A stretch of 64,000 bases of DNA. Origin: Lysobacteraceae bacterium (GTDB lineage: Bacteria > Bdellovibrionota > UBA1018 > JAGTJX01). Below are positions 1 through 64,000 of this stretch, piece by piece (position 1 is the stretch's first letter; the number at the start of each line of letters is the position of its first letter). Under the pieces are notes generated by a model, which was not told where the DNA came from, ran no database searches, and saw only the letters and a program-made list of their open reading frames with translations. Location: positions 586,358 to 650,357 of the forward strand of contig JAGTJX010000001.1 in NCBI GenBank assembly GCA_023657465.1, in the 5' to 3' direction. A program made the position numbers and the translations under genes.

Positions 1-848
1 TCCTTAACGATGGATTCCTTCAGCTTTGCAATTTCTGCAGTTGCATCAGCGACTTTGATCTGTTGAACGTTCTTCATGAGCTGATCACTCATGCGTGCAA
101 TCGCAAGTTCGAGATCATTACGCATTCGAGCGATATTGAGTTCATTGTTCTGCATGAGCTGTAGCACGCGGTTCTGATTGCTTCCTGAGTCAGTGCTCAT
201 ACGATCAAGCGACTTACCAAGAGCATTCATGGCTTGAACCATGGCTTGGATCTGTGAGCCTTGAGTATTGATACCGCTCAGTGAACTGCCTGTAGTCTTC
301 TCAATAATGGAGTGGAGGCGCTCAAGAGCAACTTTCATATCGCGAGCAGATTCTGTTGAGATCTGAAGTGCGTTTGCAGCGTTACGCTTCTCTTGAGTGA
401 GCTCACGGTGAATCTCGCGATTCTCAGCGCGGAGGCGTTCTAAGTCTGCTTGAGCTTTCTTCAGTTCTCGTTCGCTACTCTCGTGATTCGATTGAAATGT
501 TTCCCATGTGTTTTTGAAATGTTCGGTTTGTCTCTGGGCATTGTCTAAGTCCTTGGACTTAGTCAGTACTTGCTGCTCAAGTGCCTTGTAAGCTTCTTTC
601 CACTTCTTCAGATCGGACTCCATCTGAGCAGTGCGCTGGGTGAGGGAGGAATTATCCATGCGAGTCTTATCGATCATGAGTTCAGCCTGAGCTTGAATCT
701 CGATCATCTTGTGATTGAGCGCTTCAGTTTTTCGCTTCTCAATCTGAAGTGAAACTTCGAGCTCTTGTCTCATCTTCTGACTGAGAACAGAAAGGCTTTC
801 CATGTGTGAAAGAAAATCGTTTTGTCCTGTATGAGTAATGGGTTTCAT
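1..848 (-). CDS. Coiled-coil protein, C-terminus beyond window
   Basis: An open frame begins at the ATG at 848 (MKPITHTGQNDF...) and runs without a stop to the window edge, giving at least 282 residues. The sequence is rich in Glu, Lys, Gln, Leu and Ala with long heptad-like stretches (residues about 15-170), interrupted by a Ser/Gly-rich segment near residue 190, then helical again. There is no signal peptide or membrane segment. A GGGGAG purine run lies about 10 nt before the ATG. It follows dabB on the same strand after 84 bp, so it may be the distal gene of that operon or have its own promoter. I do not recognise the family. A structural or cytoskeleton-like coiled-coil protein is the most that can be said. 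Confidence is good that it is a gene, low on function. Confidence 0.75.
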   Translation of the reverse strand, partial: MKPITHTGQNDFLSHMESLSVLSQKMRQELEVSLQIEKRKTEALNHKMIEIQAQAELMIDKTRMDNSSLTQRTAQMESDLKKWKEAYKALEQQVLTKSKDLDNAQRQTEHFKNTWETFQSNHESSERELKKAQADLERLRAENREIHRELTQEKRNAANALQISTESARDMKVALERLHSIIEKTTGSSLSGINTQGSQIQAMVQAMNALGKSLDRMSTDSGSNQNRVLQLMQNNELNIARMRNDLELAIARMSDQLMKNVQQIKVADATAEIAKLKESIVK

Positions 849-932
849 AAGTTACACTCTCCCCATCTTTCATATTAGAGAAATAAATAGGATTAAAAAA
901 TGGGCATAATATGCACTGCATTTTTGCCTAGG

Positions 933-2579
933 CTATTGCTGCCTAGCGATCATTTCATCGACAAAAATACGGTAAAACACGATCTCAGATAGGCCTATAA
1001 TCGCAATAATAGGAATTAAATAAGGTGAGTGAGCTTTCTCAAGAGTGTGGAAGATAAGGTCTGTAGTGAGAAACGTAGGATAGAGAGGAGCTCCGATTGC
1101 AAACAGTCCAAAAAACATTACTATTTCAGGCTTTAGCTTCTTTAAAAAAAAAATGCTCATTAGCGCTAAAGAACATAGTCCTTGATGTAAATAGCTCATG
1201 CTACCTGTAAGAATAATTCCACCATTTAACTGAGCCATAACAAGAACGACGATTCTAAAAACAGTTCTATCTTGAGCAAGTGCTGAAAAAAGCAGATAAA
1301 CCCAAATACAGAGTTGGACTTCGATTTGAGAAAAAAAGCTCAGTCCCAATAATGCAAAGGCTTCAATACCTCCAGTTTTACTTTGAATTTTTCTTATAAG
1401 ATCAATTACAAAATAAAAAGGTTTAATGATCAAAAACTGAATCATCTCTCCTAAGTAAAACTCTCTTTGTGCAGCAACGTAAAGTCTCAGTCTTAAAGCC
1501 TCTGGAAGGACTTTTTCGTAGAAGGCTTGATTGCCCTTAAACTCTTCTCCTGGTGCTAACCAGCGAGCAGATCTGAAGTCATCGATAATTGCTCCAGCTC
1601 TTAAGAACTGAACCGTACGAAGTGAAGCATTGGCAAGTAGATGAATCCAAGCAAGATTCGTGAAACCTAATCCAATTTCTGTCCAGATGATTCCCACTTG
1701 AGCAAGAGTTGAATAAGCGAGAACACCTTTTGCGCTGGCTTGAACTCTCCCCACCCAGGTTGCATACACTAGGGTGATTAATCCAACTGCAATCATGATC
1801 TGAAAGTTGACGGGGTTCGACTCAAAAAGAGAAAGATACTTCAGTATAATAAATGGACCCGTATGAATGGAAAGTGCTCCATAAAAAATTGCACTAGAAG
1901 GCGTGGGTCCTTCCATGGCTCGTGGTAACCAGCGAGTGAAGGGGACTTGAGCGGATTTACCAAAGGCTGCAAATAGTAAGCAGAGTGAGGCGAGTTGTGG
2001 ATTGTGCTCAAGAAAAACGATCGCCAAAAGAAATCCGCAGTCTGAGATTCTGTAGTGAGTTAGCGCAATTAAGGAATGCCATAGAGGACTGGGTTTTTCC
2101 CAGAAAAACGCAATGAGTAGTACTGAAGTGAGCCCTGTTATTTCCCAACCTAAAAAAGTAAAATTGATTACTCCAGCCCAACAAACAATATTCACTCCAA
2201 GTTGGAAAAGAAGCATTAAAAAATAAAACCTATGATAGCCGCGTTCACGGTGTAGGTAGTCACGTGAAAAGCGACCAATGATCATGAGTAGAAGTGAGGA
2301 CAAGATAGCCCAAGCACCGCTCCAGAATGTAGCTTGTAAAGTGATTGGGAAATGAAAGTCATCTAAGTGAATGAGGTTGCCTAGTTCAATGACTTGCTCA
2401 GTAGATGCCGACTTAGAAAAAATAATCGCATTCATCAGTAGTAAAGCAATCTGTGTAGTAGCTGCAATAGAGCGTGTGATTTTCTCACTCCAGAGATCAA
2501 ATGCTGCGCCAACTCCAATTAAGATTGCGACACCTAGATTAAATGAAAGTAAACTGGTGAAGAGAGTGTTTAGTTCCAT
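933..2579 (-). CDS. dabB: DabB: NuoL-like membrane subunit of the DAB inorganic-carbon transporter
   Basis: 548 residues, almost entirely hydrophobic, with roughly 14 membrane spans. It belongs to the proton-translocating NADH dehydrogenase subunit family (NuoL/MrpA type). The central stretch with FGKSAQVPFTRWLPRAMEGP is the conserved transmembrane core that carries the antiporter-type lysine and the W-L-P-A-M-x-x-P-T signature. No other complex I gene is nearby. It overlaps the end of dabA by 10 nt, which is the known arrangement for the two-component DAB system, where DabB couples an ion gradient to DabA-driven hydration of CO2 to bicarbonate. The length suits a DabB rather than full NuoL (about 610). 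An Mrp antiporter subunit is the main alternative, but DabA next door argues against it. Confidence 0.9.
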   Translation of the reverse strand: MELNTLFTSLLSFNLGVAILIGVGAAFDLWSEKITRSIAATTQIALLLMNAIIFSKSASTEQVIELGNLIHLDDFHFPITLQATFWSGAWAILSSLLLMIIGRFSRDYLHRERGYHRFYFLMLLFQLGVNIVCWAGVINFTFLGWEITGLTSVLLIAFFWEKPSPLWHSLIALTHYRISDCGFLLAIVFLEHNPQLASLCLLFAAFGKSAQVPFTRWLPRAMEGPTPSSAIFYGALSIHTGPFIILKYLSLFESNPVNFQIMIAVGLITLVYATWVGRVQASAKGVLAYSTLAQVGIIWTEIGLGFTNLAWIHLLANASLRTVQFLRAGAIIDDFRSARWLAPGEEFKGNQAFYEKVLPEALRLRLYVAAQREFYLGEMIQFLIIKPFYFVIDLIRKIQSKTGGIEAFALLGLSFFSQIEVQLCIWVYLLFSALAQDRTVFRIVVLVMAQLNGGIILTGSMSYLHQGLCSLALMSIFFLKKLKPEIVMFFGLFAIGAPLYPTFLTTDLIFHTLEKAHSPYLIPIIAIIGLSEIVFYRIFVDEMIARQQ

Positions 2580-4912
2580 TGGGTGATCATTTCCTTAGTA
2601 GTAGGGTCGATGCGTGCGTAGAGCACCCAGCCTAGATCAATATACTCAGCAAACTTTGGCACATTGATTCTCAGGGTTTCGATTTGTTTTTCAGTAGCTT
2701 CGAGTGCCATGAGTAGACGTACGGGTTCGTGAAGTTCGATCATCTGGAGTGGAAGGCCTGTTCGCAAGTCTCCGAATACTCCGTTTGATACCCCAAGTAG
2801 ACTCATGACGTTGTGAGGGAGTTTCGTTCCGCATCCATACTTTTCATTGTCCATCTTGGAGAAGAAGTATTCTAGGTTGATTCCAGAAACGACAGGGAGA
2901 ATTGCATTCACGAGTCCTGAAAGAAACTTGGTTTCAGTGTCGATTCCAGAATCATAAGAGATGAGGAAAGCCCTTCTGTCGAAGAATTTTCCTTTTGTGG
3001 TTTCACGCTGGCCAATGAAACAAACTGCGTTCGTCGCATGACCCAATTCAGGCCTAGGTTCAGTGTAACTCTCTGATCGAGATTGGACATGACTGAGGCT
3101 TAACTTAGGGTCTTTTGTTTCTGGAGCAGATTCGAATCTGAAGCAACGCTCGTTAGCATTGTTCTCTCTTGCCTTCTTTAATATTGGGAATACTTCATTT
3201 ACGAGAGTTTGGTCTTCTACGGATAGATCAAAAAAAGAAATTTCATCAGAGCAGGTGTCGTGAAGCCCTGGAATAAAGCGAGTATTAGCTGGAATATGAA
3301 TACCCTTTTTTGCGAGTATCTCTCTTACAGTAGGATCGTTGGTAGCGATGACAAACGCTCTTGAGTTTGGGTCGCCCTTCTTACCACCACAAGCTCCGCA
3401 GTCATAGGCAGAGATGTGGGGGTTATTCTGACTTGTGGATCCATGAGCAATGACAAAGATGGCCTTACCGAAGTGAGTTCTTAGACCTGCAGTCATCATG
3501 AGACCATAGACACGGTTGGCAATCTCCTCATGAGGAAGTCCTAAGAGTTGGCTGAATTCAAGTTTGGTTTTGACCTCGCCAATAAAAAGTTTGTTAGTAG
3601 TACGACTTAAATAAGCGCTCACTCTCGGGAAGTGAACTCTGAGGACAAGAGAGAGAGGGCTTAAGATTCCTAATCCTAAGCTCCAAAAAGCTCCTATGAC
3701 TGAAGTCCTAGTTGAGTTGTAAAAGTTTTTGGAAACTCTCTTAAACCATTTTTTGTAAGTGACATTCTTAACTTGGTCTTCACGCGCAACTTCTCTCACT
3801 AATCCTTTAGGATTGACTACAGGTGGACAGTAGTTGAGAGAGTCTTGACTGGTGAGTCCTTGGAAGCACATGTCGATTCCGAAGAATCCTGCGACTCCGA
3901 ATGTTTCGATGTTTGTAGAGAGTCCTTCTATGTGTCTGCGCATGGATTCACTGCGATCATCAATGCAGAAAAGCATCTGATACTCTGGCTTCTCTAAGGT
4001 AGTTTTGCTTAAGCGCTTGGAGAATTCCTTCTTCACATCGTCGATGTATTTTTTCTCATATGCGAGATGAAATATTTTTTTGATATCATCTAATTCAGTA
4101 GAGTTTTGAGCATCTGATTGTTTTGTTCTTGAAGCTTGAGAAGGTGTATCAGCGAGTATCGCCTCACTGACTGTTCCTACAATCGCTGCAAAGTCGATCA
4201 CAATAGGTGTTTTCTTCTGGTAGGGAATGAGAAGTGGCTTACGCTCGAACACATGAATCATTCCTGCCCAACCAGGGAGCATGAAGAGCCAGTCTTTCAA
4301 TGCTTCGTGAGAGTCTAAATTTGATTTTGAAATGAGAAGATCCAGTTGTTCTTCTGAGGATTCATGAAGCGATATGTTTTTAATTTTACGAGCTAGGCCA
4401 AAGCTTTGAAGTTGAATCCATTTTCTGAACGCAGGCCAGATTGATCCTTGAGAAAACTCCATTGGCCAGTGTGAAACCCCTTGATCCATATAAGCCGATA
4501 CGAATGGAACAATCAGGTTTTGTAATTCAGATTGAAAAGACAAGCCTGTCTTATGCTCATAGTGTCTTACTCTAAAAAGATGAACATCTGAGAACGCAGA
4601 GTTTTCTTTCATAGAGAGATTTGAAAGCTTTTCTGCATGGTTAATCAGATTTATTACAGTAACATTTTTTCCATGAAGCTTCAGTGACCAACTCAGTTCT
4701 TTCTCTGTGATTCGGTCTTTCTTCACTTCATTCAAATAGAATGAAAGTGGCATGAGATACTGAGCACCGTAAAACTGAGACGCTTCTTTCAAAGCCTGGA
4801 AAAAATCTTTCCCCTCAAACCCATGAAGAGTGTTGTGGTGGATAAACATCTGGATGGGGCCCTGGTCAGGCAGATAATGACCTAAGTGTTTAACTTCTTC
4901 GTGAATATTCAT
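2570..4912 (-). CDS. dabA: DabA: UPF0753/DUF2309 cytoplasmic zinc subunit of the DAB inorganic-carbon transporter
   Basis: 780 residues with the hallmarks of the DUF2309 family: FIHHNTLHGFEG near residue 25, the FCIDDRSE motif near residue 315 (beta-carbonic-anhydrase-like Cys and Asp), AHGS near residue 490, and YDCGACGG near residue 503, which supplies the second Cys. Together these give the Cys-Asp-His-Cys zinc site known from DabA. The family role is vectorial CO2 hydration, trapping bicarbonate in the cytoplasm when driven by DabB. The start ATG overlaps the porin stop (ATGA), so the genes are translationally coupled. All expected active-site residues are present, so the protein is probably functional. 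No rubisco or carboxysome gene is in view; supply of bicarbonate to carboxylases in a heterotroph is the inferred role. Confidence 0.92.
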   Translation of the reverse strand: MNIHEEVKHLGHYLPDQGPIQMFIHHNTLHGFEGKDFFQALKEASQFYGAQYLMPLSFYLNEVKKDRITEKELSWSLKLHGKNVTVINLINHAEKLSNLSMKENSAFSDVHLFRVRHYEHKTGLSFQSELQNLIVPFVSAYMDQGVSHWPMEFSQGSIWPAFRKWIQLQSFGLARKIKNISLHESSEEQLDLLISKSNLDSHEALKDWLFMLPGWAGMIHVFERKPLLIPYQKKTPIVIDFAAIVGTVSEAILADTPSQASRTKQSDAQNSTELDDIKKIFHLAYEKKYIDDVKKEFSKRLSKTTLEKPEYQMLFCIDDRSESMRRHIEGLSTNIETFGVAGFFGIDMCFQGLTSQDSLNYCPPVVNPKGLVREVAREDQVKNVTYKKWFKRVSKNFYNSTRTSVIGAFWSLGLGILSPLSLVLRVHFPRVSAYLSRTTNKLFIGEVKTKLEFSQLLGLPHEEIANRVYGLMMTAGLRTHFGKAIFVIAHGSTSQNNPHISAYDCGACGGKKGDPNSRAFVIATNDPTVREILAKKGIHIPANTRFIPGLHDTCSDEISFFDLSVEDQTLVNEVFPILKKARENNANERCFRFESAPETKDPKLSLSHVQSRSESYTEPRPELGHATNAVCFIGQRETTKGKFFDRRAFLISYDSGIDTETKFLSGLVNAILPVVSGINLEYFFSKMDNEKYGCGTKLPHNVMSLLGVSNGVFGDLRTGLPLQMIELHEPVRLLMALEATEKQIETLRINVPKFAEYIDLGWVLYARIDPTTKEMITQWN

Positions 4913-6051
4913 AAGGTGAGCATTAAACCTGTTCCTAATATAAATGCCTGATCTTCAGTATTAATCCCCGAAGATAATTCAGCTGTTCTTAATTTATGTC
5001 GAGTGGATAAGAAACTGAGTTCTGAAAACACTTTCACTTTTGGAGCAAGTTCATGATCAAATCCAATTCTTGCAGTTAAGTTTCTCTCAATACCAGGTAG
5101 TTGTGTGTTGAGTGTGTAACTACCAGGACTTCCAGAATAGGCAGCTGCAACCATTTCAGGTTGAATTGCAGCAGCGAACCCCATGCCGAGAAACACTCCC
5201 GTACTGGATGAGAGTTGATATTTGGGTGTGAAGACCGCTCCACATTCTGAAACATCGTTGCCGATTCTTCCATAACTGAGTGAGAGCATGCCTAGATTCG
5301 AAAGATTCTTACCGCAATAGACTTTTGCCTTAGTGGATAGGGGTGAATCTTTGCTTGAGGATTCTTCGTACGCAACGGCACCCGCACTCATGATACGATC
5401 TGAACTATTCACATCTGTGAGAGTTAAAGCACCTAAGAGTGTCACTCCAAAACGAATAGAGTCAGTGCTCCACTGAGCTTGCAACTCAGTCACAGGAAGG
5501 AGTGACAGCTCTGTGGTTGAATCTATAGATGTATTGTTTGCAGCGGGAAGTCCGAAGGAAACAGCAATCTGAAAGGATTCTATTTTCTTTTTCAACGTAA
5601 ACTGAGTTCTCATAAACCCCGAATCACCCGCAGAGAAGAAATGACCGACAAAGTTATAAGTATAAGGGTGAACGCCGCTATTGAATAAATCCCAATCCTG
5701 CCCTGCAAGTAGTGAGTAGCCATCGCCAAGAGCAAGATCAATTGATGCTCTCCTCACACGTGGAAGAGCAGCGGTGGTAGGACTTGATTTTGTAAAATCA
5801 ATAAAGTCAAACTCCAGAACACCTTTACCCAAAGTTTCGATAGGAAAATCAAAACCTAGCCTACTCTGACCTACTTGGAAGCTGGAAGTAGGTAATGAAG
5901 GTCTGACTGATAGGACTGGATTGGCCGCTGCTGTAAAAGCAGTGAGATTATTGCGATTGAAAGTATCGATCGCAGAATCACTGATATAAAAAGTAGGCAA
6001 AATAAATCCGTAGATTCCAAATAGGTATCGGATCGATTGTGAATTTTTCAT
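4909..6051 (-). CDS. Porin-like outer-membrane beta-barrel protein of the carbon-uptake operon
   Basis: 380 residues. A hydrophobic N-terminal segment (IRYLFGIYGFILPTF) could act as an export signal. The remainder alternates polar and hydrophobic residues in many short strands, with Gly/Ser/Thr/Asn-rich turns, and it ends in the amphipathic strand FILGTGLMLTL. The phrase RRASIDLALGDGYSLLAGQDWDLFN resembles DcaP-like or Gram-negative porins. It sits 1 nt after sulP and overlaps dabA by 4 nt, so it is co-translated with the inner-membrane carbon transporters. I infer an outer-membrane diffusion channel for the operon substrate. The exact porin family was not established. The signal peptide is atypical and could be misread. 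Confidence 0.7.
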   Translation of the reverse strand: MKNSQSIRYLFGIYGFILPTFYISDSAIDTFNRNNLTAFTAAANPVLSVRPSLPTSSFQVGQSRLGFDFPIETLGKGVLEFDFIDFTKSSPTTAALPRVRRASIDLALGDGYSLLAGQDWDLFNSGVHPYTYNFVGHFFSAGDSGFMRTQFTLKKKIESFQIAVSFGLPAANNTSIDSTTELSLLPVTELQAQWSTDSIRFGVTLLGALTLTDVNSSDRIMSAGAVAYEESSSKDSPLSTKAKVYCGKNLSNLGMLSLSYGRIGNDVSECGAVFTPKYQLSSSTGVFLGMGFAAAIQPEMVAAAYSGSPGSYTLNTQLPGIERNLTARIGFDHELAPKVKVFSELSFLSTRHKLRTAELSSGINTEDQAFILGTGLMLTL

Positions 6052-6052
6052 T

Positions 6053-7588
6053 TTATTTCTTTCTTTTTTCTACTCCGATGAGTTCTACACGAGAGCCAGC
6101 AGATTCTCTCTCTCTTGCAAATTGAAAGAGTTTTTGTTCCACGGTGCGATCCATCACAGTGACTTCTGAGAAATCAAGTACTAGGTTCTTATCAGCGCTT
6201 AATTTCTTTAATCTGCTTTTGAGAATCAGGTAATTAGTAAAAACCGCAGCGCCTTTAGTTTTGAAGGTAACAGTGTTTCCTTCAGTACTTGATATCGTTT
6301 TGAGAGTGACGAACTCAATTGGCTTTAATCCTGCTGAAAAATGAAGCAAGAGTTTAAGGAAAATACCCGTCCCCACTCCAATCAGCAAATCGGTGAATAC
6401 AGTAACAATAGTTGTCGCTGTGTAGAGAAAGAACTGATCTGTTCCTGTTTCGAGCGCGTGCTTAAAATGTTTTGGCGAGGCGAGATTGTAACCTGTGAAA
6501 ACAAGAATCGCAGCGAGAGAAGCAAGAGGGATCTGGTGAAGGAGATTGGGGATCAATATGAGGAACATGAGCATGAACGCTCCATGTGCGAAGTTTGACC
6601 AACCGGACTTGGCACCATTATTGATGTTGTTTGAGCTACGAACAATTTCAGCAATCATCGGTAATCCACCAATGAATCCTGAAATAGCTGTGCCAAACCC
6701 AACTGCGGCTAAGTCCTTATTGAGATTTGATTTTCTCTTTTGCTTATCAAGTAGATCGACTGCTGAAGCAGAGAGGAGAGTCTCTAAACCTTGTACAAGA
6801 GTAAGTGTGATCACCCAACCCCAGAACACTCGAGAACCACTCTGACTCCATTCAGGATTCGTAATTCCCGCAAAAATACTTTGAGGCAAAGTGACTAGGA
6901 ACTTAGGTCCAAGATCATACTCGTGATGGTCTAAGAATAAGTACTTGTGTTGATGTTCGAGGTCGAACACACGGTCAAAAATCATTCCCACGATCACCAC
7001 TACGAGAGGAGCGGGAATTCTTTTCACCCATTTCCAAGGCATTTTTGGCCATAAAATAAGAAGAAGTAAACTCACTACTCCAATGACCGCGATCTCAGGA
7101 TTCATCACACTGAGACTGTGAGGAATTTCTGCTAAGAGGTGCGCAGGTTCCTTTCCGGTCGGACTTACGCCTAACATGATGTGAGCTTGCTTCGAGAAAA
7201 TAATCACTCCGATTGCAGCGAGCATCCCGTGTACGACCGATTCTGGGAAGAAGTCACTGAGTTCTCCTCCTTTGAGCAATCCTGCAATGAAGAGGAGTAA
7301 TCCTGAAACAGTGATAACGGCGAGAGTCGCTCTATAACCTGCCATCGGATCACCGTGTCCGAGAGCTTCAACCGCTCCTAGCACAATGACGATGAGACCC
7401 GCTGCCGGTCCATTGATAGTGACGAACGAGCCGCTGATTCTGGAGACTAGTAGTCCCCCGATGATCGCACTGTAGAGACCTGCTACAGGTGGAAACCCTG
7501 AAGCCATGGCAATTCCCAGTGAAAGTGGGAGTGCGATTAAGAATGTTACGAATCCTGCGACAATGTCCTGCTTATGAATTTTCTGCAT
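6053..7588 (-). CDS. SulP-family anion transporter with C-terminal STAS domain (probable bicarbonate/sulfate permease)
   Basis: 511 residues. It starts with QDIVAGFVTFLIALPLSLGI and has about ten to twelve membrane spans up to residue 410. The SulP hallmarks are visible: ALPLSLGIAMASGFPPVAGLYSAI in the first spans (only the order is quoted) and GTAISGFIGGLPMIAEIVRSS mid-protein. A short STAS domain follows (VLDFSEVTVMDRTVEQKL, residues about 470-490). SulP proteins carry sulfate, bicarbonate or other anions in symport with sodium or protons. The coupling to dabAB points to bicarbonate, but this is inference. It is separated from the porin by one base and preceded by a small exported protein gene 60 bp upstream. 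The sequence looks intact and the length is normal. Confidence 0.88.
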   Translation of the reverse strand: MQKIHKQDIVAGFVTFLIALPLSLGIAMASGFPPVAGLYSAIIGGLLVSRISGSFVTINGPAAGLIVIVLGAVEALGHGDPMAGYRATLAVITVSGLLLFIAGLLKGGELSDFFPESVVHGMLAAIGVIIFSKQAHIMLGVSPTGKEPAHLLAEIPHSLSVMNPEIAVIGVVSLLLLILWPKMPWKWVKRIPAPLVVVIVGMIFDRVFDLEHQHKYLFLDHHEYDLGPKFLVTLPQSIFAGITNPEWSQSGSRVFWGWVITLTLVQGLETLLSASAVDLLDKQKRKSNLNKDLAAVGFGTAISGFIGGLPMIAEIVRSSNNINNGAKSGWSNFAHGAFMLMFLILIPNLLHQIPLASLAAILVFTGYNLASPKHFKHALETGTDQFFLYTATTIVTVFTDLLIGVGTGIFLKLLLHFSAGLKPIEFVTLKTISSTEGNTVTFKTKGAAVFTNYLILKSRLKKLSADKNLVLDFSEVTVMDRTVEQKLFQFARERESAGSRVELIGVEKRKK

Positions 7589-7648
7589 ACCTGTGTACCT
7601 TGCTTAAAATGAATATGATTTAAATTGTGGCTAAGAATGATTTCGGAT

Positions 7649-7987
7649 TTAAGCGCGGGGTGGAGGCAGATTAAAATATCTGGCGAAGGAGTCTGAGAAA
7701 TTTAAAGGGTATACTGATTTGACGAGTAGGAGTTTGCAGTCAGAGAAAGTAGCAACGATCAAAATTGATACAACCTGAGTCAGAGAAACGTGAGTGATGT
7801 GAGAATCACTGTCTCTAGTCGTTTCGGTTTCGAGAATGGATTGTGATTGGGATTCTTGCAAATCAGAGTGAAGTCCGTTTTGCTCTGAAGCGAAGCAATG
7901 AGAGTGAGCATAAGTGTCTTCGCTCACCCAAGAGAGTGCAGAGCTAATTGCGAGTGCTAGTGTGAGTACTCTAAAAAGTCTCTTCAA
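7649..7987 (-). CDS. Small exported or membrane-anchored protein upstream of sulP
   Basis: I chose the TTG at 7987, giving 112 residues, because AGGAGAGG lies about 10 nt upstream and the translation then begins with a proper signal peptide (KRLFRVLTLALAISSALSW...YA). A frame extension upstream exists but would put a hydrophilic leader before the signal and run into the nadK promoter. The mature part is His/Ser/Gln-rich (HSHCFASEQ), has one more hydrophobic stretch (VVSILIVATFSDC) and ends in YFNLPPPRA. Such Pro-rich tails occur in small proteins next to metal-efflux genes (DUF2946-like), but the match is weak. It is probably the first gene of the sulP-dab operon. Function unknown. Confidence 0.55.
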   Translation of the reverse strand: MKRLFRVLTLALAISSALSWVSEDTYAHSHCFASEQNGLHSDLQESQSQSILETETTRDSDSHITHVSLTQVVSILIVATFSDCKLLLVKSVYPLNFSDSFARYFNLPPPRA

Positions 7988-8106
7988 GTCGTTGTTGCCT
8001 CTCCTGATAGATATACTCCTCTTCGGTGAAGTTGCAAAAAAAAGTGAGTCGTCAAAATGTTTACGCAACGAATCAACATGTAATCCATTATACAAATAGG
8101 TGGTCT

Positions 8107-8997
8107 ATGAAAAAGAAAATCACTTCCATCGGGTTTGTTGTGAAGCACTATCATCCCGATGCATCAAGACTTGCTCTCGAAATCGGAAAATATCTTTTAA
8201 CAGAAGGACTTAAACTCGTTTTTGCAAAAGAAACAACGAAGCTAGCCAAGTCATTCAAGAAAACTTCTAAGCAAGTCATGATCGTTGAAAAATCTAAAAT
8301 GGGTGATCACGCTGATCTGATTTTGGTTTTCGGGGGTGACGGGACCTATCTCAGTATCGCACGCCTCATCGACAAGAGTGTTCCCGTCGCAGGAATCAAC
8401 ATGGGGAAACTGGGATTTCTCACCGAAATTAAGCAGAACGAAGTCTACGACTTGCTTCATCGAATTCTTGTCAAAGGAGAGCTTTTCATTAGTGAGCGCA
8501 CTGTGCTTGAAGTAGAGCTCAAACGAAAAAACAAAATCTTATTTTCTGGACCTGTAGTGAATGATGTTGTCATTTCAAAAGGTGCAATTGCACGAATCAT
8601 CGGACTGCAAGTAGCAGTCAACGGCTACTGGGTGAATCATGTCAGAGCAGACGGTCTCATTGTGAGTACACCTACGGGATCGACCGCATACTCTCTTGCA
8701 GCGGGTGGTCCTATTGTAGAACCTAGCTTAGGTGCACTTGTGATTACACCGATATGTCCTCACAGTTTATCTAATCGCCCTCTCGTGCTCGCAGATGATT
8801 CTGAAATTCAAATTCGTTTGGATCAAAGACCGGGACACGTCATCTTAAGTCTCGATGGTCAAGACGTCGTCGACATGCTTGAAGATGATATTGTAGTGAT
8901 AAGAAAATCTAAAAAAGAAAAACTAAGAACCATTTCCTCTCCTACGCGTGATTACTTTAGTTTACTCAGGGAAAAGCTTTCATTTGGAAGATTGTGA
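8107..8997 (+). CDS. nadK: NAD kinase
   Basis: 296 residues from the ATG at 8107 (MKKKITSIGFVVKHYH), which has AGGTGG just upstream and gives the usual family length. Starting at 8026 would add an unsupported 27-residue leader. NAD kinase phosphorylates NAD to NADP in the cytosol. The motifs are complete: FGGDGTYLS near residue 76, INMGKLGFL, NDVVISKG, the TPTGSTAYSLAAGGP ribose/phosphate loop near residue 200, and a late SLDGQ. The gene is divergent from the sulP-dab operon and is followed 10 nt later by recN, an arrangement common in many bacteria. A TATACA box at 8089-8094 would give a very short leader. No abnormality seen. Confidence 0.95.
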   Translation: MKKKITSIGFVVKHYHPDASRLALEIGKYLLTEGLKLVFAKETTKLAKSFKKTSKQVMIVEKSKMGDHADLILVFGGDGTYLSIARLIDKSVPVAGINMGKLGFLTEIKQNEVYDLLHRILVKGELFISERTVLEVELKRKNKILFSGPVVNDVVISKGAIARIIGLQVAVNGYWVNHVRADGLIVSTPTGSTAYSLAAGGPIVEPSLGALVITPICPHSLSNRPLVLADDSEIQIRLDQRPGHVILSLDGQDVVDMLEDDIVVIRKSKKEKLRTISSPTRDYFSLLREKLSFGRL

Positions 8998-9007
8998 GAA
9001 AACTTAA

Positions 9008-10696
9008 ATGCTAGAGCTACTGAGAATAAAAAATATCGCCGTCATCGATCAAACCGAAATCTCGTTTGAGTCAGGACTCAATATCATTTCGGGTGAGACG
9101 GGAGCGGGTAAGTCGATCGTGATCGAGTCGATCAACCTCATCTTGGGTGGGAGAGCACAGACAGATCTCATTCGCACAGGATGTGAAGATGCCACTGTCG
9201 AAGGACTTTTCGATCTTACCACTCTTACTGAGACTCAGCAGAAGCTCATAGAGAATGGATTCCCAGTAGAAGACAATCAACTCCTGATCAAGCGTGTACT
9301 CAGTCGTAGTGGTAAGCACCGAGTCTTCATCAATGGTGAATTAGCGAATCTTCAGTCTCTTGCGCGAGTGACTGACGGTCTCATTGATTGCTGTGGTCAA
9401 CATGAGAATCAGACATTACTGAAGCAGAGCTCACAGATCGAACTACTCGACAGGTTTGGTAATACTGTCGCAGCTTCACTCTCAGTCTCCAATCTCGTAT
9501 CCAGTCTTAAGAAGTCTCTGCAGAAACTTTCAGAGTTCGAGCAGAGCGAGCAAGAGCGAATCCAGCGTACTGAGTTTTTAAAATTTCAAATCGAAGAGTT
9601 AGAAAACTTCTCCCCAGTCAGCGGTGAGGAAGAGGCGCTTCAGCAAGAGAAGAAGCTCTTCTCTACGTCGGAAGCAAGAAGATCATCGGTTCAGTACATC
9701 ATTGAAGGACTATCAGGTTCAGATGCGAGTGAGCGCAGTGTGCTCACTACACTTAAATCCATTCTCACTCGAGCGAGAAGCATTCAATCCCAAGATGACT
9801 CGATTGAATTGATGACGGGTGGAATTGAGCGAGGCCTAGTCGAGCTTGAAGAATCTTCACTCCTCTTCTCGCGATACGCAGATTCAATCGATCACAGTCC
9901 TGAGCGCATGAATGAAGTACAGACGAGATTAGCGAAGTACGCTGAGCTCAGACGCAAGTACGCTTGCTCAGGTGATGAGCTCGCTGAGCGCTTCGAGCAG
10001 ATGAAACGTGAACTCTCCAATCTCGATAATATGAGTGAACTCATTGAGAACGAGAAGAAAATGATTGCGGAGATTCGGTCTCAGCTGAAGCAACAAGGTG
10101 AGAAGATCTCGCAAGATCGGAAGAAGTTCGCTAAGTCTCTCTCTGAGCAAGTTTCAAAAGAACTCCAAGAATTAAAAATGGAGCAAGCTCAGTTCTTAAT
10201 CGAAGTCAAAGACGTGAGCGAAGATCTCAACTGGAGCGAGGCACTAGGACCCAATACGATTCAGTTTTTGATCAAGACGAACGCAGGAGATGATTTTAAG
10301 TCGATTGGTACAATCGCTTCGGGAGGGGAGCTCTCACGAGTGCTGCTCTCGATCAGAAGAGTGATTGCAGACCAAGGTGGTATAGGTGTCTATCTCTTTG
10401 ATGAAATCGATGCAGGTATCGGTGGTCAGACTGCGTTTGTTGTCGGTAGGAAACTCAAATCAGTTGCCAAGCACAATCAAGTCATCTGCATCACGCACGT
10501 TCCACAAGTGGCAGCGTTTGCAGATCATCATCTATCGGTCATCAAAACCCTCGATAAGAAACGTACGTTTACCTCGGTTCTTAAACTCACTCAGAAAGAT
10601 AGAACCGACGAACTCGCCAGGATGCTTGGCGGAGAAGTCATCACGAAGAAAAGTTTAGAAAATGCAAAAGAACTTCTCGCTCAAACCAAACATTGA
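9008..10696 (+). CDS. recN: DNA repair protein RecN (SMC-like ATPase)
   Basis: 562 residues, the usual RecN length. It is an SMC-family ATPase acting early in double-strand break repair. The N-terminus MLELLRIKNIAVIDQTEISF leads into Walker A GETGAGKS (residues 30-37). A long Glu/Lys/Gln-rich coiled coil spans residues about 150-380. The ABC signature ASGGELSRVLLS (about 437) and Walker B YLFDEIDAGIGG (about 462) follow, with a CITHVPQVAAFADHH D-loop/H-loop region. It starts 10 nt after nadK, so the two are probably co-transcribed. Its 3' end overlaps the next gene by 35 nt. Confidence 0.96.
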   Translation: MLELLRIKNIAVIDQTEISFESGLNIISGETGAGKSIVIESINLILGGRAQTDLIRTGCEDATVEGLFDLTTLTETQQKLIENGFPVEDNQLLIKRVLSRSGKHRVFINGELANLQSLARVTDGLIDCCGQHENQTLLKQSSQIELLDRFGNTVAASLSVSNLVSSLKKSLQKLSEFEQSEQERIQRTEFLKFQIEELENFSPVSGEEEALQQEKKLFSTSEARRSSVQYIIEGLSGSDASERSVLTTLKSILTRARSIQSQDDSIELMTGGIERGLVELEESSLLFSRYADSIDHSPERMNEVQTRLAKYAELRRKYACSGDELAERFEQMKRELSNLDNMSELIENEKKMIAEIRSQLKQQGEKISQDRKKFAKSLSEQVSKELQELKMEQAQFLIEVKDVSEDLNWSEALGPNTIQFLIKTNAGDDFKSIGTIASGGELSRVLLSIRRVIADQGGIGVYLFDEIDAGIGGQTAFVVGRKLKSVAKHNQVICITHVPQVAAFADHHLSVIKTLDKKRTFTSVLKLTQKDRTDELARMLGGEVITKKSLENAKELLAQTKH

Positions 10697-11879
10697 TTGG
10701 CTCATTTGGCTTTCGATCTGGATTACGAATCAGTTCATACCTATTGCGGGTAATGAAAATTTCTTCATAACTAAGAATGGTGACAGTCTTTCTTATCTTG
10801 CGGTAGCGAAGTTCTGTCAGGGAGTAATGCCAACTGATCCAGTGGTTTTTCAACATGCTCAGAGGTTTTTTGTTCCGTGTGTAGTAGGCAAGCTCGACCA
10901 ATTAACCCATCTAGGAATTGAAAACATTGCTAGAGGATTTACTTTTTTCATAAGCTTACTTTCGATCTTAGGATTTAGAGCAATATTGAAGAAGCTCGGT
11001 GTGAATCATGCGCTTGCAACACTGTCTGTCGTCTTCTTGGTCTTCAACCCGTACCTTTTTAGGCTTTATAATTCGATGCCACTTCAACTCATCGATGTGA
11101 GCTTTGTGTGCGCGATGATTTTTTCCATTTATGGTTTGCTCACTAAGAGCTCAAGAGTTTTTTGGGTGAGTTTTGCGCTATGTGCGCTCACAAGACAGAC
11201 TGCTGTTCTCCTCCTCATTCCTTTTGCTTATTATTTTTTCAAGATCAATACTCCGGTGAGAAACGCTAAATTCAATTCCACACTTCTTGCTCTCATATTT
11301 TTTTTTGGATTCGTGATCGGTAAGTCATTCGCACTCAAGATCTCTGGGCCTAACCACAATCACGAACACTTCTTAGGCTTAGGTGTGTGGATGAGAGACT
11401 CATTCAATGTCAGAGAAGGAATCGAGTTCCTCATTCGAGCATTCATTCCGTTTATAGGACTTTTACTACTCTACTTGGTCTGGATGAAGAAAAAATCACA
11501 CTTCACTCTATCGAAATTTGAACCTCAAGATCAGAAGATTGCTCTTTGGTTATTCGTCACAGGATTATTCCTCATGACTCAACCTCTTCTGGGTGGACCA
11601 GTGATTGTGGCACATGCAGTGGCTAGACTCATGGCGTATTCTGTGGTGCCACTACTCCTTCTCGTTACGCTGCTGTTAGATCGAAGTCATGTGATCAATT
11701 CACTCGGAGAATCTCAGAAGGGAATACTCTGGATAGCTCCAGTGCTCATTTCGTTTCACCATATTTATACTTATAACAGTGGTCAGAGCTCAGACTTGTC
11801 TTTCAGATATGCTTTGAATTCAGTGGTGGTTCTTATTGTTTCAGCTATTCTGATTTGGAAAGAAAACACTGAATCATGA
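10662..11879 (+). CDS. Polytopic membrane protein, GT-C glycosyltransferase-like
   Basis: 405 residues with about ten hydrophobic spans. There is an N-terminal segment (DWLIWLSIWITNQF), then a loop with an acidic residue (ITKNGDSLSYLAVAKF) before the next spans. This layout resembles GT-C mannosyl/arabinosyl-type transferases, where the first extracytoplasmic loop carries an Asp. I cannot name a specific family. The frame overlaps recN by 35 nt. No strong ribosome-binding site is visible at this ATG, so the true start could differ by a few codons. It overlaps tolC by 4 nt (ATGA). Its position ahead of a tripartite export set may reflect envelope glycan work, but that is inference. Confidence 0.7.
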   Translation: MQKNFSLKPNIDWLIWLSIWITNQFIPIAGNENFFITKNGDSLSYLAVAKFCQGVMPTDPVVFQHAQRFFVPCVVGKLDQLTHLGIENIARGFTFFISLLSILGFRAILKKLGVNHALATLSVVFLVFNPYLFRLYNSMPLQLIDVSFVCAMIFSIYGLLTKSSRVFWVSFALCALTRQTAVLLLIPFAYYFFKINTPVRNAKFNSTLLALIFFFGFVIGKSFALKISGPNHNHEHFLGLGVWMRDSFNVREGIEFLIRAFIPFIGLLLLYLVWMKKKSHFTLSKFEPQDQKIALWLFVTGLFLMTQPLLGGPVIVAHAVARLMAYSVVPLLLLVTLLLDRSHVINSLGESQKGILWIAPVLISFHHIYTYNSGQSSDLSFRYALNSVVVLIVSAILIWKENTES

Positions 11880-13132
11880 TGAACCTATTACTCTTATTAA
11901 TGATTCCGAATTTGCACGCTAACGTTAATTTCAAAACAGCATTTGAGAGAGCGTTAGATCAGAATCCAGGTCTGAAAAGTCAGACTCAAGTGGTGGTTCA
12001 GTCAAAAGAAAGAAAAAATCAGGCAGTAGGTGCCCTTCTTCCTTCAGTTAATTTTGTTTATTCGTTTTCTAAACAAGCCGATAATCCTTCTGCTGCATTT
12101 GGAACAATTTTTCCGACAGAGCGTCAGGACATCAGGCTTACAGCAACTCAACCCCTCTTCCGTGGAATGAGAGAATATGCAGGACTTGCACAAGCTAAGT
12201 ATCAATACGAAGCTCAGAAATATCAGAAAGCAAGACTTGCTACTTCGTTGTATTCAGAAATCGCGAGTGTTTATTATAACTCATTGAGCTTTGATGAAGA
12301 GATTGACCTCTACAACGAAGAGATTCAAGTGAATCGAGAGCGTTTAGAAGAAATTAAAGCACTGAGAAACAGTGGAAGATCTAGAGAAGCAGACCAACTT
12401 GCAATTGAATCAGCGATTTATTCATTGGAAGCGCAAGTAGCAAGTACGTCATTTCAAAAATCTGCAGCAAGACAGAATCTCCTCACTATTTCTGGGATTG
12501 ATCCCAGCGAACATCTGAAGGACGACAGGGTGATCCCAGACAAGATCAAAACCGAGTATTATTATGTTGAGCGAATGGTGATGAGGCCAGACATTTTAGC
12601 TGCAGAGAATGACTATCTAGCAGCTGATGAAGGTGTAGGAGTTGCATTCGGTGGACACCTTCCTTCAATCGATGTGAGTGGAAACTATTATCTTCAAAGA
12701 GGACAAACTGCTCTGAAAGATGTTCTTTGGGATGTCACTTTAGGCGTTACGATGCCACTTTTTGCAGGTGGAAGTATTCAGTCACAATACCGTTCAGCAG
12801 TGGCAGAGCGAAAGAATCGCGAAATCATTAATGACAAGGCGAAGCTAGATGCTGTTCAAGAGATCAAATCCCTCTATTCAGCAGTGAAAAATGAGTGGGT
12901 TCAGGTTCAGAAGTTAAATCGTGCAGCAGAACTTGCTGAAAGAAATTATAAACTCCAGAAGAAGGATTCAAAACTAGGTCTAGTCACTCAGCTGGATGTT
13001 CTTCAAGCGATCGCAACTGCGAAGCAAACGAAGAGGTTACTTGCGCGAGCTAGAAATAATTTAAAAACAGATTATGCAAAACTAGAATCTGCAACTGTAG
13101 AGATGAAGTGGAAAGAGGAAGAGGATGAGTAA
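11876..13132 (+). CDS. TolC-family outer-membrane efflux protein
   Basis: 418 residues. The short signal peptide MMNLLLLLMIPNLHA is followed by FKTAFERALDQNPGLKSQ, the typical first helix of outer membrane efflux proteins. Two OEP repeats are visible: long Gln/Ala/Glu-rich helices at about 20-200 and 230-410, with the beta-strand segments SVNFVYSFSK and SIDVSGNYYLQRG between them. The protein forms the trimeric outer-membrane/periplasmic tunnel of tripartite exporters. It is coupled to the upstream membrane protein by ATGA and overlaps the downstream membrane-fusion gene by 8 nt, so it belongs to the same export complex. Confidence 0.92.
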   Translation: MMNLLLLLMIPNLHANVNFKTAFERALDQNPGLKSQTQVVVQSKERKNQAVGALLPSVNFVYSFSKQADNPSAAFGTIFPTERQDIRLTATQPLFRGMREYAGLAQAKYQYEAQKYQKARLATSLYSEIASVYYNSLSFDEEIDLYNEEIQVNRERLEEIKALRNSGRSREADQLAIESAIYSLEAQVASTSFQKSAARQNLLTISGIDPSEHLKDDRVIPDKIKTEYYYVERMVMRPDILAAENDYLAADEGVGVAFGGHLPSIDVSGNYYLQRGQTALKDVLWDVTLGVTMPLFAGGSIQSQYRSAVAERKNREIINDKAKLDAVQEIKSLYSAVKNEWVQVQKLNRAAELAERNYKLQKKDSKLGLVTQLDVLQAIATAKQTKRLLARARNNLKTDYAKLESATVEMKWKEEEDE

Positions 13133-13901
13133 AGCTAAATGGGGTTTGGTTCTTTTTGTTATCGTTGTCGGTTCTGTGGGTGTTGGAGTTTATTTTAAAA
13201 ACGCAAAGAACGAAACCCACCTCTCTGTTAAGAAAGGTTCTATTATCGATGCGGTTTATGGAATTGGTACCGTCACTGCAAAGAATACTTATGCGCTCAA
13301 GCTAGGAGTTACGAGCCGCATTCAATCTCTATCTGTTCAAGAAGGTGATGAAGTGAAGGCCGGAGCCCCTCTTGTCGCGCTTGAGGGTCTTACACTTTTT
13401 AGAGCACCATTTGCTGGTACAGTTACTGCAATTCCATTTAAAGTGGGCGAGTCTGTATTTCCTCAGACAGCAATTGTAACCATGTCTGATCTTAAGAATC
13501 TTTATATTGTCACATCGCTGGAGCAGCAAGGTGCGATTCGAGTCAAAAAAGGTCAGCAAGTCAGAGTGAATTTTGAAAGTTTCAGGGATCAAAATGCTGA
13601 GGGTGTAGTGAAAACTATATTTTCAAACGATACTCAATTTATTGTTCACGTAGATGTCAAAAAATTTCCTGATCAAATCCTTCCCGGTATGACTGCAGAT
13701 GTCGCTATCGAAATCGATCGTTTCAAAGATTCAATACTCATACCAGCAACAGCGTTGTCAGGTGGAAGAGTGAAGCGCATACGAAATAATATGCGAGAGG
13801 AAATTGAAGTGAAGACCGGCGCTATCGATGGAGAATGGGCGCAAATTCTCAGTGGAGACATTAAAGAAACAGATAAAGTTGCAGTGGGTGGGAAAAAATA
13901 A
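13125..13901 (+). CDS. Membrane-fusion (periplasmic adaptor) protein, MacA/HlyD type
   Basis: 258 residues, short for the family. One N-terminal membrane anchor (WGLVLFVIVVGSVGVGVYF) precedes a lipoyl/barrel-sandwich domain split in two halves: SLSVQEGDEVKAGAPLVALEG, and FRAPFAGTVTAIPFKVGESV. A beta-barrel follows with LPGMTADVAIEI, then a membrane-proximal C-terminal region (ILIPATALSGG). The alpha-helical hairpin is essentially absent, which explains the short length. The family bridges an inner-membrane ABC transporter to a TolC protein. It overlaps tolC and lies 3 nt before the permease gene. Confidence 0.88.
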   Translation: MSKAKWGLVLFVIVVGSVGVGVYFKNAKNETHLSVKKGSIIDAVYGIGTVTAKNTYALKLGVTSRIQSLSVQEGDEVKAGAPLVALEGLTLFRAPFAGTVTAIPFKVGESVFPQTAIVTMSDLKNLYIVTSLEQQGAIRVKKGQQVRVNFESFRDQNAEGVVKTIFSNDTQFIVHVDVKKFPDQILPGMTADVAIEIDRFKDSILIPATALSGGRVKRIRNNMREEIEVKTGAIDGEWAQILSGDIKETDKVAVGGKK

Positions 13902-13904
13902 ACC

Positions 13905-15155
13905 ATGTGGTTTCTAGCTATTCGCCATTTAGTTGCAAGAAAGCGACAAACACTCTTCACCCTATTGGGGATTATTTTTGGTGCAACTGCGTTTATTGTT
14001 ATTTCAGGTTTTTTTTCTGGCTTTCAAAATTTTCTCATCACTCAGCTGTTGGATAATGATGCTCATCTTAAAATCTTCGCCAAAGAAGATTTAGTGACTG
14101 AGCACAGTTTGGATCAATATTTTTTCAAAGATGCTGAGCATGTGTTTTGGATTTCACCTCCAGGTGGCAAGAAAGATTTAGCAAGCATTACTGATCCTCA
14201 GGGCTGGTATCGTAGATTGAAGTCCGATCCTCGAGTGATTGCTTATTCCCCACATTTTACATCTCAGATTCTCGTTACTAGAGCTAAGGCTTCTGTATCT
14301 GGAAGGCTCATAGGAGTTGATCCGCACCTCCAAACAAAAGTAACCAACATTGAAAACTATATGGAGATGGGAAGGTTCACTGATATTGGTTCAGGCGGTA
14401 ATCGCGTCGTTGTGGGAGATGATTTTCTTGGCAAAGTCGGCGCCCATTATGGTGAAACTATTCTGATTTCCAACGGCATATCACAGCCTAAGCCTTTTAA
14501 AGTAGTTGGCGTGTTTCATACAGGAATGAAACCGATTGATGGAAGTTCTGTTTATGGCGGATTAGTAGACGCCCAAAAAATGAATGGCACTCCTGATGTC
14601 ATTAATGAAATTGCTGTAAGAGTGACCGATACGGATGAAGCCAAGTTTATGGCCGAAGATTGGCGCCAAAGTTCTCATGAAAAAATTGAAAGCTGGGATG
14701 AGACTAATGCTAATTTTTTAAGCGTGTTTAAAATTCAAAATGCAACTCGTTATATGATGATTGCTGTCATTCTGATAGTTGCAGGCTTTGGAATTTATAA
14801 TATTTTAAACATGGTTGTTAATCAGAAACGTAAAGACATCGCAATTTTAAGATCAATGGGATTTGAGACGAGTGAGATTATTTCTTTGTTTCTGATTCAA
14901 GGCCTTATTCTAGGTATTGTGGGAGCGTTTTCTGGAATGGTTTTTGGTTTTTTAATTTGTTTATACTTAGAGACTATTCGATTCGGAGGTGGACCACTAG
15001 GGGGTGCTGGCTTCTTAAGAATTTCTTATGCTCCTGTCATTTATATACAGGCGCTTGTCTTGTCAGTTGCATGCTCATCTTTTGCTAGTTTCTTGCCTGC
15101 AAGAGCCGCTGGTCGAATGCAGCCGATTGAAATCATTAGAGCGGGGGCAGATTAA
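13905..15155 (+). CDS. ABC transporter permease, MacB/LolC-like (FtsX superfamily)
   Basis: 416 residues. The N-terminal span follows a basic stretch (MWFLAIRHLVARKRQTLFTLLGIIFG), then a large periplasmic MacB-type domain (residues about 45-280). Three C-terminal spans carry the FtsX-domain pattern, including VVNQKRKDIAILRSMGFE and a PARAAGRMQPIEIIRAG end that is typical of LolC/LolE/MacB proteins. Type VII ABC permeases of this kind move lipoproteins, peptides or toxins by mechanotransmission rather than by a transmembrane channel. The stop shares a base with the ATPase start. With TolC present, a MacAB-TolC-like exporter is more likely than LolCDE. Confidence 0.9.
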   Translation: MWFLAIRHLVARKRQTLFTLLGIIFGATAFIVISGFFSGFQNFLITQLLDNDAHLKIFAKEDLVTEHSLDQYFFKDAEHVFWISPPGGKKDLASITDPQGWYRRLKSDPRVIAYSPHFTSQILVTRAKASVSGRLIGVDPHLQTKVTNIENYMEMGRFTDIGSGGNRVVVGDDFLGKVGAHYGETILISNGISQPKPFKVVGVFHTGMKPIDGSSVYGGLVDAQKMNGTPDVINEIAVRVTDTDEAKFMAEDWRQSSHEKIESWDETNANFLSVFKIQNATRYMMIAVILIVAGFGIYNILNMVVNQKRKDIAILRSMGFETSEIISLFLIQGLILGIVGAFSGMVFGFLICLYLETIRFGGGPLGGAGFLRISYAPVIYIQALVLSVACSSFASFLPARAAGRMQPIEIIRAGAD

Positions 15156-15820
15156 TGAGCATCGAAGTCTCCAACGTTAAAAAACTTTTTGGAAACCCTG
15201 CTGTAGAAGTACTCAAGGGTATTTCGTTTAAGATCGATAATGGGAAATTTGTCTCACTCACTGGAAAATCTGGATCCGGGAAAAGTACACTTCTCTATAT
15301 TATGTCGAGTTTGGATGCTCCCACTGAAGGATCGATTAAGATTGATGGAGAAGATGTATATAAACTCTCTCAGAAAGATCTCCATCAGTTTAGGAATCGT
15401 AAAATGGGGTTTGTTTTTCAGTTCCATTATTTGCTCCCCGAGATCACGTGCCTAGAAAACGTTCTGATGCCCACGATGAAAACAGGTCAGATGAAAGAAT
15501 ACGAAAAACCTGCAAAAGACTTATTGGCGCTTTTCGGTCTTAAGGACAAATTCGATAGACTCCCGCGCCAACTCTCAGGTGGTGAGCAGCAACGTGTTGC
15601 TATCGCTCGTGCAATGATCATGCGACCTAAGTATCTTTTTGCAGATGAGCCTACTGGGAATCTCGATTCAGCTAATGGTGAACTTGTAATGAAAATCCTA
15701 AAATCGGCAAATTCGTCGTTCGGTGCAACGGTTGTGATGGTGACCCATGATCCTGACTTTGCAGCTCAGGCAACTAGCCAAGTATTCTTATTAGACGGTA
15801 AAGTTTCTGGAATTCGTTAA
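15155..15820 (+). CDS. ABC transporter ATP-binding protein, MacB/LolD-like
   Basis: 221 residues, a typical stand-alone ATPase. It has Walker A GKSGSGKST (about residue 37), Q-loop FQFHYLLPEITCLENV, signature LSGGEQQRVAIARA, Walker B YLFADEPTGNLDS and the switch histidine VMVTHD. The LLPEITCLENVLMP stretch after the Q-loop is characteristic of the LolD/MacB/FtsE group. It powers the permease immediately upstream (taATG overlap). Last gene of the export operon; an AT-rich inverted repeat follows its stop. Confidence 0.94.
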   Translation: MSIEVSNVKKLFGNPAVEVLKGISFKIDNGKFVSLTGKSGSGKSTLLYIMSSLDAPTEGSIKIDGEDVYKLSQKDLHQFRNRKMGFVFQFHYLLPEITCLENVLMPTMKTGQMKEYEKPAKDLLALFGLKDKFDRLPRQLSGGEQQRVAIARAMIMRPKYLFADEPTGNLDSANGELVMKILKSANSSFGATVVMVTHDPDFAAQATSQVFLLDGKVSGIR

Positions 15821-15844
15821 TAATATCAATTACTTAATATTATT
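15819..15844 (+). terminator. AT-rich inverted repeat after the export operon (weak terminator candidate)
   Basis: AATAATAT (15819-15826) pairs with ATATTATT (15837-15844) around a 10-nt loop and is followed by TTCTTA. The stem is entirely A/T with no clean T-run, so termination strength is doubtful. It is the only structure between the ABC ATPase stop and the grpE promoter. Confidence 0.3.
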
Positions 15845-15855
15845 TTCTTACCTTA

Positions 15856-15884
15856 GTTGACAATTAGGCTCTTCAACCCCATTT
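15856..15884 (+). promoter_or_regulatory. Heat-shock sigma (sigma32-like) promoter for grpE-dnaK-dnaJ
   Basis: GTTGACA at 15856-15862 resembles the -35 element (CTTGAA-type). CCCCATTT at 15877-15884 matches the sigma32 -10 consensus CCCCATNT exactly, with a 15-bp spacer. The position directly upstream of grpE fits. The grpE ATG lies only 7 nt past the -10 box, which implies a leaderless or nearly leaderless message. No CIRCE inverted repeat (HrcA operator) is seen. Confidence 0.6.
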
Positions 15885-15891
15885 TTCAGGC

Positions 15892-16395
15892 ATGTCCGAG
15901 AATCAAACGCAGTCACAATCAACTGAAACCGTTGCTTCTGAGGGTTCCAAGATAGCTGAACTCGAGCTTCAACTTAAAGAGAGGGAGAACAAGTTCCTCT
16001 ACTTATATGCAGATTTTGAGAACTACAAAAAACGCGCCGTGAAGGAGCGTTCCGATGCACAGAAGTTCGGTTGGGAAAATGTAGCGAGAGATTTACTGAG
16101 CGTAGTCGACAATTTGGATCGTGGATTGGCTCATGCTCCTGCGACCACAGAAGCTAACTTCATGGCTGGCCTCAATATGGTGGCCAAGCAGTTTCGTGAA
16201 ACCATGGAACGCCAAGGCGTTCAGACGATTCCGTCACTCAAACAAATTTTTAATCCAGAACTTCATGAAGCTATCGCAACCGAGTACTCTGACGAGAAGT
16301 CGGGCTTGATCATTCGTGAAGAACAAAAAGGTTATACATTACACGGGAGATTGTTGAGAGCCTCTCGAGTTGTGATTAGTTCAGGGCCTAAATGA
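15892..16395 (+). CDS. grpE: GrpE nucleotide-exchange factor
   Basis: 167 residues. A polar, disordered N-terminus is followed by the long dimerising helix (IAELELQLKERENKFLYLYA), the hallmark ADFENYKKRAVKE, and the C-terminal beta domain with NPELHEAIATE and GYTLHGRLLRASRVVIS. GrpE releases ADP from DnaK. There is no upstream in-frame start before a stop at 15865-15867. ATG 15892 has only AGG a few bases upstream, and the promoter -10 box ends at 15884, so translation may begin on a leaderless mRNA. First gene of the grpE-dnaK-dnaJ operon. Confidence 0.95.
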   Translation: MSENQTQSQSTETVASEGSKIAELELQLKERENKFLYLYADFENYKKRAVKERSDAQKFGWENVARDLLSVVDNLDRGLAHAPATTEANFMAGLNMVAKQFRETMERQGVQTIPSLKQIFNPELHEAIATEYSDEKSGLIIREEQKGYTLHGRLLRASRVVISSGPK

Positions 16396-16446
16396 GATAA
16401 CAACATAGTTGTTATCGTAATTGACAGATGGGAATGTGATCCCATC
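16396..16446 (+). promoter_or_regulatory. Two tandem hairpins between grpE and dnaK
   Basis: Directly after the grpE stop, GATAACAAC (16396-16404) and GTTGTTATC (16408-16416) form a perfect 9-bp stem with a 3-nt loop. Ten nucleotides later GATGGGA (16427-16433) and TCCCATC (16440-16446) form a 7-bp stem with a 6-nt loop. Neither is followed by a T-run, so they are not ordinary terminators. A TTGACA lies between them (16421-16426) but has no clear -10 partner. They may tune mRNA processing or the dnaK:grpE ratio. Confidence 0.55.
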
Positions 16447-16471
16447 TTAATGATTGAAGGAGAAGTAATAT

Positions 16472-18397
16472 ATGGGAAAAATTATTGGAATCGATTTAGG
16501 TACAACGAACTCATGCGTATCTGTATTGGAAGGTGGCGAACCCAAAGTCATCGCTAACTCAGAAGGTGCAAACACCACTCCCTCTATCGTGAGCTTCCAA
16601 GCCAACGGTGAACAGGCAGTCGGCCAAGCAGCTAAACGCCAATCCATCACTAATCCAGAAAAAACTGTTTTCGAAGCAAAACGTTTAATCGGAAGAAAAT
16701 TTACATCAAAAGAAGTGACTGAATTCTTAAAAGTCACTCCATTCAAAGTTACAGAAAACAAAAACGGCGACGCTTGGATCAAAGTCGACAACCGTGAATA
16801 TTCTCCACAAGAGATCTCTGCAATCGTTCTTCAGAAGATGAAGAAGACTGCGGAAGATTATCTCGGTGAGCCAGTCACTGAAGCAGTCATTACTGTTCCC
16901 GCATATTTTAACGATGCTCAGCGCCAAGCTACAAAAGACGCTGGACGTATCGCAGGATTAGAAGTGAAGCGCATTATCAACGAGCCGACCGCTGCTGCGC
17001 TTGCTTATGGTCTCGATAAGAAGGGTGTGAACTCCACTATTGCTGTCTTCGACTTAGGCGGTGGAACATTCGACGTATCTATTCTTGAATTAGGTGATGG
17101 CGTGTTCGAAGTTAAGGCTACGAACGGCGACACATTCTTAGGCGGAGGTAACTTCGACCAGAAGATCATCGACTGGATTGCTACTGAATTCAAAAAAGAA
17201 TCAGGCGTAGATCTTCTCAAAGACAAAATGGCACTTCAGCGCTTAAAAGAAGCGGCTGAAAAAGCGAAGCACGAACTCTCTTCTATGACAGAGACAGAGA
17301 TCAATCTTCCATTCATCACTGCAGATGCTTCAGGTCCAAAACACTTGGCTCTGAAACTCACTCGCGCAAAAATGGAATCTCTCGTTGCTGAACTCATCGA
17401 CAAACTTTCCGGTCCTTGTGAAACTTGCTTAAGAGATGCAGGCATCACTCGTGACAAGATCGACGAAGTCATCTTAGTCGGCGGTATGACCCGTATGCCT
17501 AAGGTTCAAGCGAAGGTGAAAGACATCTTCGGCAAAGAGCCTAACCGCAGCGTGAACCCTGATGAAGTGGTTGCTGTCGGAGCTGCGATTCAAGGCGGAG
17601 TTCTCAAAGGCGACGTCAAAGACGTTCTCCTCTTGGATGTGACTCCACTTTCTCTCGGTATTGAGACATTGGGCGGCGTATCTACAAAATTGATCGAGAA
17701 GAACACCACGATTCCTTCCAAGAAATCTCAAGTGTTCTCAACTGCGGCGGACTCACAGACTGCAGTGACGATTCACGTGCTTCAAGGTGAGCGCGAGTTT
17801 GCTAACGATAACAAATCTCTCGGTAGATTTGATCTCGTCGGAATTCCAGCTGCCCCTCGTGGCGTGCCTCAGATCGAAGTCACATTCGATATCGATGCAA
17901 ACGGATTAGTCCATGTTGGAGCTAAGGATCTCGGTACTGGTAAGGAACAGTCCATTAAGATCACTCCATCAGGCGGTCTCTCTGAAGCTGAGATCAAGCG
18001 CATGGTTCAAGAAGCGGATGCGAATCGCGAGAAAGACGAAAAGCGTAAAGCCGTCGTCAACGCACGCAACCAACTCGACAGCTTGATCTACTCTCTTGAG
18101 AAAACAATCAAAGAGAGCGCAGACAAAATCCCAGCAGAAGATAAGAAATCTGTTGAAGATGCGATTGTGGAAGCGAAGAAGTATGTGGCTTCAGAGAGCT
18201 TAGATGAAATTCAAAAAGCTACTGAGACTCTCACTCAAGCTTCAAACAAGATGGCTGAGAACCTTTATAAGACTGCAAATCCAGCCGGAGCTAACGGTGC
18301 AGCTGGCGCAGGTCCAAACGGATCAAGCGGCGGCGAACAAAAAGCTGATGGCAAAAAAGATGACGACGTCATCGACGCAGACTATAAAGAAGTCTAA
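16472..18397 (+). CDS. dnaK: Chaperone DnaK (Hsp70)
   Basis: 641 residues, standard DnaK length. It has the N-terminal phosphate-binding loop [19 protein letters not shown], the second ATPase motif [16 protein letters not shown], the [17 protein letters not shown] connect region, [11 protein letters not shown], and the substrate domain beginning near [14 protein letters not shown]. The lid ends in the conserved [11 protein letters not shown] tail. AAGGAGA lies 7-8 nt before the ATG. It works with GrpE and DnaJ, encoded on either side, in protein folding and stress response. Nothing unusual in the sequence. Confidence 0.98.
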
Positions 18398-18405
18398 GGT
18401 AGACC

Positions 18406-19551
18406 ATGGCCCAAAAGCGGGATTATTACGAAGTTCTGGGAGTTTCCAGGCAGGCTAATGAGGACGAACTCAAAAAAGCCTATCGGAAACTCGCTATTCA
18501 ACATCATCCCGATAAAAATCCTGGGGACAAGTCTGCCGAAGAAAAGTTCAAGGAACTCTCTGAAGCATACGAAGTCCTCTCCACTCCACAGAAGCGTCAG
18601 ATGTACGATCAGTTCGGACATGCTGCCAATGCTGGATCAGCGGGAGGCGGAGGATTCGGTGGCGGTGGATTCGAAGGCAACATCAACGATATTTTCGGAG
18701 ACATCTTCGGAGATATTTTCGGTGGTGGCGGAGGAAGACGTGGAGGCGGTGGTCAGAGATCGCGTTCGCGCGGCAGACCTGGTGCCGATCTTAAGACCAC
18801 AGTAGATATTAGTTTTGAAGAAGCAGCGTTCGGCACAGAGAAAGTCATCACAGTTCCAAGATCTCATAATTGCGAAACCTGCAAAGGTTCAGGCGCCAAG
18901 GCTGGATCTCAGCCAGAAACGTGCAGACAGTGTAACGGCTCTGGTGAGATGATGTTTCAGCAAGGATTCTTCACGATCGCGCGTCCATGTACGGCTTGCA
19001 GTGGCGAAGGCGTCAAAATCAAAAACCCTTGCACTGATTGCAATGGAACTGGCCGTATCAAGAAGCGTTCGCAGATTTCTGTGAAAATTCCTGCAGGCGT
19101 GGATACGGGTCAGAGACTTAAACTTTCAAATGAAGGCGAAGCAGGAGAGCGCGGCGGTCCGTCCGGAGATCTCTATGTCGTGATCAATGTTCTCGAGCAT
19201 GATTTCTTCAAACGTGAAGATGCGGATGTTATTTGCGATGTTCCGATCACATTCGTTCAAGCAGCGCTCGGAGCTGAGATCGAGGTTCCGACTCTAGAAG
19301 GTAGAGTCTCCCTGAAGATTCCAGCAGGAACCCAGTCACACAAGACGTTTAGACTCAAGAACAAGGGGCTTGCGCACTTAGGTTCCTATGGTCGCGGTGA
19401 TCAACTCGTCAAAGTCATCGTTGAGATCCCCTCCAAACTCTCTGGAGAGCAGAAGGAGCTTCTGAAGAAGTTTTCTGATATAGGCGGTGAGTCATCTCAC
19501 CCTATGCATCATGGTTTTTTTCAAAAAGTCCGCGAGTTTTTTGGTAATTAA
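18406..19551 (+). CDS. dnaJ: Chaperone DnaJ (Hsp40)
   Basis: 381 residues. The J-domain has the HPD triad in [13 protein letters not shown] (about residue 32). A Gly/Phe-rich linker with several FGG repeats spans about 75-125. Four zinc-finger repeats follow: [24 protein letters not shown] and CTDCNGTG (about 148-215). The C-terminal substrate domains end near the last residues. This is a full type I DnaJ. It starts 8 nt after dnaK and stimulates its ATPase. Five bases separate it from the following lipoprotein gene, so read-through from the heat-shock promoter is likely. Confidence 0.97.
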
Positions 19552-19556
19552 TATAC

Positions 19557-21581
19557 ATGACCATCAAATCAGCATCGACCTGGATCGCGGTGTGCCTTTT
19601 TGCATCTGCATGTAGCTCCACCAAAACTCATTCCCAAGACGAAGGTTCACTCTCAAAGCGAGCGAAGGGGATTAAAGCCCCATCACTTTCAGCGGCTGCA
19701 ACCGCACAAGAGAAAACAACTTTTGAAGAAATCCAAACTCTCTACCGTGCTGCAAAGTATGATGATGCTGTAAAAAAATCAGAAGACTTCGAAACACAAT
19801 TTCCTGAAGGTAGATATGTTTCTGATGTTTATAATCTCAGAGGTCTCATTTTCTTAGGGCAGAAGAAAGCTCCTGTAGCGACGATTCAATTTCGCAAAGC
19901 AATTGAGAAGAATCCTAATCAACAACAGATTCAATACCTCATTTATAATTTGGCTACAGCGCAGTTTGATTCCAAGCAGTACTTAGATGCATTGAAGTCG
20001 CTCGATCAGATCTTGGTGGAGAACCTAGATGAGAACACGAAGCTTAAGTTTTATTTTCTGAAGTCTCGAATTCTTCATGCCCAAGGTCAACTCTCAGAAT
20101 CACTTCGCGCGATCTTTGAAGCGGGTAAGCTCCTTCAAGACTCAAAGATGTCCGAAGCTCAGAAGCAAGAAACCAGAGTGATGTTCTACAATCAGTCTGA
20201 GACTACGTCTCATGAGATCAAAGATGTGCTCGTGTTCGATGCACTCTTAAAAGAGTTCGTTGACAATCAACTTGCAGATTGTGCCTACTATCACGCAGGT
20301 AAACTTTCAAAAGATGCGAGCCAAAATGGTTTGGCGGAGACCTATCTTCGTCAACTCGTTCAGAAGTACCCGAACTCTGTTTACATCGCTCAAGCTCAAG
20401 AGCTTATTAATGTTATTCAGAGCAAGACCAAGGTCGAGCCACGCACGATCGGTGTACTCCTCCCGCTCACGGGCAAGTACGCTAAGTTTGGATACCAGGC
20501 TCTCTATGGAATTCAGCTTGCAGTGAACTTGTTCAATCAAGAAGATTCAGATACGAAAATGACTCTCGCTATTGCAGACGCTGGAGAAACTCCTGAGCAA
20601 GGTGAAGCGGGTTTTGCAAAACTTTTCTACGATGATCATGTCGCCGTTGTCATTGGACCACTCCTCTCTAAAGGGATTGAATCACTGAGCAAGCGCGCAT
20701 CAGAAAACGGTGTGCCGCTAGTGTCTCTCGCGCAACAGCCTGGTTTTCGAGATGGATATGTTTTCCAAATGGGACTCACGACCAAGAACCAAGTAGAAGA
20801 AGTCGCTCGCTATGCACTTGAGAAAGCATCGATGAAGAACTTCGCAGTCATCTATCCTAGCAATCAAGTGGGAACGGACGCCGCGTTTCACTTTTGGGAT
20901 TTGATTGAAGCTCGCGGTGGCAAGATCGCTGCGTTTGAATCCTATCAACCACGCGAAGTGGACTTCAGAGCTTCTGTGGATAAGGCGCTGGGGATTTTCT
21001 ATCCTGATGCACGTAAGACTGAGCTAGACGAATTAGCAGCACAGAGAACCAAGGATAATATTGCGAAGCGTACTCGTATCACCGAGAAATACTTCGTACT
21101 GAAGCCTCAGTTAGACTTCGACGGAGTTCTGATCTTAGATGAAGCCAAGGTAGCAACTCAGATCATGCCGACATTCGTATACAGAGATGCTGAGCAGTTG
21201 AAATACTTAGGTACCTCTACTTGGAATACGAGTTCACTTGTGGAGCGTGCGCCAGAGTTAGCCGAGAGCTGTACGTTCGTGGATTCCTACTTCGCTGAGA
21301 ACCAAGAAACAGCATTCAAGAACTTCGTAGAGAAGTTCAATAAGACTTATGGCTATATTCCTGCAGCCGCAGAAGCCATGGCATATGATGCTGGCCAAGT
21401 TGTCGTAGCATCGATCAAGGAACTAGACGGAGTCTCTAATCGCAGTGACCTGAAGGATCAGCTCATGAAGTTCAAGGATTATCCAGGAGCTACAGGACTA
21501 CTGAGCTATGTCGATGGTGCTTATACACATCAACTCAAGGTTCTGACTGTCAAAGGCAAAAAAATTGTCCAAGTACCCTAG
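19557..21581 (+). CDS. TPR + periplasmic-binding-fold lipoprotein (LpoA-like penicillin-binding protein activator)
   Basis: 674 residues. A signal peptide ends in a weak lipobox (FASAC, Cys about residue 19). TPR-like helices run from about 50 to 270, with YNLRGLIFLGQKKAPVATIQ and similar repeats. A type I periplasmic-binding fold starts at PRTIGVLLPLTGKYAKFG (about 297) and continues to the end. This order, TPR then leucine-binding-protein-like domain, is that of LpoA, the outer-membrane activator of class A penicillin-binding proteins. A substrate-binding receptor is the alternative. It lies between dnaJ and hemW and overlaps hemW by 17 nt. Confidence 0.82.
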   Translation: MTIKSASTWIAVCLFASACSSTKTHSQDEGSLSKRAKGIKAPSLSAAATAQEKTTFEEIQTLYRAAKYDDAVKKSEDFETQFPEGRYVSDVYNLRGLIFLGQKKAPVATIQFRKAIEKNPNQQQIQYLIYNLATAQFDSKQYLDALKSLDQILVENLDENTKLKFYFLKSRILHAQGQLSESLRAIFEAGKLLQDSKMSEAQKQETRVMFYNQSETTSHEIKDVLVFDALLKEFVDNQLADCAYYHAGKLSKDASQNGLAETYLRQLVQKYPNSVYIAQAQELINVIQSKTKVEPRTIGVLLPLTGKYAKFGYQALYGIQLAVNLFNQEDSDTKMTLAIADAGETPEQGEAGFAKLFYDDHVAVVIGPLLSKGIESLSKRASENGVPLVSLAQQPGFRDGYVFQMGLTTKNQVEEVARYALEKASMKNFAVIYPSNQVGTDAAFHFWDLIEARGGKIAAFESYQPREVDFRASVDKALGIFYPDARKTELDELAAQRTKDNIAKRTRITEKYFVLKPQLDFDGVLILDEAKVATQIMPTFVYRDAEQLKYLGTSTWNTSSLVERAPELAESCTFVDSYFAENQETAFKNFVEKFNKTYGYIPAAAEAMAYDAGQVVVASIKELDGVSNRSDLKDQLMKFKDYPGATGLLSYVDGAYTHQLKVLTVKGKKIVQVP

Positions 21582-22680
21582 TCTCTATTTTCATTTTCCA
21601 TTTTGCGAGACGAAGTGCCACTACTGTGACTTTTATTCTCTAGCGCGTGACCGTGTGACCGACGATGAGGTTTCACGCTTTGAGCGTGCGATGCTGAGAG
21701 AAGTAGAGCTCACGCGAGATCAGTACTCTCCCGAAATCAAGACCATATTCTGCGGTGGTGGGACTCCGTCCATGACGGAACCCTCTTCCATGGAGAGAAT
21801 ATTCAAAGAAGTGTTTAAGTACTCCCGATTGGCCACGAATTACGAATGGACGATGGAAGCCAATCCCTCATCTGTAGACCGAGAGCGTATGAAGGCGTAC
21901 CGCGCGATTGGAATCAACCGAGTGAGCATGGGTGTACAGAGCTTACGCAATGATCATTTGGATCAACTAGGCCGTGTTCACGATAGAGCCAATGCTCTCA
22001 AGGCTCTAGAAGATTTGTTTGCAGCTGGATTCACCAATGTGTCTTGTGATCTTCTCTGCGGAGTTCCGGGTCAGACGACTGAAGATCTCGTTGCTGCGAT
22101 TGATACGCTTACACAATTTCCCATCACTCATCTCAGTTGTTATATTCTCACGCTAGGCGAGAAGCACAGGATGTTCCCTGATCTTCCTAAGGAAGACACA
22201 CAGCTTGAGCATTATCTTTGTCTGTCTGAAACGATGGAGAAGCGTGGATTCAAACATTACGAGATTTCTAATTTCTCTAAGCCAGGATTACCAGCCAGGC
22301 ATAATCTCGCTTATTGGACAGGGACTTCGTATCTAGGCTTAGGTCCATCAGCTCATTCGTTTGATGCTGTGAAGGTCGAGAGATTTAAGAACTACTCCTC
22401 TCTACATCAGTACGCTGAGAAGCTCGAGTCGAGCGTGTTACCAATCGAGTGGAAGGAAACTCTCACTCCTGATCAACGCGAACTCGAGAAGTGGATGCTT
22501 GCAGTGAGACTCAGCGATGGATTTCCTAAGGATTGGCTCGTGAGTGAAGCAGCAAGAACTAAAGCCGAGAACTTGATGAAGGCAGGACTAATTCAGGAGC
22601 GCCAAGATCTACCGTCTCACTATCAACTCACTCCGCGTGGATTTGCAGTTTCAGAGCAGGTTATCAAGGAATTGAGCTAG
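21565..22680 (+). CDS. hemW: HemW, radical-SAM heme chaperone
   Basis: 371 residues starting at a TTG (21565) inside the 3' end of the previous gene. This start is needed because the family-defining N-terminus [20 protein letters not shown] begins six codons later and no ATG precedes it. The radical-SAM CxxxCxxC iron-sulfur motif is CETKCHYC (about residues 14-21). [12 protein letters not shown] and [18 protein letters not shown] are the next conserved blocks, and [11 protein letters not shown] fits HemW rather than HemN. HemW binds heme and hands it to membrane cytochromes; older annotations call it oxygen-independent coproporphyrinogen oxidase. Its stop codon overlaps the stop of mnmA on the other strand. 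Confidence 0.93.
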
Positions 22681-23816
22681 AGCGCTAACTGCGGCTGTGT
22701 ATCTGTAACTTTTTCAGAGAGCTTTAGCTCCCGCTTCTGATCGTAGTAGCTAGGACCTACATCACAAATTCTCGCTCCTCCGAGACAGATATCTCCATCA
22801 TAGAACACAACATACTGACCCGGAGTCAGCGCTCGCTGGGGAATATGGAATTCTACATGAAGCTTTCCGTCTTCTCGTTGGTGAACGGTGCAAGGCTGAT
22901 CGTCTTGTCTGTATCTAGATTTCGCAGTGATCGTGAGTGGAAACGCAGGACGCACGTTGATCCAATTTGGATTCTCTGCAATGAGTGTGTCTGCGTAGAG
23001 AGCAGGATGCTCTTCGCCGCGTGCTACATAGAGGATGTTGAGGAGAGTGTCTTTCTTCACGATGAACCAAGGTTCACCTTCTCCACCGAGTCCCAGGCCT
23101 TTGCGCTGACCGAGAGTGAAGTAGATGGAGCCAGTGTGTTTTCCGACGACAGTGCCATCGAGGAGTTTGATCTCGCCTGGTTGTGAGGAGAGGAATTGTT
23201 TGAGAAACGGTCTGAAGTTTCTCTCGCCGATGAAGCAGATGCCTGTGCTGTCTTTCTTCTTCGCGGTGGAGAGATCGTTCTCGAGTGCGAGTCTCCTCAC
23301 TTCGGATTTAGGGAGATTGCCGATCGGGAAGAGGACTTTATTCAGCACGGCGCCAGGGATTGCATTGAGGAAATAAGTTTGATCCTTACCTTGATCGATC
23401 GCGCGCGCAAGTTTGGGTCCATCAGGAGTTTGCGTGATTTGGCAGTAGTGGCCTGTTGCTAAGTAGTCAGCGCCTAGTTCCATTGCTTTGTCATAGAAAA
23501 TTTTGAATTTGATTTCCTTATTGCAGAGGACATCAGGATTCGGTGTGTAGCCTGCTTTGTATTCTTCTAAGAAGTCTTTGAACACTTGATCGCGGTATTC
23601 GTTTACGAATTCGACAGCGTAGTAAGGGATGTCGAGTTTCTCACAGACGCGCTTCACATCTTCATAGTCTTCAGCTGTGGTGCAGACGCCGTTCTCATCT
23701 GTCTCTTCCCAGTTCTTCATGAAGAGACCAATGACCCTATGGCCTTGCTGTTTCAGAAGTAGTGCGGCTACAGAGGAATCGACTCCTCCACTCATGCCTA
23801 CGACGACGGTTTTCAT
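22677..23816 (-). CDS. mnmA: MnmA, tRNA-specific 2-thiouridylase
   Basis: 379 residues. It activates and thiolates U34 of Lys, Glu and Gln tRNAs. The PP-loop [15 protein letters not shown] (about residue 9) binds ATP. The catalytic cysteines are in [14 protein letters not shown] (about 100) and [12 protein letters not shown] (about 200). LATGHYCQI and QDQTYFLN-type motifs are also visible, and the C-terminal beta-barrel carries [19 protein letters not shown]. The length is standard. It is convergent with hemW; the two stop codons overlap on a CTAG tetramer at 22677-22680, leaving no room for a terminator. Confidence 0.97.
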
Positions 23817-23893
23817 GCGGTGTGTATATCAGGTTTTTATGGGGTTGGGGAGGGGGTGTGGGTTTGGCAGATTCACTAATAATTACAGTGGGA

Positions 23894-23922
23894 TTGCCAT
23901 TTCAGATTATTCAGTCTAATAA
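23894..23922 (+). promoter_or_regulatory. Candidate sigma70 promoter for the small zincin
   Basis: TTGCCA (23894-23899) and TAATAA (23917-23922) are separated by exactly 17 bp and lie 16 bp before the ATG at 23939. The -35 matches 5 of 6 consensus positions and the -10 only about half, so this is a weak call based on position and spacing. Confidence 0.35.
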
Positions 23923-23938
23923 GCTACTCGGAGTAAAC

Positions 23939-24454
23939 ATGATCTATTCAATTCTGCTCGCTTTCATTCTAGGTGTTCCCAATTCCCATGCGTTTCAGAT
24001 CTCGATTCAGTTCGGAGGAGATGCTTCATCCCAGGTGCAAGCGAAAATCGAACGTGTTCGAGATCGCGTCGTTGCGATCGTTAACTCTAATGAATTCAAA
24101 CAAGAAGTCATGAAAATCTCTCGATTCAAATGTTTTGATTCTGATAATTTACCAGAGGACGTGAAGACTATTTCTGATGTTCTTGATTATATTGAGAAGA
24201 CTCACGCTCAGATTAAAATTTCATTTTTTTATGAGGAATCAAGAGTCAGCGCAAGTACAGGTACGCGCATAATTTCGTTCAATACCTATCACTTCAATGA
24301 TGCGGTTGATTCAGAAACAGCGAATACTCTTTTCCATGAAACATTGCACACGATGGATTTCGGTCACTGCGGGAAGAACAACATTAGATTCTTTCCTAAA
24401 ATCAAAAAGTCTATTCCTTATCGTTTCGGTGATATTGTTGAGAGTTTGTACTAG
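23939..24454 (+). CDS. Small exported protein with a zinc-metallopeptidase HExxH motif
   Basis: 171 residues from the ATG at 23939; CGGAG lies about 5 nt upstream, and the frame extension further upstream overlaps mnmA and is not supported. A clear signal peptide (IYSILLAFILGVPNSHA) precedes a compact mature domain of about 153 residues. Near residue 133 the sequence FHETLHTMDFGH contains HExxH plus a third His at the metzincin spacing (HExxHxxxxxH). The usual Gly of the metzincin motif is replaced by Asp. I do not recognise the family. A secreted or periplasmic zincin is the inference. It faces the M14 carboxypeptidase gene, 3 bp away. Confidence 0.72.
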   Translation: MIYSILLAFILGVPNSHAFQISIQFGGDASSQVQAKIERVRDRVVAIVNSNEFKQEVMKISRFKCFDSDNLPEDVKTISDVLDYIEKTHAQIKISFFYEESRVSASTGTRIISFNTYHFNDAVDSETANTLFHETLHTMDFGHCGKNNIRFFPKIKKSIPYRFGDIVESLY

Positions 24455-24457
24455 TTT

Positions 24458-26230
24458 TTAGATTTCAACGACCGCTTCTACTACGCCACCACGATCTGAC
24501 TCGATTCGGATGTGGATTTTGGATCCTGACTTAGCTCGTACCACCCACTCACACTTGGCTCTGTGATCCGTAGGGGTGAAGGGAACACTGAAGCCCGATT
24601 GGTCGAGCTTGTTGGATCTACCTTCGAGGTGTCCCATGTTGGTACGCACTTCACCTGAGATGAGAGACCCTCCCTTAGGCAGAGTGAGAATAGCAGTGAC
24701 GGGTTTCACTTGGCGTTGTTTCCCGATTTCGCTCGTGTAGGTCGGTAAGAATCCATTGTTCTGAACTCCGAGAGTGATTTTGGTTTCGCCGTCTCCGAGT
24801 TTTTCTGTTTCTAGTTTTGCGATGCTGAGTTCGGGAAGGAGTTTTCCTAATTCGACCATGTAGCGTGCGTTTTTCTCGGCTTCCTTAGGCATGAGTTTAG
24901 GCGGAGGATTGCGGAACGTGTAGAGAGAGTTCCATCCTCCGATTTCGACTTCGCCTAATTGTGGGTGATCGAACTTCTTCCAAGCGTGGTGAGCTTGGGG
25001 GCCAGCGTTCTTCTTGGCCCAATTATAAATTTTAACATCGTGCTCGTGAGGATGCTGTTGGAACCACTCGATGAACTTGCGTGGGTGAGGGATTCCAGCT
25101 TGAGCGATGATGTCCCAGATCTCGACCGTGTAAGCGAAGATTCCGTAGTGATGAAACATCCAATCATCTGAGACACCACTGATGATGTCTTTCGGGTGAT
25201 ATCTGAAGTCGTGGAATACAGAGATGTTGGGATAGTCCGTGATCTCAGAGCCTAGATCGCCAATCTTCTTGTAGACCTTGAGATCGTTCACTTCGAGGGA
25301 GTCGTCTGATCTGTCGTTGTAGGGACGAAGGATCACGCCACTGTAAGTATGGAATGAGATTCCGATATTGATATTCGGGTGGCGAGCGATGAAGTCGATC
25401 ATGGCACGTGTTTCAGGCTCTGATCCTGGATAAGGTCCTGCGCCTAGTTGCTCACTCTCAGGACGCCAGGTGAAAGGATAGTTGCGATTGAAGTCGAGTC
25501 CTGCTTCTGGTTTGGCGCGCTTGATGAGGAAACCATCGTAGTTGTGAATTTCTCCCTCAGGCATAAGCCTGTAGTATTTTTGTTTGGGTGAAGCGAGTGG
25601 ATCAGAGGGTGCGCGCTTCTCCATGAGGTTTTTGTTCTTCGTAGATATTTTCCAATCGCCATTGGGATCTTCCATGCGCATCTGAAGAATCATTCCGTCG
25701 TCGTTGATGTCTCTGACGTGGAGGCCGTCATCCTTGTAGTCCAGTGGATAGGGACGTGTGCCTGATCGCAGGAATTCGGGTGAGGATGCGAGAGCTCGCT
25801 CCGCTCCATCAGGATTGAGTCTTGGGACGATGTAGTAGGTGGCGTTGTCTAGGAGTGGTTTGTTTTGCTTAGTGAGGAGTTGCTCGATGGTGGTGAGTGC
25901 TGCGACGGAGCCTGCGACTTCGGTTGCGTGGATGTTGGCATCGATCCAGACTGCGGGTTTGTCCTCGGGTGCACCTGTTTTGAAGTTGGTGAGTGTGGCG
26001 AGAGTGATCGTTCTGTTTTCGTGTGAATGGCCGATCGTGGAGAGCTTGAGGTGGCTCGCGTTGGAGCGTGCGAGTTTCTTGAGCGCGAGTTCGAGGTCTG
26101 CGTGACAGAGGTAAGGAGCTGGTGGGGTATGCTGTAGCTTTGTGGCATTGTTGTGGCTTTGGCGAGTAAGCGACCTCCGAGTACTACGTGAAGATGCGCG
26201 TGCGCTTTTTTTGGACGTACTTCTAGCCAT
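24458..26230 (-). CDS. M14-family zinc carboxypeptidase
   Basis: 590 residues. The peptidase domain shows the zinc ligands in NIHATEVAGS (HxxE, about residue 103) and ISFHTYSG (about 300), arginine-containing RNYPFTW, and the catalytic Glu in YTVEIWD (about 370). The C-terminal 120 residues look like a beta-sandwich (ILTLPKGGSLISGEV). Before the domain lies a basic, Ser/Arg/Lys-rich leader of about 30 residues (ARSTSKKSARASSRS) with no hydrophobic core, so no classical signal peptide is evident. The true start could be internal. M14 enzymes remove C-terminal residues from peptides or act on peptidoglycan; the substrate here is unknown. Confidence 0.88.
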   Translation of the reverse strand: MARSTSKKSARASSRSTRRSLTRQSHNNATKLQHTPPAPYLCHADLELALKKLARSNASHLKLSTIGHSHENRTITLATLTNFKTGAPEDKPAVWIDANIHATEVAGSVAALTTIEQLLTKQNKPLLDNATYYIVPRLNPDGAERALASSPEFLRSGTRPYPLDYKDDGLHVRDINDDGMILQMRMEDPNGDWKISTKNKNLMEKRAPSDPLASPKQKYYRLMPEGEIHNYDGFLIKRAKPEAGLDFNRNYPFTWRPESEQLGAGPYPGSEPETRAMIDFIARHPNINIGISFHTYSGVILRPYNDRSDDSLEVNDLKVYKKIGDLGSEITDYPNISVFHDFRYHPKDIISGVSDDWMFHHYGIFAYTVEIWDIIAQAGIPHPRKFIEWFQQHPHEHDVKIYNWAKKNAGPQAHHAWKKFDHPQLGEVEIGGWNSLYTFRNPPPKLMPKEAEKNARYMVELGKLLPELSIAKLETEKLGDGETKITLGVQNNGFLPTYTSEIGKQRQVKPVTAILTLPKGGSLISGEVRTNMGHLEGRSNKLDQSGFSVPFTPTDHRAKCEWVVRAKSGSKIHIRIESDRGGVVEAVVEI

Positions 26231-26337
26231 GAGTTTATTTTACGTGGGATTAGTCGGAGTGTCTCTGGGCAGAATTTGCCTGTTAGCTTCAAAGGAACTC
26301 ATTAAATATACCAATAAAAACAGTAAGTTATTTTAAT

Positions 26338-26366
26338 TTGACGCTTATAGTCAGTAATGATAACTA
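26338..26366 (+). promoter_or_regulatory. Candidate promoter for the hybrid histidine kinase
   Basis: TTGACG (26338-26343) is followed after 17 bp by TAACTA (26361-26366), 10 nt before the kinase ATG at 26376. The -35 is good and the -10 poor. If real, the transcript would have almost no 5' leader. Confidence 0.3.
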
Positions 26367-26375
26367 ATCGGTCTC

Positions 26376-28481
26376 ATGAATTTCAGAAAAGCATTTTTAC
26401 TCGGACTGGCTATCTTGGGAGTGGTTTTGTTTCTCAGTTTTGGAACAGGCCTCACGTATCTCATTGATCGATCAAGAATCAACGTTCTGAGAGATCATAT
26501 TGAGACCGAGCTTCAGCAAATCACTCATGTAATCGACTCAAAAATCAAAGTTGTGCAAAGCACTCTGAATAGCAAACCTGTGAATGAAGATGTTTCAATT
26601 GCTCTGACAGCGCCAGGTCAATACAAAGATTTCGACATGATTGTTCAGAGATTAGACAAGGTCAGGTCTCTGAGTGATTTGGATTTCATTACTGTGAAAG
26701 ATCATGCGGATACCATCACTGCTTACTCAGTGAGTGAAAAAGTTGGCAACCCACGCACACTAGCCAAGATCATCATGTCTCAGTGTAAACGCAGTGGATA
26801 TCTTACGGTGTTTAAAGATGCTTTCTATTGTCACGTCACTACTATCAAGTTTAATGATCAACCCCTTGCTACACTTATTGGAGCAGTAAACCTCAATCGT
26901 GTTTTGATGCAATCTACACCGCGTGGTTATGAGATGGATATTTCTATTGCGTCTCCAAAAGCGCCAAAAGAAAAATCAATCATCTGTGAGGAGTTGAATG
27001 ACTGTACAGCAACTACTACTCAGCTCAATGTGGTTAAAGTTTCACTCAAAGCAAACTATGAGCTACTTTCAACAACTTGGAGTGACATTTCAGAAAAATT
27101 CGGAATCATTCTAGCTCTTATTCTTGTTGGTTTTGTTTTACTAGTGATTAAGACATTAGACTTCTTATTGTTTAAAGATCTAAGAAAAGTGATCTCTACG
27201 ACTGAAGAAGTCACTAAACAGGTTAAAGTTGATGGAACCTTTGATCATAACCAGGCTCTTCTTAAAGTAACCCCAAAACTAAAAGAGATGCAGACTCTTG
27301 TCTCTTCCTTTTCTGAACTACTCACTACTTTATCAACGAAGGAAAAAGACCTTGCAGACAAAAGTGTTAAAGCTGAGTTAGGTGCTCTCGCATCACAAGT
27401 GGCTCATGACATCAGGTCTCCGCTTTCTGCTTTGGAAGTTATTCTTTCCTCTGTTTCTGATCTACCTGAGAATAAGAGAACATTGCTTCGCGAATCTATT
27501 CATAGAATTCGTGACATCGCTAATACTCTGCTGGTGAGTTATAAGAATATTAACTCTATATCTAGAATCGATAGCCAGAGCTCTTTACGAAAAACAAAAA
27601 TCCAAAAAACTCTTCTCTTCCCACTCATTGAGTCTTTAGTGAGTGAGAAGCGAGTTGAAGTTAGACACTCTTCTCAGATTCAAATTGATATCTCTCAGAC
27701 GAATGCTTCATTTGGTTTGTTTTCTGAGATCGACTCATCTTTACTCAAGCGGATTCTTTCTAATTTGATTAATAACTCTGTTGAAGCGTTATCAGATGTT
27801 AAGGATGGCAAAGTCGAAGTCTCCTTAAGAGTGGACAAGAACTCAGATCCTCTCATTGTTATTAAAGATAACGGAGGAGGCATTCCTTCAGAGATTATAG
27901 ATTCACTTGGGCAATCGGGAATGACCCATGGGAAGGAAAAAGGAAACGGTCTAGGATTGCATCACGCCAAGAAGACTATCCTGAGTTGGAATGGCTCCTT
28001 GGATATTGAGTCAATTGAAGGCCTAGGTACTCAAGTGAAGATTCGTCTACCCAAGTCTCAAACCCCGAGTTGGTTCCTATCCAAGATGGAAGTTCCTGCA
28101 GATGCACAAGTGATGGTTCTTGATGATGATCAGTCTATTCACCAGATCTGGCAGGGTCGTCTTCAGTCCGCTTCTTCTATGGGTCAGAATGTAGAACTGA
28201 TTCACTCTCAGAATCCTGATCAATTGAGAGAAGCGGTTAAAGCCAAAGATTTATTAAATAGTAAGTCTAAGTCTCTCTATCTCATCGATTATGAAATTGT
28301 AGGAACGACTGAGACAGGTATTGATTTGATCGAAGACCTTGGAATTAAGGATCAGTCTGTACTAGTGACTAGCAGATATTCAGAGCCAGCGATTCAGGTG
28401 AAGTGCGAGCAAATGGGATTGAAGCTACTGCCTAAGTCTATGAGTGGGTTCGTTCCGATGACTGTGGGTAAGAAAAGCTAA
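26376..28481 (+). CDS. Hybrid sensor histidine kinase with C-terminal receiver
   Basis: 701 residues. Two membrane spans (about 7-27 and 245-268) bracket an extracytoplasmic sensor domain of about 215 residues. The cytoplasmic part has the phosphoacceptor helix SQVAHDIRSPLSALEV (His about 345), N box ILSNLINNSVEAL (about 460), G1 IKDNGGGIP, and G2 GKEKGNGLGLHHAK. After residue 570 a receiver domain begins with VMVLDDDQSIHQIW. Its phosphoacceptor Asp is in LYLIDYEIV (about 637), and a conserved Lys is in LLPKSM. No output domain follows, so the phosphate probably passes to a separate partner. No cognate regulator is adjacent. The ligand is unknown. Confidence 0.9.
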   Translation: MNFRKAFLLGLAILGVVLFLSFGTGLTYLIDRSRINVLRDHIETELQQITHVIDSKIKVVQSTLNSKPVNEDVSIALTAPGQYKDFDMIVQRLDKVRSLSDLDFITVKDHADTITAYSVSEKVGNPRTLAKIIMSQCKRSGYLTVFKDAFYCHVTTIKFNDQPLATLIGAVNLNRVLMQSTPRGYEMDISIASPKAPKEKSIICEELNDCTATTTQLNVVKVSLKANYELLSTTWSDISEKFGIILALILVGFVLLVIKTLDFLLFKDLRKVISTTEEVTKQVKVDGTFDHNQALLKVTPKLKEMQTLVSSFSELLTTLSTKEKDLADKSVKAELGALASQVAHDIRSPLSALEVILSSVSDLPENKRTLLRESIHRIRDIANTLLVSYKNINSISRIDSQSSLRKTKIQKTLLFPLIESLVSEKRVEVRHSSQIQIDISQTNASFGLFSEIDSSLLKRILSNLINNSVEALSDVKDGKVEVSLRVDKNSDPLIVIKDNGGGIPSEIIDSLGQSGMTHGKEKGNGLGLHHAKKTILSWNGSLDIESIEGLGTQVKIRLPKSQTPSWFLSKMEVPADAQVMVLDDDQSIHQIWQGRLQSASSMGQNVELIHSQNPDQLREAVKAKDLLNSKSKSLYLIDYEIVGTTETGIDLIEDLGIKDQSVLVTSRYSEPAIQVKCEQMGLKLLPKSMSGFVPMTVGKKS

Positions 28482-28500
28482 AGGGAAGTCCGTTTCCCTT
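28481..28500. terminator. Short hairpin between convergent kinase and CsgG-like genes
   Basis: AAGGGAA (28481-28487) pairs with TTCCCTT (28494-28500) around a 6-nt loop. It overlaps the kinase stop codon and sits 10 bp before the end of the converging gene. There is no proper T-run on either side, so it is at best a weak bidirectional terminator. Confidence 0.4.
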
Positions 28501-28509
28501 CATTTAATC

Positions 28510-29172
28510 TTAGAGCTTCTTCATGAGCTCATCAGTCGCTTCACCAACAGCTTCTTGAATGGTTTCACCTAACATTGTTTGTTTGAACCCATGACCACCA
28601 GCTGAGACACCAGCTACTGAAAAGTCTAATCCTACTGACTGACCCTTCTGACTCTTCTTTGATCGAGCGGTTGCTAGTATCTTTCCAGTGGAAGTATCAA
28701 CGGCTCTAATCATAAGAGAGACTGTGGCTTCACTTATTTTCAGGCTGGGAGCTAGTTTTCCAATACCCAGTATTCCACCCATATCGAACCCAACTTTTGA
28801 TCCGTTTTGACAGAACTCAAAGCCGTCGACGACACCGATGAAGGTAATCTTGGCTTTTTTGAATCTGCCTTTTTGGATGGATTTGTCTTTCTCTGAGTTC
28901 AAGAGATCTACTTCACTTTCGTAGATGCTTCCAATCTGAGCTCTTTCGAGCACATCGTATTTATCGGTATCGTTTAATTTTTCTACGAGCACATCTGTGA
29001 ATGCATTTCCAAGATCTGAGAACCAGCTCCAACCGTGGCATCCAGCACCTTCTCGGTACGATGTCGCAGCTTTCTGCTTGAATGAATTCACTGATACGGT
29101 TGTTTTCTGGTCTACAGCTGACCATGCTGTAGTTGTACTGAGTGCGATCAGTACTGAGGTTATTTGTTTCAT
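28510..29172 (-). CDS. CsgG/HfaB-like exported protein
   Basis: 220 residues. An N-terminal signal (KQITSVLIALSTTTAWSA) is followed by TTVSVNSFKQKAA, then DLGNAFTDVLVEKLNDTDKYDVLERAQIG. The last is the characteristic pattern of the CsgG curli-assembly family (short-lived binding-fold domain, then VVERxxL). SLMIRAVDTSTGKILATARSK and the C-terminal ETIQEAVGEATDELMKKL also fit. There is no lipobox Cys, so it is not an obvious lipoprotein pore like CsgG itself, and it may be a soluble periplasmic relative. It stands alone on the minus strand, 48 bp from the next gene. Confidence 0.75.
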   Translation of the reverse strand: MKQITSVLIALSTTTAWSAVDQKTTVSVNSFKQKAATSYREGAGCHGWSWFSDLGNAFTDVLVEKLNDTDKYDVLERAQIGSIYESEVDLLNSEKDKSIQKGRFKKAKITFIGVVDGFEFCQNGSKVGFDMGGILGIGKLAPSLKISEATVSLMIRAVDTSTGKILATARSKKSQKGQSVGLDFSVAGVSAGGHGFKQTMLGETIQEAVGEATDELMKKL

Positions 29173-29220
29173 TATAGGACTCCTTCTTTCTCGTTTTGTT
29201 GTTGGTTTACGCAGACATCT

Positions 29221-30027
29221 TTAAAATGTGTATTTAGAGTGATGAAAAATTATTCCATCTGAAATATTAAAATTAGAAGGTATAAATTTTTTATATCTTG
29301 ATCTACTTAATAGCGCGATTACTATGCAATTCGAAGCGATTGCGCCACTCATCCATTTAGGATCATTGGGAGATAACTTTTCTAATTCATTCATTGTTAA
29401 ACTCATGAGATTTTTATGTATTTTTAAAAAATCACTTTTCTTGCAAAATCCAGAATAAATTGGGCAATTCAATTTTTTGAGATATTTTTTTTCTCCACCT
29501 GTATAAACAAATAATCCAAGAGGTTTTTTTATTTTTTTTAAAAGCCAGTCAATACATTCGCTAATTTTTCTTTCCTTAATTTCTGAATCAAGTTTAAACT
29601 TCTTGTTTAAGTCAGATATTCCGAATTTCAGCAGAAGTTCTGCGCCATCTTTTGAGATAATTTGAATGCTTCCACCACCAACATTAATAATATGATCCAC
29701 ATTAGGTGCTGATATAGCTTTTGTTATTAATTGCGCTTCTTTTCTTTGAGACAATGTTTGGTAATTAATATTGAAATCTGTGCAAACTCGCTCAACTATT
29801 TTTCTCGCAGTAACGTTTCTTCTCATTGCTGCGGTACCAACCGCAATAATCCTTGCAGTGGATTTTTTATATTCACTAATTGCAGATCTAATATTAGTCC
29901 GAATATATTTTTCTGATGGTTTCTTATCTAAAATTCGCCATGTAGTTGTTTTAAGGGCTTTAATTTTTTTATCATATAAATAAGTTTTAATACTATGACT
30001 TCCGAGATCAAGTATAAGTGTTTTCAT
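29221..30027 (-). CDS. Ppx/GppA-family phosphatase-like protein (AT-rich)
   Basis: 268 residues of the actin-like ATPase fold. Phosphate-1 motif LILDLGSHSIKTYLYD (residue 3), VGTAAMRRNVTARKIVERV (about 63) and TLSQRKEAQLITKA (about 90) match the Ppx/GppA order, and IINVGGGSIQII (about 113) is the phosphate-2 loop. The family hydrolyses exopolyphosphate or pppGpp. In the SGxEEA-like region the first acidic residue is Lys here, so activity may differ. It is shorter than Ppx and lacks the C-terminal HD domain. It overlaps the upstream gene by 4 nt. The gene is visibly AT-rich: two 60-base rows counted by hand gave 23% and 33% GC. This suggests transfer. Confidence 0.8.
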   Translation of the reverse strand: MKTLILDLGSHSIKTYLYDKKIKALKTTTWRILDKKPSEKYIRTNIRSAISEYKKSTARIIAVGTAAMRRNVTARKIVERVCTDFNINYQTLSQRKEAQLITKAISAPNVDHIINVGGGSIQIISKDGAELLLKFGISDLNKKFKLDSEIKERKISECIDWLLKKIKKPLGLFVYTGGEKKYLKKLNCPIYSGFCKKSDFLKIHKNLMSLTMNELEKLSPNDPKWMSGAIASNCIVIALLSRSRYKKFIPSNFNISDGIIFHHSKYTF

Positions 30028-30473
30028 AAATTTATTCCTTTATATGTAGAAGCTGAGTTTAAGATCATATGCGTACTGTTCTTTTGAACCCAGTTTGGAA
30101 AAACACTTTCTAACAGCCGACAGTATCCAGATAGATTTGGATCTTTTACAGGTTCTAATGAGAGAATTTGAATGCCTTGAGATACCGCATATCCCATTTC
30201 AAATGTAGCTGCTTTACCAATGTATCCATCGACATTGGCTAAAATCAGAAACGTTGACATACGAATTTTAGCTAGAATTGAGTCTTGAAGAGTTCTTGGA
30301 TCATGTACCGGATCTTCGTTTAGAATGATAAACTCTTGACCTGGGTTAACAATTCCTTCGCTGACGGGTGCTAAGACATTTATATGCTCAGACTGAAGAA
30401 AGTTCTTAATTTCTATCATTTCTTTAAAATGTTTTCTATAGGAGCCACTAATTACTGTATTTATTGAATTCAT
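30024..30473 (-). CDS. Nucleoside 2-deoxyribosyltransferase-like protein
   Basis: 149 residues from the ATG at 30473, which has AGAGAGGA about 7 nt upstream; a TTG 30 nt earlier lacks support. The N-terminus NTVISGSYRKHFKEMIEIK is a Rossmann-like opening. IRMSTFLILANVDGYIG and then AATFEMGYAVSQGIQI give the family pattern of a nucleotide-binding loop with a catalytic Glu before GYA. Members transfer or hydrolyse 2'-deoxyribosyl or ribosyl groups on nucleosides, and related folds act in nucleotide signalling and phage defence. It is coupled by ATGA to the Ppx/GppA-like gene and shares its AT-rich composition, so the two probably function together. Confidence 0.75.
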   Translation of the reverse strand: MNSINTVISGSYRKHFKEMIEIKNFLQSEHINVLAPVSEGIVNPGQEFIILNEDPVHDPRTLQDSILAKIRMSTFLILANVDGYIGKAATFEMGYAVSQGIQILSLEPVKDPNLSGYCRLLESVFPNWVQKNSTHMILNSASTYKGINL

Positions 30474-30580
30474 ATTTTTTCCTCTCTTAAATATCTTAAG
30501 CAATGGGCATGCCAGGGTGAGAGGCGATATATTGGAGTAGGTACTGTGTTTGATAGGAGTTGTAGGGGAATGCCTACAGC

Positions 30581-31729
30581 TTATGTAGTGATGAGCCTAC
30601 GAGTCGTTCTGTAAATCATCAGAGTAGTGATCATGACCATTGCTACACCCGAATAAGTTAGGATCGCATACCTCGTGCCTATTCCATTAGCTACCAGACC
30701 GCAGGTAGACATGGCTGTGATCATGAATAGGTTACTGACTGCCTGTTGGTACGAGAAGGCAGCGCTGTGATTAGATTTTGAGACGGTTTCATGAATCCAG
30801 ATGTTGCCTAAAATCTGTCTGATATTGAGGAAGAATCCGTAACCGATCGAACACAAAATAGCTTGAGTGTAAGTGACAGACAATGAATACGCGATGATGA
30901 TCGATAGCTCCATGAAGCAACTCAACTCTAGGAAAAACAAATGAGAGCTTCTAGGAATCCAGTTGATAATCGGTCTTGTGAATAGAATAAGTGCGTTAGA
31001 CACTGCAAACAATACTCCAATCTGAGTGGAGCTGCACTTCAGTTCATACTGTGCATAGAGTGCTTCAAGCGAGAACATCGCTCCTGTTCCAAGCCAAGTC
31101 ACGCCAATAATAATGAATACAGCGAGACCTTCTTTGCTGATTTTAAATGGAATGTTTATGGACAGGGGTTCATCTGGAGATATTATTTTACTTATTTTTA
31201 TTTTTGAAAACAGTCCAGCAATCAATACGAATGAGAGCGCATCCAGTAGGAGACATTTTTCAATTCCATAAGAATTGAGTAGTAAGCCAGCGAGCGCGAA
31301 TCCTATAGTTTTCGCGATGACATCAGTCGTTTGAACGATAGTGTTGGCTGACCTGATTTCTGATTTGGAGAATACATCAGGGATCACTGCTCTCTGTAGT
31401 GGAACATAAATCCCGTAGAAAACTCCTAGCCCAAAAGCAGTCAGGATCATCAATACGCGGTTATGAGTAAAAGGAATACAGAGGAGGAGAGTGGCTGCTG
31501 ATCCCAAGTAGGAATAGATCAGCGCCTTCTTCTTAGGTAATAGGTTCAGTTTATTCTTGAAAAAAAATCCAATCACGATGCTCGGAAGATATCTACCTAC
31601 TAAGTAGAGGCTAGCCCAGACAGCGGATTGAGATTGATTCCCTAGTAGTAACAGGAACGCTAGCATCGAGAATGCATCTCCTAGTCTCGATACGAAGAGG
31701 CCGATGATGAAGAGTAGATTGGGGGTCAT
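30581..31729 (-). CDS. MFS exporter, EntS/MFS_3-like
   Basis: 382 residues with twelve predicted spans. LFVSRLGDAFSMLAFLLLLG opens the first helix, FGLGVFYGIYVPLQRAVIPDVF follows helices 3-4, and IRSANTIVQTTDVIAKTIGFALAGLLL in helix 5 is the typical pattern of the EntS-like group (macrolide and siderophore exporters). The cytoplasmic loop is short. It is the last gene of the 30.6-38.9 kb operon, overlapping the JmjC gene by ATGA. I infer export of a small molecule made or modified by the upstream enzymes. The substrate is unknown. Confidence 0.82.
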   Translation of the reverse strand: MTPNLLFIIGLFVSRLGDAFSMLAFLLLLGNQSQSAVWASLYLVGRYLPSIVIGFFFKNKLNLLPKKKALIYSYLGSAATLLLCIPFTHNRVLMILTAFGLGVFYGIYVPLQRAVIPDVFSKSEIRSANTIVQTTDVIAKTIGFALAGLLLNSYGIEKCLLLDALSFVLIAGLFSKIKISKIISPDEPLSINIPFKISKEGLAVFIIIGVTWLGTGAMFSLEALYAQYELKCSSTQIGVLFAVSNALILFTRPIINWIPRSSHLFFLELSCFMELSIIIAYSLSVTYTQAILCSIGYGFFLNIRQILGNIWIHETVSKSNHSAAFSYQQAVSNLFMITAMSTCGLVANGIGTRYAILTYSGVAMVMITTLMIYRTTRRLITT

Positions 31730-32553
31730 TTTACGGAGGTAAGGATTCTAGGTTTTGCCTTAGCTTTATCAACCCACCAGTTCACCATCAGAGATGGAGT
31801 GAGTGTCTCAACATAATGAAACCAACCAGCTGGCAAGTACAGAGTTTCATCGGGTCCACATATGAATTGTGTGTGAGTGATGTGATTTTTTTTTAACCAT
31901 TCCAATCCACCTAGTTTATTCAAATCTATGCTGCTCGTATGTAAGTCCGTCGCTAGATCAGGAAAAGGTACACTCACTTCCAAGTCAGGATAGTGCTGAA
32001 TCGGAACAAGTGTCCAACGCTTGGATCCAACAATATGAACAGCAAAATTGTCTAATCCATCGGTGTGCAGTGGTGTGATGGCTCCAGAAGGGCCTAACCA
32101 TAGACTGGGTTGCATAAACAAGTTTTGTGAATAGAGGTCTGGAGGTAATGCCCAAGCGGGAAGAAGTGAATCTTGAGAAAGTTTGTAATTGCCCAGATAA
32201 CCAATTTTATCAATCTGGTTATTTTTTTTTAGATTCAATAAATATTCTGAAAATTGCGATTCATAAGTTTTGCGATTATACGCATACTCTTTGGGATCGC
32301 TGAAGTTTCCAATTCTAACTTGAATTTTTTTGTCATTAAACTGTTCTAACCAGCGGATTACTTCGGATGACTCTAGCGATAATTGAGAATCTAGATTTGA
32401 CTGAATAATGATGGGAAGATTTGTTTCTTTTTTTACTTCTCTTTTAAACTCTATTGGCGTGCAGTGAATGATTTTACAGTCCTCTTGTCGAATATGAGGA
32501 GACTTTTCATAAAGTTGAGATAAAAACCCTAGCGAATGAATTTTTTTATTCAT
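31726..32553 (-). CDS. JmjC/cupin-like Fe(II)-2-oxoglutarate-dependent hydroxylase
   Basis: 275 residues. The core of the cupin_8/JmjC family is clear: LWLGPSGAITPLHTDGLDNF (HxD iron ligands, about residue 160), VHIVGSKRWTLVP, and TLYLPAGWFHYVETL (second His, about 245), followed by NWW. Family members hydroxylate proteins (FIH, YcfD) or amino acids and peptides. The N-terminal 120 residues are less conserved. It overlaps the lipocalin-like gene by 8 nt and the MFS gene by 4 nt. With a carboxylate-amine ligase and exporter in the same operon, tailoring of a small peptide-like product is plausible, but a protein substrate cannot be excluded. Confidence 0.85.
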   Translation of the reverse strand: MNKKIHSLGFLSQLYEKSPHIRQEDCKIIHCTPIEFKREVKKETNLPIIIQSNLDSQLSLESSEVIRWLEQFNDKKIQVRIGNFSDPKEYAYNRKTYESQFSEYLLNLKKNNQIDKIGYLGNYKLSQDSLLPAWALPPDLYSQNLFMQPSLWLGPSGAITPLHTDGLDNFAVHIVGSKRWTLVPIQHYPDLEVSVPFPDLATDLHTSSIDLNKLGGLEWLKKNHITHTQFICGPDETLYLPAGWFHYVETLTPSLMVNWWVDKAKAKPRILTSVK

Positions 32554-32923
32554 TTGAATACTCGTAAATTTTTTTCCAAAGCACGACGTGATTAGTTTGA
32601 TTTTTGTTTTCAGTAGACAGAGTGAGGAGGTCGTTTTCTATTTTAACTTTTCTGATGAGTTCTTGATTTTTATAGTCTTCTAGTATTGTTTCAGTGACAT
32701 GATGAATGACTTTCTCGCTTTCGGTACGATATGTGCCACTATACGCAATTACGTCTCTACCGAAAGTACCTGAGCCCTGATCTCTCATGATAGAGACATT
32801 CATATGTGAATTGGGGTGGTAGATGAGTAGTCCACGGAAGCCTGTACCTGTATCGATCTCTTTTCCATTAGCATCATAACTTTTGTATTCAATGAGCTGA
32901 TAAGCTCCAGCAATACTCTTCAT
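32546..32923 (-). CDS. Lipocalin-like domain protein
   Basis: 125 residues without signal peptide. SIAGAYQLIEYKSYDANGKEI is a typical first strand of small bacterial lipocalin-like proteins (Lipocalin_5 type). FRGLLIYHPNSHMNVSIMRDQ, AYSGTYR and LIRKVKIENDLLTLST supply further strands, and the end LWKKI fits. Relatives appear in biosynthetic clusters as small-molecule binding or cyclase-like proteins, though many have no known role. Translationally coupled on both sides (ATGA with the cyclase gene upstream, 8-nt overlap downstream). Confidence 0.75.
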   Translation of the reverse strand: MKSIAGAYQLIEYKSYDANGKEIDTGTGFRGLLIYHPNSHMNVSIMRDQGSGTFGRDVIAYSGTYRTESEKVIHHVTETILEDYKNQELIRKVKIENDLLTLSTENKNQTNHVVLWKKIYEYSNE

Positions 32924-35754
32924 GCTGCCCTTTCGTGTTTCTCTGTATCAGGAAGGCTGAGTTCATAGGGCGTTTCAAGTGAGCCAGGTACGGGTTTTTC
33001 GATGACACGACTTTTCAGTGAGCTCCAACCAGAGAGGATATTTCCGAGTACAAAAAGCACTCCTGATTCTGTTTTACAAAGTTGCTCAAACTTTGAACAT
33101 ACGGCCATTGATGATCCTACGATGCTCCAAGCTGAGGTGACATTCGTACGGATGTCTCTCGATATATCTCCGTGAACAAGACAAGCTCGGAAAGAATTAT
33201 TTTTCTCCAAATGAATATATCCAGGGAATCGTGCAATCATTTTTTCGTAAACATATAAACGAACTTCATCATAGAGAGAAGCCAGTAGAATTGAATCAAC
33301 TGAGCTTTTTGCGCCGGCACGAGTGTAATAAAACGCATCCCAAACAGTCATTTGGAGTTCGAAGCCATACTTAGTTCCTATTTTTTCCAACTCTGCATTC
33401 ATGTTTTCTGAAAATGAAAGCCATTGTTCTGCTCCGAAATGCTGTGAGATTTTTGTACTACCGCGGATGTCGATCATGAAGAGATATCCGGTTTCATCTA
33501 TTCGTGCATTCTCTCCATTGAGAAGTTTGGAGAGAGCTTTTTTAGGTACAAATCCAGTGAGTGCTTTTTTAGCTGTTTCCGTTTCATGTGAAATCATGAC
33601 TGTATGGACCGCGGCTCGGATAGTGGAAGCAATCAGTTGTAGGGCGTCTTCGATCGGTGCAGTATAGGTACCCACGACTGGTGACTCTAGCCAGAGGACT
33701 CCCCACGGGGATGATTTTTCACTGCTATGATCGAATATTGGAATCGCAGCACAGCTTCGAGTTTGATTCAGTGAGAAGATTTCATTTGAAGTGGGGTGAA
33801 CTACATTACTAATCCATTGAGTGTCACCAATAGTGACAATTTTTTCTTTATTGATGGCGAGAGGGAGAGGTCCTTGTTCGTTATTTTTGTTCGCAAAGAA
33901 TCTCAAGCCTCTATACAGAGTTTCAGCCTTGGGGTTATGACCGCTCATTTGTTGAATGAGGATTTCTCGGTTTTCAGCGTTGAATCGACCAATAAGGCAT
34001 GCGCTCTTCAGTTCAAAGGAGAGCAGTTTTGAAATTCGATCCATAAGGATCTCTAGATTAGTTTCATGGAGTGAAAATTCTTCAATAGATTTTGAGATTT
34101 TTTGAGCATGATACATGCTTTCTGTTTGTTGAAGAGACATTTTGGATTTGATGAATGTCTCAAAAAATGGAAGCAGTGAATTCATCACAGTTCTAAACTC
34201 GATATCTCGAATATTGCCAGTATGGTTTTCGGAGTCGTAATCAGTAAAAGCCACAGCACCTATTGCATCTCCATTCGAAAAAACAGGAATGACAGAGAAT
34301 GGGCTTTTGCTCTTGTAGCGTTGGAGTTCACCTTTTCTGATATCGACAGCAAGTGAGCTACCGGGATCAATATGCCAGAGAGATGTTTTGGTAGACATGC
34401 AGTGTGCAACAAAAGGAGGAAGCGAGGAAAGAAGGTCAGACTCAATCTTTTTCTGCCCAGATAAGTAACGAATGACGTGGGTAGGACCACCGTAGGAGAA
34501 TAAAAACACAGAGAATCTCTCAACATTAAAATTTTTACAAAAATGAGCAACACCTTCGGGCAGTTCTAGGGACTGTTTTCTGTCGTTGGATTGATTTTTT
34601 AGATCAGATACCCAGCGGAGACTTGTGAAAAGAGATGCCACTCGTTTTAGATATTCAGAAAAAACTACTGACTGATAGGAGAGTAAAAAAAGGAAAGTCA
34701 TGATCGATGATGGCAGGTAGAGATTGTAGTTTTGAAACTTGAGTCCATCAGATAGTACGGCTAGAGAGTAGAATCCGAGAAGAAATGGAGTAGGGGAGCG
34801 AACAGCGAGTAGAAAAAACACTGCTCCAGAGGCAATAAGTAGATAACCATAATAAACACCGTATGAGGGTATGCAGACATAAATAAAAGCTAGAATGTGC
34901 GCAACAGTAAAATTAAAGAACAGATTCTTATTCAAAAATTTACTCAAGATGTTCTTATTGTTCAGTGTTGTGAATTTTGTAAAAAAAGGAACCATCAGAG
35001 CCGACATTGCTAGCCATACCATAAATCTAACAGCGACTTCATTTTGTAATAACTCTGGAATCAAAGGTTGAATCATTCCTGATCTAAGACTTAAGTAAAT
35101 TATTAGCTCCCACGATATTGCCCCAATATTGCGTGAAATGTTAAGCAGTTTTCCTAAAAATATTGTTAATACTGAAATGGTAAAAAACGCGCCAACTAGT
35201 AAAAGAAGTAGTGGAGTTAGAAAAATTTCGGTTAGTTTTCTGATTTTCTGGAGAGTTTTAAAATCTGAATAAATCAAAGGGCCGTCGATATGGCCTGTTC
35301 TTTGTGTATAGCCACTCGGTGAGTAAGATTGAATTTTGATTGTAGTTTCTTTGCATGTACTGGCATCTATGATTTGATATATGCTAAGCGATTCGATTGG
35401 AGATTGTTCTGTTAATTGTTTAGTTTGAGATTGAAGAGGTATATTTGTATCTCCGCAGAATGCACTATAAGAAAAAATCATAATTCCAATACCTATATGT
35501 GAATAATTACTTTTTCTTGGAATAATGTATTCATCTCGACATTGGAGATTTTTTTTAATGAGATCTTCGTCTAGCCCTGCTTGACAATTAGATTTAAATT
35601 TTTTCAGATCTCCCATCCATTCAACTTCATTACTCCATTTAAGGTGTGAGTAATTACCGACTAATGTAGGGCCGTATCCAATCACGATGCAAGCAATTCC
35701 TATACTTAGATGTAACCAGTGTTTTCGAATGAGATTAACAATTTTCAAATTCAC
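32920..35754 (-). CDS. Membrane-bound GAF-domain class III adenylate/guanylate cyclase
   Basis: 944 residues from a GTG start overlapping the previous stop (GTGA). One N-terminal span (about 14-32), a periplasmic segment of about 150 residues, then a bundle of about seven spans (190-370). Two GAF-like regions follow (about 390-530 and 560-735). The class III catalytic domain spans about 750-925: FMIDIRGSTKI carries the first metal Asp and VWDAFYYTR the second. LVHGDISRDIRTNVTSAWSIVGSSM fits the rest of the fold. It makes cAMP (or cGMP) in response to membrane and GAF inputs. It lies in a tightly coupled operon with a PilZ protein, and the divergent PP2C gene encodes a cyclic-nucleotide domain. 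Confidence 0.88.
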   Translation of the reverse strand: MNLKIVNLIRKHWLHLSIGIACIVIGYGPTLVGNYSHLKWSNEVEWMGDLKKFKSNCQAGLDEDLIKKNLQCRDEYIIPRKSNYSHIGIGIMIFSYSAFCGDTNIPLQSQTKQLTEQSPIESLSIYQIIDASTCKETTIKIQSYSPSGYTQRTGHIDGPLIYSDFKTLQKIRKLTEIFLTPLLLLLVGAFFTISVLTIFLGKLLNISRNIGAISWELIIYLSLRSGMIQPLIPELLQNEVAVRFMVWLAMSALMVPFFTKFTTLNNKNILSKFLNKNLFFNFTVAHILAFIYVCIPSYGVYYGYLLIASGAVFFLLAVRSPTPFLLGFYSLAVLSDGLKFQNYNLYLPSSIMTFLFLLSYQSVVFSEYLKRVASLFTSLRWVSDLKNQSNDRKQSLELPEGVAHFCKNFNVERFSVFLFSYGGPTHVIRYLSGQKKIESDLLSSLPPFVAHCMSTKTSLWHIDPGSSLAVDIRKGELQRYKSKSPFSVIPVFSNGDAIGAVAFTDYDSENHTGNIRDIEFRTVMNSLLPFFETFIKSKMSLQQTESMYHAQKISKSIEEFSLHETNLEILMDRISKLLSFELKSACLIGRFNAENREILIQQMSGHNPKAETLYRGLRFFANKNNEQGPLPLAINKEKIVTIGDTQWISNVVHPTSNEIFSLNQTRSCAAIPIFDHSSEKSSPWGVLWLESPVVGTYTAPIEDALQLIASTIRAAVHTVMISHETETAKKALTGFVPKKALSKLLNGENARIDETGYLFMIDIRGSTKISQHFGAEQWLSFSENMNAELEKIGTKYGFELQMTVWDAFYYTRAGAKSSVDSILLASLYDEVRLYVYEKMIARFPGYIHLEKNNSFRACLVHGDISRDIRTNVTSAWSIVGSSMAVCSKFEQLCKTESGVLFVLGNILSGWSSLKSRVIEKPVPGSLETPYELSLPDTEKHERAA

Positions 35755-36032
35755 GAATCACCAGCTTTTTTAAAATAATCAAATGATTCTGGGTATACGA
35801 TAGAATACAACAAGCCGGCTTCCCCTTCTTCGTTAGTAAGCACTAGGGTGCCTGGAGAGCTTGGAAAGTGATATTTCATCCATTCATTCATTTCTAGAAT
35901 CGTTTCAGTATCTGGATTTTTACTTTTATCAAGAGGTATTAGCGTAGCGACTTCTGAGGTTTTGTTTAGATTGATAACTACATCTAAATTTTGTGCTATC
36001 AAAAGATACTTAGAGCTTTTGGTAGTAACCAA
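35751..36032 (-). pseudogene. C-terminal fragment of the frameshifted PilZ protein
   Basis: About 93 codons reading VTTKSSKYLLIAQNLDVVIN and ending at YFDYFKKAGDS. It has no start codon context of its own, and its beginning overlaps the preceding fragment. Adding one T to the T5 tract (minus strand) at 36031-36035 joins it in frame to the 35999-36346 fragment. The content looks like continuing beta strands of the same protein. It overlaps the GTG of the cyclase by 4 nt, so it is the natural 3' end of the gene upstream of the cyclase. Confidence 0.7.
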
Positions 36033-36346
36033 AAATAGCGTCTTTTGAAACTGCCGCCACTTTGATTAATTGCTGTGGTTAGTGCCGGTGAGCCGAAGCC
36101 GTTTTCGTCAAATCCTAGTAATACAGCAAGTTTTTTATGATTATTATTACTTATATTGTCTGATGTTTTATGAATCAGCTCATACTGGTGAGTTTGGATT
36201 TCTAGAAAAGAAATATTGTTAACTATTTTTTTCTCGATACTCGGATTAGTACGAATATAGTCTCCCCAGAATTGTGAATATACTTCGTCTGAGTGCTCAG
36301 TTAGATGTGACTGAAAACCCTTCCAAAAGGGGTGATCTTTTTCCAA
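35999..36346 (-). pseudogene. Middle fragment of the frameshifted PilZ protein
   Basis: About 115 codons (EKDHPFWKGFQSHLTEHSDE...), overlapping the PilZ open frame by about 45 nt in another frame. One added A in the A5 tract (minus strand) at 36338-36342 fuses it to the upstream frame as ...CVWKKDHPFWKGF. There is no ribosome-binding site at its apparent ATG. Restoring both tracts gives one 640-residue protein across 35751-37671. The break may be real decay, phase variation or sequencing error. Confidence 0.7.
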
Positions 36347-37671
36347 ACGCAGAGTATTTTGGGTCTAGGTATTGATTGCATGCAGGATTCAGTAAAGCTT
36401 CTTAAAAAAAGTGGGATAAAATTTTTAGAAAGTGAAGTGCTTTTGTCTATTGATCCTGCAACATCACTAGTGAACCAATAATTATCCCCCACTTGAACGG
36501 CGCTGATATGGCCATGAATTCCATTTTCAGAAGATTCAATCCATCGGTGAATCCACGGGAGTTTCATGATGTCTGAGTAAAGTGATTGTGATGTAGATGC
36601 CTTGCGATTGCTTAGATTCTTTACGAACCCGGCTGCAAATGCTCCTGATACACAAAACAGATCTAGTAGTGCCTCTGGGTCATAAGTCTGTGCAGTGAGA
36701 TTGTCTAGCATTGAGGTTGAAATGTATTTCAACCAATGAACTCTATCTGACGTAGTTCCTTCCACAATCTCAAAGCGAATGGAGTTACCTATGAAGCCTA
36801 CGACCTGAATCCCTAAAGTAGTACCTAGCACTCGTGTTCGGTAGCCTATAGGAAACAGAGTAGAATGGGTTTTAAGTTCTGGCTCCCACAGAAATCCAAC
36901 AACAGAAGCGTTCAAGATCGTTCCCTCGATTTCAAGCGAGTTCGTTAGATCTGATCTGATGCTGAGTCTGGTTTTAGTTTCCCAGCGAGTATTCAGTCTT
37001 CTTTCGCTGTGTTCAAAGAAGCCCTCATCAGGTTTTTTGTTGTTTTCGACTTCCTGTAGAATTCCTGCCTGGTACAGGGTTGTGTCTGATTGTTTTTCGA
37101 TGACCTCTGATCTCATCAGAAGACCGTTGAGTTCGACTGCTCCACTTTTCAGTTTAATCGTACCAGTCACTCGTGTGGTGTTTGTAATCGGAAACTGGCT
37201 AGAAACTTCGATCGTGCAGCCCACTCCCGTCCTCGATAAGTCAATGACGTTCAGGGATGCTAATGTGTGAATGTTGTCCGTGTTTAAGACCACTTCATGT
37301 GTTTGGCCACTTGTTAGTTTAACTCTGTGGTTATGATCATCTCTGTGATTGAGTAACTGCGCATCGTTTGGAATTACGGATTTTAATTCAGAAGTAGATG
37401 CAAACTCAAGTTTGAACTCTGCTGAAAACTTGGGAAATCCTATTCGAGCAGTACAGATTGTGTCTGAAGCGGCTTCGTTTGTTTGCTTGAAAACAACATA
37501 ACGAGTTTCGTTTCTCTCGCGAGTACTGTTTTCGATGACTTCTACAATCTCTGTGACTATTTTTTTGTCCTTAAATTCAAGTACTACTGGACGTTTGCTG
37601 TAGAGAGCTTCTTTCAGGAGTCCGCTGACGTGTCTAGAGTCGTTGATTTGTTTTATGGAGGCTTTTTTCAT
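36301..37671 (-). CDS. PilZ-domain protein (c-di-GMP effector), probably truncated by frameshift
   Basis: The intact reading frame gives 456 residues. Two PilZ-like modules are visible: NHRVKLTSG ... VIDLSRTGVGC (about 115-165, RxxxR-like plus DxSxxG) and ERRLNTRWETKTRL ... LNASVVGFLW (about 225-265, RRxxxR plus NxSxxG). These residues bind cyclic di-GMP in the family. The region after 330 (GHISAVQVGDNYWFTSDVAG) is a further domain I cannot name, which continues in two shifted downstream frames. The last 20 residues here are therefore probably out of frame. The gene overlaps gcs2 by 4 nt. Confidence 0.75.
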   Translation of the reverse strand: MKKASIKQINDSRHVSGLLKEALYSKRPVVLEFKDKKIVTEIVEVIENSTRERNETRYVVFKQTNEAASDTICTARIGFPKFSAEFKLEFASTSELKSVIPNDAQLLNHRDDHNHRVKLTSGQTHEVVLNTDNIHTLASLNVIDLSRTGVGCTIEVSSQFPITNTTRVTGTIKLKSGAVELNGLLMRSEVIEKQSDTTLYQAGILQEVENNKKPDEGFFEHSERRLNTRWETKTRLSIRSDLTNSLEIEGTILNASVVGFLWEPELKTHSTLFPIGYRTRVLGTTLGIQVVGFIGNSIRFEIVEGTTSDRVHWLKYISTSMLDNLTAQTYDPEALLDLFCVSGAFAAGFVKNLSNRKASTSQSLYSDIMKLPWIHRWIESSENGIHGHISAVQVGDNYWFTSDVAGSIDKSTSLSKNFIPLFLRSFTESCMQSIPRPKILCVWKKITPFGRVFSHI

Positions 37672-38864
37672 CCAGCCTCCTTTGCACGCTCTGTATACCG
37701 TATCAAAAATTGGTTACTTGCTGCTTTTTGTAACCCCAGTTCCCTCAATGCCAATTCCAGCACTGCGAGATGAGGATTGAGTTTTTCTGTAAGTGCTTGT
37801 TTCCACCAAAGTTTGTATGCGCCTTTAAAGTCGAGTGATTGGATGAATTCTGGATCTTTCGGATGGTTCTGAACATACATACAGATCCCCAGCCTGAGAG
37901 CTGCTAACGCCATGATGTGATCGATGCTTTTTTGTGCAGGATCTGCTCGGAATTCAAGACTTCCATAAATCTTAGGGCGAATGATCTGCAAGTCTCTGAT
38001 CGAGTACCAGAGTTGAGAGATGTCTTTGGTGTCCGTTTTGTTCGATAACGTGTGAATGTGTCCGGTATGTTCTGGGATGAATATGGGAGTCTGCTTCAAA
38101 GCGCTCAGCCAATGTTCGATATCCCAGGTTTCTAAATTCGGAAATCCTACGAGTGGAAATTGATCGTATACAGCAGCGTAAGGTTTCCATCGTTTAGTGG
38201 AGTGAGAATGTAGATTGGCCCATCCCTGAATAAAAGGTTCATATAAGTACAGTCTTCGTACTAGCGATGGATTGTTGAACCAATCAAAACCAGTGCCACT
38301 GATATGAATCTGAGTAGCTGCAATTGTAGAGGCATAGTTTTCGAGTTTAGGATTGGATTGTTTTTTTGAGTAAATAAGAACGTCTTTTCTAAACTCTCTC
38401 AGCGACTGATAGAATGAATTCTGAGGTGTGACTCTCTGGTGGTCTGATGGAATTTCAAGAGTGTCTTGCATGGATACAGAAACACCTACAGATTCTGCTG
38501 CGATTTCAATGTTTTCGAAGATGAGGCTGAGCTCGAGCCTAAGTTGATCCAAAGAATCAAAAAAACAGGACGAGATCTCCATGAGGTGAGGTTCGTGATC
38601 ATATTTCAGCTGGGAATATCCTTTCCCGGGAGTTTCCTTAGAAACTTTGGTGATGCTTCCGTTTTTTTCTTCAAACACTCTCCAGCTTGGCAAAGAGCTC
38701 AGTGCTTTCAAAAACTTCTGCGACTCTTCGATCGTTGACGGAAGTCCGTCACTCGACATCAAAAAGAACTCATGCTCCACCCCGATGTTCCAAGGTTGCA
38801 TGCGTCTAGCCTGCGCTAGATTTTTTTTCAGCGATTCTTCTAAAAAGTCCTTTAGAGATTGCAT
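37668..38864 (-). CDS. GCS2-family carboxylate-amine ligase (glutamate-cysteine ligase-like)
   Basis: 398 residues. NIGVEHEFFLMSSDG (about residue 25) is the nucleotide/metal-binding opening of the GCS2 (YbdK/EgtA/plant-type) family. SQLKYDHEPHLMEISS, IAATQIHISGT and YGSLEFRADPAQ are the next conserved blocks. The family joins the carboxylate of glutamate or another acid to an amine, as in gamma-glutamylcysteine formation. The substrate cannot be told from sequence. It is the first gene of the minus-strand operon, divergent from the PP2C gene across 120 bp. No glutathione synthetase is adjacent, which leaves room for a dedicated product. Confidence 0.85.
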   Translation of the reverse strand: MQSLKDFLEESLKKNLAQARRMQPWNIGVEHEFFLMSSDGLPSTIEESQKFLKALSSLPSWRVFEEKNGSITKVSKETPGKGYSQLKYDHEPHLMEISSCFFDSLDQLRLELSLIFENIEIAAESVGVSVSMQDTLEIPSDHQRVTPQNSFYQSLREFRKDVLIYSKKQSNPKLENYASTIAATQIHISGTGFDWFNNPSLVRRLYLYEPFIQGWANLHSHSTKRWKPYAAVYDQFPLVGFPNLETWDIEHWLSALKQTPIFIPEHTGHIHTLSNKTDTKDISQLWYSIRDLQIIRPKIYGSLEFRADPAQKSIDHIMALAALRLGICMYVQNHPKDPEFIQSLDFKGAYKLWWKQALTEKLNPHLAVLELALRELGLQKAASNQFLIRYTERAKEAG

Positions 38865-38969
38865 AGTTACCCGACAACTTATCGACCAATTCTGTTCTCA
38901 AGTTTAGAGTTCACAATATCCCGCCAATCCCTTGACGATTTCCTCGCCCCTTCCCCCTCACAACCCCTG

Positions 38970-38978
38970 TGCTACACT
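38970..38978 (+). promoter_or_regulatory. Extended -10 candidate for the PP2C/cNMP gene
   Basis: TGCTACACT is an extended -10 (TGnTAnnnT) ending 6 nt before the ATG at 38985. No -35 box at proper distance was found. A transcript from here would be leaderless or nearly so. Confidence 0.35.
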
Positions 38979-38984
38979 TAATCT

Positions 38985-40274
38985 ATGTCGCCCCCTCCGC
39001 CCCCAACAGCTCACGCGCTTACCGACATCGGACTTACGCGCACGAACAACGAAGATGCTGTACACACGGATGAACAAGCGGGGATCTACATCCTCTGCGA
39101 TGGAGTCGGTGGACACAACGCAGGCGAGTACGCATCTGCCAAGACGATTGAGATCATCACTCAAGCTCTTGCAGCCAACGATGCAAAAAAACTTCTCGAA
39201 GAAAACAGAAAATCTCCAGGACTGAAGCCCCGCCACGAACTCAAGTCCCTCCTACTCAAAATCGTAAACGAAGCCTCCAAGCAAATTAACGAAGAGTCGA
39301 AGAAGGATCCCAAGAAAATGGGAATGGCGACGACGTTAGAACTCCTCCTCGTCATCGGTCGTCACGCGTTTCTGGCTCACGTCGGAGACTCGCGCACTTA
39401 CCTCACAAGAAAAGAAGAAACTCATCCCATGACCGACGATCACACTGTCGGAATGGACTTCGTGCGATCAGGTCAAGCTACTCTCGAGAACGCGAAGAAG
39501 TCCCCTTACTGGAACGTCCTTACTCGTGCGATCGGCACACACCCACAAGTGAAGGCTGATGTCAGAGACTTCGAACTAACAACAGGCGATACGATCACCA
39601 TGGCATCTGACGGTGTCTCGGATGTGCTCGACAATAAGGAAATCTCTTCCACGATCAAAGCCACCGAACCCAAGGACGCAACCAAGAAACTCATCGAGCT
39701 CGCTAAAAGCAAAAAGTCCAAGGACAACCTCTCTGCCATCGTGATCGAAATCGACGAGAAGACGGAGTCAGTCGCAAACGTCAGCGTGATCAAGAAAATC
39801 GAAGCCATCTCGAAGGTCTCTCTCTTCCGCTACTGTTCGTACCCTGATCTCACGATGCTCATGAACAGATTCGAATATCAGAAGTTGAATCCGAATGATG
39901 ACATCTGCATGGAAGGCACGATCTCAGACGCACTCTATGTGATCCTCTCAGGTGAGATCCACGTCGATAAGAAGGGCGTCGGAATCACCGATCGCAAACC
40001 AGGCGAAGTCATCGGCGAAATGGGAGTGCTTGAAGGACTACCTAGATCCGCATCACTGCGTGCGAAAACAAACGCAGAACTCCTCAAGCTCTCGCGCGAT
40101 CAGCTCGTCTCACTACTGAAGGAAGACCAACGCCTCGCAGTGAGACTGCTCTGGGCACTCTGTCAGGAGCAGAGCTCTAGACTGCGCTCCACTACTGAGA
40201 GTCTCATGCAGAATAAGGGCGTCATCCCCGCTGTCACTCCACCTGATTTCCTTGGGGAAATCACCATTCCCTAG
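38985..40274 (+). CDS. PP2C-type protein phosphatase fused to a cyclic-nucleotide-binding domain
   Basis: 429 residues. The PP2C domain (about 8-255) has the metal-binding motifs LTRTNNEDA, ILCDGVGGHNAGE, AHVGDSRTYL, MASDGVSDVLD and DNLSAIVIEI, all with the needed Asp residues. From about 275 a CNBD begins; PGEVIGEMGVLEGLPRSASL is the phosphate-binding cassette, with the Glu and Arg expected for cAMP/cGMP ligands. So phosphoserine/threonine removal is probably gated by a cyclic nucleotide. The N-terminus is Pro-rich. The gene is transcribed away from an operon that encodes a class III cyclase, a likely source of the ligand. Confidence 0.92.
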   Translation: MSPPPPPTAHALTDIGLTRTNNEDAVHTDEQAGIYILCDGVGGHNAGEYASAKTIEIITQALAANDAKKLLEENRKSPGLKPRHELKSLLLKIVNEASKQINEESKKDPKKMGMATTLELLLVIGRHAFLAHVGDSRTYLTRKEETHPMTDDHTVGMDFVRSGQATLENAKKSPYWNVLTRAIGTHPQVKADVRDFELTTGDTITMASDGVSDVLDNKEISSTIKATEPKDATKKLIELAKSKKSKDNLSAIVIEIDEKTESVANVSVIKKIEAISKVSLFRYCSYPDLTMLMNRFEYQKLNPNDDICMEGTISDALYVILSGEIHVDKKGVGITDRKPGEVIGEMGVLEGLPRSASLRAKTNAELLKLSRDQLVSLLKEDQRLAVRLLWALCQEQSSRLRSTTESLMQNKGVIPAVTPPDFLGEITIP

Positions 40275-40280
40275 TCTGTT

Positions 40281-40346
40281 GTTAGTAAAATAGACTAGAC
40301 TCTACTTTACTAATGAGTATAATGGACTCATGTCTACTTTACTAAC
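40281..40346. repeat. Repeated 13-15 bp element upstream of the decayed ATPase gene
   Basis: GTTAGTAAAATAGAC (40281-40295) and GTCTACTTTACTAAC (40332-40346) are inverted copies with one mismatch. A third copy of the second arm, TCTACTTTACTAA, is at 40301-40313. A TATAAT box (40318-40323) lies between them, just before the ATG at 40330. The layout looks like operator half-sites around a promoter, or a large hairpin. Confidence 0.55.
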
Positions 40347-41474
40347 AAGGTACTTAGAGCCTTTTATAAAGAAGGATCTTGCAGAAAAAATGGTCCTTCA
40401 TCGGAGGGCCATGACAGGTAGGGAAGACTACTCTTACTCAGAGTTTGATTCCGGGTTTTCACCCACGAACATGCAGCATACCTAAACTGGGACGTAGATT
40501 TTCATCGTAATCGTATCAAAAATCGAATCTGGCCAGACGATGCCAGAATCATCGTTTTAGACGAAATTCTTAAACTCAAAGGTTGGCAGAGACTTGTTAA
40601 AGGATACTACGGATGTTTTTAAGAAACAAACATTCATTCATCGTTTCTGGTTCTGCAAGACTCGATCTTTTTAGAAAAGGTGGAGACTCACTACTCGGTA
40701 GCTATATTATTACTATAGATTACACCCTCTCTCTCTAAGTGAATTAGGTGGAAGGAGAGAAGCGCTAAGCCAGTTACTTGAATTCGGTGGTTTTCCAGAA
40801 CCTTATTTTAAAATGGAAGAATCATTTCTTAAACGTTGGCATTTGCAGCGAGTGACGAGACTTGTGCAGAATGATTTGAGAGATCTTGAGAATGTCAGTG
40901 ATCTAGGAAAAGTACAACAATTGGCTGAAGAGTTGCCAAACAGAGTGGGGTCACCACTTTCGATCAAATCACTTAGTGCGATGATTGAGAGTTGATTTTA
41001 AAACATTAAGAAGATGGGTCGAAATCTTAGAATCGCTTTACTATTGCTATCGCATTCCACCATTTGGCAGCTCAAAAATCCGTGCTGTTAAGAAAGAGCA
41101 TAAACTTTATTTATGGGATTGGAGTCAGATCGAAGATAAGGGGATAAGGTTTGAAAATCTCGTTGCATCACATCTATTAAAGTACTGTCATTTCCTGGAA
41201 GATACCCAGGGTGAAAAAATGGAGCTCAGGTTCCTCCGAGATACAAGATAAAAGAGAGATTGATTTTGTAGTTTTAAAAAATAAAAAACCACTTTTTGCG
41301 GTCGAGTGTAAAGCAGGAGAAAAATCACTATCTCCTCATATCCCTTACTTCAGAGATCGTACGAAAATTCCTAAGTTTTACCAAGTTCACTTAGGACAAA
41401 CAGAACGCCATGTTGATGATCAGATTTCGATTATACCGTTTGATGTTTTTTGTAAAAGAATGGGAATGGTTTGA
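40330..41474 (+). pseudogene. Decayed AAA_14/DUF4143 ATPase
   Basis: Pieces of one protein appear in order but in different frames with stops between: MSTLLTRYLEPFIKKDLAEK (40330), YLNWDVDFHRNRIKNRIWPD with Walker-B-like RIIVLDE (about 40480-40620), SFIVSGSARLDLFRKGGDSL (about 40635-40735), FGGFPEPYFKMEESFLKRWH (about 40780-40995), then RWVEILESLYYCYRIPPFGS and LRFLRDT (about 40985-41250), and REIDFVVLKNKKPLFAVECK to the stop at 41474. The Walker A loop region is missing or scrambled between the first two pieces. The order is that of the AAA_14 plus DUF4143 family, common mobile-type ATPases. At least four disruptions make it a pseudogene. Confidence 0.9.
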
Positions 41475-41478
41475 AAAC

Positions 41479-41961
41479 TTAGTGAATATTATTGAAGCTT
41501 TCTTCGTCATTTGAAAAGTCTTTTAATTTCCAATAGCCATTTCTGGACTTTATTTGGTCGATGTACCAGAGAGAGTTTGGCTTCTTCGTGGCCTCATCAA
41601 CACCCATATCAACGTCAGGCATATAAGCTGCTAAGAGGCAAATTTTAGAGCCACCGTGAACTAGATCTCTCCACTGAATTAAGGTGTCTTCGCAGTGTAG
41701 TTCGTCTTCAACATGTACATCAAAAAAGATTATGCCTTTATCGTTTTTGGCTTTAATACTAGGGACTAAGGTATCTCTATCATATGTCGCACATTCAAAA
41801 GTAATTTGGTTAAGTGAGAAACATTGCCATTGATCGTATGATTCCCAAGGGTTTTCATGTTTATTCGTTGAGACAATTGAGGGACGGCTTTCTAAAAGTT
41901 CAAACCCAAAAGAAGGAGTTAGTATGATCAGCATTGAAAAAATAAGGATTAATTTTTTCAT
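41479..41961 (-). CDS. Small exported protein, possible immunity partner of the adjacent transglycosylase
   Basis: 160 residues. A strong signal peptide (KKLILIFSMLIILTPSFGF) precedes a mature domain with four Cys (WQCFSL, FECATY, LHCEDT, SKICLL) that could form two disulfides in the periplasm. No family recognised. It is coupled by an ATGA overlap to an SLT-domain gene whose product has no signal peptide. This matches the layout of interbacterial cell-wall effector and periplasmic immunity pairs, but no secretion-system gene is in the window, so that role is inference. Confidence 0.65.
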   Translation of the reverse strand: MKKLILIFSMLIILTPSFGFELLESRPSIVSTNKHENPWESYDQWQCFSLNQITFECATYDRDTLVPSIKAKNDKGIIFFDVHVEDELHCEDTLIQWRDLVHGGSKICLLAAYMPDVDMGVDEATKKPNSLWYIDQIKSRNGYWKLKDFSNDEESFNNIH

Positions 41962-42971
41962 TTTTTACCTCTACAGTTTTTAATTTTTTCAAATTCTTCT
42001 AAAAATCTCTTCATATCCTTTGTTTTCTTTTTATCCGTAGCTTTTAGATACTCTTTCAGTCTGCCTTTATACATAGCGACTGTTTCTTCCCATGTTGCAG
42101 TTCGTTTTAATTTTGATGAAGCTAGTTTATGCTTCTGATGTAACCATCTCACGCCAGCTCCAATTGCAACTTTTGGTTCATAGGCTTCCTCTTCAGTGAT
42201 GTGAACAAAATGATCTTTAAACTCGCCTTTTTCATTACCTAAAATTTTTCTCGTTTTATCGGTGATCTGCATAATGCCACGAGCTTTACCTTCATTCTTT
42301 GTTTGTTGATCTTTGGGGCGTGCTTTAAAGCTAGATTCCGATGCTATGAGTGCTTTGATTATGTTCGGATCAAGAGGTGGTTGTGTTTTTTGGACTTCAT
42401 TCCAATAATCTGTCCAGCCTTGAATGATTGTATCATACGTGGATCCATCTTTATAACCCATATTGCTCGGGCAAACGTCAGGACTCTTTTTAAAATGCTC
42501 GTTCGCAATGTGCTTTAACTCATCAGAGTAAATATGATCATGGTGAGTCGGGTTTCTTCTGCAATGTTCTCTAACGGATGTAACTCCCTTCTCCGTGACT
42601 CTTGGGTGCTCTTTCACATGGTGAAATCCCAATGGACATGACCTAAAAGGATGAACGAGAGGTGCTGTTTTTAATAGTTGATTGGTTATTCGTTCTTTTT
42701 CAGGTTTAGATTCATTTCTAATCAACTTCCACAGACTGTCCCATTTTCCAGAGATAGCTGCCTCATATGCTGATTCAAGTTTGCTTCTAAACTCATTAAA
42801 AAGTAGGTTTGCATTTATTTTAAGCTCTTCAGTCAGTGCTAATGCAGATTTTTGTAGAGCATTATTTTTTGATAAACGCTCTACGCTGACACCCGTCAAC
42901 TTTCTTCCAAGGCTGGACAGAGCTTTTTCTAGTTCTAGTAGTTTCTGGTATTTTTCTGGGTCACTCATCAA
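41958..42971 (-). CDS. SLT-domain lytic transglycosylase without signal peptide (effector-like)
   Basis: 337 residues. The N-terminal 100 residues are helical and polar. A Cys/His-rich module follows at about 105-165 (SCPLGFHHVKEHPR, VREHCRRNP). The C-terminal domain carries the transglycosylase motifs: catalytic Glu in ALIASESSFKARP (about 212), RGIMQIT and VAIGAGVRWLHQKH. The enzyme class cleaves peptidoglycan glycan strands. It lacks any Sec signal or membrane anchor, which is odd for a wall enzyme and typical of injected effectors or phage lysins. It starts at 42971 (a second ATG is one codon on) and overlaps the small exported protein gene by 4 nt. A housekeeping role is less likely. Confidence 0.8.
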   Translation of the reverse strand: MMSDPEKYQKLLELEKALSSLGRKLTGVSVERLSKNNALQKSALALTEELKINANLLFNEFRSKLESAYEAAISGKWDSLWKLIRNESKPEKERITNQLLKTAPLVHPFRSCPLGFHHVKEHPRVTEKGVTSVREHCRRNPTHHDHIYSDELKHIANEHFKKSPDVCPSNMGYKDGSTYDTIIQGWTDYWNEVQKTQPPLDPNIIKALIASESSFKARPKDQQTKNEGKARGIMQITDKTRKILGNEKGEFKDHFVHITEEEAYEPKVAIGAGVRWLHQKHKLASSKLKRTATWEETVAMYKGRLKEYLKATDKKKTKDMKRFLEEFEKIKNCRGKK

Positions 42972-43067
42972 CAGGTGAAAATATCATTGTTGATCAGAGT
43001 TGAGCAATTGCAAATACTCGTAAAACTCGAACAAGCGGTGTCATAAATGTCTCTTCATTTAACTTTT

Positions 43068-43115
43068 AAAGTATGTTCAATTTTTACCTAAACCTGCAGG
43101 AACTGAACATACTTT
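43068..43115. repeat. Perfect 12-bp inverted repeat in the intergenic region
   Basis: AAAGTATGTTCA (43068-43079) and TGAACATACTTT (43104-43115) are exact inverted copies around a 24-nt loop that contains the palindrome CCTGCAGG (43093-43100). No T-run follows on the plus strand. The 272-bp gap 42972-43243 holds nothing else I recognise apart from the lemA ribosome-binding site (AAAGGAGA) near its end. Confidence 0.6.
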
Positions 43116-43243
43116 CTGTATCTAGCTGAAACTGCAGGGTATTTTTTCATGGAACGCCATTTATCCCGACTCATTCGCTTTTCGCCCCAGCACCCAAAAA
43201 TTTACGATAAAATGTCGGAACATATCAAAGGAGAAAATAGTTT

Positions 43244-43825
43244 ATGTCACGTAGTTCAATATTCGGTTTAGGTTTCTTAGGTCTCATCATCGTAAGCGGT
43301 CTCTACATCATCAGCGCGGGAAACAGTCTCGTCACTCTCGACGAAGCAGTCACAGCGTCGTGGGCACAAGTAGAGAACGTGTATCAGAGACGAGCGGATC
43401 TCATTCCTAATCTCGTGAACACTGTGAAGGGTTACGCCAAGCACGAAGCATCTGTGCTGACTCAAGTTACTCAGGCACGTGCATCCGTCGGCCAAATCCG
43501 CGTGAACGATGCAAGCTCCTTGAAGAGCTTCGAACAATCTCAAGGACAGCTCACGCAAGCGCTCTCCAAACTCATGGTCATCACCGAGAAGTATCCAGAG
43601 TTGAAAGCCGATGCGAACTTCCGTGATCTTCAGTCACAACTCGAAGGCACAGAAAACAGAATTGCAACTGAGCGAAGAAGATTCAATGAAGTCGCGCAGG
43701 AGTTCAATACGAAGATACGACAGTTTCCTACGTCGATCATCGCTGGATTCAAGGCGCTGAAGGAACGTGCGTACTTCCAAGCTGAACAAGGAGCGAAGAC
43801 AGCACCTAAAGTGGACTTCAATTAA
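43244..43825 (+). CDS. lemA: LemA family protein
   Basis: 193 residues. One N-terminal span (IFGLGFLGLIIVSGLYIISAGN) precedes the antiparallel helical bundle with the LemA signatures VTASWAQVENVYQRRADLIP, LVNTVKGYAKHEASVLTQVTQARA, and FRDLQSQLEGTENRIATERR. It ends soon after FPTSIIAGF. AAAGGAGA lies 7-8 nt before the ATG. LemA proteins have no settled function but are regularly next to TPM-domain proteins, as here, and have been linked to envelope stress. First gene of a four-gene operon. Confidence 0.94.
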   Translation: MSRSSIFGLGFLGLIIVSGLYIISAGNSLVTLDEAVTASWAQVENVYQRRADLIPNLVNTVKGYAKHEASVLTQVTQARASVGQIRVNDASSLKSFEQSQGQLTQALSKLMVITEKYPELKADANFRDLQSQLEGTENRIATERRRFNEVAQEFNTKIRQFPTSIIAGFKALKERAYFQAEQGAKTAPKVDFN

Positions 43826-43831
43826 GGTCAC

Positions 43832-44671
43832 ATGCTGAGAAGATACTGGTCTAGCTTAGTATTTTTGGTTTTGGTGTTCTCGGGGATTGAGGCTGCGTTC
43901 AGTAGCCACGAAATTCCACCTACACCTAAGACTTACGTTTATCAGGAGATCTCTCTTCTTGCGCCAGAAACGAATGCTGCATTAGAGCGGCTCCTCTATG
44001 AGCATGCAAGGATCACGACAGAACAGATCATCTACGCTGTATTTGAAACTCTTGGTGATGAGTCACTCGAAGACTTCACCACGAAAGTTTTTGAAGCGTG
44101 GAAGCCAGGCGCTGCTCGTAAGAACAACGGTGCGCTCGTCGCGATCTTCTGGAAAGAACGAAAAATCAGAGTCGAAGTGGGCTACGGATTAGAAGGCCAG
44201 CTGACTGATTCCAAGTCTAAGGACGTGATCTCAGACATCATGATCCCAGAGATGAGAGCAGGGAAGCCAGACGCAGCCCTCATTCAGTCTGCGCTTGAGA
44301 TCCTCAAGATCATTGAGTCTCCACTCATCTCTGATGGAAGAGCGACGCAGATCTTAGCGGGCGCTAATCTCACGCACACACTTCATAAAAGAAAATCACT
44401 TCCGCTTGGCACGATGATTTTTATTTGGATTCTGATTTTCGGTGCAATCGCATTCTTCGCGCGTCTCATCTACGAAGCGATTGCTCAAGAGAGTTACTAT
44501 TCAAGTACTGGCTGGGGATACACCAGGCGAAACGCTCGTAACCATCATAACGGAGGGGGATTCTTCGGCGGTGGGTTTGGCGGCGGTAGTGGAGGAGGAT
44601 TCGGCGGAGGCGGCGGTTTCTCCGGTGGTGGTGGAATGTCCGGTGGAGGAGGCGCAAGTGGCAATTGGTGA
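43832..44671 (+). CDS. TPM-domain membrane protein with Gly-rich tail (YgcG-like)
   Basis: 279 residues. A signal peptide (about 1-25) is followed by the TPM domain (about 45-185) with ALLAPETN-type start LLAPETNAALERLLYEHA, then VAIFWKERKIRVEVGYGLEG. One membrane span near 195-215 (LGTMIFIWILIFGAIAFFARL) is followed by a cytoplasmic tail ending in Gly/Ser repeats ([18 protein letters not shown]). This is the usual form of LemA-associated YgcG/Psb32 proteins. It starts 6 nt after lemA. The Gly-rich codons also supply the Shine-Dalgarno sequence of the next gene. Confidence 0.88.
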   Translation: MLRRYWSSLVFLVLVFSGIEAAFSSHEIPPTPKTYVYQEISLLAPETNAALERLLYEHARITTEQIIYAVFETLGDESLEDFTTKVFEAWKPGAARKNNGALVAIFWKERKIRVEVGYGLEGQLTDSKSKDVISDIMIPEMRAGKPDAALIQSALEILKIIESPLISDGRATQILAGANLTHTLHKRKSLPLGTMIFIWILIFGAIAFFARLIYEAIAQESYYSSTGWGYTRRNARNHHNGGGFFGGGFGGGSGGGFGGGGGFSGGGGMSGGGGASGNW

Positions 44672-45095
44672 ATTAGACACATCGGCACATAGAATTTCTG
44701 ATGCGATAGCACAGGCGGAGGCCGGGACTTCGGGCGAGCTCAGAGTCCATATAAGTCATCGACTCATTGAGTTGAATCCTATGAAGCGCGCTAGGAAGCT
44801 GTTTACCAAACAAGAGCTTCACCTCACAAAATACCGAAATGGTGTTCTTATTTATGTGAACCCGCGCCGCAAAAAATTTGCTATCGTTGGAGATCAAGGG
44901 ATTCATACCCGAGTAGGGCAGGAATACTGGAATCAGTGGGCTGCAAAGTTACAAGAAGATTTGAGATCCACGCATTATGAGAACGCTGTTTGTGATGCGA
45001 TTAAAAATATCGGCGACACATTAAAAAAATACTTTCCAGTGCAAGAAGGAGACGAAAACCCAAATGAGTTACCAAACATCGTTACCGAAGACTGA
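44658..45095 (+). CDS. Second TPM-domain protein (soluble)
   Basis: 145 residues from the GTG at 44658, chosen because AGGAGG lies 5 nt upstream inside the Gly-rich tail codons of the previous gene. A GTG at 44643 is possible but lacks the site. The protein has no signal or span. TSAHRISDAIAQAEAGTSGELRVHISHRL is the opening of the TPM fold. RNGVLIYVNPRRKKFAIVGDQGIH and LRSTHYENAVCDAIKNIGDTLKKYFP complete it. It overlaps the first TPM gene by 14 nt and the M16 gene by 32 nt, so all are co-translated. Probably a partner of the membrane TPM protein. Confidence 0.85.
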   Translation: MAIGELDTSAHRISDAIAQAEAGTSGELRVHISHRLIELNPMKRARKLFTKQELHLTKYRNGVLIYVNPRRKKFAIVGDQGIHTRVGQEYWNQWAAKLQEDLRSTHYENAVCDAIKNIGDTLKKYFPVQEGDENPNELPNIVTED

Positions 45096-47739
45096 TAGTC
45101 ACGCTCACCATTCTCCTGTCGCTACCTATGAACCTAAGGAGCATAAGCTCTCTAATGGTGTCCCAGTTATTCTTCAGCATTACGATGGGCCAGCTGCTGC
45201 GACTTACTGGTGGAACTGTGTGGGATCTGCTGATGAACTTCCCTTCCAAGCAGGTTTCTCTCACTTCTTAGAACACATGCTGTTTAAGGATACTGACGTT
45301 AAGGAGAAAGGCGGATCATCGACTGGAGAACTCGCGCGCGCGATTGAATCTCTAGGTGGTGACATCAATGCTTACACTTCTCTCGATCAGACGGTTTATC
45401 ATGTGACCTGCGCTGAGCAACACTGGGAGAAGATCATCAAGTCATTCGCCACAATGGCGAAGCCTCAGAAGTTCTCTAAGAAGGACTTCGACTCTGAACG
45501 CGAAGTCATCTTAGAAGAATTGAAGAAGAACGAAGATTCTCCGTCTCGCATGCTCTTCCAAGAACTCTTCTACTCTATCTATAACAAGCATCCGTACAGA
45601 AATCCTGTCATCGGCTTCGTGAAGACTCTCAAAGCTGCAAAAGTTCAGCAGCTCATGGATTACTACGAGAACTTCTACACAGCTCACAATATGGGATTGA
45701 TCTTGGTCGGACCTCTCACTGAAGCCCGCGAGAAGACGCTACTTGCTTGGGCTGAAAAAGAATTCGGTAGCAAAGTCTTCAAATCTAAAAAGTTTGAACG
45801 TCCAGCGCGCACGAACGATAAGGAAGTCGCGACCACTCCACAGTTTCGTAAACTCGCATTCGATGTGAAGACACCCTCGCTCATCATGGGATTCAGAGTT
45901 CCTGATCTTCATCATGCCGATATTCCAGCGCTTGATCTTCTCGCTAGTATTCTAGGAATGGGTGAGTCTTCACGCCTCTATCAGAAGCTCTTCGTTGAGA
46001 AGGCGCTTGTGACGGATGCATCCTCAGGCCTCTATATTCTTAAGGATCCGGGTATTTTTTATCTTCAGATCGATACGACTGAGACGAAGCAGATGCTTCC
46101 AGCTATCCAGCTCGCGCTCGAAGTGATTGAGAAGCTGAAGAATGAAGGTCCGACAGAAGAAGAGATGAAGCGAGTGATTACTGTCGCAGAGAGTGAGAGG
46201 CTCTATGCTACTCAGTCTGCAGATGGTCTTGCTTCACGCATTGGATTTCTGAAGTTCGTCACTGGCAATCTCAGTCATGATGAGAAGTATCTGGGTATTC
46301 TTAAGAACGTGACACCTGAGCAGATCAAACAAGTCGCTGCAAAATACTTCGATTACAAACGCTTCGGTGGCGCCATCATGGTTCCACTCAAAGAGAAGAG
46401 CTACGATACGAAGCCAATCGTTTCGCTGCTTGAGCGCAAGCTCACATTGAAGGAAGAAAAGACTTCAGCAAAACCAACAGCATCCAAAACTTACAAGCTC
46501 CCACTCACTCACTTCGAAACCAAATCCGGAATGAGAGTGGCACTCGTCGAGCGTCCAAACTCCCATGTCGTCGGTGTGCATATTAGCGCATTGGGTGGAG
46601 TCCGTTATGAAAATTCTAAGAACTGGGGACTCTCTAGTCTCATGTCTCAGACTTGGACGAAGGGTACAGAGAATCGTAATTCCAAACAAATCGCTGGTGA
46701 AGTAGAAGGCTTAGCTGCTAATCTAGGTGGATTCTCAGGCAAGAACTCAATCGGTCTACAGATGACTGGACTTGCTAAGGACTTTACGAAGCTCACTCCA
46801 GTGCTCATTGATATTGCGACTCGAGCGAACTTTCCTGAGAGCGAAGTCGATCACTCAAAACGCGTGGCGCTCGACTCGATTCAATCCATTGAAGATCACT
46901 CATCACAACTCTGCTCTAAGCTCTTCATTGAGAATTTATTTGGTGAACATCCGTATTCACAGATGAGTATTGGGACTAAGGAGACAGTGGAGAGGCTCAC
47001 AGGCTCTGAACTCAAGCGCACATTGAACAACTGGTGGAAGCCCAGCAAGCTTAATGTCTCCATCTCAGGCCGTATCACTAGACCTGAAGTAGAGGATTTC
47101 CTAGCGGAGTTAGAAGCTGGATTTAATTCCAAGACTGAAACCAATCAGCAGTCTTTCTCCAAACCTACGATCAAAGCTCCTGAACCCCTTAAAGCTCCGC
47201 GCATTATAGAGAAGACCATGAAGCGTGAACAGTCTCACATCATCGTAGGTGGATTCGGACTTTCAATGCATGATGAGGACCGTGATGCGATGAAAGTATT
47301 GCAGACCATTCTTGGTGGACAGTCAGGTCGCCTCTTCATTGAGATCAGAGAGAAGAAGAGTCTCTGCTACACTGTCGCTCCGATGCAACTCGATGGAATC
47401 GAAACAGGATATGTAGGCACCTATATCGGTTGCTCTCCTGAGAAGAAGAAGAAAGCTCTCGAAGGAATTCAGCTTGTCTATGAAGCTTTGGCGAAGAAGG
47501 GTCCGACTGCATCTGAACTGACTCGCGCTAAGGAACTCTATCTCGGAAGTCGCGCGATGGAGCTTCAAGGTGATCATTCGATTGCTGCGTTCTACGGACT
47601 AGAGCGTCTCTATGACTTCTCGATGGAAGAGACCGAAGGCGTGCGCGCTCGAATTGAGAGTGTGACTGCTGAGCAGATCCGCAAAATCATAGAGAAGTAC
47701 TATCTCAAGCCTTATATGGTGACTTCGATCGTAGGGTAG
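45064..47739 (+). CDS. M16-family zinc peptidase (pitrilysin/insulinase type, fused halves)
   Basis: 891 residues, two M16 repeats in one chain. The first half has the inverted zinc motif HFLEHMLFKD (HxxEH, about residue 69) with the distal Glu in SEREVILEELKKNEDSP. The second half (from about 480) lacks a zinc motif but keeps the family element REKKSLCYTVAPM (about 760), whose Arg/Tyr pair helps the first half. No signal peptide is seen, so it may be cytosolic or exported by another route. It starts inside the second TPM gene, with AAGGAG about 11 nt upstream. The stop directly abuts that of the convergent gene. Confidence 0.92.
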   Translation: MSYQTSLPKTDSHAHHSPVATYEPKEHKLSNGVPVILQHYDGPAAATYWWNCVGSADELPFQAGFSHFLEHMLFKDTDVKEKGGSSTGELARAIESLGGDINAYTSLDQTVYHVTCAEQHWEKIIKSFATMAKPQKFSKKDFDSEREVILEELKKNEDSPSRMLFQELFYSIYNKHPYRNPVIGFVKTLKAAKVQQLMDYYENFYTAHNMGLILVGPLTEAREKTLLAWAEKEFGSKVFKSKKFERPARTNDKEVATTPQFRKLAFDVKTPSLIMGFRVPDLHHADIPALDLLASILGMGESSRLYQKLFVEKALVTDASSGLYILKDPGIFYLQIDTTETKQMLPAIQLALEVIEKLKNEGPTEEEMKRVITVAESERLYATQSADGLASRIGFLKFVTGNLSHDEKYLGILKNVTPEQIKQVAAKYFDYKRFGGAIMVPLKEKSYDTKPIVSLLERKLTLKEEKTSAKPTASKTYKLPLTHFETKSGMRVALVERPNSHVVGVHISALGGVRYENSKNWGLSSLMSQTWTKGTENRNSKQIAGEVEGLAANLGGFSGKNSIGLQMTGLAKDFTKLTPVLIDIATRANFPESEVDHSKRVALDSIQSIEDHSSQLCSKLFIENLFGEHPYSQMSIGTKETVERLTGSELKRTLNNWWKPSKLNVSISGRITRPEVEDFLAELEAGFNSKTETNQQSFSKPTIKAPEPLKAPRIIEKTMKREQSHIIVGGFGLSMHDEDRDAMKVLQTILGGQSGRLFIEIREKKSLCYTVAPMQLDGIETGYVGTYIGCSPEKKKKALEGIQLVYEALAKKGPTASELTRAKELYLGSRAMELQGDHSIAAFYGLERLYDFSMEETEGVRARIESVTAEQIRKIIEKYYLKPYMVTSIVG

Positions 47740-48249
47740 TTACTTCTTCTGAGGGAAAGAATTTGGGCAAGTCCCTATGTCTTTTTTGGATTTCAGATGA
47801 TCAGATTCATACTTGCTAAAAATACTCTCAAGAGCTTTGTATTGATCTTCTGATAAAGTTTGATTGATTCCGCTGTTTTTATCGGCTTTCCTAGATTCTT
47901 CATCGTAGACGAGATTGCTCTGTGCCACTTGCATTTCTTCGACGTCCATCAGTCCATACTTTGCTACATAACTTATGAGTGTTTTTATATAATTGAAATT
48001 TGTTTGATGAAGCATTTCGTAAGGTAGATAATGAACGTGGTAAGGTTTTGATGATTTCATATCAGCCATTGAATCAAGTGTGAGCATCCCTTTATAAAGA
48101 CACATTTTCTTAGCTTTCGAATTTTTACTGATTTCTGCAATATGAATGAAGTAGCGCTGACTCTTACTCTGAACGTTGAGTGGCTTAGCAAGCCCAGCTT
48201 GTGAAAACATTAAAACTGCTAATGAGAGTACATAAACTGTTTTATTCAT
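47740..48249 (-). CDS. Exported protein of unknown function
   Basis: 169 residues from the ATG at 48249 (MNKTVYVLSLAVLMFSQAGLA), which gives a clean signal peptide; longer in-frame starts only add a hydrophilic leader. The mature part is basic and helical (YALESIF-like C-terminal helix, KSKKDIGTCPNSFPQKK end) with two Cys. No family recognised. Its stop codon abuts the M16 stop (TAG|TTA), with no terminator between. Confidence 0.65.
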   Translation of the reverse strand: MNKTVYVLSLAVLMFSQAGLAKPLNVQSKSQRYFIHIAEISKNSKAKKMCLYKGMLTLDSMADMKSSKPYHVHYLPYEMLHQTNFNYIKTLISYVAKYGLMDVEEMQVAQSNLVYDEESRKADKNSGINQTLSEDQYKALESIFSKYESDHLKSKKDIGTCPNSFPQKK

Positions 48250-48401
48250 ATATCGGTAGCCTCTATATTCACTATCGGAATAAAACGTCAAAAAATTATC
48301 AAAAATCTTTTATACTCAACTTTACTGGCGCGTGTCGTTATTTACACGTCTTTTGACTGAGGATGATTATGTCGATAAAATATTAAGAGGGAGTGACGCC
48401 A

Positions 48402-49010
48402 GTGAAAGATTCTCCAAATTTAGCGCTAGTAACTGAACCCAGTGAATACTTCCGCGAACTCATCACTCAAACCCTATCGAAGCAAAAAATTAAAACGCAG
48501 CCTGAGACGGAATTCTATCTCGTGAATCTTCTCGGTCAATTCATCACTACAGATACGCTCTTCGTTCGTGACCAGGAAGGTAATCTCAAAGACGAACCAC
48601 TAGTGCTCAAACTCAAAGAAGCGATCGAGACTCATGAACCTACTGCTCAGAAGTTACTCTTCAGGCAGATCGGTGATGTCTCTCTCTATACAGCAGGCTT
48701 CTTCCAGGAATCACTGGGTCGCAAACTCGTCGATGTCGACTATTATATTCAGATGGGTGGTAATGCTTATCAGAACGTTGCTCAACGTGCAGAAGAAATG
48801 AAAAAAGTCTTTGCAGAACTCGCAGAGCGTTTCTCAACTTTTGTTGATGTGCTAGCTGAAGTGAGCTCTGTCACTACACCTAAGTCTTCAGAGACTGACA
48901 TCCTTCGTCTTTATGAACTTTGGATTAAGACGAAGTCAGAGCGTGCAGAAAAGGCGCTCAAAGAAGCAGGAATCATTCCTCTAGACAGTATCAAAAAAGA
49001 TATTCAGTAA
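48402..49010 (+). CDS. Conserved-looking cytoplasmic protein of unknown function
   Basis: 202 residues from the GTG at 48402 (VKDSPNLALVTEPSEYF); AAGAGGGAG about 9 nt upstream supports it over the GTG at 48393. The chain is soluble and mostly helical: FRELITQTLSKQKIKTQPET, LVNLLGQFI, LLFRQIGDVSLYTAGFF, and a helical C-terminus with LYELWIKTKSERAEKALKEAG. No catalytic motif or known domain is recognised. Codon use resembles neighbouring housekeeping genes. Its stop abuts the stop of the convergent gene. Confidence 0.75.
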   Translation: MKDSPNLALVTEPSEYFRELITQTLSKQKIKTQPETEFYLVNLLGQFITTDTLFVRDQEGNLKDEPLVLKLKEAIETHEPTAQKLLFRQIGDVSLYTAGFFQESLGRKLVDVDYYIQMGGNAYQNVAQRAEEMKKVFAELAERFSTFVDVLAEVSSVTTPKSSETDILRLYELWIKTKSERAEKALKEAGIIPLDSIKKDIQ

Positions 49011-49610
49011 TTAACGATTCAGATCTTTTGCTTGAGATTGAGTAATGAGGCTTCGTTTTCTCAGTAAACCGACAAGGCCTTTTTTAAGTTCTCCGAAACT
49101 AGTTATTCTTTTTGAGATATCGATGCAATAAGTAGATTTGAAGTCTCCCCCTGATTTAACCAGGCATGAGTTAAGCATTTTGGCTAAATATGAAGGAACA
49201 CCTAGGTTGAGGTTTCTCTTACTGAAGCCATCTTTTGTACCGTAATCAAAACATCCGGTAGCACGATTTGCAGCAGTTTCTTCATTGTTTGCATTCGAGT
49301 TTCCAAGAGCCAGGTATATTTTCTCGATTGAATTGAAGAGCGCAATATCTTCAATTTTACTATTTTGAGAAGGTAGAACTAAATTTTTGAAATTTAAAGA
49401 ACTAGAATCCATGCTGCACATGACAGAATTAAGTGCTGCAGCAGTTTGTTCTTTTTCAGTGAGTTTAAATCTTGGATCCCAAGGATTTCCCAGGAACTGT
49501 ATGTTTTTTGAATCTACAAAACAGAGTTGGCACTTGTTGGTGCCCTGAATTTTGGATCGATCACAATCTGCGCCTGCCAATTGAGTGAGAAGTAATAAAA
49601 GTATCATCAC
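49011..49610 (-). CDS. Exported Cys-rich protein of unknown function
   Basis: 199 residues. A signal peptide (MMILLLLLTQLAGA) precedes a mature chain with about eight Cys (DCDRS, NKCQLCF, VMCSM, TGCFDYG, NSCLVK, TYCIDI), suggesting periplasmic disulfides. No family recognised. The start has two consecutive ATGs, and no strong ribosome-binding site is visible. The 113 bp between its start and the START-domain gene show nothing else notable. Confidence 0.6.
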   Translation of the reverse strand: MMILLLLLTQLAGADCDRSKIQGTNKCQLCFVDSKNIQFLGNPWDPRFKLTEKEQTAAALNSVMCSMDSSSLNFKNLVLPSQNSKIEDIALFNSIEKIYLALGNSNANNEETAANRATGCFDYGTKDGFSKRNLNLGVPSYLAKMLNSCLVKSGGDFKSTYCIDISKRITSFGELKKGLVGLLRKRSLITQSQAKDLNR

Positions 49611-49723
49611 TTAGAATTGTAGCTGATCTTGTGCATAAATTAAACGCGACATAGTTTTGGCGAAGCTGCTTAAATAGTCAAAACTTGCACAAATCGCGCA
49701 AGACTTTAAAACAGAGATTCAGA

Positions 49724-50446
49724 TCAAAGATTCTCAGGGAGACTAACACCAAGACGCTTGGCTTCAGCCAGAATATAAGTGCGAATCTCCGGAAGATCTA
49801 CAATGCCAGGGGTGACCACACGCTTGCGAATCCCAGCAATAGTCTTACGAGCCCAGCTCTTCTGGAAGAGATTCACTAACCATGCAGGAATATTCCCCAT
49901 GGGATCAGCATGGATCTCAATGGTGAGATCTGTTGATTTCCAGTCGTTAATTGGTTTTAAAGTATAGCGTGCGTACATGATCTTCGCTCGGACATGACCC
50001 GTATCTTTTGGTGCACGGTCGTCTTCTACAGACTTACTTTCAATGATAATTGCACCTAACTCTTTGTTCCAAGTGGTTTTGATTTCCACAACGACTTCAC
50101 GGTTTTTGTATGGAAAAGGAACTCTTGTCTCGATGTACTGAATTCTGTGAGTGATGTCTTTCTTCTCAATCACAGTGAGTTTTTTCATATTAGTATTCCA
50201 CTCTGGACTTCGATCTGTATCTGAGAGCACAGAGAGAATCCTGATTGGACTTACATCGACTATTCCTTCACCGCGGAATGCGACCGTTCTAGATCCATCG
50301 TCTTCAATTTTTTTGTATGACTTCACGCCTTCTTCTTCATTCACTAATGTCCAGGTAGATGGACTGGCGGCGATCGATGCTTGTGAAAGTGAAAAACAAA
50401 ATGGAATGAGGATCGATAAAAAAAAGGTCATGCACTGATTATGCAT
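49724..50446 (-). CDS. Exported START-domain lipid-binding-fold protein
   Basis: 240 residues. The signal peptide TFFLSILIPFCFSLSQAS is followed by a START/SRPBCC fold: WTLVNEEEGVKSYKKIEDDG, ILSVLSDTDRSPEWNTNMKK, RVPFPYKNREVVVEIKTTW and a long C-terminal helix (SWARKTIAGIRKRV). Such exported START proteins are frequent in deltaproteobacteria, and ligands are unknown. The start is either 50446 or 50431; neither has a good ribosome-binding site. Both ATGs, and the codons for the first signal-peptide residues, lie in the terminator hairpin and T-tract of the upstream cyclophilin gene. Confidence 0.85.
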   Translation of the reverse strand: MHNQCMTFFLSILIPFCFSLSQASIAASPSTWTLVNEEEGVKSYKKIEDDGSRTVAFRGEGIVDVSPIRILSVLSDTDRSPEWNTNMKKLTVIEKKDITHRIQYIETRVPFPYKNREVVVEIKTTWNKELGAIIIESKSVEDDRAPKDTGHVRAKIMYARYTLKPINDWKSTDLTIEIHADPMGNIPAWLVNLFQKSWARKTIAGIRKRVVTPGIVDLPEIRTYILAEAKRLGVSLPENL

Positions 50447-50453
50447 GACCTTT
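50418..50453 (-). terminator. Intrinsic terminator of the cyclophilin gene, overlapping the START-gene start
   Basis: On the minus strand AAAGGTCATGCA (50453-50442) and TGCATGACCTTT (50434-50423) form a perfect 12-bp stem with a 7-nt loop, followed by a run of eight T (50425-50418). It begins 45 nt after the cyclophilin stop codon. Confidence 0.85.
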
Positions 50454-50497
50454 GAATTTTCTAGAATAGGAAAACCTTGCCTAGATTTTAGTTTTAA

Positions 50498-51094
50498 CTA
50501 CTCAATCGTAACAGTAGTCATCTTGTCGCCCATTTGAATCTTCTGAACTACTTCCATGCCTTCGGTCACTTGGCCAAACACAGTATATTGGTGATCCAGG
50601 TGTGGATGAGTTCCTAAGGTAATATAAAATTGTGAGTCAGCAGAGTTTGGATCAGCAGTACGAGCCATCGCGATTGCTCCAAGCATGTGTTTGCGATCGT
50701 TGAATTCTGCTTTGAGTTTCTGTCCAGATCCACCTGAACCAGTACCTGTGGGATCGCCGCCTTGAACGACGAAGCCAGGAACCACACGGTGGAACGTGAG
50801 TCCGTTGTAATATCCAGAGTTAATGAGCTCCACGATACGCTTCACAGTTGCGGGAGCGTCTTGAGTATAGAATTTGAACTTCACGACACCCTTAGTGGTG
50901 GTGAGAGTTGCTGTTGCTTTTGAGAGTCCGTTTGAGTCGATAGTGAGATCGGGTGTCATATTGGTTTTAAGTCCTGTGGTTTCTTGAGGTGCAGTTGGAG
51001 TCACATTAGTCGGCACGAAAACGCCTTTGACGTAGAGGCCTACAAGTACGATGGCCACTAATCCTAAAATGATCCAAGATTTTTGGAATCGCAT
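50498..51094 (-). CDS. Cyclophilin-type peptidyl-prolyl cis-trans isomerase, membrane-anchored
   Basis: 198 residues from the ATG at 51094, with GGAGGA about 11 nt upstream; an earlier in-frame ATG adds 13 residues that overlap the tatC upstream region. One N-terminal span (SWIILGLVAIVLVGLYV) anchors the protein or acts as a signal. The cyclophilin domain starts near residue 60: TFHRVVPGFVVQGGDPTGTG, MARTADPNSADSQFYITLG and HLDHQYTVFGQVTEGMEVV are the active-site blocks. The Arg (FHRV), Phe and Gln residues needed for catalysis are present. It is divergent from tatC. Confidence 0.93.
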   Translation of the reverse strand: MRFQKSWIILGLVAIVLVGLYVKGVFVPTNVTPTAPQETTGLKTNMTPDLTIDSNGLSKATATLTTTKGVVKFKFYTQDAPATVKRIVELINSGYYNGLTFHRVVPGFVVQGGDPTGTGSGGSGQKLKAEFNDRKHMLGAIAMARTADPNSADSQFYITLGTHPHLDHQYTVFGQVTEGMEVVQKIQMGDKMTTVTIE

Positions 51095-51138
51095 GGTTGA
51101 CTTTATCCTCCGTAATCTGGAAATATCGCTCAACCACG

Positions 51139-51942
51139 ATGAGCGCTCAAGTAGAAAACAGCACAGATCGCAGAATGGGGTTTTTCGAACATCTCGATGA
51201 GCTCAGGGATCGACTCATGCGCATCATGTATGTCTTCATGGGTGGATTCCTTTTTGCTTACTTCGTGACGAACGAACCCGTGTTCGAATTCCTGCGTAGG
51301 CCGCTCTTTAACGCATTACCACCAGATCAACAAAAGCTCTATTTCACCCATTTATTCGAAAACTTCCTCACTCATCTGAAAATTGCAGGCTACTCATCGG
51401 TGGCTCTCATTTCGCCATATATTTTTTTTCAGGTTTGGTCGTTCATTGCCCCGGGGCTACATAAACGAGAACGTAAGATGGTTCTGCCGTTTATAACGGC
51501 TACCGTGTCATTTTTCGTAGGTGGAGCGATGTTTGCGTACTATGTGCTCTTCCCGGTAGGTTTTAAGTACTTCGTCCAGTACGGAAGTGCGACGGATGTG
51601 CCTCTGCTCACTATTGATAGCTATTATGGGACCTGTCTCAAACTCATGTTACTGTTCGGACTCGCATTCGAACTACCTGTAATTATTACATTTTTAGGTT
51701 TTTTAGGAGTGTTTTCGGCGGCTGACTTACGTGCGCAGAGGAAGACTGCAATCATCATCATTACAGCGATGTCTGCGGTGTTTGCTCCTCCAGACGCAAT
51801 CTCCATGTTGATCCTCATGGGACCACTCATCGCGATGTACGAAGCCTCTATTATTGTAGTTTCGATTTTTGATCGCAATCGACCTATACAAAATGCTGAA
51901 AATCAGCCTGAAAATCCTCTAGTCGGCCGCTCTAGGCCATGA
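51139..51942 (+). CDS. tatC: TatC, Sec-independent twin-arginine translocase subunit
   Basis: 267 residues from the ATG at 51139 (MSAQVENSTDRR). The N-terminal MGFFEHLDELRDRLMRI holds the conserved Glu-rich cytoplasmic motif that reads twin-arginine signals. Six spans follow, with FFQVWSFIAPGLHKRERK in the first cytoplasmic loop and FELPVIITFLGFLG in a later span. TatC forms the receptor of the Tat pathway. No tatA or tatB is adjacent. rpsF begins 55 bp downstream on the same strand. Confidence 0.95.
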   Translation: MSAQVENSTDRRMGFFEHLDELRDRLMRIMYVFMGGFLFAYFVTNEPVFEFLRRPLFNALPPDQQKLYFTHLFENFLTHLKIAGYSSVALISPYIFFQVWSFIAPGLHKRERKMVLPFITATVSFFVGGAMFAYYVLFPVGFKYFVQYGSATDVPLLTIDSYYGTCLKLMLLFGLAFELPVIITFLGFLGVFSAADLRAQRKTAIIIITAMSAVFAPPDAISMLILMGPLIAMYEASIIVVSIFDRNRPIQNAENQPENPLVGRSRP

Positions 51943-51997
51943 TACGAATTCCCAGTTCCTTAAGCAATAACGCTTGAACCCACAAGGAGAATACAGA

Positions 51998-52429
51998 ATG
52001 TCTGCTAGTTTTATTCCAGGTTACGAAACTACGTTTGTTACACGCGTAGATATGACCGACGATCAGTTGAACCAACTCAAAGAAAAAGTAAAAACCATCA
52101 TCACCAGTTTCGGTGGAGAGCTTGTTTTCAGTGAAGACTGGGGCAAACGCAAATTGGCTTACCCTATTCAAAAAGAAACTCGCGGCCACTACACCTACTT
52201 CGTCTACACAGGCAAAGCAGGTATCGTGAAAGAGATCGAAAGAAATTTGAAAATCGACGATCACTTACTCCGTTATCTTTCAATCAACTTGAGCCCTGAG
52301 TTCGACAAAGAAAAATTCTTGAAGAATCCAGAATCACCGATCATGAAAAAATATGAACCAAAAGAAGGCGACCGTGGCTACGGCAACGATCGTGGATATG
52401 GTTCTTACCGTGACCGTGACAGCTACTAA
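51998..52429 (+). CDS. rpsF: 30S ribosomal protein bS6
   Basis: 143 residues from the ATG at 51998, preceded by AAGGAGAA. The S6 fold is clear: YETTFVTRVDMTDDQLNQL, then WGKRKLAYPIQKETRGHYTY and LKIDDHLLRYLSI. A C-terminal extension rich in Gly, Tyr, Arg and Asp (DRGYGNDRGYGSYRDRDSY) makes it longer than the E. coli mature core. It binds S18 on the platform of the small subunit; rpsR follows 32 nt later. Confidence 0.97.
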   Translation: MSASFIPGYETTFVTRVDMTDDQLNQLKEKVKTIITSFGGELVFSEDWGKRKLAYPIQKETRGHYTYFVYTGKAGIVKEIERNLKIDDHLLRYLSINLSPEFDKEKFLKNPESPIMKKYEPKEGDRGYGNDRGYGSYRDRDSY

Positions 52430-52461
52430 TCATTAACGAAAAAATATAAAAGGAAAAATAT

Positions 52462-52752
52462 ATGAGAGAACAAAGAGAAGAAAATTTTGAAGACATGATG
52501 GGCGATGACGACCGCGGAGGAAAACGCGGTGGTGGAAGCTTTAAGAAGAAAGCTTGTCGTTTCACAGCAGACCCAGAATTAAAAATTGATTACAAGGACG
52601 TGAGACTCCTTCAGGGATTCATCACAGAACAAGGTAAGATCGTTCCACGCAGAATCACTGGAAACAGCGCATGGGCACAGCGAGATATCCAAATCGCTAT
52701 CAAACGCGCTCGCCAATTGGGACTTCTCGGATACACATCGGCGAACTGGTAA
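52462..52752 (+). CDS. rpsR: 30S ribosomal protein bS18
   Basis: 96 residues. A charged N-terminal extension ([19 protein letters not shown]) precedes the core [40 protein letters not shown] and [20 protein letters not shown]. The single Cys in the core is of the zinc-less form. AAAGGAAAA precedes the ATG. It is followed after 30 bp by a strong intrinsic terminator that lies inside the next open frame. Confidence 0.97.
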
Positions 52753-52758
52753 TATTCA

Positions 52759-53691
52759 TTGAGCGAAACTATTCAGGCTCCTAAAAGGGACCTCTCGAAA
52801 CCAGCAGCGATTTTGGTGAGAGTGGTCCCTTTTTTTATGTCCAGTTTCTTCTTCTTAAGCGCACTCTTCAGTGTGTTTGCTCCTCTTCCTCTATTAATTT
52901 TCTATTTGAGATCGTCACTTCCGCTACTCATTGCAGCCATCGTTTCTAATACGATTGTTGTGGGCTTGCTGAGTGGACTTTGGAGTGCGGCTCTTTTCGC
53001 AGTACTCGTTGGGATTACGACGATGGCGATAGCCTACGGTATGGTTCAGAAGCGCTTGTCGCTAGAGAAGACTATCGGCTATGCCCTGATACTCATTATC
53101 GGTATCTTGGGTGGCCTAAGCTACGCAATGCTCGTCGAGAAGGATTCAACTTGGGTGATGTCTATTCGCGAGACGTTCTACGAGGTCTCCAAACAAGTTC
53201 ATGAACTCGCTCAGAAGAGCGGAGGCGAGTGGGTCGATATTCCACTGGGCGACTTCCAGAAGGACTTACTCTCTGAGGTTCCTGCATCCTTTGCAATCGT
53301 TGTACTCATTGTGATGTGGATCAATGTGAGCATTCTCTTGAGCTTGAACCCACGTAATATCCGTAAGTGGCTCGGGATGGACGCCCGCTACTTCAGACGC
53401 TGGAGGGCTCCTGAGTTTCTCGTATGGCCAACGATTCTATTCGGTGCGGCCTCGATTTGGGGTCAGGGATGGGTCGGTTCGTTTAGTATTGGAATCCTTA
53501 AGTTTTTACTCACAATTTATGCGCTGCAGGGGATCTCTGTTCTAGCGTTCTTCCTCGATCGTTTGAAGATTTTCGGATTCTTGCGTTCCCTCATCTATTT
53601 GGCTGTTCTGCTGGCCATGAGTCCGCTCATCGTTGGCGTCGGTTTTTTCGACCTCTGGTTTGACTTTCGATCTAAATTCAGGCAAACGTAA
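52759..53691 (+). CDS. DUF2232 multi-spanning membrane protein (YybS-like)
   Basis: 310 residues from a TTG at 52759, 6 nt after rpsR, with eight or so spans. VVPFFMSSFFFLSALFSVFA is span 1, and LLSGLWSAALFAVLVGITT and IVVLIVMWINVSILLSL are later ones. DUF2232 proteins often sit between rpsR and rplI or near ribosomal genes and have no established function. The ATG at 52837 is in frame and comes right after a terminator T-tract, but would cut span 1, so the TTG start is preferred. Either way a terminator lies at the 5' end, so expression is likely attenuated. Confidence 0.8.
   Translation: MSETIQAPKRDLSKPAAILVRVVPFFMSSFFFLSALFSVFAPLPLLIFYLRSSLPLLIAAIVSNTIVVGLLSGLWSAALFAVLVGITTMAIAYGMVQKRLSLEKTIGYALILIIGILGGLSYAMLVEKDSTWVMSIRETFYEVSKQVHELAQKSGGEWVDIPLGDFQKDLLSEVPASFAIVVLIVMWINVSILLSLNPRNIRKWLGMDARYFRRWRAPEFLVWPTILFGAASIWGQGWVGSFSIGILKFLLTIYALQGISVLAFFLDRLKIFGFLRSLIYLAVLLAMSPLIVGVGFFDLWFDFRSKFRQT
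52783..52836 (+). terminator. Intrinsic terminator/attenuator between rpsR and rplI
   Basis: AAAAGGGACC (52783-52792) and GGTCCCTTTT (52824-52833) form a 10-bp stem. After one mismatch it extends by three more pairs (CTC 52794-52796 with GAG 52820-52822), and it is followed by a run of seven T (52830-52836). It lies within the first 26 codons of the DUF2232 frame. Confidence 0.8.
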
Positions 53692-53709
53692 GCCAAAGGA
53701 AAAAACACC

Positions 53710-54258
53710 ATGCTAGTGATTTTAAAAGAGAATGTTGAGAATTTGGGTCGTATCGGAGATGTCGTAAAAGTTTCCTCTGGATACGCGCGTAACTTTTTGA
53801 TTCCGCGTAATCTCGTTGCAATCGCAGACGAAGCCAATCTCGCACAAGTTGAACACCAGAAGCGCATGTTAGAGAAAAAACGTGCAGCTCTTAAAGCATC
53901 TGCAACTGACCAAGCTAAGAAGCTTGAATCATTCTCTTGCAACATTCTTCGCAAAGTAGGCGAGAACGATAAAATTTTCGGAGCTGTCACTAACGCTGAC
54001 ATCGCTGCTGAACTCAAAAAAGGTGGCTTCGACGTTGAACGCCGTATGATCACCATCGATACTCCAATCAAAATGGTTGGCGTGCACAAAGTTTCTGTAA
54101 AACTCATGCCTGAAGTAGAAATCGAACTCAAAGTTTGGGTTGTCGCTGAAAGTGGAGACAAAAAATCTGAGGACAAACCAAAAGGTCCGAAGAAATTCGC
54201 TGGCGCTAAGAAGCCATCAAAGAAAACTAAAGAAGACGCAGCTACTGCTTCTGAGTAA
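53710..54258 (+). CDS. rplI: 50S ribosomal protein bL9
   Basis: 182 residues. The N-terminal domain MLVILKENVENLGRIGDVVK and VSSGYARNFLIPRNLVAIA is the L9 RNA-binding signature. A long connecting helix (residues about 40-75) and the C-terminal domain with KIFGAVTNADIAAELKKGG follow. It is longer than the usual 150 residues because of a Lys/Pro/Ala-rich tail (KKFAGAKKPSKKTKEDAA). It follows the DUF2232 gene by 18 bp. Confidence 0.97.
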   Translation: MLVILKENVENLGRIGDVVKVSSGYARNFLIPRNLVAIADEANLAQVEHQKRMLEKKRAALKASATDQAKKLESFSCNILRKVGENDKIFGAVTNADIAAELKKGGFDVERRMITIDTPIKMVGVHKVSVKLMPEVEIELKVWVVAESGDKKSEDKPKGPKKFAGAKKPSKKTKEDAATASE

Positions 54259-54281
54259 TAGTTAAAAATTAGGGGATAGAC

Positions 54282-54605
54282 ATGAATCAATTGAAGTTTG
54301 GATTGCTGGGCATACTGTTGTTTTCAGTTTCAACTTTTGCTGCTGTAGATTGCAGTCTGACCTCATACCCAGGAGGAGCCGCAGAAAAAGGTGAAAGCGG
54401 ATCAGGAAAGCGTGTTGAGCTCTCAAACTCAGGATTCGACTTTGTGGCACAAGATTCAGGTAAAGGAAGACTGAATATGTGGGCATACGAAAATGGAAAA
54501 CCTATCGCTGGTTTTGATGGGACTGTTGAAAAAGGTAAGGTTCAATCTCTTTCTGTTATGACTGGCCGGAAATCAGACATGATCAGAATGCACTGTATTC
54601 AATAA
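54282..54605 (+). CDS. Small exported protein of unknown function
   Basis: 107 residues. A signal peptide (KFGLLGILLFSVSTFAA) is followed by a compact beta-rich domain of about 85 residues with two Cys (VDCSL near the start, MHCIQ at the very end) placed for a disulfide joining both termini. AGGGGATAG lies just upstream of the ATG. The mature part (GSGKRVELSNSGFDFVAQD) resembles small periplasmic beta-barrel proteins of this clade, but no family is recognised. Confidence 0.7.
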   Translation: MNQLKFGLLGILLFSVSTFAAVDCSLTSYPGGAAEKGESGSGKRVELSNSGFDFVAQDSGKGRLNMWAYENGKPIAGFDGTVEKGKVQSLSVMTGRKSDMIRMHCIQ

Positions 54606-54632
54606 TTAATTTTAGGACCAAACCGAACGGCT

Positions 54633-54711
54633 CTCGTCTTCGAGTATCTCCGGGTTAAGCTGTACCCGAAACATCGTTAGGGAGCATCGCACGAAATAGT
54701 TTCACTATTTC
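54633..54711. other. Cluster of three small hairpins (possible structured RNA)
   Basis: Within the 391-bp gap 54606-54996: CTCG-TCTT-CGAG at 54633-54644; CGGGT with ACCCG (54651-54655 / 54664-54668); GAAATAGT with ACTATTTC (54693-54700 / 54704-54711). None carries a T-run. Strand and function are undetermined; on the minus strand they would follow the 38-codon ORF. No tRNA-like TPC arm was found. Confidence 0.35.
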
Positions 54712-54728
54712 CCGCTCACTCGGTGAAG

Positions 54729-54845
54729 TTATATATCTAGAAAAAGAATAATCCTAGCAATGACGACTAGTTGCCAGTTCTTACACTTAAGTTTTTCTAG
54801 TTTCTGCCGATTAGTATAATTAGGGTTGGTCACCTTTTTATTCAT
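54729..54845 (-). CDS. 38-residue small protein with strong, sequestered ribosome-binding site
   Basis: A 38-codon frame begins at the ATG at 54845 (MNKKVTNPNYTNRQKLEKLK) and ends at TAA 54729. The first 25 residues are basic and polar, and the last 13 are hydrophobic (LVVIARIILFLDI). AAAGGAGG lies 5 nt before the ATG, the best Shine-Dalgarno site in this part of the window. That site is one arm of a strong hairpin (54848-54876). No family recognised. It may be a small membrane peptide, a toxin-like peptide or a leader peptide. No gene follows on the same strand within 3 kb, which argues against a simple leader. Confidence 0.5.
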   Translation of the reverse strand: MNKKVTNPNYTNRQKLEKLKCKNWQLVVIARIILFLDI

Positions 54846-54847
54846 AT

Positions 54848-54876
54848 CAACCTCCTTTCCTTGGGAAATGAGGTTG
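54848..54876 (-). promoter_or_regulatory. Hairpin sequestering the small-ORF Shine-Dalgarno sequence
   Basis: On the minus strand CAACCTC (54876-54870) pairs with GAGGTTG (54854-54848). After one mismatch an inner TTTCC/GGAAA stem closes on a CAA loop. The GGAGG of the small ORF is part of the stem, so translation would require melting or a competing fold (thermosensor, ligand or antisense control). Confidence 0.6.
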
Positions 54877-54996
54877 CTTCATCTAATCCGCTCAGTTTGG
54901 CTATAATTTACTCAGCAAATGTTGTGTCTGGTTTTTGGGGACTTTTTTAATGGATTTGTTCGAAGAGCAGACATAGGGTTTGAAATTCAAACTTCA

Positions 54997-56328
54997 CTAA
55001 CTCTTCAGCACAGTTAGTCCTATTTTCACGACCTTGAACTGTCCGTGATTATAATACTCATCTTGATCTGCCATGAATTGATCGAGATTGAAGTCATCAC
55101 CCTTGCGTCTCATCTCAAGTGCTAAATCGTGAGCAATGATAAACACACACGATAGTGGAGCGATCTGATTCGCTTTTATCTTTCTCGGAAACCCATTTCC
55201 GTCTGGTCTCTCGTGATGCTCCATGATGATTTTGTCGACATCAGGAGGGATCTCTTTGAATTGCCTGACGAGTTCGGCAGCTCGAGCGGTATGAGTCTTG
55301 AAGAGCTGGATCTCTCTCTCATCAAACTTATCTTTCTTCTCTTCTAGCTCTTCAAACGACTGGATCTCTGCCAACTCATCATTCGTCAGAGGGGCATCAT
55401 GGAAGAACGCCGCAAGATTCAGTTTATGAAACGTCGTCTCACTTGCCCACTTCACTCCCGAAGCAATGGCACACGCGAGATAGGCACAAGCAAAACTATG
55501 AGATGCTCCATACTTGCCCTGGATTTTCTTGAGTTGAGCGACAACATCTGAGAGTTTAGGTGCAGAGCCAATGGCCTTCATCGTGGCTGCGATCTGAGTT
55601 TTGGCGAGCTGCTGGACTTGTGGTTTGAAACCAAACTCACTCATCATGCTCTGAACGGCTTCAAACACAGCTTCATGCTGAACGCCAGCCTGTTCCATGT
55701 CGGGTTTGGCTTGAGGACGTTTGATTATTTTCTCTAATTCTTCAATGTATCGACCCGTGAAAATTTCAGCACTTGCAGCATTGAGATAGAGATACTCTAC
55801 CCCTTTTTTCTTAGTGTACTTATCAAGGTCGTCTTGTGTGAAACGATCTCCCGCATTCATGAGTTTGATGTACTTCATGTCATTGAGCTTGATAAAGACT
55901 TCCGCGTCGAGTGGATTCACATCCAGCAGCAACTTGGTGCGGATGCGTACGAAGCCGCTTTTGCCTTTAATGTTTTTGATGACTCCAGATTGAATCAAAC
56001 CTTCAACAACGGAAGAGATTTGATCGAAGAGAAGCCCACGTTCAATCGTTGCTGAAACTTTGGGAGCAAGTGTTTCAATTACAGGTTGTTCGCTCGTAGA
56101 ATCTGCAATGAGGATGACAGGAATATTTGCGAAATGTGTCAGGGTTTTTTCAATTTTTGCTGACTTGGGTTTCAGCCAATCAATGATAAGGAGATCTAGC
56201 GCATCCTTCGGAGCTTCGCTAGGAAAGTCTGAATACAAATCCACCTGAGCAGAGAACAGTGTTTCAATCGTGAATACGAGTTTGTCAGCTGACTCTGCAG
56301 ATTGATTTTGTATCAGAGCAATTTTCAT
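54997..56328 (-). CDS. HD-GYP domain protein with degenerate receiver-like N-terminus
   Basis: 443 residues. Residues 1-120 resemble a receiver fold (DALDLLIIDWLKPKSAKIE) but lack the full acidic pocket. The central region is unassigned. The C-terminal HD-GYP domain has HD in FFHDAPLTND (about 308), FKTHTARAAELVRQF, and MEHHERPDGNGFP (about 370), with Phe in place of Tyr in the GYP motif. HD-GYP enzymes hydrolyse cyclic di-GMP, so this is a likely phosphodiesterase and could oppose the PilZ effectors seen elsewhere. It overlaps the Pro-rich gene by 4 nt. Confidence 0.85.
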   Translation of the reverse strand: MKIALIQNQSAESADKLVFTIETLFSAQVDLYSDFPSEAPKDALDLLIIDWLKPKSAKIEKTLTHFANIPVILIADSTSEQPVIETLAPKVSATIERGLLFDQISSVVEGLIQSGVIKNIKGKSGFVRIRTKLLLDVNPLDAEVFIKLNDMKYIKLMNAGDRFTQDDLDKYTKKKGVEYLYLNAASAEIFTGRYIEELEKIIKRPQAKPDMEQAGVQHEAVFEAVQSMMSEFGFKPQVQQLAKTQIAATMKAIGSAPKLSDVVAQLKKIQGKYGASHSFACAYLACAIASGVKWASETTFHKLNLAAFFHDAPLTNDELAEIQSFEELEEKKDKFDEREIQLFKTHTARAAELVRQFKEIPPDVDKIIMEHHERPDGNGFPRKIKANQIAPLSCVFIIAHDLALEMRRKGDDFNLDQFMADQDEYYNHGQFKVVKIGLTVLKS

Positions 56329-56603
56329 TTTTTAGTGCCGGAGCCACCTGGAGGTGGTTTCTTGGGTAATGTAGGAGGGGGAGTCGGCGGTTTCACTCCG
56401 GGTTTCGTAATTCCCGTTAGTGTGACTGCTTTTGGTGGAGCGGAAGGCTTCGCTGCAGCTGGTGCAGCAGGTTTTACCGGAGCAGGTTTGGCAGGACTAG
56501 CCTGTCCTGATTTTAAGCTTTTGCGATTCAAGAGTCTTGTTACGCTGGGCATCTCTTCTGAGAATGGATTTTCGTCTTCTGGTTTTTTTTTGTCTTCAGC
56601 CAT
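56325..56603 (-). CDS. Pro/Ala/Lys-rich small protein
   Basis: 92 residues from the ATG at 56603 (MAEDKKKPEDENPF). The chain is disordered: acidic start, a short helix (VTRLLNRKSLKSG), then Pro/Ala/Lys repeats (AKPAPVKPAAPAAAKPSAPP) to the end. No domain is recognised. It is coupled to the HD-GYP gene by ATGA, so a regulatory or tethering role for that protein is possible. The ribosome-binding site is weak. It is divergent from moxR by 63 bp. Confidence 0.6.
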   Translation of the reverse strand: MAEDKKKPEDENPFSEEMPSVTRLLNRKSLKSGQASPAKPAPVKPAAPAAAKPSAPPKAVTLTGITKPGVKPPTPPPTLPKKPPPGGSGTKK

Positions 56604-56666
56604 AGTTTCAAATAGTTTAGCAAGCAAGTCTTGACGAGTGAAGAGGGGAGGACGAGAATAAGCCCT

Positions 56667-57638
56667 ATGTCACAAATCGATGTCACCAAACAAAGTCAAT
56701 TCGTTGACGTTCTCTTCCAGGAAGCGTCTCAAGTCATTGTAGGCCAGAGATTGCTGCTTGAGCGACTCGTTCAAGCACTCCTCTGTGATGGACACGTATT
56801 GTTAGAAGGCTTGCCGGGACTCGCAAAAACTCTGGCAATCAAAACTCTCTCGGATGTTTTGGAAGCAGATTTTCAGCGTATTCAATTCACTCCTGATCTA
56901 CTTCCAGCAGATTTGATTGGAACGATGATTTATAATCCAAAGAGCGCTGAGTTCTCAGTAAGAAAAGGCCCTGTGTTCTCGAATCTTGTACTAGCAGACG
57001 AGATCAATCGCGCTCCACCAAAAGTTCAGAGTGCTCTTCTTGAATCCATGGGCGAAAGACAAGTCACGATTGGTGAACAAACGTATCAGTTGCCAGAGCT
57101 CTTCATTGTTCTTGCGACGCAAAATCCAATCGAACAAGAAGGCACCTATCCCCTTCCAGAAGCGCAGCTCGATCGTTTCATGTTCAAAGTGAAAATCGGT
57201 TACCCGACCATAAGTGATGAGAAAGCTATTCTCAATCGCATGACGGGATCAGATTATCCAAGAGCTAGAAAAGTTTGCTCACAGTCTGTGATCTTGGAAG
57301 CAAGAAAAGTTTGCGCTCAGATCTACATGGACGAAAAAATCAAAGACTATATTCTCAATATTGTTTTTGCTTCTCGTTTCCCTGAGAAGTTTGGTCTCAC
57401 CGAGCTCAAGTCTCAGATCCAGGTGGGGGCTTCTCCACGTGCGACTCTTGCTCTTGTGAAAGCATCTCGAGCAAACGCATTCTTGCAGCACCGTGGATTC
57501 GTCACTCCAGAAGACGTGAGATCTGTCGCTTACGATATCTTGAGACACAGAATTCTCATGTCGTTTGAAGCGGATGCTGAAGGTCATGACTCAGAATGGG
57601 CAATTAAGAAGATCCTAGAGCGCGTCGAGGTTCCGTAA
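56667..57638 (+). CDS. MoxR-family AAA+ ATPase
   Basis: 323 residues from the ATG at 56667. Walker A is HVLLEGLPGLAKTLAIK (about 40, GLPGLAKT type), Walker B VLADEINRAPPKVQSALLE (about 110), sensor-1 LATQNPIEQEGTYPLPEAQL, and the arginine-finger/sensor-2 region ASPRATLALVKASRA (about 265). MoxR ATPases act as chaperones with vWA-domain partners, which are encoded downstream. First gene of the Bat operon. A GGGGAGG lies about 20 nt upstream; the nearer start context is weak. Confidence 0.95.
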   Translation: MSQIDVTKQSQFVDVLFQEASQVIVGQRLLLERLVQALLCDGHVLLEGLPGLAKTLAIKTLSDVLEADFQRIQFTPDLLPADLIGTMIYNPKSAEFSVRKGPVFSNLVLADEINRAPPKVQSALLESMGERQVTIGEQTYQLPELFIVLATQNPIEQEGTYPLPEAQLDRFMFKVKIGYPTISDEKAILNRMTGSDYPRARKVCSQSVILEARKVCAQIYMDEKIKDYILNIVFASRFPEKFGLTELKSQIQVGASPRATLALVKASRANAFLQHRGFVTPEDVRSVAYDILRHRILMSFEADAEGHDSEWAIKKILERVEVP

Positions 57639-57642
57639 ACTC

Positions 57643-58521
57643 ATGATTCTCCCAGATGAGCTCATGAAGAAAGTCCGAAGGATCGAGTTCTCCACCAGGA
57701 AACTCGTAAGTGACGTTCTCATGGGAAAGTACCGCACTTCATTCAAAGGTCAGGGAGTGCAGTTCTCAGAACACCGAGAATACATGGTGGGCGATGACGT
57801 GAGACACATCGATTGGAAGACCAGTGCACGTACTCGTGATCCTCTGATTAAAAAATTTGAAGAAGAGCGTGAACTCACAGTACTGATGCTCATCGATGTC
57901 TCGGGTTCAAAAGAGTTTGGATCTCGGAGTGTACTTAAATCTGAAATGGCAGCAGAAATCGCTGGAATGATTGCAGCCGCTGCGATTCAGACGGGGGACA
58001 AAGTAGGAGCAATGCTCTTCTCTAGTGAAGTAGAGAAGATCATCCGTCCTGGTAAGGGTCAGGCTCATATATTGAGATTGATCAGAGAAGTACTCGGATT
58101 CGAACCTAAGAAACGTGGCACTAATCTTGAAGCAGGTCTTACAGCGGCAGCTCGCATGATGAAGCATTCGGGAATAGTATTTGTGATTAGTGATTTTCAA
58201 TCGACGAAGTACGACATTGCGCTGAGGCGTTTAGCGAAGAAGAATGATGTCGTTGCAGTATGGCTCAGAGATCCAGGAGAGACTGAGATCCCAGTGGGTG
58301 TCCCAGTATTAGTTCAAGATCCGGAGAGTGGCCGTGAATTATGGATTCACTCGGGAAGTTATGAGTTTAAAAAGTGGTTTAGTGATTTCAAAAAAAACTG
58401 GGAGACAGAAGTTCGCGCATCAACGAGATCAGGAAAAGTAGACATGTGGGAGTTAAACACCGGAGAGGATTATGCTGAAAGTTTGGCTCGCTATTTTCAA
58501 TTTCGCAGTTCTCGCAAGTGA
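57643..58521 (+). CDS. DUF58 protein (vWA-like), MoxR operon
   Basis: 292 residues. The family pattern is GKYRTSFKGQGVQFSEHREY, VGDDVRHIDWKTSARTRDPL and a vWA-like core from LMLIDVSGSKEFGSRSV (about 87, DxSxS MIDAS), with FVISDFQSTKYDIALRRLA later. DUF58 proteins regularly pair with MoxR ATPases as cofactor-insertion or assembly modules. It starts 4 nt after moxR and overlaps the next gene by 50 nt. Confidence 0.93.
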   Translation: MILPDELMKKVRRIEFSTRKLVSDVLMGKYRTSFKGQGVQFSEHREYMVGDDVRHIDWKTSARTRDPLIKKFEEERELTVLMLIDVSGSKEFGSRSVLKSEMAAEIAGMIAAAAIQTGDKVGAMLFSSEVEKIIRPGKGQAHILRLIREVLGFEPKKRGTNLEAGLTAAARMMKHSGIVFVISDFQSTKYDIALRRLAKKNDVVAVWLRDPGETEIPVGVPVLVQDPESGRELWIHSGSYEFKKWFSDFKKNWETEVRASTRSGKVDMWELNTGEDYAESLARYFQFRSSRK

Positions 58522-59395
58522 TCAGAATCTTTCTCTCCCGTCGGTAGACTTCAAACGGGTGAGTGGAGATCAAGAGATCACTGTAGGCGATCGTGTGACT
58601 CTTGAGGTTGAAGGTGCCCAAGATATTCAAGCCCTCATCATGGATGAGGACATTAAAAAAGAATGGGTTGAATCTGGTTTTGCAGTTTTCCCTTCCGATC
58701 AAGTGAAGCAGCCTTATAGGATTTCGATTGTTCCGCTGAAGGGAGGGAGTCTTAATCTTCCTTCTCTATTCTTCAAGAATTCAAAAGCAGAAACATTCTT
58801 GAGATCCAATCCTTTCCCTATCTCAGTCAAAGAATTCAAGTCCGAATCCAAGGAGCCACCCCCTAATCTCCTGGGTCCTATGGTTCTTGATTTTCCTAAG
58901 GAGTTCATCATTCTTATTGGAGTTTTAGTTATTCTTGTTCTAGGTACGATCTATTACGAACTGAAGGAGTATTTAAACAAAAAGAAAACTAAGCCATTCT
59001 CAAAAAAAATTAAGCTTCCTGAGGATGAGTTTGCACTTATTCAAATTTCAAATTTAGAGAAATCAGAAATATATAAAAGCTTTCAGTTTAAGAAAATCTA
59101 CTTTTCACTCTCAGAAATTATTAAAACCTACTTGGGTGACAGATATCAATTCGATGCTCTAGAAAGTACGTCTCGTGAAGTCGTCATGACTCTTGAAAAC
59201 AGTGGAGTAGGTGTCAATCTCGTCAGAGACTTCGATGATCTCTTTAAGAAAATGGACTTGATCAAATTCACAGAGACTCCAGCAGATCGGGCTCAAGCGG
59301 AAGCGCTCATCATTCAAATCAAAAGACTCATCGACGTGACTAAGAAACCTAAACCCATCAGTAACCAAGGAGAGGCAATTCATGAAATTCGCTAA
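58472..59395 (+). CDS. BatD/DUF4381-like membrane protein of the Bat operon
   Basis: 307 residues. A weak signal (LKVWLAIFNFAVLAS) precedes a beta-rich periplasmic domain (about 20-130). One span (FIILIGVLVILVLGTIYY, about 150) and a Lys-rich cytoplasmic helical part follow. Both the order (after DUF58, before BatA) and the periplasm-span-helix topology fit the small BatD/DUF4381-type component. Sequence identity to a named family was not established. It overlaps DUF58 by 50 nt and batA by 14 nt. Confidence 0.72.
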   Translation: MLKVWLAIFNFAVLASDQNLSLPSVDFKRVSGDQEITVGDRVTLEVEGAQDIQALIMDEDIKKEWVESGFAVFPSDQVKQPYRISIVPLKGGSLNLPSLFFKNSKAETFLRSNPFPISVKEFKSESKEPPPNLLGPMVLDFPKEFIILIGVLVILVLGTIYYELKEYLNKKKTKPFSKKIKLPEDEFALIQISNLEKSEIYKSFQFKKIYFSLSEIIKTYLGDRYQFDALESTSREVVMTLENSGVGVNLVRDFDDLFKKMDLIKFTETPADRAQAEALIIQIKRLIDVTKKPKPISNQGEAIHEIR

Positions 59396-60365
59396 TCCTG
59401 AATTCTTATGGCTACTCACCATCATTCCCTTGTTTGCGTTCTACTGGAAAAAGAAAATGACTCCGCCTGCACTCAGGCTTTCGATCACAAGAGATTCAAT
59501 GCCCAAGTATTCCAACCCCATACTTTTGTCTCTCCTGCTCAAGTGTGTAGCTTTGGCATTCTTTGTTCTCGCCCTTGCGAGGCCACAGAATCAATTCAAG
59601 CACACGGAGCGTACGGTACCAGGACTTGACATCGTCATGGTGATGGACGTTTCGGCTTCGATGAATATTGAAGACTTAGCCGAGAGGCCGAGACTTGATA
59701 TTGCCAAAGAAACAATGAAGGACTTCGTAGCTGGAAGATCCAATGATCGCATCGGGTTTGTGATCTTCAGTGGAGAGCCACTCACACTTGTACCACCGAC
59801 ACTGGATTATGGAATCGTATTGAGCTCAATCGACGGTGTGGAGACGGGAAGGCTCAAGGATGGTACAGCGATCGGTGATGGACTCTCGCTTGCAATCGGA
59901 AGATTAAGGGAGTCTAAGGCCAAGAGTAAGGTCATCATCCTCCTCACCGATGGAGACAACAACGTTGGTCAAGTAGACCCAGCTACCGCAGGGGATCTCG
60001 CAGCAGGGTATGGAATCAAAGTCTATACTATTGCTATCGGTAAAGAAGGCAGAGTTAGGCTTCCGATTCGTGAGAAGGGAATGTTTGGAAAAGTTTTCAC
60101 TCGTTATCAGGACTTCGACAATGCGCTTAACCCCGAACTCCTTCAACAGATTGCTAATACTACGGGCGGGAAGTTCTACCGTGTAACTGAAGAAGATGCT
60201 CTCTCTCGGGTGTTTAAAGAGATTGATAGCTTGGAGAAAACAGAAATCAAAACCCAAGAGAAAACAAAGTATGAGGAGAAATACGCTTTCCCTCTTACGC
60301 TTGCACTTCTTGTACTTTCGTTTGAGTGGTTTTTCTCTTTCTGGATAGGTAGGTTGCTCTGGTGA
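59382..60365 (+). CDS. batA: BatA: vWA-domain membrane protein
   Basis: 327 residues. Two N-terminal spans (FLWLLTIIPLFAFYW and LLSLLLKCVALAFFVLALARP), a vWA domain with the MIDAS motif VMVMDVSASMNIED (about 86), TDGDNNVGQVDP, and a C-terminal span (FPLTLALLVLSFEWFFSFW). This is the standard BatA form. Bat proteins were named for Bacteroides aerotolerance, but their mechanism remains unclear. It overlaps batB by 4 nt. Confidence 0.92.
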   Translation: MKFANPEFLWLLTIIPLFAFYWKKKMTPPALRLSITRDSMPKYSNPILLSLLLKCVALAFFVLALARPQNQFKHTERTVPGLDIVMVMDVSASMNIEDLAERPRLDIAKETMKDFVAGRSNDRIGFVIFSGEPLTLVPPTLDYGIVLSSIDGVETGRLKDGTAIGDGLSLAIGRLRESKAKSKVIILLTDGDNNVGQVDPATAGDLAAGYGIKVYTIAIGKEGRVRLPIREKGMFGKVFTRYQDFDNALNPELLQQIANTTGGKFYRVTEEDALSRVFKEIDSLEKTEIKTQEKTKYEEKYAFPLTLALLVLSFEWFFSFWIGRLLW

Positions 60366-62146
60366 AGTTCTATAATAATGGAGCATTTATTTATTTTGTT
60401 TTATTAGCACTAGTCACAATACTGGGATTTTTGAAGCTTAAAGCTAATCAAAAACTAGCGGAGAAGTGGATTGGCTCTGGGCTTTGGGAGAAAGTGTTGG
60501 TGGGTTTTCAACCAGGTAAGCGTAAATCTAGATTCTCACTTCTTCTCATCTCAGTTGCGTTCGCTCTCCTTGCTCTCGCTCGACCGCAGTGGGGACAGCA
60601 TGAAGAGACAGTGAGGGTCACAGGACTAGATATTTTCTTCGTGCTCGATGTTTCTAATAGTATGAACGTCGAGGATGTGGCTCCTAGCCGTCTGAAGAAA
60701 GCTCAGCACGTCATGCGCTCTATTATAGAGAGACTCAAAGGTGACCGAGTGGGGGTCGTCCTCTTTGCAGGTAGTGCTAATCTTGTTTCGCCACTCACTA
60801 CTGATCATGGTTATGTGCTTGAGCTCATTCCGACATTCACTCCAGAAATGGTGAACACTCAAGGCACGGACATTGGTTCTGCTCTTGAGCTTGCTGGAAG
60901 TGCAATCGAGCGAGGAGCTGTAGATCCTACCAGGAGTGAGCAAGCATCTAAGGTTGTGATTTTGATCTCCGATGGAGAAGATCTTGAGGAGAGCGCGCTC
61001 ATTGGTGGAGATGTAATCAAGAAGTTAGGAGTGCGATTCATTGCGCTTGGTGTGGGAACGGAGAAAGGTGGACCTATTCCGCTCCGAGATGAGAAGGGTA
61101 ATCTTTCTGGATACAAGAAAGACGGTTCGACTCCAGTCACCAGTCACTTCAAACCTGACGCTCTGAAGAAGCTGGTTTCACATGTAGAGGGTCAATACTA
61201 CGATGTCACTCCGAGCGAATCCGAAGTAGATGAAATTATCAGTGAGATCGGTGCGATGAGTAGAGGAGAGTTTCAAGAGCGCAAGACGATCACTTACATA
61301 GATCGCTTTCAAATTCCACTCGCGATTGCAATTCTGTTTCTTGTGATTGAACTTTTCATTCCACTGCGTGCTGGTAGGATTGTGGTTTTAATTTTTGGGC
61401 TTCTCACTTCATCAGCCCAAGCTCAGACGCTCGATGCGTATCAGAAGAACAATAAAGGCATTCAGTCCTATCAATCGGGAGATATCGATAACGCTGTTAA
61501 ATACTTCGAGGAGGCGTCGAAGGCATCACCGAATAATCCTAAAATTGACTTTAATAAGGGAGTGGTCGCTTCTCAGAAGGGTGAATCTGATCAGGCTCAA
61601 CAATTGTTTGAATCTGCATTATCAAAAGCTCAAGAAAATGGAGATCTCGAGATGGAAGCAGAGGCGAGATATAACTTAGGATCTCTTCTCGAGCATAAAA
61701 AAGATTATAACGGAGCTGCGAAGCAATGGTCCGAGCTTGTTGAAAAGTTAAAAGACGTAAAACAGAATCCGGAACTCGTCGAAAAAACTAAAGCACGTAT
61801 TGCAAACTTGTTCTCTAAAAAAAATCAGCAAGAACAAAAAGACAAAGAAGATAAAGAAAATAAGGATAAAGATAAAAAAGATAAGAAAGACGACAAAGGT
61901 AAAGACGACGATAAAAAAGACGGCGACGATAAAAAAGACAAAGACCAAAAAAATGACGGAGACGATGGTCAAGATAAAGAAAACAAGAAACAGTCCTATA
62001 AGAAAGGTAATCAGTTTAAGTCGGCTAAACTCTCTAAAGAAGATGCAGAGCGCGTGATGGCCGAGCTTTTAGGTAAGGAAAAAGATCTCCAAAAGAAAAT
62101 CGGTAAAAAACGTGGTAAAGTCAGTGGTAACGGTAAAGATTGGTAA
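60362..62146 (+). CDS. batB: BatB/BatC fusion: vWA domain plus TPR and Lys/Asp-rich tail
   Basis: 594 residues from a GTG at 60362 overlapping the batA stop. Spans at about 5-22, 55-75 and 315-345 surround a vWA domain with FFVLDVSNSMNVED (about 96). After the last span, residues about 355-460 carry TPR repeats (NNKGIQSYQSGDIDNAVKYF). From about 480 to 545 there is an almost pure Lys/Asp/Glu stretch, and a basic end KKRGKVSGNGKDW follows. BatB and BatC are usually separate genes; here they are one chain. The acidic-basic tail is likely disordered. Confidence 0.92.
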   Translation: MKFYNNGAFIYFVLLALVTILGFLKLKANQKLAEKWIGSGLWEKVLVGFQPGKRKSRFSLLLISVAFALLALARPQWGQHEETVRVTGLDIFFVLDVSNSMNVEDVAPSRLKKAQHVMRSIIERLKGDRVGVVLFAGSANLVSPLTTDHGYVLELIPTFTPEMVNTQGTDIGSALELAGSAIERGAVDPTRSEQASKVVILISDGEDLEESALIGGDVIKKLGVRFIALGVGTEKGGPIPLRDEKGNLSGYKKDGSTPVTSHFKPDALKKLVSHVEGQYYDVTPSESEVDEIISEIGAMSRGEFQERKTITYIDRFQIPLAIAILFLVIELFIPLRAGRIVVLIFGLLTSSAQAQTLDAYQKNNKGIQSYQSGDIDNAVKYFEEASKASPNNPKIDFNKGVVASQKGESDQAQQLFESALSKAQENGDLEMEAEARYNLGSLLEHKKDYNGAAKQWSELVEKLKDVKQNPELVEKTKARIANLFSKKNQQEQKDKEDKENKDKDKKDKKDDKGKDDDKKDGDDKKDKDQKNDGDDGQDKENKKQSYKKGNQFKSAKLSKEDAERVMAELLGKEKDLQKKIGKKRGKVSGNGKDW

Positions 62147-62149
62147 TCC

Positions 62150-64000
62150 ATGCAAGCACTAATTATTTTCTCACTTTTATTCCAAACAGCCATAGCGCAA
62201 GTAGCGGATGTAGAACTCAGTGCAAAAGTAGATCAAACCGAGATCTCGCAAGATGAATCTGTTTCACTCAAACTCACTGTCGATGTGAAATCTGGAAATC
62301 CAAACTTGGAAGACCCAGACTTCACCGCTCCTGAGTTCGATATCATCAATCAATTTCAAAACACCCAAATTCAATCTGTCTATGAAAATGGTAGATTCCA
62401 GATGAAGCACCAGAGGCAGTACACGTTCCTCTTGAGACCTAAGAAGTCAGGACTCTTCTCAATCTCAAATATCTCTATTATTGCAAACGGTAAGAAAATC
62501 ACCGCCCCTGCAATCACCATGCGAGTGGACAAAGGAGGTCAAGGGAATGCCGCGTTCTCTCAATCTCCATCAGGAGTGGGAACGGGGTCGTTGAGAGGGA
62601 TTCCTAAGTCTGGATCGGGACGTGAGCCGTTTTTCATTAGAGCAGAAACTAATAAAAGCTCTGTATATAAAGGTGAACAAGTCATCGTCAGCTACTACCT
62701 CTATCGTAAGACAAGAGTGTTCAATATCCAGGTGGCTCAGTATCCAGTGCTCAATAGCTTTCTCCGTGAAGACCTAGAGATTCCTGTCATGGGTACACAA
62801 CTTCAGACAGAGGAAACGATCGTTGGTGGGGTTCCTTATCAAAGGTCTCTTCTCGCTCGTTATGCTGCTTATCCTCTGAAGGAAGGTGAGCAGAAGATTG
62901 ATTCGATGGCTATTAAGGCTAACTATTATCCCCTGAGATCCCAGGGTAGTCGCCTCAGTGATGATGACGATACAGATCCGTTTCAAAATTTTTTCGGAGC
63001 ATTCAATGCTTCTCAAATGACCCAACGCTCTCCACAGGTCAACGTGAAGGTGCTTCCACTGCCTACAAACGGTAAGCCTAATGACTTCTCGGGAGCAGTC
63101 GGCAACTTTGAAGTCTCAAGCTCAGTGGATAAATCTACTGTGAAGGTGAACGATGCTCTGAATCTCGTAGTGCGAGTCGAAGGGCGCGGAAACGTAGCTT
63201 CAGTAGAACTTCCTCAGGTCACTTGGCCAAAGGGAGTAGAGATGTACGAGTCCAAGGGCAATGCTAAAACGGGTCGTGGCGGAGTGAGTGAAAAGGTGTT
63301 TGAAGTGCTCCTCATTCCAAGATCTGGAGGCAAACTCATGCTTCCTCAGTTTGAATTCTCGTTCTATGATCCGGAGAAGAAAGAATACGTTTCTAAAAAA
63401 ACTAATCCTCTTGAGATCCAGATCGATGGACCGGTTCTAACGGATGATCAGCTCGCTCCACAAAAACAAACAGTCAATTCTGGAGAAACAAAAGGCGCAG
63501 CTAACGGCGGAGATGCTAAAAACCCTACAGATCTAGTGAAAATTTCGTTTTCCTGGAGAGATCTTTTAAATAAACTCAGTTTCTTAAAATATTTGTTCAT
63601 AGGCCTTCTCGTTGCTGGCTTGGGATGGTTGGGATTGGACTTCTCTCGAAGGATTCGCGCGTATGTTTCTAGAAAACGCTCATCAATTGACGCATCGTTT
63701 CGGACTAGGGTTGCTCGTTTGAGACAGAAGTCTGCTCAAATGAATACGATGTCAGATCAGGAAAAGCGCTTGTTTTTGGATGAATGTGAAGCAGTGTTTT
63801 TGGATGAATTGGAGAGAAAAACTGACCTCTCGGTTCGGGGGTTACCTCGCGCGAACTTGAAATCAATCCTAACCGAAAGAGGGATCGTTCGGGAAGAGAA
63901 TTGGAGTGAAATTCAAAAAATTCTAGACCAGTTAGATCACATCCGATTCTCTGGTGGCCAGGTCAACGCAGACAGTTCTCTCGTATTAGATCAAATCGCA
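62150..64000 (+). CDS. batD: BatD oxygen-tolerance-like protein, C-terminus beyond window
   Basis: At least 617 residues, open at the window end. The signal peptide QALIIFSLLFQTAIA is followed by tandem beta-sandwich domains: ELSAKVDQTEISQDESVSLK, PFFIRAETNKSSVYKGEQVI, and NFEVSSSVDKSTVKVNDALN. A membrane span lies near residue 480 (FLKYLFIGLLVAGLGWLGL), and a cytoplasmic helical part follows. This is the BatD layout. It starts 3 nt after batB. The stop codon lies past the window. Confidence 0.92.
   Translation, partial: MQALIIFSLLFQTAIAQVADVELSAKVDQTEISQDESVSLKLTVDVKSGNPNLEDPDFTAPEFDIINQFQNTQIQSVYENGRFQMKHQRQYTFLLRPKKSGLFSISNISIIANGKKITAPAITMRVDKGGQGNAAFSQSPSGVGTGSLRGIPKSGSGREPFFIRAETNKSSVYKGEQVIVSYYLYRKTRVFNIQVAQYPVLNSFLREDLEIPVMGTQLQTEETIVGGVPYQRSLLARYAAYPLKEGEQKIDSMAIKANYYPLRSQGSRLSDDDDTDPFQNFFGAFNASQMTQRSPQVNVKVLPLPTNGKPNDFSGAVGNFEVSSSVDKSTVKVNDALNLVVRVEGRGNVASVELPQVTWPKGVEMYESKGNAKTGRGGVSEKVFEVLLIPRSGGKLMLPQFEFSFYDPEKKEYVSKKTNPLEIQIDGPVLTDDQLAPQKQTVNSGETKGAANGGDAKNPTDLVKISFSWRDLLNKLSFLKYLFIGLLVAGLGWLGLDFSRRIRAYVSRKRSSIDASFRTRVARLRQKSAQMNTMSDQEKRLFLDECEAVFLDELERKTDLSVRGLPRANLKSILTERGIVREENWSEIQKILDQLDHIRFSGGQVNADSSLVLDQIA

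Follow-up and report, generated by a model that had tools for sequence, protein, structure and literature searches.

Two small adjoining genes, the first encoding a protein that resembles nucleoside deoxyribosyltransferases (NDT) and the second a Ppx/GppA-like protein, form a real module that has spread horizontally; a transporter gene often accompanies it, and its Ppx-like protein belongs to an altered subfamily. We found the pair in nine loci, with the NDT-like gene ahead of the Ppx-like gene on one strand in all nine. These loci span Bdellovibrionota-type genomes, a Nostoc plasmid, two Paenibacillaceae, two Actinomycetota and two other proteobacterial MAGs.

In the window, by which we mean the whole 64-kb stretch of DNA analyzed, both genes are on the minus strand. 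The gene with a predicted NDT/DNPH1 fold (30024..30473) is an open reading frame of 149 aa from its ATG, with an in-frame TTG at 30503 as a possible alternative start, and the gene with a Ppx/GppA fold (29221..30027) encodes 268 aa and carries the altered loop NxGGGSIQ. The NDT-like gene comes first and the two genes have four bases in common (30024..30027), read in the sequence as ATGA on the minus strand, a stop/start overlap that couples them. The GC content is about 0.295 for the Ppx-like gene (GC3 0.201) and 0.347 for the NDT-like gene from the ATG, or 0.340 from the TTG start (GC3 0.260). These two ORFs have the lowest GC of the 50 ORFs of at least 130 aa in the window (mean 0.432, sd 0.045). 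The overlap, the low GC and the identity of both proteins had been described in the earlier note, and all three hold, the NDT-like identity through a predicted model. No mobile-element gene was seen by Pfam scan among seven other nearby genes of the window, and the 64 kb contain no tRNA, so a tRNA-linked island is without support. The count of promoter and terminator sites was not above that in shuffles.

To describe where the pair occurs, we searched relatives, plasmids and a broad set of species. Among 192 relatives, strong matches to the NDT-like protein are found only in the genome of the window, G037 and G044, with two weak ones besides, and strong matches to the Ppx-like protein only in the genome of the window and G044, where both genes adjoin. 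In 51 other relatives the Ppx-like protein is matched only weakly (E no better than 6e-10). A tblastn search of 72,556 plasmid records found both proteins in a single record, the Nostoc commune HK-02 plasmid AP018330.1 (L037), a complete mobilizable plasmid on which the pair lies side by side in the same order as in the window. A scan of one genome per species (84,980 species) with two peptide patterns from a three-sequence NDT alignment returned at least 9 NDT loci, a number to be read as a lower bound. Six of them have a Ppx-like gene downstream, namely Paenibacillus rigui (L040), an Oligoflexia MAG (L041, the same locus as that of G044), Frigoribacterium (L042), two proteobacterial MAGs (L043 and L046) and a Propionibacteriaceae MAG (L044). 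A further pair was found in G235 (L067), from the same family as the P. rigui genome. A contig scan with the single Ppx protein gave no match though relatives exist, which indicates that this method misses members. P. rigui, Frigoribacterium and the Nostoc plasmid come from named isolates and some other carriers are MAGs. The spacing from the NDT-like to the Ppx-like gene is −22 to +197 bases in eight of the nine loci, the exception being L044, where a transporter-like gene lies between the two. Three of the 12 members of the NDT family (L039, L045 and L047) have no cassette Ppx in their genome.

For these counts, redundant entries were merged as one locus (L005, L008 and L064 with L041; L049, L059 and L068 with L040; L004 and L063 with L039), the entries L001-L003, L062 and L073 correspond to the genome of the window itself, and the family does not include L038, L006, L007 and L077, whose identity is 29-42%. 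Two of the latter show an arrangement of their own. On a Streptomyces sp. NBC_00536 plasmid (NZ_CP107820.1, L077:3965-5104), a distant NDT relative with 29-33% identity forms the N-terminal part of a protein in which a NUDIX domain and a winged helix of the NrtR type are also present, and which may thereby be linked to regulators of NAD metabolism. In G038 (L006:220-2139) a distant relative (36% over 62 residues) follows NUDIX and nucleotidyltransferase genes assigned by eye. Within the family, the NDT ORF of L044 has an in-frame N-terminal extension with the motif FDGDCAAC (5809-5997), a later start being equally possible. On AP018330.1, two further genes (L037:4303-6401) precede the pair by 3-5 kb, on the far side of transposase fragments; one encodes a short catalytic core like that of lysyl-tRNA synthetase and the other is ornithine/lysine decarboxylase-like.

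We consider the pair accessory and horizontally spread because it is nearly absent from the genomes around its carriers. With the NDT profile at E<=1e-8, and with each group including the genome that led to it, matches are found in 2 of 104 genomes of the family of L040, 1 of 299 in that of L042 and 1 of 197 in that of L044. The same profile matches 1 of 116 genomes in the phylum of L045 and 1 of 43 in the order of L043, while the Ppx profile at E<=1e-20 matches 1 of 398 in the phylum of L040. The order of the window has the NDT-like gene in 3 of 55 genomes and the pair in two of these. The GC content of the pair is below that of its flanks in eight of nine loci (by only 0.010 in L041) and above it in L067, the comparison for the window being made with the ORFs of the window. 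Three sister groups, L040/L067, L046/L037 and L042/L044, are present in both gene trees, and L046/L037 joins a proteobacterial MAG with the cyanobacterial plasmid; support is poor at the deeper nodes of the Ppx tree. The recurring sister groups agree with both genes having spread jointly by horizontal transfer. The earlier note had suggested transfer and a neighborhood search in other genomes; the nine loci, alike in order and strand and sparse around each carrier, bear out the transfer, and the pair is not core in its clade. In the literature on deoxyribosyltransferase/GppA operons and on exopolyphosphatase/GppA in anti-phage defence, we did not find the pair described.

The Ppx-like protein matches Pfam Ppx-GppA (PF02541) with E 5e-11 and 43 bits, above the gathering cut-off of 27, and it matches PDB Ppx/GppA chains in sequence at E about 1e-6. 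Its predicted model (pLDDT 90) superposes on 3mdq with Z 26.3 and rmsd 2.8 over 263 of 268 residues, and the Ppx/GppA fold spans the full length of the model. The exopolyphosphatase equivalog TIGR03706 is not reached (49 bits versus a cut-off of 307). The phosphate-2 loop is NxGGGSIQ in 9/9 cassette proteins instead of the canonical DxGGGSxE, the Asn and Gln aligning with the Asp and Glu of Aquifex Ppx. For comparison, 30 of the 34 other Ppx loci met in our searches have D..E and one has D..Q, as read from the motif-scan listing, which left three unassigned. E97, at the position of the catalytic Glu of Ppx, is invariant in the cassette family (n = 9). Judged by its sequence, the cassette protein is a separate Ppx/GppA subfamily with an altered phosphate loop. 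It shares with the exopolyphosphatase/pppGpp phosphatases of PF02541 the full-length short-form fold, as predicted, and the catalytic Glu, whereas its gene is accessory and stands alongside a separate long Ppx in its own genome. An origin as a duplicate of that Ppx was rejected, the separate Ppx being in a 498-aa frame with a weak match only (E 3e-6). Because the Asp and Glu of the loop are replaced by Asn and Gln, the protein, although a Ppx/GppA homologue, is probably no ordinary exopolyphosphatase.

The NDT-like protein is more divergent. It matches Nuc_deoxyrib_tr (PF05014) with E 0.005 and 17.4 bits, under the cut-off of 28.8, and the best score among eight family members scanned, 22.7 bits, is also under it. 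Searches of PDB sequences with the protein and its profile found no relative. Its predicted model has a pLDDT of 78, with residues 41-53 and 137-149 weakest, and most closely resembles NDTs and DNPH1 (6evs, Z 12.4, rmsd 3.0, 117 residues; 8qhr, Z 11.7, rmsd 2.9, 110 residues). This model supports an NDT/DNPH1 fold. A TIR-like reading was discarded, TIR chains appearing at Z about 10 and NDT and DNPH1 ranking higher. Across the 12 members of the family, ISGSYRKH, D64 and E92 are invariant (12/12), and motif reading places D64 and E92 at the catalytic Asp and the nucleophilic Glu.

We mapped the residues of the model onto DNPH1 by our own reading of the aligned range and the motifs. The alignment starts with residue 1 of the model on residue 18 of DNPH1, so that Y12-R13 fall on DNPH1 residues 29-30. 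I29 of DNPH1 is described as a base-contacting residue (PMC10603095), and in MilB, Phe22-Arg23 is reported to stack on the base and contact the phosphate (PMC4081090). Counted from the same start, the catalytic Tyr of DNPH1 (Y24) falls on V7, and this reading of the aligned range suggests that the tyrosine is absent from the NDT-like protein, with Val instead. The residue pattern of the model points to a nucleoside 5′-monophosphate N-glycosidase or phosphoribosyl transferase. As far as the published descriptions of the DNPH1/Rcl and MilB/BlsM N-glycosidases go, the cassette protein would share with them the predicted NDT fold, the catalytic Asp and Glu by motif reading, and likewise an aromatic or hydrophobic residue and an Arg at the base and phosphate positions. 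It differs in its identity of about 10-19%, in scoring below the Pfam cut-off, in the putative Val at the tyrosine position, and in having a Ppx-like partner.

The recurring transporter gene beside the pair had been overlooked in the earlier note. The window MFS gene (30581..31729, minus strand; MFS_1 E 5.6e-19) is on the same strand as the pair, 107 bases upstream of the NDT-like ATG, and is efflux-type by a weak NCBIfam match (TIGR00900 E 1.4e-16, below cut-off). It is the probable third component of the module. Seven of the nine loci (raw count) have an MFS-type gene next to the pair, and at least four types are represented. It directly follows the Ppx-like gene in L037, L040, L041, L043 and L042, and one small type is common to L037, L040, L041 and L043 (31-43% identical). 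An MFS_1 match at E<=0.1 is present in L037, L040, L042, L043 and the window; the L041 transporter itself matches no Pfam model and was assigned by identity to the small type, and the gene inside the L044 pair, for which Pfam gives no MFS match, was called MFS-like by eye only, on the hydrophobicity of its sequence. The L042 transporter has a weak efflux-type match, as the window transporter does. No MFS gene adjoins the pair in L046 and L067.

Other neighbours vary. In the window, a Cupin_8/JmjC-like gene (31726..32553, minus strand; Cupin_8 E 3e-23) overlaps the MFS gene, and a Lipocalin_5-like gene (32546..32923, minus strand; Lipocalin_5 E 2.4e-13) overlaps the cupin gene. Their membership in the module is uncertain; at E<=1e-10 the cupin is matched in 3 of 185 genomes, among them its own, and neither gene was seen beside the pair at other loci. 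NUDIX and adenosylhomocysteinase-like genes are present at L045, glycosyltransferase genes near L042 and L044, and a phosphodiester glycosidase in L044. With L067 left out, no gene besides the NDT, Ppx and small MFS genes is common to the loci, one kinase pair excepted, and no conserved base- or sugar-tailoring enzyme is shared. Elsewhere in the window, positions 32920-35754 encode a 944-aa protein with GAF domains by Pfam; its C-terminal part is like a class III nucleotide cyclase by eye and has no cyclase match in Pfam. Positions 933-7588 encode a complex-I-like membrane protein, a DabA/DUF2309-like protein and a SulP-type transporter, all assigned by eye, which we assume would suit an inorganic-carbon uptake cluster.

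What might the module do? We tentatively propose a small mobile module for nucleotide processing, with the pair as its core and in most cases an MFS transporter as a further part, that makes and exports a nucleobase- or nucleoside-derived compound, a reading somewhat more apt to be wrong than right. We infer the substrates, direction, product and role of the module as follows. The NDT-fold enzyme would most likely act on a nucleoside 5′-monophosphate, with Y12 stacking on the base, R13 holding the phosphate, D64 serving as acid and E92 as nucleophile, and would cleave or exchange the N-glycosidic bond. Its partner with the Ppx/GppA fold would most likely trim or bind a phosphorylated nucleotide, and the transporter would export the product, the net outcome being a nucleobase- or nucleoside-derived compound made and exported. 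The nine ordered loci, the sparse distribution, the MFS gene in 7/9 and the NDT/DNPH1-like model with its residues argue for such a module. Against it are the two loci without an MFS gene, the L044 transporter assigned by eye, the three NDT members without a cassette Ppx, the want of a common tailoring enzyme, and V7 where by our reading the DNPH1 tyrosine falls. Detoxification of a nucleoside toxin accounts for the same facts nearly as well. The pair could be a nucleotide-pool sanitiser, taken up against an environmental nucleoside toxin, in which a DNPH1-like N-glycosidase and a phosphohydrolase clear a damaged or toxic nucleotide and the base is pumped out. DNPH1, among the nearest structural matches, is described as a pool sanitiser (PMC10603095), and the NUDIX gene adjoining the L045 relative, the weak efflux-type matches of the window and L042 transporters and the sporadic spread of the pair are consistent with this. 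Damage would be universal, however, and the pair is very rare (e.g. 1/299 and 1/398 genomes). We regard this explanation as doubtful.

It is also conceivable, though we hold it unlikely, that the Ppx-like protein does not act as an enzyme but senses a nucleotide, much as yeast Rtg2p would, and regulates the NDT-like enzyme. E121, D143 and E150 of E. coli Ppx are given as equivalent positions at which mutants keep residual activity (PMC5417653), and the cassette proteins carry D-to-N and E-to-Q changes at two of the positions where only such activity is kept, the N/Q pattern being present in 9/9. Gln at the E150 position is moreover called unique to Rtg2p within its family in that source. On the other hand, E97 at the catalytic position is invariant, the general ASKHA motif is given as (D/N)xG (PMC5417653), so that Asn is tolerated, and PDB 4brd, the Q193E form of Legionella NTPDase1, implies a fold-mate with native Gln if the position is equivalent. 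The earlier note had suggested a possible defence or alarmone module. On this reading the pair would, upon infection, deplete a nucleotide or signal with one. In its favor, the two folds are both nucleotide-acting, the pair is horizontally spread, and the NDT fold list includes TIR-type chains further down (Z about 10). Neither protein matches PADLOC at E<=0.01, however, and neither phage records nor four pattern scans of IMG/VR gave a match, so a phage or prophage origin is without support. The PADLOC scan of neighbours covered 90 proteins, drawn from 121 listed neighbours and the L044 transporter; no recurrent defence gene was seen among the best 25 of 44 families matched. All but one of these 25 were single-member matches, mostly to kinase-type models, PDC-M72A being one strong single match among the pooled 90, and 20 of the 90 rescanned singly gave only a weak SduA-type match, in L037. 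A defence island was rejected for want of a PADLOC match and recurrent defence neighbours. The transporter partner also fits defence poorly, and the alarmone part is weakened, the Ppx-like protein being without two acidic residues needed by exopolyphosphatase. Defence is without support and very improbable. We favor a small metabolite pathway over it because two nucleotide enzymes appear to be co-transferred with a transporter.

Such a metabolite pathway has partial parallels. The ADG operon of Photorhabdus luminescens, a low-GC operon of five genes with dephosphorylation steps and an MFS exporter, is reported to make a nucleoside antibiotic (PMC9239236). The cassette would resemble it in its small low-GC layout, nucleotide dephosphorylation and MFS exporter; the enzymes of the operon are of the puromycin type (homologues of pur10, pur4, pur7 and pur3), and the account of them in that source names no NDT or Ppx gene. 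The likeness is one of organisation only. As in nucleoside-antibiotic clusters, an exporter-type gene stands beside the enzymes, MFS-type in the 7/9 loci, with putative export. In DmtZ-DutZ of Z-genome phages, an enzyme of the same NDT fold acting on nucleoside monophosphates is described as adjoining, or fused to, a nucleotide phosphohydrolase (PMC12884076). Those are phage genes with a dUTPase-type partner, whereas the cassette family was not found in phages.

The pair keeps its order across Cyanobacteriota, Bacillota, Actinomycetota and several proteobacterial and Bdellovibrionota lineages while being missing from nearly all relatives, and for this reason it is probably selected as a unit. 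We hypothesize further, as a rather doubtful extension of the export pathway, that it is a cross-phylum three-gene pathway, not previously described, which makes and exports a nucleotide-derived antimetabolite or signal by means of an NMP-acting NDT-fold enzyme and a Ppx/GppA descendant with a rebuilt N/Q metal site and a new activity. Both proteins are small, and their chemistry is thus directly testable. From the altered Ppx subfamily one would learn how a phosphatase fold gets rebuilt, and if the product is an exported nucleoside analogue, the pathway would be among the smallest of its kind.
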